Shown one piece after another: positions 1 to 27,191 of a stretch of DNA of 27,191 bases (positions are counted from its first letter, which is position 1; every line of letters begins with the position of its first letter). This stretch comes from a virus. The stretch covers positions 1 to 27,191 of the IMG/VR virus record IMGVR_UViG_3300042691_026272, one strand, 5' to 3'. Under the pieces are notes generated by a model. The model did not search any database and was not told where the DNA came from. It saw nothing but the letters and a program-made list of their open reading frames with translations. Made by a program: the position numbers and the translations under genes.

Positions 1-880
1 GATGCTTCACAATCTGCAGGTAATCCAAAAATACGACGCGACATCCAGTACGAGCGGCATCACGAATCTCCTTGCGAATGCCTGCTAAACTGATAATGGG
101 GTTGTCAATTACAGCCATCGGTAATGTCTGTATCATAACAAGCGCCTGTTCTACCTCAGTAAGTTGGGCACCAGAAAGCTTACCAAACTGTAGCAGTGTA
201 GTGTCAATGTTGAGCATGTATGATACCCACCGAGACATCAACTGCTCTTTGGACATTTCCAGCGAAAAGAACAAACTTGATGTACCGTACTGCAACGCCA
301 TCTCGAGCATCGATTGACCAACAAGAGCAGTCTTCCCTGTACCGGGTTTGGCCATAATGACTGATAGGCTCTTCGGCAGCCACTCGCCACCAAGCATCTG
401 ATCGAGGAATCGAATACCAGTATGCGTAAACTTATACGTACCGTTGTACTTTCGATTCAGATCGGACATTAATTTTTGAGCACCCGGTAGTAGGGATAGA
501 TCCGATGATGGCATAATTGGTGCGAAATTCAGCACCTCGGCCACACGCGTCTCGTTTGGGTTATACTCCTTTGCCTCAAGAGCCAAGATCTCGGCTGCTT
601 GCTGAAGCTGCCGTCTACGCGCTGTAATAGACAACTCGTCTATAATTGCGCGCTGATTACACTGAATTGAAAGCATGAGTTCACTTGGTACGTCACCATT
701 GAACGCCAACCGTATAACTTCGTACGTTAACTCACCGTAGTGCGTGTACGCATTCTTCAGTGCGTTAAACACAATTTGCCGCTCATCAGTAAACAGCGCC
801 GGGGTTACTTGGTGCATTACTTCTGGCGATTGAGTGAATGATGAGAGTAACCGCCACTCACCAACTACGTCTTGTTGCAT
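1..880 (-). CDS. dnaB: DnaB-like replicative DNA helicase, 3' end cut by window edge
   Basis: The frame opens with ATG at 880 and stays open to the left edge, giving 293 residues of a truncated protein (residues numbered from that Met). DnaB-family enzymes are hexameric, ATP-driven helicases that unwind the replication fork and recruit primase. An N-terminal helical domain (about 1-115) is followed by a RecA-type core. Visible motifs are Walker A AKPGTGKT (177-184), the DnaB motif FFSLEMSKEQLMSRW (204-218) and Walker B RVVFLD (281-286), with YLQI after it as in DnaB. The remaining C-terminal part, with the DNA-binding loops and arginine finger, would lie off the window. The start is chosen because AAGGAG lies 8 nt upstream. 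It overlaps the end of the primase gene by 23 nt, so the two are probably translationally coupled, which suits a helicase-primase pair. The family assignment is close to certain from the motifs. Confidence 0.95.
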   Translation of the reverse strand, partial: MQQDVVGEWRLLSSFTQSPEVMHQVTPALFTDERQIVFNALKNAYTHYGELTYEVIRLAFNGDVPSELMLSIQCNQRAIIDELSITARRRQLQQAAEILALEAKEYNPNETRVAEVLNFAPIMPSSDLSLLPGAQKLMSDLNRKYNGTYKFTHTGIRFLDQMLGGEWLPKSLSVIMAKPGTGKTALVGQSMLEMALQYGTSSLFFSLEMSKEQLMSRWVSYMLNIDTTLLQFGKLSGAQLTEVEQALVMIQTLPMAVIDNPIISLAGIRKEIRDAARTGCRVVFLDYLQIVKH

Positions 881-1769
881 TGCTCGGTCTCCTTAAAAGT
901 TGGGCCCACGTTTCGTAGGGCAGTGCTTTATCCAGTACTAGTTTAAGTTCATGTAGGCCCTTTGTCAAGACGAATTCGTCAAGATCCATCTTCTCTCGCC
1001 CCATAAGCGGTAGAGTTGCAACCTTACATGACTCTAGTCTAGATGCTAACTTATCAATAGCTTGGTATACTGCCTCATTCACTGTAGGACTTCTCTGCGA
1101 GTCAAACACGACCGTAACCGACTTTGCGGACAGTTCACGCACGCGCCACTTCCATGTGTTAATACCGGGCAATCCTATTGTCGGGAACCCGTGCTGCGTG
1201 GCAACAATCGCCTTTATTTCTCCCTCAGTGAGTAAAAAAGAATCCGCTGAAATCTCAGCTCCGTACGGCCACTCATCCGCACCACGCACATACGCAGACC
1301 CAAACGGTCCTTTATACTTGACAGATTCATCGTCAAGGGCGCGTCCACGCATATCCACAATCGCTCCGGTGGTTGGCGCAATGTACGGAAATATAATACG
1401 ACCATGAAGAACTGAATTTCTCCCAGAGCTGATACCCGCAGTCTTAGCAATTGGAAGATCGTACAAACTATGATGAGTATCGGGACAATAGCCTATACGA
1501 CGTTGCTGAATTACTGAATCAGAGATACCGCGCTCTCGAAGATACGTAAGTGCCGCGCCAGATAAACAGCTCACGTAGTAGCTTACGCACTTTCCGTAGA
1601 AATCACGGATTTCTTCGATCACCTCGGGATTACTAGTAAATGCATTACCACCTTGACTACGCCCATTACGATAGCCACAGTTAAAACAGTAAGCGAGTCC
1701 GTTATGCGGCGTAACATACAAGTTGTGTCCTCCACATTCAGGACAAGTTTCTTTATGACCGCTAGCCAT
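858..1769 (-). CDS. DNA primase, zinc ribbon plus TOPRIM (DnaG/gp4-like)
   Basis: A 303-residue protein likely to make RNA primers at the phage fork. Seen in sequence: an N-terminal zinc ribbon with Cys9, Cys12, Cys28 and Cys31; a primase-like middle with YLRERGIS (76-83), a GRIIFPY strand (123-129) and GRALDDESVKYKGPFGS (142-158); then a TOPRIM fold with the acidic motif TEGE (181-184) and VVFDSQ (220-225). The second TOPRIM motif normally reads DxD and here reads D-S-Q. Asp262 and Asp264 in MDLDEF follow further on. The stretch after DSQ (SPTVNEAVYQAIDKLASRL) recalls the DUF3854 subgroup of TOPRIM proteins. The protein lacks a helicase domain, which is supplied by the overlapping downstream gene. 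GAGGAG lies about 7 nt before the start. An intrinsic terminator stands directly upstream, so expression probably depends on read-through or antitermination. Primase identity is secure. Full catalytic competence is not certain because of the altered motif. Confidence 0.9.
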   Translation of the reverse strand: MASGHKETCPECGGHNLYVTPHNGLAYCFNCGYRNGRSQGGNAFTSNPEVIEEIRDFYGKCVSYYVSCLSGAALTYLRERGISDSVIQQRRIGYCPDTHHSLYDLPIAKTAGISSGRNSVLHGRIIFPYIAPTTGAIVDMRGRALDDESVKYKGPFGSAYVRGADEWPYGAEISADSFLLTEGEIKAIVATQHGFPTIGLPGINTWKWRVRELSAKSVTVVFDSQRSPTVNEAVYQAIDKLASRLESCKVATLPLMGREKMDLDEFVLTKGLHELKLVLDKALPYETWAQLLRRPSNATRRSW

Positions 1770-1786
1770 GCTTTACTCCTCTAAAC

Positions 1787-1824
1787 AAAAATGTTGGCGG
1801 TGAGGTAAATTCTCACCGCCAACA
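1787..1824 (-). terminator. Intrinsic (rho-independent) terminator after the ssb-like gene
   Basis: A perfect 13-bp stem, TGTTGGCGGTGAG (1792-1804) and its complement (1812-1824), encloses a 7-nt loop. Read on the minus strand it is followed at once by TTTTTGTTT. It lies 13 nt past the stop codon of the ssb-like gene and before the ribosome binding site of the primase gene. It would end, or partly end, transcripts arriving from the promoter at 4578-4606. Confidence 0.9.
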
Positions 1825-1836
1825 CCGGACTAAAAA

Positions 1837-2631
1837 CTAGAATAACTCTGGGGTCTCAGCAAGCTTCGGCATCACTTCAATGTTGTATGCTTTGCACACA
1901 TCACCGTAGTCGGCCCCCTTGACCAGATCCTTAACAGCGTCCATTGGGAATGGGCGAGCATACTTGGCCAAATCAAAACGCGGTGCAGACAGCAGCGAAC
2001 CCGGAATAGGATCACGATTTGTGCCCACATGCACACTACGTGTCGTCTTAATCTCCTTACCACGCGTGATAATCTCAATATCAATCTCCGTGATAGGAAT
2101 CAGCTTACCCGTATCATCGTCAAAAATCGTCTTCGAAAGTTCCTCAATGTCATTCAACATGCCATTGCGACCTTCCCCGGATGAAACAGATCCCTCAAGC
2201 ACCTGAATCGCCATATGACGCTCGGGCTTATAAGAGGTAAGTGTTTGTGTCTGACCGTCCAGCACAGTAATAAACTGATTCTGATTGTTCGCGTAAACGA
2301 CCGAACCATTCTCAAGCTTAACCACCATTGACTTGTCCAACACGTTCATAAAAAAGCGACAGCGGACTGCTTCGTTCACCTTAGCAGGCAGTACAGCGCG
2401 AGTCAAGCTGTCCACAAAAATGCGACGCTGAACCAATTGCCCGTTCTTAGCCACAGGCATCCACACTGACAACACCGTAGGTCCAATCATGGGTTCCGTT
2501 GGGTTGACCAAATCAGGAAGGAAGCGGATAATACGCTTACCTTCGCGTGTGTTAATAAACACGTTGGTCTGTTGAGCCGCGCTCGGTGAGCTGTAGGTCG
2601 GGATCGATTCAATCATCTTGCCAAATGCCAT
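1837..2631 (-). CDS. Probable single-stranded DNA binding protein
   Basis: A 264-residue protein just upstream of the primase and helicase genes. After a short N-terminus it has TREGKRIIRFLPDLVNP (about 28-44) followed by SVWMPV. This resembles the opening of gp32-like phage single-stranded DNA binding proteins, in which an IRFLP strand precedes an OB fold. The middle (about 80-130) is rich in beta-strand-like alternation. A second charged strand set (EIDIEIITRGKEIKTTRSV) lies near 180-200. I see no zinc-binding cysteine cluster of the T4 gp32 kind, and the C-terminus is only mildly acidic (ETPELF). The start at 2631 (MAFGKM) is preferred because AAGGAG lies 10 nt upstream. The in-frame ATG at 2640 sits only 1 nt from that site, and the longer frame to 2691 overlaps the preceding gene. 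The role rests on weak motif likeness plus context, so a generic DNA-binding or recombination protein remains possible. Confidence 0.55.
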   Translation of the reverse strand: MAFGKMIESIPTYSSPSAAQQTNVFINTREGKRIIRFLPDLVNPTEPMIGPTVLSVWMPVAKNGQLVQRRIFVDSLTRAVLPAKVNEAVRCRFFMNVLDKSMVVKLENGSVVYANNQNQFITVLDGQTQTLTSYKPERHMAIQVLEGSVSSGEGRNGMLNDIEELSKTIFDDDTGKLIPITEIDIEIITRGKEIKTTRSVHVGTNRDPIPGSLLSAPRFDLAKYARPFPMDAVKDLVKGADYGDVCKAYNIEVMPKLAETPELF

Positions 2632-2632
2632 C

Positions 2633-2797
2633 TTAGTCATGCTCCTTGTGCATTGCGGCGATTTCTCTCGCCATCGAATTGAGTTCATCAAGCACTGCTT
2701 TCCGAATCTCTGGAGTTACTATACCAGACTCCTCAAGCCGTGTCAAGAGTCTTTTTATGTATTTTTTGTTGATCTTACTGATTTTTAAAGAGTCCAT
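2633..2797 (-). CDS. Small helical hypothetical protein, 54 aa
   Basis: A 54-residue protein starting MDSLKISK and ending AAMHKEHD. It is highly charged and predicted helical, with a pattern suggesting two helices (KKYIKRLLTRLEES, then PEIRKAVLDELNSMAREI) joined at a Pro. Its start overlaps the end of the glycosyltransferase gene by 23 nt and its end just touches the ssb-like gene, so it sits in a coupled run of genes. GGAG lies 7 nt before the ATG at 2797. A longer version starting at 2824 lacks this signal. The shape suits a small DNA-, RNA- or protein-binding adaptor, but I do not recognise a family. Confidence 0.6.
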   Translation of the reverse strand: MDSLKISKINKKYIKRLLTRLEESGIVTPEIRKAVLDELNSMAREIAAMHKEHD

Positions 2798-3971
2798 CGA
2801 TAATCTCCACGAACTGACTTCCAATATTCTTCCATGAGAATTTTGCGCTACGCATATGCTCTAATGATTTTTGGCCGAGTTCATTACGCTTTTCTTGATT
2901 TGTGTACATGTAGTGAAGCGCTTGAATCGCGCTTTCCATTTCTGTTACATGATGAATTGTGTTTAATCCGCGATCTGTAAGTTGAGGGAAGGGATAGCAG
3001 TCCATGTACACCGCATTACCTTCGGGCCACTCACTCAAAGCTGAGTGGTTTGGAATAATTGCCGGCTTTCCTGCAGCCATTGCTTCTGCCACTGGTAAAC
3101 ACCAACCCTCTGCCGCCGTAGTTGTGAAAAAAACATCGGCATTATTATATACCATGTTTAGTTGCTGCGGAGTCAGGCCCTTTGCAGCTGTGATATTCGG
3201 TGATGAAATTACCAGACGATCCTCGATACCTAAATACTCACACCACTGAATTATATCAATACCGAAATCCTGCAAAGCACCGTGATAGTAGATCTTTACA
3301 CCCTTAGATAAATTGTATCGCTTTACCCATTCAGAAAAATAATAAAACGTTAAATCAAGTCTTTTACGTGGTTGATTACGCTGCAAACACAAAACAATAT
3401 AGTCTGTATCTTTTAGATTCATTTGTTGACGCAAAACCGCACGCGGCACGTCAATGGGGTGAAACATCGTAGTATCTACTCCGTGTGGAACTACAAAGAC
3501 ATCAGAAACGTCTACTTTTGCCAGCTGCTCTTTACCGAAATTAGTGTATGTAGCTACAGCATCAAATTTCTGAAGCCCTTGTGCAAAATCCTTTTTAACA
3601 TTCTCTGCATCAATTGGGGTGTACAAAACAGTTTTAAACTGTTGATCCTTAATTTGCGAAAGAACAGCAATGTAGTCGTTAGCAATCCAAGAGTCATTCA
3701 ATATGAAAATAACATCCGGTCGAATTGATCGCACCATACTTTCAAGACGTTCCTTACCCCAAACGTCCCCACCACCAAGAGAAGCCGGGTACACTTTAAG
3801 TCCTTCGCACAGTGGGTCATAGTCACCGTAATAGTTCACACCCATAATGTGTAAATCATATTTTTTACGGAACGTTTCAATCAAATTCTTACTGACAACT
3901 CCGAAACCAGTTTGCACTGGAAAATCCCCGATGTACAGCATCTTTTTCTGTACTGGTACAATTCTTCCCAT
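2775..3971 (-). CDS. GT4-type glycosyltransferase (GT-B fold)
   Basis: A 398-residue enzyme likely to transfer a sugar from a nucleotide-sugar donor. The N-terminal Rossmann half begins KKMLYIGDFPVQTGFGVVSKNL, with a Gly-rich acceptor-side loop. The linker carries PHGVDTTMFHP (about 162-172). The donor half has the LQRNQPRKRLD segment (about 196-206) and ends in the retaining GT4 signature E288-G-W-C-L-P-V-A-E296 (EX7E), followed by AMAAGKPAIIPN. Length and motif order are normal for the family. The start at 3971 is chosen because AAGGAG (3977-3982) lies 5 nt upstream and overlaps the previous stop codon. The longer frame to 4007 lacks such a site. Position next to structural genes suggests it modifies virion proteins, phage DNA bases or a host surface glycan; the sequence does not say which. 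It belongs to the unit started by the promoter at 4578-4606. Confidence 0.9.
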   Translation of the reverse strand: MGRIVPVQKKMLYIGDFPVQTGFGVVSKNLIETFRKKYDLHIMGVNYYGDYDPLCEGLKVYPASLGGGDVWGKERLESMVRSIRPDVIFILNDSWIANDYIAVLSQIKDQQFKTVLYTPIDAENVKKDFAQGLQKFDAVATYTNFGKEQLAKVDVSDVFVVPHGVDTTMFHPIDVPRAVLRQQMNLKDTDYIVLCLQRNQPRKRLDLTFYYFSEWVKRYNLSKGVKIYYHGALQDFGIDIIQWCEYLGIEDRLVISSPNITAAKGLTPQQLNMVYNNADVFFTTTAAEGWCLPVAEAMAAGKPAIIPNHSALSEWPEGNAVYMDCYPFPQLTDRGLNTIHHVTEMESAIQALHYMYTNQEKRNELGQKSLEHMRSAKFSWKNIGSQFVEIIDGLFKNQ

Positions 3972-3981
3972 AAGAACTCCT

Positions 3982-4566
3982 TTAATAGTACTTAGTCCCT
4001 GTAACAATATTTACGGGCTGTCTTGTCGATTTCGGCACCGCAATTTTTGTTTTAAACAGGTAATTTATTTCCTCTAGCAACGCGTCGAGAACGACTTTCA
4101 TTGCTCTAGAAGACTCAGTATTTGTGTATTTTAAATCTTCTGTTGACCATGAAACGAAAGTAGTTGAGCTACTTGTAATCTTAGCCAAATGAATTAAATA
4201 CACAGCCATTAATACAATGGCATCCTCATCAATCTGCTCAATTACTGGGGGATCCGGCTGATCAAAATCTAAAAATGGATTTCTATAAACATCGTTTACA
4301 TTAAATGATGAACTTATAAATGCATACCCATTAACTGTGCTTACCCACAGTTGACCGGACTCAGCAGCCCCCTGAGGTTGTAAGTCTGCAATTGCATCCG
4401 CAGTAAGTATCTGGTACTTTGCCCTCCATCGCTTTTGCAGTTGCTTCACAGAGTTTACTAACGATGTACGCACCAGCGCACTAGAAAATGCCGTACCACT
4501 AAAATCACCCAAGCGTATTCGCACTGAGTCGATTAGATAATCAAGATTACCACTTGTTGTTATCAT
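3982..4566 (-). CDS. Putative virion neck / head-tail adaptor protein
   Basis: A 194-residue protein. The N-terminal third (SGNLDYLIDSVRIRLGDFSG, then VRTSLVNSVKQLQKRWRAKY) is a helical pattern seen in phage head-tail adaptor-type proteins. The C-terminal half has PPVIEQIDEDAIVLMAVYLI followed by VSWSTEDLKYTNTESSRAMK, also typical of uncharacterised virion proteins of tailed phages. I infer a structural, connector-like role. The match is from memory of family patterns and is not decisive. The ATG at 4566 is preferred over the GTG at 4572 because AGGAG then lies 5 nt upstream; the GTG overlaps that site. The gene is first in the unit driven by the consensus promoter at 4578-4606. Its start is so close to the -10 box that a transcript from there would be nearly leaderless. 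Standing after the tail genes rather than between head and tail genes would be unusual for an adaptor. Confidence 0.5.
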   Translation of the reverse strand: MITTSGNLDYLIDSVRIRLGDFSGTAFSSALVRTSLVNSVKQLQKRWRAKYQILTADAIADLQPQGAAESGQLWVSTVNGYAFISSSFNVNDVYRNPFLDFDQPDPPVIEQIDEDAIVLMAVYLIHLAKITSSSTTFVSWSTEDLKYTNTESSRAMKVVLDALLEEINYLFKTKIAVPKSTRQPVNIVTGTKYY

Positions 4567-4577
4567 AGTCACTCCTA

Positions 4578-4606
4578 ATTATAGTTATTTTTGAGACTCT
4601 TGTCAA
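4578..4606 (-). promoter_or_regulatory. Perfect sigma-70 consensus promoter
   Basis: On the minus strand TTGACA (4606-4601), a 17-bp spacer (4600-4584) and TATAAT (4583-4578) match the ideal vegetative promoter. The -35 box overlaps the TGA stop of the tail chaperone-like gene. Transcription should begin near 4570-4572, only a few bases before the ATG at 4566 and past its Shine-Dalgarno site. The promoter serves the genes from 4566 down to the terminator at 1787-1824. Confidence 0.85.
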
Positions 4607-4875
4607 CTTGGAGGTGTCGGCCAAGCAACATTGTTAAATTTTTGAGCTAGTACGAGTTCTGGAAAATCTCTTAAAGACTGTCGATACGCGTACCATTCAT
4701 TTTTGTTAGTTATTGGAGAATCCGGTAAGACTCGCCAATCTGATTCACTAAGGAGCCTGTTTCGCTCTTTTCTGATTACATCTAAAGCCCATTGCTCGTG
4801 CGGTTCAATACGCTCTACCCCCACAGGCTCAATCTCAATCCAACGCACCATAGGAAAAATTTCAATAACTTTCAT
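4603..4875 (-). CDS. Phage_tail_APC-type tail assembly chaperone-like protein
   Basis: A 90-residue protein. The C-terminal half carries the recognisable pattern RNRLLSESDWRVLPDSP (38-54), then WYAYRQSLRDFPEL and the ending AWPTPPS. This is the hallmark of the Phage_tail_APC domain (Asp-Trp, YRQ-LRD-P, WP-PP) common next to tail fibre genes. The domain is thought to help tail or fibre assembly. The N-terminal 35 residues are variable and not recognised. Its ATG overlaps the fibre stop codon in an ATGA, and GAGG lies 7 nt upstream, so it is translationally coupled to the fibre gene. That pairing suggests it assists folding or attachment of the fibre. Confidence 0.85.
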   Translation of the reverse strand: MKVIEIFPMVRWIEIEPVGVERIEPHEQWALDVIRKERNRLLSESDWRVLPDSPITNKNEWYAYRQSLRDFPELVLAQKFNNVAWPTPPS

Positions 4876-7037
4876 GTTAACCTCACTACTCTTAAAGCAC
4901 CAGTTACGCTAATAGAGCTGCCACCAGTGTTATTTACAAAAAGTCCGACAGTATCGTTTGCACTTAAATAAAATATAGTTGTATTAAGTTGCCGCCCGTC
5001 ATTAAATGTAAGCCCGGGTAACATTTGCGTGCCTGTTGTAAAACTAGTTGCGTTTTGGCGCACATTCCATGGTAAGTTAGTGGTAGTAGAAGTCACGGCG
5101 GCGTTTACAATGTAAAGACCGGCATTAGTAACAGTAACTTCGTATGTTGTTGCGTTACCTAAAATATTACCGGTACCAGCAACGTTTAGTTGCACTCTTG
5201 CAGAAGTACCAGCATTGACAGTCTGCCCCGCAGACCTTGATAAAATTCCTGCGTCTCTATGTGAAATACTACCGCTAACAGTTACATTACCACGAATATC
5301 GGTATTTCCATTTGACGCTACGATACTTACTTTATTTGTGTTAACAGCCACATCCCCTGTTATTGTAACCGCTCCAGTACTAGCTTCAACATTGTAAATG
5401 GTTGTTCCAGTATAACTTGATAAATTTATTCTGTCTTGACTTAATTCGTAGATTACTGCGTCGGGAACCGAGTCTGCATAACCCCTAATAGCTCCCGGAG
5501 GTAAATTAGAGTCTGCGTCGGGAGTACGGCGTAGATCTAGATTACCGTTGTAAATTCTAAATGCTCCTGTATAAGAATCTTTGAAGTTAACATGAACTGA
5601 AGCATCGTCACTGGTAACATTATTTGCAATCTCAAGTGTAGTCGTACCATCAAGGTTAATTGATGCTTGTGGACTGACTGTGCTTCGAGCGACATTGAAC
5701 ATCGCTATACCTTGTAGGTCACCAGATGTTCCTGAAGTTACAATAGTAAGTACATTAGAATTGAGTCCCGGAAGGCTTGTCTGGTTAAGTGGACTTGCTA
5801 GGCTACCAACGCTCATACCATTAGTATCAATTTTTGTTTTACCCGCTTTGATGTACCCACTTCCTGAAACTGTAATGTCACTATTAACTGTAAGAGTCCC
5901 CATGTTTGCCGCAACTGCATCTAATTGAGCTACGGATAATTTGTCGGCAGTAATTGTATTTGCCGCTATCAGACTACCTGATATAGTAGCGGCAGTAATT
6001 AAAGAACCGGAGATTGTATTAGCAGCAATTTTATCACCAGTAATTGTGTTAGCTTGAATCTTACTTGCTGAGATTGCATTATCGGTAATAAGCACACCTG
6101 AGACAGTTCCTGCTACAATTTTTGCTCCAGTTATAGTTCCATCAGCAATCTGAGCGGCGGTAAGGGTGTTGGAGGCAATCTTATCAGCAGTTAACGTACC
6201 CGCAGTAATCAAAGAACCTGAGATCGTAGCTGCTACAATTTTATCACCAGTGATTGTCGATCCTGCAATAAGCACGCCAGATATCGTACCAGCCTGTACG
6301 TTATTGCCCGTTACCGTTCCGTTTGCAATTAACACACCCGAAATTGTCCCGTCAATAATCTTACCACCATCGATGCTTTTCTCACCAATTAAGCCTGACC
6401 CTACTACAATAGAGTCTGAAACTTGTAGTGCAATTGTATCGATAAGCGTTGAAGACACATGATACGCCTTAATAGAGTTAACTTCTATATCATACTTTTG
6501 TATAATTTTTCGCGGAAGTATTTGACTTATGCTATAAGTACTTGAGCCCGAGTGAGTAATTGTGAAAGCACGACTTACTAGAGGACTAGGGAAAACTACT
6601 GAGTATGTACCCGGAGTTGTAATCGAGAAGCTGTTTGCAAATGGATCTTGCGGTGTGTCATCGTAGTAAGTCGCAATAAATAAATCGTCTAAACCACCTT
6701 CACCAGATACTATATAAGGTCCGGCAATGTACGCGGGATTACTGTCGCCCGCGTACTCCATTGACTGCACATAAAAAGAAATTGAACCACTGGTTGTTAG
6801 AGTAATGCTACCATAGCGATCCAGCTGACTCGTTGTTACAGTAGTCTGATGTACCCCTGCTGGATATGCTAAATACTGTTCCGAATTATCCGAGTACAAA
6901 TCGTTTGGATTTAGAGAACCGGATTGAGTAGGGTATGAAAACAGAAGAGGAAGTTGAGTCTGAAATCTTCCATACGAGTCAGCGTAAGAAATAGATTGCT
7001 CTGTGTTTAAATTTAATAGATAATCCGAGTTTGTCAT
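4872..7037 (-). CDS. Tail fibre / tail tip protein with decapeptide repeats and C1q-like end
   Basis: A 721-residue protein probably forming a trimeric fibre or tip spike that meets the host surface. Residues 1-215 are a beta-rich, Ser/Thr/Tyr-rich head, presumably the virion-attachment part. Residues 217-366 are 15 uninterrupted ten-residue repeats of the type I-x-x-G/N-T-I-S/T-G-x-K/L, seen in tail tip and fibre shafts. A beta-rich shaft follows (about 375-590, with DITVSGSGYIKAGKTKIDTNG near its start). The last 130 or so residues resemble a C1q/TNF-like jelly roll: AGLYIVNAAV, then a late strand near NDTVGLFVNNTGGSSISVTG and the ending ALRVVRLT. Such domains often bind receptors in phage fibres. 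The start at 7037 is chosen because GGAGG lies 5 nt upstream and its ATG overlaps the previous stop in an ATGA. The ATG at 7049 lacks this signal. The adjacent tail assembly chaperone-like gene supports the call. Confidence 0.8.
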   Translation of the reverse strand: MTNSDYLLNLNTEQSISYADSYGRFQTQLPLLFSYPTQSGSLNPNDLYSDNSEQYLAYPAGVHQTTVTTSQLDRYGSITLTTSGSISFYVQSMEYAGDSNPAYIAGPYIVSGEGGLDDLFIATYYDDTPQDPFANSFSITTPGTYSVVFPSPLVSRAFTITHSGSSTYSISQILPRKIIQKYDIEVNSIKAYHVSSTLIDTIALQVSDSIVVGSGLIGEKSIDGGKIIDGTISGVLIANGTVTGNNVQAGTISGVLIAGSTITGDKIVAATISGSLITAGTLTADKIASNTLTAAQIADGTITGAKIVAGTVSGVLITDNAISASKIQANTITGDKIAANTISGSLITAATISGSLIAANTITADKLSVAQLDAVAANMGTLTVNSDITVSGSGYIKAGKTKIDTNGMSVGSLASPLNQTSLPGLNSNVLTIVTSGTSGDLQGIAMFNVARSTVSPQASINLDGTTTLEIANNVTSDDASVHVNFKDSYTGAFRIYNGNLDLRRTPDADSNLPPGAIRGYADSVPDAVIYELSQDRINLSSYTGTTIYNVEASTGAVTITGDVAVNTNKVSIVASNGNTDIRGNVTVSGSISHRDAGILSRSAGQTVNAGTSARVQLNVAGTGNILGNATTYEVTVTNAGLYIVNAAVTSTTTNLPWNVRQNATSFTTGTQMLPGLTFNDGRQLNTTIFYLSANDTVGLFVNNTGGSSISVTGALRVVRLT
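5940..6389 (-). repeat. 15 tandem 30-bp units coding a decapeptide repeat
   Basis: Fifteen consecutive 30-nt units in the fibre gene encode ten-residue repeats in perfect register. Examples are IIDGTISGVL, IAGSTITGDK, IVAATISGSL, IADGTITGAK and IAANTITADK. Units ending SGxL and units ending TGxK are interspersed. DNA identity between units is partial, so this is an old protein-level repeat array with some recent-looking neighbours. Confidence 0.9.
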
Positions 7038-9256
7038 TTGACCCTCCATATATAACCGTAAGTATATTTGTTAGTCGGCAGTGACAAAGTCGAACGAACA
7101 AGATGTTTTGTCACATTAGCTACTCCATACTGTCTAACAAAGTCAAAAGGAAGCAAGATACTTAACCTGTATTTTTGATTTGTTGTAAATTGAAGTGCCT
7201 TAGCTATTAGTTTTCTCTGATCGCTGCTTATAAGTATCTTTCTTATTTGAGAGCCACCTATTAAAAACTTTTCAATTGAGTAATGTACCCCCTCGACCAA
7301 CGGTAGATTAATAGTCGAGTATTTGTATGTTTCGACTTTATTTACTATCTGAGCATACTCTGCAATACAAATCAATTTAGTATTAAACGAAAATGATTCG
7401 TTTATTGGTACCGAGATACTATCAAAATCAAACGTTGTAGCCGAGATGACGCGTAGTTGATTTACAACATCAAGCGGTGTGCCATTTACTGTTAATGCAG
7501 TGGATGGAATTAACGACTTAGGTTGGAAAATAGAAGATCCGGTAATTTGTCCGTAAAACACCCACTGCTGGGGATTAATAAACGGTGACTCCGCCCGCGT
7601 AACGACGGTGGGTATGTTAGTAAAGGCAGAAGTTGCTAATTCGTTAAAAAAAGAATCGTAAAAAGTAAACGAGAGTTGTTTACTAGTTGTCATAAGGTAA
7701 AGCGCAGCTAATTCAGTGCTGGTAAGATTAGTCCACTTAAACAAGATATCCACCACGTTTATGTTAGTTGTACTTAACGGTGCCGAACGATCGGCGGACA
7801 CTTGAAACGAAGTCTCGATATTGCTAAGACTGACTGAAGTATAATCGGCTTGATTAACAAACGACTTACCTACACGAATACTACACTTTTGGAAAAAGAC
7901 ACCATCTGCTTCAACTTGAGTTGAAGAGTAAGTATTAGAGTGTGAGCCGCTTTTAAAAGCAGTGAACTGAGACGCTGGGCTTGCCGTCCTCTTACTCACT
8001 GACCCAATTATCAATAATTGTCCAGAGGCAGTATCTAACTCGATTCCTCGTAAATTTTCTTTCATAACATACTCACTCAGTTTTAATTGATACCGTAGCT
8101 GCACCGGATTTTTAGGTTCACTGGTACTTTCATGAAGAAGCTGATTAAAAATCCCAGCTGAAGTACTAACTGGTGTAACTCTAAGACCAATTGTTACATT
8201 GTAGAGATTATTTTCAGCTTTGTAAGAGCAGGTATAATTACTAGTATCTAAATTTAACTTTGATGTTGTCGGTTTATGTGTAAAATTTGAAAAAAATACT
8301 CCCGTATAAGTAACCGTAGTGGAATCAGGTTTAAAAAAGTAATTATATGTCAATTTAGGCTGATCTATGTAAAGACCACTAACCGCATCAATAACGTAGT
8401 CACTCATACCTAAAGACTCGTTTGCAGTAAATAACGTGTTGGTTGTTATAGGTAATTTTAAAGAACTATTAGTCAATAAATTGTTTTTCAAAAAAGAAAA
8501 AGAAAGTTGACCCGATCGAGTAAATTTCCCGTTAAGAAGAATTGAAAGTTGATTACTGTTTTTATTGTAGACCGGGACAGATACAGAGGCACTTGAAACA
8601 AGTGGCTCAGGTGACTCTACTTGAACTAAATACTCAAACTTTACTTGCAGAGAAAATCCTGTTTGATACTCACTCGAACTTGTAGATCGATACAAAAAAT
8701 CAAGTTGCATTGTTAAGCTAGATAAGTTATTTCTAAAATAAACGTACGGGTCTCCTATTTCTACTGAATCTAATGCTGCGAGAATACTTTGTAATTTATA
8801 GTGCAAAGCGTCAGTCAAAAGAGAAGCAATCTTACTAGCACTAATTTGGATATTAAAATTTGCAGCATCAGTTAAATTAGCATTTGCGTAATTCTGAACG
8901 GATTGAACAAGTGCCTCTTGATTAGAACGAGTTGCTGTGAATTGTGTAAGTTGAACGTTTAACAGCGAAGGGACTATTAAAAAATCGTACAATAACTCTT
9001 GATCTTCGGTAAACGCAAAAATGATTACATCACTTAACTTAAAAAAAGTAACAAACGAGTTAATCATTACCTGCTGTGCCGACCGAGCGCTGCTGTAAAT
9101 TAACTGGACATTAGATATTCTAGAAATCTCTGTTGTCTGATTATCTAAAAGTGCAAAGGAAGTGTCTTTGAGAAAATCATTGATATCTGGATAGCGAAGA
9201 TCTATCTGATAGTTATTATCAATTCTTGGAAGGGATCTACGTTTGTTATCTGACAT
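7034..9256 (-). CDS. Large tail-tip/baseplate structural protein, unrecognised, 740 aa
   Basis: A 740-residue protein opening MSDNKRRSLPRIDNNYQIDL. It is rich in Ser, Thr, Asn and Leu, with long runs of alternating polar and hydrophobic residues that suggest stacked beta domains. An early helical stretch falls near residues 90-170. No signal peptide, membrane segment or enzymatic motif is visible. I do not recognise a family. Its place between the tape measure/tail-tip genes and the fibre, and the tight coupling on both sides (TAATG overlap with the gene before, ATGA overlap with the fibre gene after), argue for a tail-tip or baseplate component, perhaps the adaptor that carries the fibre. 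The ribosome binding site is weak (GGGGGTG), so translation probably depends on coupling to the preceding gene. Confidence 0.5.
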   Translation of the reverse strand: MSDNKRRSLPRIDNNYQIDLRYPDINDFLKDTSFALLDNQTTEISRISNVQLIYSSARSAQQVMINSFVTFFKLSDVIIFAFTEDQELLYDFLIVPSLLNVQLTQFTATRSNQEALVQSVQNYANANLTDAANFNIQISASKIASLLTDALHYKLQSILAALDSVEIGDPYVYFRNNLSSLTMQLDFLYRSTSSSEYQTGFSLQVKFEYLVQVESPEPLVSSASVSVPVYNKNSNQLSILLNGKFTRSGQLSFSFLKNNLLTNSSLKLPITTNTLFTANESLGMSDYVIDAVSGLYIDQPKLTYNYFFKPDSTTVTYTGVFFSNFTHKPTTSKLNLDTSNYTCSYKAENNLYNVTIGLRVTPVSTSAGIFNQLLHESTSEPKNPVQLRYQLKLSEYVMKENLRGIELDTASGQLLIIGSVSKRTASPASQFTAFKSGSHSNTYSSTQVEADGVFFQKCSIRVGKSFVNQADYTSVSLSNIETSFQVSADRSAPLSTTNINVVDILFKWTNLTSTELAALYLMTTSKQLSFTFYDSFFNELATSAFTNIPTVVTRAESPFINPQQWVFYGQITGSSIFQPKSLIPSTALTVNGTPLDVVNQLRVISATTFDFDSISVPINESFSFNTKLICIAEYAQIVNKVETYKYSTINLPLVEGVHYSIEKFLIGGSQIRKILISSDQRKLIAKALQFTTNQKYRLSILLPFDFVRQYGVANVTKHLVRSTLSLPTNKYTYGYIWRVK

Positions 9257-11544
9257 TAAGGCACCCCCATAGTCTCTGCGGCATATCGGACATCGCCTTG
9301 TAAGTAGTAGCGTTCGCCATGAGAAAGACCTTCTAAAGAGTCAAATCCAAGTACAATAGTTTCTAAAACGTCACCGCAAAGTGACTGCTCTTTTAAAAAC
9401 TCAAATTGAAGTGCAGCGGGCCAAGTTGCTACTGGATTATCTCGGTAAACTTTATCAAAACCACCCCACCCAATACGTATATTAGTCCCACGAACAATTA
9501 GATAGTCGGCCTGACGCGTATTTGAGTAGTAAACCGTAGCGCGCTCCAATTTAGAATAGAATCTATCAGCGTCATTTGAGGTAGAGCCGGCATTCATATA
9601 CTTGTCATGATGATTTAAAAAACTTTTAGGTTTTGTCCAGAACACAGGAATATAACGATAAATATCAAGCTGTTCAGTAAGCAGTTTAACTGAATTAAGT
9701 CGAGTGTTTATTTCATTAAGATGATTAAGTAGCCCACTATAAGTAATTGAATTAAATGAATTATACCTTTCAAATACATCAAGATTATATTCTGTGTTGA
9801 TTCTTGAAACGTCTGTTAAACGAAACGTTCCAATATAACTTGCTTTTGAGTACGTAGCTCCTTCTGCTGATTCTTGCAGATCAACAGAGAAATCGCAGTA
9901 ATCATCGCTACTTTCTATGTAATAGGAGGAATGATTACTTAAACCACTGTAAGCCTGATAGATTAAAGGATAAAATCTATTTGTATTCTCAATTTGGGGA
10001 ATAAGTGAGAAATTGAAAGAATCCGCATAATACAATGCGTTATTATCTGAACCACGTTTAAAAAAGTCAATGCTTGTTCCCAGTACAGTAGTTGCGGCAT
10101 TATTATAGTAGGATACCGGATTAAATGTAGACGGATTAATAAAGTAAAAACCGTTAAACTCCGGAGCAAACGAGGCCCCGTAATTTGCGTTGTTTTCTAA
10201 TCCGGCTGACGAACCCGCATAAAAAAGAAAATACCCGGGATCAGGAAAATTTGGCGGTGTTGTGATACTTACAGCCGGTGATCTACTACTAGGACCCATG
10301 GTTTGAAGAAGGCCTTGACGAGCGACCTTTCCCTCCATTTTAGAAAAGGAGACTGCCTTATTATTAAGTACTGTAGAATACCACTGAGGAACAGCAGCCT
10401 TACTTTCTTTATCTAAATCATATCTATACCAAGCAGCGCTTGTTACTTTCTTAGACAAGATACCTAACATTGTAAATCGAGTAAGTGTGTTTGTGCTTGT
10501 GGCATAGCTTACTCGTATTGTATTCTTTAAATCAAAGCGTTTTTGAGTATAATAACGTGCTTGTTGAGCCACTCTGCTGGCACTTAGATAATTCCAGTTT
10601 TGAATTAACCCGTACAAATAATTTAACATATTGTATTCTCGAACAGACTTAAAAACATGAAAATTAGAGCCGACAAGTACTTGATCCCACAATGCAACTC
10701 GTAGTGGATTATCATAAACTTTGAAATAATTAACTAGATACTGTTGATTTTTAATTAAGGTTTTTATATCAGACAACGATTGAATCGATTCTAAATTCTG
10801 CCATGTGTTCGGTACAACAGAGTGATCTATATTTGCATAGATCATACTAAAATAGTACGTGGACGTAGCATTGTCGGCGTCTCTATTAGGATTGTTAGAT
10901 GTTGTATTATACGGTGCAATACGAAACTTTATACTTACTACCTCACCCGGAGTCAAATCTAAATTAGTAAGATCAATTGAAGCATACGAAATATTTGTAT
11001 GATTTGCGGCAAGCGTAAGTTCTTCAAAAGTGTTTACTGGAGAACCAAACGCAATATTAGGATTGTATCGCCATATTCTATTGTATTTACCATATTTAGT
11101 CTGATTTTTTATTTGTTCGTGAATTGGTACGTCAGTATACTTTAAAGTAGTGAATAAGCAAATACTACCCATCTTTCCGTCTACGTGACGAAATAATTTT
11201 CCATTTGCGCTGTAGTTTGCGCGATACGATTGAAAAGCGACTCGTAGTGTGTGCATACCTTCTCTGTACACAAAACTACCTTCCCATACGTCAATCTCAG
11301 AAAAGCGGAATTTCTTGCCGCTAAGCGTAATTACCTTACCATCATTACCCGTAACGCTAATATCTCCGGTATTACTTAGAAAAAACATCGGAGGTGCGTA
11401 CGCCCAGCTGCTAAGAAAGAGACGATCAGGTCCGTTTACAATCTGCTCAAGAACTTCAGTATTTTGTGCTAAATTATTTAAATCAGCGGCCGATAACTCT
11501 TGCCCATCAAATAGTGATGGAACAGTCGAAAGCGCAAAAATCAT
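9256..11544 (-). CDS. Large tail-associated structural protein, unrecognised, 762 aa
   Basis: A 762-residue protein. The N-terminal segment VPSLFDGQELSAADLNNLAQ (8-27) and the helix after it resemble the opening of many minor tail or fibre-type proteins, where a short helical anchor precedes beta domains. The rest is aromatic-rich (many Tyr, Asn and Phe), beta-rich and without cysteine-based or catalytic motifs that I can identify. This is a common look for carbohydrate- or receptor-contacting phage proteins. The start is well supported: AAGGAGGAG (11550-11558) lies 5 nt upstream and overlaps the previous stop codon. This is one of the best Shine-Dalgarno sites in the window, so the protein may be needed in many copies. 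Its stop shares a base with the next start (TAATG at 9254-9258). Confidence 0.5.
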   Translation of the reverse strand: MIFALSTVPSLFDGQELSAADLNNLAQNTEVLEQIVNGPDRLFLSSWAYAPPMFFLSNTGDISVTGNDGKVITLSGKKFRFSEIDVWEGSFVYREGMHTLRVAFQSYRANYSANGKLFRHVDGKMGSICLFTTLKYTDVPIHEQIKNQTKYGKYNRIWRYNPNIAFGSPVNTFEELTLAANHTNISYASIDLTNLDLTPGEVVSIKFRIAPYNTTSNNPNRDADNATSTYYFSMIYANIDHSVVPNTWQNLESIQSLSDIKTLIKNQQYLVNYFKVYDNPLRVALWDQVLVGSNFHVFKSVREYNMLNYLYGLIQNWNYLSASRVAQQARYYTQKRFDLKNTIRVSYATSTNTLTRFTMLGILSKKVTSAAWYRYDLDKESKAAVPQWYSTVLNNKAVSFSKMEGKVARQGLLQTMGPSSRSPAVSITTPPNFPDPGYFLFYAGSSAGLENNANYGASFAPEFNGFYFINPSTFNPVSYYNNAATTVLGTSIDFFKRGSDNNALYYADSFNFSLIPQIENTNRFYPLIYQAYSGLSNHSSYYIESSDDYCDFSVDLQESAEGATYSKASYIGTFRLTDVSRINTEYNLDVFERYNSFNSITYSGLLNHLNEINTRLNSVKLLTEQLDIYRYIPVFWTKPKSFLNHHDKYMNAGSTSNDADRFYSKLERATVYYSNTRQADYLIVRGTNIRIGWGGFDKVYRDNPVATWPAALQFEFLKEQSLCGDVLETIVLGFDSLEGLSHGERYYLQGDVRYAAETMGVP

Positions 11545-11556
11545 GACATCTCCTCC

Positions 11557-13293
11557 TTAAAATGAAAGTAACTTTGTATCAGTAGCCTGATAGCTGTTAC
11601 CAATTATAAAAAAATCTTCGCGCTCTGCTAGATCGTTTACGTCTACGCAAGCAAGATCCATACGCGCTCCTGTATTTTTAACAATAATTTCAACAATTTT
11701 GTACTTACCCTTAATTTGGTAAAACGTACTATTAACAGAAACAATGTCCCCTAATGCCAATGTCGGATTATAAACCAAGTCAGTAAATCGATGTACAGGT
11801 CTAGGTCGTTTATGAAGATACTTTACAATTTCAAGCATACGCATCGCGTGATCCTTTGATTGAACGTATGCATTCTCACTCATACGGATTTCTCTAAAAC
11901 CGGAGGGAATAATACCAGTCTGTACAAGCCCGCTAAACACAATCGGTATATCTTTTTTGATTGTTTGTTGTTCACCGGCAATTAAAGGAATTCCGTAAAG
12001 TGTTAATTTACTTAAGTATAAACCACGACCTACGTCGTCATTACGGACAAACACCTGCATAAACTGTCCGGGTGTCTTTGTAACGTCCTCAATGACTGTC
12101 CAGTAACCGGACGCAGCCACTGAATCCCAAAACCATTTATTTTTGGGATACATTACTTCATTTAACCGTGGAACCTTTAGAGAGACAGAGGCAATGTCGC
12201 CGTTAAAGTCAACTGCTTTTACAAAATCGCGACTTGTAATATACTCGTCAATTCCAAAGTAACCGCCGCTAGCTGCGAAACTAATTCCCGAGCCGTAGTA
12301 TGTGTTGTTAGTTAACCTACTAACTGGTTGCGGAAATTCAATATCGTGAACATACTCCTCGCCGTATGGTAGATACTTACTTAAACTAGCATCAATAAGT
12401 GCTTTATTTGCACCGAGAAAACGCGGCGAGAACGTTGCGATAACTTTACCAAACGTCACCGCAGCCTCGTCATCGATAGATAAAGAGGAAAACATTGAAT
12501 CAGTAATTGTAAAATTATTTTTTGATTTTGTAAACGAAAGGGCATTTACAAACTGCACTACACCATTCGCTGATTGCGTTAGCTGCCCGCCACCTGCAAT
12601 AGCTAAAGCGGTTAAATCTTGTAGAATGTCTTCGCGATTCAACCACGTAAACCGAGGGGAAATTATAGACGCATCACAGTCAAAGTAAAACCGTGGAATT
12701 TGATTGGTCTCTTCTAAAAAAGTTTTATACTTATACGGCCTACCTCCGCATAGCCAGAATACTGTATTAATTGTTCCTATTGTACTACCACTAAGCGTGG
12801 TAGGATTTTGAGAATTATACAATTGCCCCCAGATACCGCTTACTGATGTTGAGTAAGGTGTTGGTGGATCAGGTATGACAGTAGCGGCAGGTTTGTTCTC
12901 CCACAATGGTGTGAGGTGCTTATAGTATTCGACATACCGTAAATACCCACAAGCTTTAAATGTCACCTGTGTCAGACTTTCCTGACGTGACTCTAGGAAT
13001 CCAGCAAAAGCAGGGTAGAAGTTAAGGGCATCTATTGAATAGAGTACAAGAACATTGGCTAATCTCCAGTTATATTGCCGATCCGCAAAAAAATTATAGG
13101 CTGATTTAATCAGCGTTATTGAGCACTCAGGAGGTGCCATCTGTCCGAGAGTAACACCTGAGGTCATCTGAGTAGCCATAGTGTGCGATATGCCTATATC
13201 CTGCACATACTGGCTGGGTATTAAATTTGCCGGTTGATCTACCTTAGTATTAATCGCGGAAACATAGACACGATACGAAAGCTGATAGTTCAT
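11557..13293 (-). CDS. Tail tip / baseplate hub-like protein, 578 aa
   Basis: A 578-residue protein following the tape measure and the 138-residue tail protein, the place where distal-tail and hub (Tal-like) proteins are usually coded. The N-terminal 130 residues show the pattern of a hub-like beta domain: YRVYVSAINTKVDQ, a GVTLGQMAPPECSITLIKS strand pair, then FAGFLESRQES and a closing aromatic segment. The C-terminus (about 505-560) has RFTDLVYNPTLALGDIVSV and a KGKYKIVEIIVKN strand, a barrel-like element also typical of tail hub proteins. I cannot see a lysin motif. The ATG overlaps the upstream stop in an ATGA and its own ribosome binding site is poor, so it is coupled to the preceding gene. 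The structural role is likely. The exact identity as Tal or hub is inferred from order and weak pattern likeness. Confidence 0.55.
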   Translation of the reverse strand: MNYQLSYRVYVSAINTKVDQPANLIPSQYVQDIGISHTMATQMTSGVTLGQMAPPECSITLIKSAYNFFADRQYNWRLANVLVLYSIDALNFYPAFAGFLESRQESLTQVTFKACGYLRYVEYYKHLTPLWENKPAATVIPDPPTPYSTSVSGIWGQLYNSQNPTTLSGSTIGTINTVFWLCGGRPYKYKTFLEETNQIPRFYFDCDASIISPRFTWLNREDILQDLTALAIAGGGQLTQSANGVVQFVNALSFTKSKNNFTITDSMFSSLSIDDEAAVTFGKVIATFSPRFLGANKALIDASLSKYLPYGEEYVHDIEFPQPVSRLTNNTYYGSGISFAASGGYFGIDEYITSRDFVKAVDFNGDIASVSLKVPRLNEVMYPKNKWFWDSVAASGYWTVIEDVTKTPGQFMQVFVRNDDVGRGLYLSKLTLYGIPLIAGEQQTIKKDIPIVFSGLVQTGIIPSGFREIRMSENAYVQSKDHAMRMLEIVKYLHKRPRPVHRFTDLVYNPTLALGDIVSVNSTFYQIKGKYKIVEIIVKNTGARMDLACVDVNDLAEREDFFIIGNSYQATDTKLLSF

Positions 13294-13706
13294 GTCTGCA
13301 CCACTCTAAAACTTACTGTGTAATACGGGACATTAGTTAACGTTACTTCGTTGGCCGATAATTGTTCCGACCATGAGTTTGGATCAGGAATAACATTATA
13401 GGTCTGACCCTGAATGACAAGGTTAATACTTGTCCCGGATAATGCAACTGAGCGATAGAAAGTCTTTAGTTTTTCTACGGTTGCAAGAGGATACCCTTCT
13501 GGCGCAGAATAACGAATCAAGTTCCATGTAAACGTCCACTGGTCTTTAAATGAGCGATGCATGTAATGTACTGACCCATCAACTGCTTCAAGTTTATCTC
13601 CAAAAGTCACGGTGCTTTTTTGAAATGAACTTGCTTTGGCATCCATATAAAACACGGTTGTACCTTGATAACCGCTAAAGTATATTGGACTTAATTCATA
13701 TGTCAT
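13290..13706 (-). CDS. Minor tail / distal-tail (Dit)-like protein, 138 aa
   Basis: A 138-residue beta-rich protein directly after the tape measure gene. Features are FGDKLEAVDGSVHYMHRSFK (35-54), a Trp-rich strand (DQWTFTWNLIRYS) and a C-terminal strand ending YYTVSFRVVQT. The short length, position and strand pattern suit a distal tail or tail-tube-terminating ring protein. A full Dit protein would usually be longer, so only the N-terminal ring domain may be present. AAAGGGAG lies about 4 nt before the ATG at 13706. It is the first gene after the strong hairpin at 13721-13755, which could affect access to its ribosome binding site. The tail assignment is fairly likely; the Dit label is tentative. 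Confidence 0.5.
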   Translation of the reverse strand: MTYELSPIYFSGYQGTTVFYMDAKASSFQKSTVTFGDKLEAVDGSVHYMHRSFKDQWTFTWNLIRYSAPEGYPLATVEKLKTFYRSVALSGTSINLVIQGQTYNVIPDPNSWSEQLSANEVTLTNVPYYTVSFRVVQT

Positions 13707-13720
13707 ATTTCTCCCTTTAG

Positions 13721-13762
13721 TTAAAGAAGGGAAAATTAAATTTTCCCTTCTTTAACTTTTTT
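13721..13762. terminator. Strong hairpin between tape measure and tail-tip genes, T-tract on plus strand
   Basis: A perfect 15-bp inverted repeat, TTAAAGAAGGGAAAA (13721-13735) and its complement (13741-13755), has a 5-nt loop. On the plus strand it is followed by CTTTTTT, the form of an intrinsic terminator for plus-strand transcription. On the minus strand, the coding direction, it is followed by CTAAAGGGAG, the ribosome binding site of the 138-aa gene, with no U-tract. A smaller hairpin (13752-13769, 7-bp stem) overlaps its base. It may be a terminator of opposing transcription, an RNA processing site or a control on the next gene. Confidence 0.5.
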
Positions 13763-13776
13763 AAGTTAATTACCTA

Positions 13777-16700
13777 TTATGGCTCAACACCTTGATCCGG
13801 TTTCATTGGGTCTCTACCGTTTCCGGTGACTGTTGTAGTCGTAGTAACCACAGGTGCAATAGTACTAGCGTCTCTTACTATTACGCGTAAATAGTTTTTA
13901 CCGTCAGCACCCACTTCACCGTACGCACCTAACGAAGATGGACCCATAGTTAGGTCGTCACCTTTCATTCCGTCAGCTGTCATACTATTAACACCGGAAT
14001 TTAGACTACGAACCATTTCTTCGTATTCGTTACTTCCTTTTGTATACAACGAACCTGCCAGCTGCATATCTGCATATTTCTGTAATGATTGAGCTGATTC
14101 AGTATAACCTCGATTGTAGTATGCCTCGGCTCTTAAAGACATTCGTTGGTACGCAGTAATTGCAGTAAGTGCTTTCGCAAACTCCGCTGGAACTGCTTGA
14201 GAAATTTCTGTAGCAGCTTCGGTGAATTGACGAACCATATCTTCTTTGGCATTTTTAAAACCTCTATACGCATCTTCTAGATTCCGTGCGTATGTGATAT
14301 CGAAGTCTTCAAGATCTTTTCTTAAACCCGAAATAGTACTCTGAGAACTTTCGAGAATTTGTTTTCCAGCTTCTCGCCAGTTATCAGCCCATAACGGTGC
14401 AGTGATTGTTACAGAATCCATCTCACGCGCATTTTGCGCGAGTGCCTCACTGTTTTTTTCTAGTGAAACGCGATTCTCTTCAAGTGCATCATTTGCAGCT
14501 TGTATTTCCTCAGGAGTCCTTGCCTCAGCTAATCGTTTTTGTAATGCGGGAGCTTGTTGTTCTAATCTGGTCCGTTCTCGTTCAAGGTCACCACGATTTC
14601 GTGTAAGCTGCTGACGTTTACTTGCAAACTCTAGTTGTTGATTTGCCATATCATCAACGTACTTTCGATACTGAGCACCACGATCATAATTCTCAGATAA
14701 GTAACCCAACTGCATCTGTGCGGCTGATCTCTCCTTTGGATCTGTTGCATTGTTCATTCGAGCTTCTGCAGCAGATTGACGTGAGTCAATCATACCTTTG
14801 ACTTTTTGCCACGCTGCTTCCTTTGCTGTGTAATCAGTCCACGGGACTGCCTCATATTCAGCATAGGCCGCTTGTAATTCTGTATCTTGCATACCTTCAG
14901 GTGTTTTCAAGTAACCCGCAACGTCGGCTTGTTCAATATGAGAAGCTTTTTGCTGGCCTTGCTCACGCAGTGCAGTAATTCTATCTTTCTCCGATTGTGG
15001 AATATTGGCTGCAGTGGCATTTGTGTAGAACGATGCAGTACCTGCACGTTTTTGTAATTCGGCCTGCTGTGCTAATTGTACCATATTCCGCGTATAATTG
15101 CGATGAATATCTTCAAGTGTTCGCATACCATTTCGATTTATGTCTTCAATGCTTCTACGATTACTTAAATCAGCATCGCGAAGTTGACGACCAAACTGAA
15201 CATTCCGCTGAACTATCTCGGTGTTTGCTTGAACACCCTGCATTATAACAGAGGCTATAGTAGCAGGATTAAAAAGAGATAACTCCGGTGCTTTCATAAA
15301 ATCTTTCGCAAACCGAAGAGTACCTTGAGGACCTGTTGTATAGCCAAAATTAAACGAACTGCCTACAGGAATTGGGCCGGTTCCCATAGTTGTTGGGCCA
15401 GTAATACCCATTATATTTTGATTTTGTGTAGTAATTCGATTCTGCATTATCGTCTGTAAATTAAATCCGCTCATTTGTTGACTAATATCTAAGAAACCGC
15501 GTGGATTTCCTTGAGACAAGAAAGTTACTATGTTTTCATATTGAACACCTGCACTCCGGAGCGTTTGAATAAAATTATTGTACGTTCCTTTTAATGCTAG
15601 ATTAAACGGGCGAGTTAACTCCTCCTGTTCTCTAAATGCAGTGATCTGTGCTTCAAGTGTTTTAACTGCATTTGCTTGTGCGGTGCGTAATTCCTCTGTT
15701 CCTTTGCGATCATACTTCACACCCTCAACAAAAATAGTTTTTTCCATCGCACGGAGAGACGCAGTTGTTAAGTCCTCGTTAGCGCGGCCGGTCCCCACTT
15801 TATCAAGATTAACCATTGGATTAATCATAGAACGTACAGAATTCATACCGGCAAGAGAATTAAGTGCATTTAAATCAACATACTGTGTAAAGCGCTGCTG
15901 AGAAATTTGAAATTGCTTTTCCATTGCTTGGTCTGTGTATTCTTTTGCAAATCGTTTCCAGCTTGCTTGATTTATTTGGTCGTTTAATTCTTGCGTAATT
16001 CTTTGCTGCTGGCCTACATCTAAATCAATAAACTGTTGATCACTGATAACCTGACTTACTCGCCCACGCGGTATATTATTGGAATAAGCGGTAAAATCAG
16101 AAACAATACCATACTCTTGTGCTGTTTGCAGCAAGCTAGCCGCCTGTGTAGTATTGTATACTTTAGCAGCAAACTGATCATAACTTGATTTATTGTCGTC
16201 AAGCAACTTTCTCGCAGTTTCGTCAGTACCGGTTACATCACGCATAACCAACGTTTGATACATTTGCATTGCCTCAAACACGCTTTTTTGCTGTTTAGTT
16301 AACGGGTCTTGTACAATTAAAGAATAAACTCTTTTTTGATCTTTTGACAAACCGTTGTAATATTTTGTAAGTTCTCTACCAGTGTCAACATAAGTGTTTA
16401 CAAACTCATCTCTAGCCTCTTGTGTATCAGTTCTTAGATTTGTAAGAGCTTGAACACCTGCAATTAGCAAGCGGCTACCAGGAAACATGAAATCACTAAT
16501 AAACCTTTGAGTACCAGCCGTTCTCTGTAACTCTGACTGCCGTTGATCGTCAAGCACTGCTTGCGGGTACATTTTGTTACCTATCTGTTCTGCATTAATT
16601 CGCTGATTTTCCTCACTTTGTAATCGATAAAGTTCGCGATATTTTGCAGAACTAGTATCTCTACTATCTGTAACACCAGCGTATGCTAGATAACCCGCAC

Positions 16701-19700
16701 CTGCTAGTGCTGCAGCGATAATCGCCGGTAACGCTACTGCACCACCTACTGTGCCCGCAGCGGTAGTTGTTGCGGCAGCCCCGAAACCGGGCAATGCTAG
16801 CTGCGTTGCAGAACCAGCTGCTGCACCTAAAGTACCAAATGTGTTTATAAGACTAGCAATTCCTCCGACACCAGCACCAACACCGATACCAGTCAACCCA
16901 GCAGTGCCAAGATACGTATTCATAAAATATCTGCGGCGTACTGCATCTGAAATTTCTGCGTTAGCTCCCAAACCTAATCGAGCTGCATTAGCATTTATTG
17001 CACCTATTCCTGTGTTTGCGGCGTTTCTTTCTAATGCTGATAGAGGAGCAAGTAAAGCTGGATTCATGTTGTTTTCATAATTGTACACCGCAGCATTACC
17101 TGTTGCAATAAGTGCTGTTGCTATGTCTCTACCACCATAACTTAAACTACCTATAAGACGTTGATTTGGATCATACGCACCAGTACTATACAAGGTCGCG
17201 TATCTTCCTTCTTTTCCGGGATCGCCGCGGAACATACCACGAGTAAACGCAGTTGCTTGCTGACCTTCTTTAGTAGTTTTCTCCGGTGCGTCCACACCGG
17301 CAAGACGCACAACTTCCGAACGTCCATCTGGCATTTCAACCTGATAAGTATCAGCATCAAATTGCTTGAGAATTTTAACTCTCTGCCCAGTTTGATTGAA
17401 TTTCATTTGTTGCTCTGACGTTTTAATCATGTCTTCACGCATAGTCGCATTGAAAGCTTTGCCGTAGAATCCTAACGGTTGTCTTTGCGCTTGAAACTCC
17501 TCACCCGTAAAGAAATCTCCGCCGATATCGCGCATCGCTTTTAAGATAGCCTGATCTTGGTTCATCCCCATAAGCACACTAACTTGAGCGCTTTGTTGAA
17601 TACGACGGCGTTCGTCTGCTTTCATATTACCCAATCGACGGTACAGTTCAATATTAGAAACGGCACCGGTTGTTGAAGTAAGATCTAAAGCTGCTGTAGA
17701 AGTAGCGTCGTTCGCCTCTGCTAACATTGGGTCCAGCTGATCAAGAAAATTAGATGAAAATACATTTAAAGTTCTCAGACCTGTATCTGGATTTGACAGC
17801 ACTGTGTCGCCATATGATTTTAATCGTTCATTTACAACTTTTTGTAAATTTTGATCAAAAGACTGACGAGCAAGAAACGATCTATCTCCAAGAATTGGTT
17901 CGAGTATTGGAGTCATTGCGCCTACTGCAAACGCACTAAATTGTACTTGCAATGTTTCCAATCGACCGGTCATGCGGTCATATTTAGTTGCTAATGAATT
18001 TGCTTGGTCATCAATTAATTTATCAGTAACGCCCATCTTAGCCAAAAGTGCGTCAAGTGAATCTAACATCTCGTTAGCGTCACCGGTGTTAATCTTTGAA
18101 AGCTCACTACGATTAATTTCAAATCTTCTACTGAGCGATGACACATTACCAGACAAAAATTCTTTAAGCGCAATACTAGCACCTTGCATACCTTGAGCAG
18201 GATCGAATGCGGCGAGCTTACGCGCAACCTGCACAGACTTACCAACATCTACTCCATACGTATTCGATATAGGAATAAATGAGGTCATGTCCTCAAGATT
18301 ACGAGCGAGCGTTCCACCAAACATAGACTGCTGCCGTGTGGCAGCCGCAAGTGCTTTAGTATACGTTTCCGGACTTAAAGAAAGAGCACGAGCCGTAGTC
18401 ATAATACGGTCTGTGCGAAGTTGTGGGTCGCCTATCTGACCTATAGTTGAGGCAATAGTTTGCGGTAAGTTTAACACGCCCATGACTGTCTGCCCAAGAG
18501 TTTGAAGATCTCTAACACGAGACATTGCGTAAAAAAATGTGTCATTAAACGGTGATTGATTACGAGCTTGCTGTACTCTGGCCATTGAGCGTTGTAAGCG
18601 TTCAATGTCATCAAGTGATATATCTAATCCGCTTTCAGTTTTCACTCTTTGCTGTAAATTTACTAATTGCTGTCGATTAGCGCCCACTAAATTGCGTGCA
18701 CGCCCTCGATCATCGTATGCTACAACCTGATCGCCTCTAAACATTGTATTTATCGCTCTTGTTGCTTCAGGAGATTGACCAAATACACCAGTAAGATAAT
18801 CACGAACGTAGCCTGCGGCCTCACGTTGTACACCGCCAGTTAAACGCCGTAATAAACCGGGTTGACTAACGACTGCTTGTAAGTTTTCTTCAAGATCGCG
18901 AGCATTTTTGGCCGATTGTTTGTCAATCTCTTCCCCAGAACGTTTTTGCTGTGTTTCAGCAAAACCAGTTGCGGTGACTAAATTTAAAATGTCTGCGCGT
19001 GTAAGATCTGTATTATTTGCACCGTCAATAACTTCACCAAGTCTTATAGCGGCCTGAATTACTCGCGAAAGGTCAACTGCCAGTTCCTCAATGGGACGCG
19101 ACTCTAAAGTGTTTGGCTGAACACTTGCCATAGCAGACTGCAAATCTGCAAGTGCCTGATTTGCATTTGCTTCTTTAACAGTGTCCCCCATAAAATCAAC
19201 ACCGGTCAAGTTTACCGGACTAAGTTGATTAAGCATTGTGTTTGCGAAATTACGCGTAGCTCTTGTTAAATCTAGTTGAGACTCATATCGCGAACTCTGC
19301 TGAGGTAAAACTCCTTGAAAAGACGAGTATAAATTTCTTCTACTTTCTAAATCAGACTGTGCTAGCATTTCGGCTTCAGTTACAAGGCGGCCGGTGCGCG
19401 TTCGTACTGTTGGGCCAGTACCAGCTGCGCCTCCGGTAGTCAACCCAGTCGGTTTTATTGCTTGTTGAAATCTATTAAGATCTTCAGTAACTCGTTTTAA
19501 AACGTTTGCAAAAGCGTCAAGTTGTCGATCACTTTCGCTTAATTTTGCTAATTCACTTCTTCTTTGCTTGTCGGTTAGTGTAGGATCTGTCATAATTCGA
19601 TCGCGAGCAAGCACGCTATTTTTTTGATCTTGCAGAACGTTTTCCGTCATCAACGCTAAATTTCTTGCAGGATCGGGACTAGTGGTTAAGTTAGCTAACA

Positions 19701-22700
19701 AAGTTGAAACGCGTGGGTTTGAGTAATCTGGAGAACCGTACAATAATTGAGTTTCTAGTGCTTTTTTCTGTAAGGAAATGTAACGTGCTTTATTTCTTGT
19801 TTCTATTGAACTCCGTGCAGCAGTATCAGGTGCAAGACGTATTGCTAATTTAGTTTCATCGTTTAACAAGTCCATTTGTGAAAATATCATTTCAGTTATG
19901 TCTCTAGTTGCTTTACGTCCTCCACCACTACCCCCAGCGCCTCCACCACTACTCCCAGCGCCTCCACCACTACCGCCAACACCAGAAGCAACAACAACGC
20001 CAGAAGACGGGGGTCCTCCAGTAACGTGAACTGTACCACCAGTTACCGTGATTGTAGCGTTAGGTGCATCTATAGCCGCACCGGGTGCGGTAATACCTCC
20101 AGTAGTAGGCGGTGGTGTAGTTGCGGTTGCCGTTGGAACTGATGTAGGAACAACTGCCAACGGTTGAACAGCGCCAGACGCTCCGGAAAAATTAATCAAA
20201 GAAGTCGTAGAAGTTTTTGGAGTTTTAGCGGTTCTGGGTTTTCTCGGGGTTAGTTGAGCCGGTGTAACATCTATAGAAGAAGGATTTGTAGCGGAAGACC
20301 CACTAAACACTACCAGTGAATTTGCGGAAGGAGCAGCGGCGAGAGTTGTTTTAGATTTACGTGAGCTTCCTCTGACAGATGAACTTATTATTGACTCAGC
20401 GTCGGCTTGTCTAATAGCCGCTTCTTCATCTATTGCATATAATTCTGCTTCTGCTTGCAATTGTTCTTTTTGAATTGCGCTATCTTCCATTAAAGCGTAA
20501 CTTGCTTCAACGTTAGCTGTTTTTTTAACTTTTTCAGCAAGCCTAGCTTCTTCAGCTATTCTTACTGCACGCGCTTCTTTTTGTGCTTCTCGAGTGATTT
20601 GTCTTTTTGCTGTTCTACGTTCAGCTTTTTGAGGTTGACTTGCTTTTGCTTCTCTTGCAGAACGACGATCTCTTGATTTTTGTATTTCTGCTTGTCGACT
20701 ACGATCTGCCTGCTCAATTGATTTTTGTTCTTGTAATTGTTGAGTTGCAGTATCCCCCATTAACAAAGCCTCGTATGCTTCAACACCGGTTAACTTTATA
20801 GCTTGTTTAGCTGATTCCTCTTGTTCGTCAAGAAGTCGCGCCCTTTGATCTTCTTGCTGCGCTAACTTAACTTCTTCAGCAAGTCTAGCTTGTTCTGCAA
20901 GTCTGATTTGCTCTGCTTTTTTTGCTTTTCTCGCTTCTTCTGCTTTCTTAGCTTTTTCAGCTTTCTGAGCTTGCTTAGCTTTTTTAGTTTCTTCCGCTTT
21001 CCTAGCTTTATCAACATCCCTTGTTTCACTGAATTGTGTGGGAGTAGATGTGGCACCTTGTAGACGATTCTTTACAAATTCCGCAAAGTATTCTACATGC
21101 TCTTTTAGATCTGGACCATGGTGTATCGTCGTTTCAGTATACTCACCCATATCAATTCTTTCAAAAAGTCTGCTTCGATAGGCAGCCAAAGATGATTCAG
21201 TATCCGGATCGTCGCTTATTTTTTCACCCGCTAAGAATTTTTTATACGCAGCTAGATCCTCATTGTTCATGAGTCGGGGTGGCACTACGCCTGTCAGTAA
21301 TTGTGTGTTACTAGGATTGACTACTGCCCTGTATTTTTCAGGTCTATTTGGATCGGGAATTCTCCTCAGTTGGTCACGTTGATACCGTGCTTCTTTTGCC
21401 GCAGCCTCTCGACTTTCATGCGGAACTAAAGTAATTTTTGGGGAATCATTTCGCTTTCGTAGCATATATAATCGTTGTTCTTGTCTATCATCTAGAGTAG
21501 GACGCGTGTATCCCGGCGTAGACTCATTAGCCAATATATCAAAAAGCATTGCTTTTTCATCTTCTTCCGCTTTTCTTGCTGCAAGTAACTCTGCTTCTTG
21601 AGCTTGCTGTCTTTCCTCGTATGACCTACTTTTTCTTATCTCCTCCTTTGTTAATGCTACACTAGGTGGTACTGGAGTAGGTACTGGAGTAGGTACTGGA
21701 GTAGATTTGACTATCTTAGCTTCTTCGGCTTTTCTTGCTTTTTCTGCTTTTCTATACTCTTCTTTTTCAGCTTCTTGCGCTTTTCTTGCTCTTGCCTCTT
21801 CAGCAATTTTTGCTCTTGTAGCTTCTTCTACTATTTTTGCTTTTTCTGTTTCTTGAATCGCTTCAGCTTCAATAGCTTTTTGTGTTCTAATATCTTCCTC
21901 GGATAATTCCGCTACTGGGGTTTCAGCGAGCCTTCTATGTAAAGCGGCCTTTTCCTTTCTTTTCTGTTCTGCTTGGTCAGCTAATTCAATTTTTTTACGT
22001 AATTCAGCATCAATTGCTACCACTGGCGTAGCTGGCTCAACGATTACTGCTTTCTTAGTTGAATCCGCTAGTTTGGCTTTTTTTGCTTTTTCGACTTCTC
22101 TAGCTTTTTCATTTTCTACAAATTTTCTCCATTCTTTTGCATTTTTAGCTTGCTCGGATTCTGCTACTTTTTCAGCTTGTTCAATTTTTTGCGTTTCTTC
22201 CATCTTTCTAGATTCATTTGCCGCTTTTGCTTTCATTCTCTGACTTTCGCTGAGCGTAAAAGTTGGCCGATTAGATTTTTGCTGACGTGTTCTAGGTGGG
22301 ACACGTTTCGGGACTGATAACGCAGTTGAAGTCTCCGAAGAGACCGTTGGTTCAGAGGTAGCTACCGCCGGTGATTTACGACGCTCATTTACAAACTCAG
22401 CTAATGCATCGGCGTGAGAAGGTTCTTTTAACTGAGTGTAGTATAAAAGTGTTTGATCATCAAGAACACCTGCATCAATTTGAGAAAGAATCCAATTACG
22501 CTGTTCTTGCTTGACGTCTTGATCAGCTGTACCAGCTAACCACGCTTTGTATCGATCCACTGCTTCTTTTACTGTTTTTACTCGTACCTCACCAGTCTTT
22601 GGACTATGTAAAGTAAAAGGATTACCGTAATGAGCATCACCCACATCCTTCTTACGAAGGGTACTAACACCCTCTCCCCTACTTTCTGCTTCGGCAACCG

Positions 22701-25700
22701 CAGCGGTGCCTTTTAAGTTTTTAACAATAGCTTTAGGTGTCGATCTAACCCCAGAGGATAACAATGCAAAAGCATCTGCCGCAATTTGTCTTATACTAGC
22801 ACCTATATTTCTTTGTTTTCTACCCGATTGGCTATCACCTTTTTGAGTAGACTCCTCGGCAATAGTTACGACTGGATCATATTCCATTAAGTTTTGAACG
22901 TTTTTATCTCGAAAATCTATTAAACGAAGCACTGCTTTGAGATTATCTAACAAACTTTGATTTTCTGCAATTTCGGCACTTTGTTCGGGAAGCTGCATTT
23001 CTAGTGATTGTTGTCTAGACCGATTAACGTCAATGCTTGGTCTGACACCCCGTCGTTGTCGTGGTCTAGCACCCGGCTGTCTACTTGAATTTACTCGACT
23101 TGCTTGAGTTCGTTGGCTTTGTTCGCGAGACTGCCTTTCCCTTTCTCGGTCTCTTTGCCTCATTTCTGCAATTAATTTTTCTTTTTCAGAAAGACTTACG
23201 TCAGAATTAAGGTATTGAAATATTTCTGCTTGAGAAAACTCATCTGGTGTGATAGCGCTCAACGCATCTAATTGCTCTTGCGTATTTTTGATTTGAGAGG
23301 CTTTTTTAACTTTTGCGGCGGCGTCTTGAAATCTTGACGCGTACTGTTCGACTCGTTGTTTTCTAACAGTCTGAGCCATTGACGATGTATCTCTATAGCG
23401 TTCTCGCCCTTTAGTAGTGCGATTTGTCAGCGTGTCTAAAACACCACTTCGTTGAGTATAGTCACTAAAATCTACGTTGTTGTAAAGTGCTACTTCATCA
23501 TCGGATAAGTTAGAAATCCGCGATACAAGCGTCGCGGCACTTTCAATTTTTTCCGGATCATCTAGCATTTTAGAAGCAATCTCTAACAACTGCGGTATTC
23601 CTTTACCTGTCGCAGTAGCGTATCTTGAGTCAGCGGCCATATTTACGATAGTGTTCTTACCTAATCTACGCCGTACATTATTAAGTTCGCGCTGCTCTTC
23701 TGACGTTCTTGTTTTCTTTGCTCTTAGTTCTTTTAATCTGCTTGTTAGAGTTTCAACTTCAGTAGCGGGAAGCGCACCTGCAAGTGCTCTACTAGCTCTC
23801 TGCCTGTCAGCAGCACCGCTGGTCATCGCGTCTTGTTGAGCTCTAACTAATGTTTGTGCGCCTTCACTTAAAGATGAAATTTTCGAGCCTGCTAAATCGC
23901 GCTCTTCATTAAGTGCGATTAGACTTCTTCGTTCTATTAAACTCTGTGCAATTGTTTGTAACTGACGTAGTTCTGTTGGATTTTTTATGTTTTGAGGTAA
24001 TATGTCAGCATAGGGATTCTCGTGTATATTCAACTGATTAATTTGACGATTTACTTCCGCAATTCGTTTGATTAGTTCAGAAGAGTCTTCAGTAGAAAAA
24101 TCATTAACTGCATCAGCTAATGAATTAAGTTCTACAGCAGATTCATACTGATCTTCCCCTAAATCACTTTGAAGCCGACCTATCTTTATTTGACCACTGT
24201 AGACTGTGCCTTGAAATAAATTTTTAGCGTCGGTGCTTACCGGGTTAAACGAGTTCTCCATCATTACTGGATTAAATTGAAAATTAGGTCTTATGTCCAT
24301 ACCGGCAGCACGCTGTTGCACACTACGTCGCTGTAATTCAATGGCTGCTAATTGCTGTGCAGCCGCTACAGCCTCTCTACTTGTGTTATTACCGTCATTT
24401 TGCTGTACTTGACGTTTTAATGCAATATAATTTAAGTATTGAACTGCTCTTGCACGATTGTCACCTTCGAAACCTTCTTCTGAGCCAACAATCCCAGTTT
24501 GTATCCATTTATCTGGATTTGAGCTTCTTATTGCGGCGACTGCTCGAAATATTGCAATTGTCTCTAATGCAGTTTTTTTCTGCAGCTCATCGTCACTCTG
24601 CGCCTGTTTCAGAAGAGACTCTGCATATCTAGCATTACTATCGTACTCCTCATTGTACTTATTTTTTCTCTGAGCAGCACTGATTCCTGTAGTTCTACCT
24701 GCTTCCTTGTCAACAATTTTGCGACCAGCAGCTAACACAGCGTTTAAAGTGGCTTTAGGTTTTGTATCAACACCTAGAGGAGGCATACCTCTAGGCAAAG
24801 TATCAGGAAGTTCCACACCTTTAGCGTATAACTCACGAGTTGTTTGTTGTGCATAGTTTTGAATACCAAGGGCAGCATCTTCAAAATCAGGTACTCCAGC
24901 GATGTCAGTACCAAAGATATAAGTCAACGCTGCATCTACACTTAGCGGTGCGTATTGACCCTCAATAATTTCCCCGGTCTGCGTTCTGGCCGCAACTCCG
25001 AGCATCTGGCCTCTTTGTTCAGGTGTAGTCTGCTCGTTTAAAATAGTATCTATTAATCTTCTTTGTCGTAGTAACTGCTCTGCTTTTTTTCTCGCCGTTT
25101 CGCGTGCTGCTTCAGTGGGGCTATCTTCAGCACGTTGCATGTTCTGAACGGCCTGAAAGTAAAATCCCTCTCGCATACGATTAGCATATAAACGTAGTGC
25201 ATTTTGAGTTGGGGTTATATTTTCCCCTCCAACTTCCTGCTTGACTACCTGCTGCATAAAAGAGTAATCTAAAGCTGAAGTTATAGGCTGATCGGGATTG
25301 TTTAAATACTGATTCAACATAGCAGCAGCGTGTAAATTTACAGTTTCATTTTCTAAAACACTAGGGCCTGCTCCATAAATACCACCATACCCCGAATTGT
25401 CTGTCTGAGCTCGACGACCAACTAATGTTGTATCTTTGCTCATTGCTATCGCAGCTCTTATTGAGTCTTGATAACTATTGTACAATGTTTCTGGAATTCT
25501 CTGCTCTCTACCGTTTATAGTAACAGTTTTAAATCTTCCAGAAACGATGTCCTCATTAACTTGTTCCCGTTGAGATCGTATACGTTCACGCACTAAATCG
25601 GCAACAGGTGTCGTGTACACTGAACCTGCATCATACCCAGTTACTTGTGCACCTTGAGCAAGGTCAATGTCTGTTAAAACAGATCCGTCGTTCCTTGCAG

Positions 25701-27191
25701 TTGTACTCGCACCACCACGTATAGAAGTTCTTAATGATTCACGAGCTAAGTAATTATCGTGTCTTTTTTTACCCGCGGTGGGAGTGCCACCACCTACATT
25801 ACCCGGAGGTCTAAATACATTTGCACCTAATAATGCAAATAACGACTCACCCGTATCATCATCTCGAGCGTTTGGAGATATTCTAAACTCTAGGTCAGCC
25901 GGTAAAGACGTACCTAACATGTCTGAATTATCAACATCTTCAGGGCGCACAACTTGAGCGCGAACTGCTCTATTGATAATGTTACCCAAACGTGGGATAA
26001 GCACCCCCAATTTTTTTACTAATGTTCCGCGACCTATAGAAGCAGTTTGAACTTTACCAGTCGCAGGATCAACGGTTCCTAAACGATCCACAAGATCTTC
26101 CAAAAGATCGAGTATGTACTGATCACTAGCTGCTCCTAAATTTTGCACAGAAGGTGCCTCAGCCATACCTAAATGCTTTAGTGCTGTTTCAATTGCAACT
26201 ACAATTTGGCTCCTTGAGCTTTGCTCTGAAGTAGCAGAAGCATTTTTTGGAAAAAGTTTATTAAAGTTTGCAACTATTTGTCGACTAGTCGATCGATCAG
26301 TAGTGCCAGCGTGATACCTTTGCATACCATCTAGCATAGCATCAGCAGCATCCACAATTTCCTGAGTATGCGTCTCAGTAGAAACACGAAAAATTTCTGG
26401 GTGTTTTAAAACATAATCAACAATCTGTCGAGCTGAATTTACGCCTTTCGGGCGCGCACCTACAGTAGCCTTGTATACAGGAAAGGATGCGCCCGTGTCT
26501 TGCGGGAAAAGTGTTTCAAAATCTGAAACTATCTGCGCGTTAATCTGCCTACCAGCGCCACCTCGTGACGCAACTCTCGCACCCGACATCAAACGATTTA
26601 TTATTTCGATAGTTTCCTTAGTGTATACGTCAGCCGTCGCAGTAAAAAGATCCGGATTTTTAATAACATAATCAACAATTTTTTGAACAGTCTCTGTTTG
26701 GGCAGGACGACTGCCTACGCTACTTCGTAGCGGTGGACGCCCACCTCCTACAAAAGCTACTCCAAGCGGATCTTTATGGTCAACTGGTAGCATTGCTTCG
26801 GCATCAGAGGTGGTATAAGCAGACGAGGCGGATCGAGTAGCTCCTGTTGAACTGTCTCGTTGTTTTTTTCTAGGTCTCTGAGAAGGTGCCGATGTACTAT
26901 CAGTACTCTGAGTAACCGCGGCGGAAAACGCAGCGGCCTGCTCTGTTGCCTCTCTTAACACTTTTATTTGGTTTTGTACTACTGCGTAAATATCTTTGTG
27001 TCTCTGAAGGACTTCTTCTAAGCTACTTAAATAATCCGCCGCATTTTCAGAACTTGCAGCAGCATACTGGGCAATACCCTCTCTACCACCTAATTCTTGA
27101 AATACCGGTGTGATCTGCGGTTTACTTTCCGCTTTTGCATATAATTCTTCAATTGCTTGCGTCATTAACTTTAAGTCTTCTGTCGCTTGGC
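13777..27191 (-). CDS. Giant tape measure protein with SNase and DUF4326-like modules (5' end possibly off window)
   Basis: The frame ends at TAA 13777-13779 and has an ATG at 27165 (4,462 residues, numbering used here). It stays open through the eight codons to the right edge, and no Shine-Dalgarno site precedes that ATG, so the real protein may be longer. The tape measure fixes tail length and enters the host envelope during DNA ejection. Modules: tandem duplication (160-308); helical region to about 1490; DUF4326-like segments (1500-1596 and 1940-2036) within Ala/Lys/Glu-rich helices (1635-2255); Pro/Gly/Thr-rich linker (2260-2416); tape-measure core (about 2870-3090, with KLAAFDPAQGMQGASIALKE and FLSGNVSSLSRRFEI); SNase-like domain (3261-3361); hydrophobic Gly/Ala segment (3413-3495); and a helical C-terminal part with 11-residue periodicity near 4000. 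I read no cysteine anywhere. Tape measure identity is strong from the core, the membrane-like segment, the size and the tail genes that follow. Confidence 0.88.
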   Translation of the reverse strand, partial: QATEDLKLMTQAIEELYAKAESKPQITPVFQELGGREGIAQYAAASSENAADYLSSLEEVLQRHKDIYAVVQNQIKVLREATEQAAAFSAAVTQSTDSTSAPSQRPRKKQRDSSTGATRSASSAYTTSDAEAMLPVDHKDPLGVAFVGGGRPPLRSSVGSRPAQTETVQKIVDYVIKNPDLFTATADVYTKETIEIINRLMSGARVASRGGAGRQINAQIVSDFETLFPQDTGASFPVYKATVGARPKGVNSARQIVDYVLKHPEIFRVSTETHTQEIVDAADAMLDGMQRYHAGTTDRSTSRQIVANFNKLFPKNASATSEQSSRSQIVVAIETALKHLGMAEAPSVQNLGAASDQYILDLLEDLVDRLGTVDPATGKVQTASIGRGTLVKKLGVLIPRLGNIINRAVRAQVVRPEDVDNSDMLGTSLPADLEFRISPNARDDDTGESLFALLGANVFRPPGNVGGGTPTAGKKRHDNYLARESLRTSIRGGASTTARNDGSVLTDIDLAQGAQVTGYDAGSVYTTPVADLVRERIRSQREQVNEDIVSGRFKTVTINGREQRIPETLYNSYQDSIRAAIAMSKDTTLVGRRAQTDNSGYGGIYGAGPSVLENETVNLHAAAMLNQYLNNPDQPITSALDYSFMQQVVKQEVGGENITPTQNALRLYANRMREGFYFQAVQNMQRAEDSPTEAARETARKKAEQLLRQRRLIDTILNEQTTPEQRGQMLGVAARTQTGEIIEGQYAPLSVDAALTYIFGTDIAGVPDFEDAALGIQNYAQQTTRELYAKGVELPDTLPRGMPPLGVDTKPKATLNAVLAAGRKIVDKEAGRTTGISAAQRKNKYNEEYDSNARYAESLLKQAQSDDELQKKTALETIAIFRAVAAIRSSNPDKWIQTGIVGSEEGFEGDNRARAVQYLNYIALKRQVQQNDGNNTSREAVAAAQQLAAIELQRRSVQQRAAGMDIRPNFQFNPVMMENSFNPVSTDAKNLFQGTVYSGQIKIGRLQSDLGEDQYESAVELNSLADAVNDFSTEDSSELIKRIAEVNRQINQLNIHENPYADILPQNIKNPTELRQLQTIAQSLIERRSLIALNEERDLAGSKISSLSEGAQTLVRAQQDAMTSGAADRQRASRALAGALPATEVETLTSRLKELRAKKTRTSEEQRELNNVRRRLGKNTIVNMAADSRYATATGKGIPQLLEIASKMLDDPEKIESAATLVSRISNLSDDEVALYNNVDFSDYTQRSGVLDTLTNRTTKGRERYRDTSSMAQTVRKQRVEQYASRFQDAAAKVKKASQIKNTQEQLDALSAITPDEFSQAEIFQYLNSDVSLSEKEKLIAEMRQRDRERERQSREQSQRTQASRVNSSRQPGARPRQRRGVRPSIDVNRSRQQSLEMQLPEQSAEIAENQSLLDNLKAVLRLIDFRDKNVQNLMEYDPVVTIAEESTQKGDSQSGRKQRNIGASIRQIAADAFALLSSGVRSTPKAIVKNLKGTAAVAEAESRGEGVSTLRKKDVGDAHYGNPFTLHSPKTGEVRVKTVKEAVDRYKAWLAGTADQDVKQEQRNWILSQIDAGVLDDQTLLYYTQLKEPSHADALAEFVNERRKSPAVATSEPTVSSETSTALSVPKRVPPRTRQQKSNRPTFTLSESQRMKAKAANESRKMEETQKIEQAEKVAESEQAKNAKEWRKFVENEKAREVEKAKKAKLADSTKKAVIVEPATPVVAIDAELRKKIELADQAEQKRKEKAALHRRLAETPVAELSEEDIRTQKAIEAEAIQETEKAKIVEEATRAKIAEEARARKAQEAEKEEYRKAEKARKAEEAKIVKSTPVPTPVPTPVPPSVALTKEEIRKSRSYEERQQAQEAELLAARKAEEDEKAMLFDILANESTPGYTRPTLDDRQEQRLYMLRKRNDSPKITLVPHESREAAAKEARYQRDQLRRIPDPNRPEKYRAVVNPSNTQLLTGVVPPRLMNNEDLAAYKKFLAGEKISDDPDTESSLAAYRSRLFERIDMGEYTETTIHHGPDLKEHVEYFAEFVKNRLQGATSTPTQFSETRDVDKARKAEETKKAKQAQKAEKAKKAEEARKAKKAEQIRLAEQARLAEEVKLAQQEDQRARLLDEQEESAKQAIKLTGVEAYEALLMGDTATQQLQEQKSIEQADRSRQAEIQKSRDRRSAREAKASQPQKAERRTAKRQITREAQKEARAVRIAEEARLAEKVKKTANVEASYALMEDSAIQKEQLQAEAELYAIDEEAAIRQADAESIISSSVRGSSRKSKTTLAAAPSANSLVVFSGSSATNPSSIDVTPAQLTPRKPRTAKTPKTSTTSLINFSGASGAVQPLAVVPTSVPTATATTPPPTTGGITAPGAAIDAPNATITVTGGTVHVTGGPPSSGVVVASGVGGSGGGAGSSGGGAGGSGGGRKATRDITEMIFSQMDLLNDETKLAIRLAPDTAARSSIETRNKARYISLQKKALETQLLYGSPDYSNPRVSTLLANLTTSPDPARNLALMTENVLQDQKNSVLARDRIMTDPTLTDKQRRSELAKLSESDRQLDAFANVLKRVTEDLNRFQQAIKPTGLTTGGAAGTGPTVRTRTGRLVTEAEMLAQSDLESRRNLYSSFQGVLPQQSSRYESQLDLTRATRNFANTMLNQLSPVNLTGVDFMGDTVKEANANQALADLQSAMASVQPNTLESRPIEELAVDLSRVIQAAIRLGEVIDGANNTDLTRADILNLVTATGFAETQQKRSGEEIDKQSAKNARDLEENLQAVVSQPGLLRRLTGGVQREAAGYVRDYLTGVFGQSPEATRAINTMFRGDQVVAYDDRGRARNLVGANRQQLVNLQQRVKTESGLDISLDDIERLQRSMARVQQARNQSPFNDTFFYAMSRVRDLQTLGQTVMGVLNLPQTIASTIGQIGDPQLRTDRIMTTARALSLSPETYTKALAAATRQQSMFGGTLARNLEDMTSFIPISNTYGVDVGKSVQVARKLAAFDPAQGMQGASIALKEFLSGNVSSLSRRFEINRSELSKINTGDANEMLDSLDALLAKMGVTDKLIDDQANSLATKYDRMTGRLETLQVQFSAFAVGAMTPILEPILGDRSFLARQSFDQNLQKVVNERLKSYGDTVLSNPDTGLRTLNVFSSNFLDQLDPMLAEANDATSTAALDLTSTTGAVSNIELYRRLGNMKADERRRIQQSAQVSVLMGMNQDQAILKAMRDIGGDFFTGEEFQAQRQPLGFYGKAFNATMREDMIKTSEQQMKFNQTGQRVKILKQFDADTYQVEMPDGRSEVVRLAGVDAPEKTTKEGQQATAFTRGMFRGDPGKEGRYATLYSTGAYDPNQRLIGSLSYGGRDIATALIATGNAAVYNYENNMNPALLAPLSALERNAANTGIGAINANAARLGLGANAEISDAVRRRYFMNTYLGTAGLTGIGVGAGVGGIASLINTFGTLGAAAGSATQLALPGFGAAATTTAAGTVGGAVALPAIIAAALAGAGYLAYAGVTDSRDTSSAKYRELYRLQSEENQRINAEQIGNKMYPQAVLDDQRQSELQRTAGTQRFISDFMFPGSRLLIAGVQALTNLRTDTQEARDEFVNTYVDTGRELTKYYNGLSKDQKRVYSLIVQDPLTKQQKSVFEAMQMYQTLVMRDVTGTDETARKLLDDNKSSYDQFAAKVYNTTQAASLLQTAQEYGIVSDFTAYSNNIPRGRVSQVISDQQFIDLDVGQQQRITQELNDQINQASWKRFAKEYTDQAMEKQFQISQQRFTQYVDLNALNSLAGMNSVRSMINPMVNLDKVGTGRANEDLTTASLRAMEKTIFVEGVKYDRKGTEELRTAQANAVKTLEAQITAFREQEELTRPFNLALKGTYNNFIQTLRSAGVQYENIVTFLSQGNPRGFLDISQQMSGFNLQTIMQNRITTQNQNIMGITGPTTMGTGPIPVGSSFNFGYTTGPQGTLRFAKDFMKAPELSLFNPATIASVIMQGVQANTEIVQRNVQFGRQLRDADLSNRRSIEDINRNGMRTLEDIHRNYTRNMVQLAQQAELQKRAGTASFYTNATAANIPQSEKDRITALREQGQQKASHIEQADVAGYLKTPEGMQDTELQAAYAEYEAVPWTDYTAKEAAWQKVKGMIDSRQSAAEARMNNATDPKERSAAQMQLGYLSENYDRGAQYRKYVDDMANQQLEFASKRQQLTRNRGDLERERTRLEQQAPALQKRLAEARTPEEIQAANDALEENRVSLEKNSEALAQNAREMDSVTITAPLWADNWREAGKQILESSQSTISGLRKDLEDFDITYARNLEDAYRGFKNAKEDMVRQFTEAATEISQAVPAEFAKALTAITAYQRMSLRAEAYYNRGYTESAQSLQKYADMQLAGSLYTKGSNEYEEMVRSLNSGVNSMTADGMKGDDLTMGPSSLGAYGEVGADGKNYLRVIVRDASTIAPVVTTTTTVTGNGRDPMKPDQGVEP
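16680..16925 (-). other. Hydrophobic Gly/Ala-rich membrane-like segment of the tape measure
   Basis: Residues about 3413-3495 are almost free of charge, with runs such as GLTGIGVGAGVGGIASLI and GGAVALPAIIAAALAGAGYL. That is enough for two or three membrane-spanning helices. Such segments are usual in tape measure proteins, which insert in the host membrane on ejection. It lies about 50 residues after the SNase-like domain. Confidence 0.8.
17083..17385 (-). other. Staphylococcal-nuclease-like (SNase/TNase) domain inside the tape measure
   Basis: Residues 3261-3361 align with the SNase fold. KQFDADTYQV gives Asp3270 and Asp3272 for the metal-site pair (Asp19 and Asp21 in the Staphylococcus enzyme). 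VVRLAGVDAPE gives Arg3287, Asp3292 and Glu3295 (Arg35, Asp40, Glu43). YDPNQRLIGSL gives Arg3336 (Arg87), and the domain closes with ALIATGNAAVY. Spacing from Arg35 to Asp40 and Glu43 is identical. Thr41 is Ala3293. All main catalytic residues are kept, so activity is plausible. Confidence 0.85.
19919..19981 (-). repeat. Three 21-bp tandem repeats coding a Gly/Ser linker
   Basis: Three units starting CCTCCACCACTAC follow each other without gaps and differ at one to three positions. They encode GGSGGGAGSSGGGAGGSGGG (residues about 2397-2416), a flexible linker directly before the tape-measure-type C-terminal half of the giant protein. Confidence 0.92.
21058..21348 (-). other. Diverged second DUF4326-like segment (inside giant protein)
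   Basis: Residues 1940-2036 echo copy 1: NPSN where copy 1 has GNPF, LAAYKKFLAG against VDRYKAWLAG, FERIDMGEYTETT against LSQIDAGVLDDQT, and EHVEYFAEFVKNRL against SHADALAEFVNERR. It looks like an old internal duplication of the first module, more degenerate and also free of cysteine. Confidence 0.45.
21671..21706 (-). repeat. Three 12-bp tandem repeats coding TPVP units
   Basis: ACTGGAGTAGGT occurs twice in tandem on the plus strand, followed by ACTGGAGTAGAT. The minus strand encodes STPVPTPVPTPV, a stiff Pro-rich hinge between two charged helical stretches of the giant protein. Confidence 0.9.
22378..22668 (-). other. DUF4326-like domain, cysteine-free, copy 1 (inside giant protein)
   Basis: Residues 1500-1596 contain LRKKDVGDAHYGNPF (1503-1517), a helix AVDRYKAWLAG, QRNWILSQI and a closing EPSHADALAEFVNERR (1581-1596). 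GNPF, the YxxWL helix and the HAD-L-E-N ending follow the DUF4326 pattern. In typical members the closing part carries a C-W-C and a C-H; here it reads LLYY and SHA, without cysteine. The function of DUF4326 is not established. Confidence 0.6.
26242..26688 (-). repeat. Tandem duplicated 63-residue module in the giant protein's N-terminus
   Basis: Residues 160-222 and 246-308 are two copies of one module. They share QKIVDYVIKNPDLF / RQIVDYVLKHPEIF at the start, a central helix, and QIVSDFETLFPQ / QIVANFNKLFPK at the end. DNA likeness is still visible (AACATAATCAACAAT in both on the plus strand). I do not recognise the fold, which looks helical. Confidence 0.85.

Follow-up and report, generated by a model that had tools for sequence, protein, structure and literature searches.

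A predicted staphylococcal-nuclease-type domain with an intact active site as a conserved part of the tape measure protein in a group of uncultivated phages

The tape measure protein (TMP) of an uncultivated phage carries, at residues ~3261–3390, a segment that sequence comparison and structure prediction confirm as a genuine staphylococcal-nuclease-type (SNase) domain with an intact active site; its nuclease activity is inferred. Beyond the original prediction of such a domain, the analysis adds that the SNase is present in every relative found, that it is under purifying selection, that it lies next to the only strongly hydrophobic segment of the protein and that it forms part of an exchangeable cassette. 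With an intact SNase in the ruler protein, which fills the tail and is expected to go into the cell immediately before the viral DNA, the particles of these long-tailed phages may bring an enzyme that cuts DNA or RNA to the site of entry; both activity and delivery are inferences. TMPs are known to carry wall-degrading enzymes; no wall-degrading domain was found in a Pfam scan of domain-sized pieces of the TMP described here.

The window, that is the whole stretch of DNA analyzed, is a virus record of 27,191 bases and represents a fragment of an uncultivated phage genome. Identification of its giant minus-strand open reading frame (ORF) as a TMP is supported by homology to TMPs and by the place of the corresponding gene in the tail operon of a 79 kb relative, G005, while presence in the virion and a role in setting tail length are inferred. 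Residues 2860–3110 matched annotated TMPs in tblastn searches, with an E value of 3e-12 for the deep-sea thermophilic phage D6E and further matches to Brevibacillus phages, and the profile of the TMP family scored 71 bits with D6E, 49 bits with Abouo and 45 bits with Jimmer1. The TMP context originally proposed for the nuclease domain is thus borne out by a core homologous to annotated TMPs. In G005, the TMP gene is preceded by matches to a head–tail adaptor and, weakly, to a tail-assembly chaperone, and large distal genes come after it; in the window, the TMP gene is followed by large genes and by genes for tail-fibre assembly, for a glycosyltransferase, for a primase and for a DnaB-type helicase. 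On the question of an immunity protein or adaptor, a 138-aa ORF downstream of the TMP and its neighbors gave no informative match. In a longer, near-identical contig the TMP comprises 4476 aa, starts MADEIRQATEDLK and is preceded by a GGAGG-type site, from which it follows that the window ends just inside the TMP gene and that the true start lies beyond the window end. Residue numbering starts here at the minus-strand ATG at 27165, and the features discussed below are collected in Table 1.

Table 1 Coordinates of the TMP gene and of the features within it, with the basis of each assignment
Feature	Position in window	Strand	Basis
TMP ORF	13777..27165	(-)	4462 aa within window; core matches annotated TMPs
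Conserved TMP core, aa 2860-3110 (AAFDPAQGM..ALKEFLSGNVSSLSRRFEI)	17836..18588	(-)	tblastn to TMPs of D6E and Brevibacillus phages; profile 71/49/45 bits
SNase domain, aa ~3255-3390	16996..17403	(-)	PF00565, PHROG 452, PDB, AlphaFold2 and Foldseek
First Ca2+-site motif DxDT (D3270, D3272, T3273)	17347..17358	(-)	invariant in 11 copies
Catalytic Arg R3287, Ca2+ Asp D3292 and general-base Glu E3295 (SNase R35, D40, E43)	17281..17307	(-)	invariant in 11 copies
Second catalytic Arg R3336 (SNase R87)	17158..17160	(-)	invariant in 11 copies
Gly/Ala-rich hydrophobic segment, aa ~3405-3500	16666..16953	(-)	hydropathy; low model confidence

The SNase profile PF00565 scored 35.2 bits (E 3.2e-10) in the genome search and 32–34.5 bits with domain-sized pieces of the protein, against a cut-off of 21; a Pfam scan with the entire 4462-aa ORF as a single query missed the SNase, which is recovered with the domain-sized pieces. 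The domain also gave an endonuclease match to PHROG 452 (E 1.7e-8) and, with phmmer, matches to PDB thermonucleases (E 4e-5) in which the active-site residues are in register. In an AlphaFold2 model built from an alignment of the window and its relatives, pLDDT values were mostly 82–93 across the core of the domain, which is predicted to adopt an OB-type SNase fold; when the model was submitted to Foldseek, staphylococcal nuclease was the best match (E 2e-8, TM up to 0.85 by target length). Equivalents of D19, D21, T22, R35, D40, E43 and R87 of staphylococcal nuclease are all present in the window copy. The original prediction had placed the core of the domain at 17083–17385 (TMP aa 3261–3361) and had named D3270, D3272, R3287, D3292, E3295 and R3336 as its SNase motif residues; all six were found where they had been said to lie and T3273 fits as well. 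It had also listed what would refute it, and none of this arose: a profile hit is present, an OB-type fold is predicted and the catalytic residues are in register.

Scans of IMG/VR with the TMP core retrieved 15 contigs. Three have nearly the same sequence as the window; in the others, core identity ranges from 89% down to 54%. The SNase occupies the same place in the TMP in all 15 contigs that share the core, and the SNase-bearing TMPs are about 4,000–6,500 aa long; two extra fragments, L068 and L069, came from a scan with the SNase. Pfam did not find the copies in L030 and L031 and scored that in L029 below its cut-off; for four copies (these and kin) the SNase call rests on conserved motifs and alignment. 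No SNase was found in the short TMPs that share the core (D6E, Abouo and Jimmer1), in the records of the Thermus phages P74-26 and P23-45, which have long TMPs, or in MaeS and a Nodularia phage, and a search of 84,980 bacterial and archaeal genomes gave no match to the TMP core. When 50,697 phage records were searched by tblastn, a weak tool for surveying TMPs, neither the window SNase nor the L013 copy gave any match. With the L028 and L012 copies, the matches were to nucleases that stand alone, in staphylococcal phages, in cyanophages and in a few others; none of the matches listed (60 for each copy) was an annotated TMP. Four of the matched loci were inspected, two being small separate genes and two lying in unannotated records.

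The SNase is directly N-terminal to the only strongly hydrophobic segment of the TMP, which is a prediction from hydropathy in a region where the AlphaFold2 model is unreliable. At a threshold of mean hydropathy at least 1.6 over 19 residues, only the stretches starting from aa 3422 and 3476 qualify among the 4462 residues of the window TMP; they lie in its C-terminal part, where a TMP is expected to have a hydrophobic segment. In the window and nine of the ten relatives scored, the only stretches of this kind begin 143–242 residues after the DxDT motif of the SNase; no stretch in L028 reaches 1.6. The membrane-like segment had been predicted to follow the nuclease core by about 50 residues, which agrees well with a first hydrophobic stretch ~60 residues past aa 3361. 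Glycine accounts for 12–19% of the hydrophobic region versus 6–9% overall.

The reading that we favor, as probable although well short of established, is that a catalytically intact, probably Ca2+-dependent SNase is a fixed part of the TMP, is released where the phage enters as ejection proceeds and cuts nucleic acid there; activity, delivery, topology, target and off-switch are all inferred. SNases require Ca2+, which is abundant outside the cell and in the periplasm and scarce in the cytoplasm. Inside the virion, the domain would sit in the lumen of the tail, well away from the genome, where it would probably be incompletely folded or lack metal. On ejection, the TMP would exit C-terminus first, with its last ~1,000 residues and the hydrophobic segment in the lead and the Gly/Ala-rich segment entering a host membrane. 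Next would come the SNase, freed at the entry pore with over 3,200 N-terminal residues still attached to it; only then would the DNA follow. Exit in this direction would put the SNase on the outer (periplasmic) side unless it were pulled through; its activity would be confined to that face of the entry site, with none in the virion or the cytoplasm. Its possible targets would be, in order, nucleic acid in the envelope (including the entering DNA of another phage), host DNA or RNA, and extracellular DNA; envelope nucleic acid is slightly favored over the host chromosome because the SNase would stay outside, where Ca2+ is high. Published work on other phages supplies a background: the C-terminal muralytic part of the T5 TMP is thought to be expelled first, the hydrophobic segment then being proposed as a channel, and the opened tube is about 40 Å wide (PMC10038345), while the lambda TMP meets inner-membrane proteins during injection (PMC13190303). 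Against our reading, a folded SNase may not fit a lumen of ~40 Å (the T5 value) that is shared by several TMP copies, and the phage's own DNA could be cut by a nuclease let loose where that DNA enters; the reading also stands without activity data, a cultured phage or a known host. If the domain is active, an enzyme acting on nucleic acid would reach the point of entry with the particle before the phage genome does; one could then test directly whether virions interfere with nucleic acid of the host or of rivals, and would have to ask how the phage spares its own DNA.

A different fate for the same domain would be entry into the cytoplasm together with the TMP, where it would attack the host chromosome or RNA early, like a type VI secretion system (T6SS) or bacteriocin effector, with the Gly/Ala-rich segment as translocator. 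This we consider unlikely, without being able to set it aside. The nuclease adjoins a glycine-rich membrane segment, as it does in the T6SS DNase effector Tde1, which is delivered by a tail-like machine and whose glycine-zipper segment resembles the C-terminal parts of TMPs (PMC10240207). Tde1 differs in its Ntox15 nuclease, in the order of its parts and in being a bacterial weapon with an immunity protein. Moreover, glycine-zipper motifs in the hydrophobic region of the TMPs were not above what composition predicts in most copies, the inferred direction of exit would leave the domain outside unless it were pulled through, free Ca2+ in the cytoplasm is low for an SNase (judging from what is known of the family), and the phage's own DNA would be exposed.

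The pattern of conservation bears on a further alternative, that the SNase is kept for binding and not for cutting, to hold or guide the incoming DNA end or to aid tail assembly. SNase folds can bind nucleic acid without cutting it, and the domain is located on the path of the DNA. However, in an alignment of 11 copies that are as little as 18% identical to the window copy, nine columns show no variation (D3270, D3272, T3273, R3287, D3292, A3293, E3295, R3336 and G3356), and seven of these are catalytic or Ca2+ positions (chance P about 2e-9, given 101 gap-free columns). The catalytic Glu, both catalytic Arg and the Ca2+ Asp have remained fixed while the rest of the domain diverged, and short TMPs with the same core manage without an SNase. 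A pure DNA-binding guide, one of the options raised by the original prediction, appears weakened by the alignment because the conserved positions are exactly the catalytic residues, and a binding role is in our judgment improbable. The other options that it raised, a nuclease acting in the envelope or the cytoplasm or against competing phages and restrained in the virion by its need for Ca2+ or by burial, stay hypothetical.

Only slight credence can be given to action outside the cell on DNA or a DNA-rich matrix, comparable to that of depolymerases on capsules. Ca2+ is plentiful outside and stand-alone SNases are, as a family, often secreted, but a domain that lies ~1,100 residues deep from the C-terminus of the TMP would be unexposed before ejection, and surface-clearing enzymes are usually on fibres or the tail tip.

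Identities of the core and of the SNase correlate across pairs of TMPs (Mantel r 0.86, p 1e-4), indicating that the SNase has mostly travelled with its own TMP. The domain is under purifying selection, with dN/dS of about 0.1–0.3: the value is 0.11 between the SNases of the window and G005 (dS near saturation) and 0.2–0.3 between G005 and G004 for the stretch that comprises the SNase and the hydrophobic segment. The TMPs of G005 and G004 are mostly 95–100% identical on either side of this stretch, which is itself about 36–70% identical, and dS is 1.1–1.4 within it versus 0.08–0.18 in the outer flanks, the rise beginning from aa 3001. The same pattern of a divergent island was observed between G007 and G008. 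In the coordinates of the TMPs, the fast-diverging island of SNase and hydrophobic segment, with its jump in dS between near-identical stretches, lies at aa ~3420–4100 of L035 when compared with L011 and at aa ~3660–4600 of L041 when compared with L015. On these comparisons, the SNase and hydrophobic segment apparently form a cassette exchanged by homologous recombination, which explains the data better than positive selection does; positive selection on the SNase was rejected because dN/dS is below 1 and dS jumps in the cassette. An intein or homing element was likewise rejected, there being no such domain and the position being fixed. Stand-alone SNase genes are common in phages, and a small separate gene can be taken as the usual form since 71 of 79 IMG/VR loci retrieved with the SNase profile are in ORFs of at most 350 aa, but the survey contradicts a chance fusion, an assembly error or a functionless selfish insertion, none of which is credible given that 15 contigs share the fusion at one and the same position, that core and SNase diverge in a correlated way and that selection is purifying.

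It is conceivable, and we advance it only tentatively, that this clade of uncultivated long-tailed phages uses its TMP to carry a nuclease into the envelope or the interior of the host cell, as a permanent component of the particle whose targets are competing or host nucleic acid, and that the cassette is exchanged because it faces countermeasures of the host or of rivals.

The domain shares its profile, fold and catalytic and Ca2+ residues with staphylococcal nuclease and the SNase family (PF00565), including the SNases of staphylococcal phages and cyanophages. The family members of phages are small separate proteins, whereas here the domain is set inside a TMP of about 4,000–6,500 aa. T5 pb2 (muralytic) and the TMPs of Thermus phages P74-26 and P23-45 (metallopeptidase) are likewise very long and combine an enzyme, embedded or at one end, with a hydrophobic segment; the substrate of these enzymes is peptidoglycan or protein. 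No published description of an SNase in a TMP was found in the open-licence literature, covered mostly by title and abstract, and within that scope the original remark that no well-described TMP has a thermonuclease domain still holds. The nearest precedent is the baseplate-hub protein of BtI1, a homolog of T4 gp27 with an N-terminal domain related to staphylococcal nuclease, the purpose of which its authors could not explain (PMC2147016). The two cases are alike in that an SNase-related domain is fused to a virion protein, in BtI1 at the tail tip; they differ in that the BtI1 protein is a hub protein and not a TMP, and that its domain is an annotation in one element for which no test of active-site conservation is reported in the portion available. 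In SNIPE, too, a nuclease is stationed at the membrane where the genome is injected, and there it contacts the TMP (PMC13190303). SNIPE is host-encoded and anti-phage, whereas the nuclease described here is part of the phage's own TMP and would be its mirror image, at the same spot with the opposite purpose.

Foldseek searches of BFVD also listed A0A6J5NQ80 (1342 aa) and other large viral proteins of unassigned nature, parts of which are SNase-like. In addition, an unrelated phage protein of 1253 aa (L121:1146-4907), encoded one gene upstream of a terminase-like gene, has a strong SNase domain (79 bits) and an IDIETLG stretch that resembles, by eye only, a DnaQ-type exonuclease motif. On the basis of these large proteins, fusion of nucleases to large phage proteins may extend beyond the present clade.

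Several further features of the TMP and its genomes were noted. A DUF4326-like stretch lies within the TMP at 22477-22638 (-), aa ~1510-1563, where PF14216 scores 18.9 bits and stays under its threshold of 25; a second, weaker copy (36% over 80 aa) is present at 21073-21264 (-), aa ~1968-2031. The GNPF motif of this stretch is present in G005 and absent from the other TMPs inspected, so that the stretch, unlike the SNase, is optional. The N-terminal half of the TMP also contains long low-complexity stretches rich in Ala, Glu, Lys and Arg (20700-22100 (-), aa ~1700-2200). A G005 protein with a weak major-head-protein match (L034:6650-7594) resembles a protein of the Microcystis phage MaeS only distantly (24%), which is a slight hint, from sequence similarity, of lineage or host. 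For the ribonucleotide reductase of G005 (L034:67-2232), the nearest counterparts (~40%) belong to Thermus phages P23-45 and P74-26, whose genomes measure about 83 kb and whose TMPs are also long, at about 5,000 aa. Finally, the glycosyltransferase gene of the window (2775-4007 (-); phrog_2170, E 2.7e-44) is situated between the tail genes and the primase and helicase genes.
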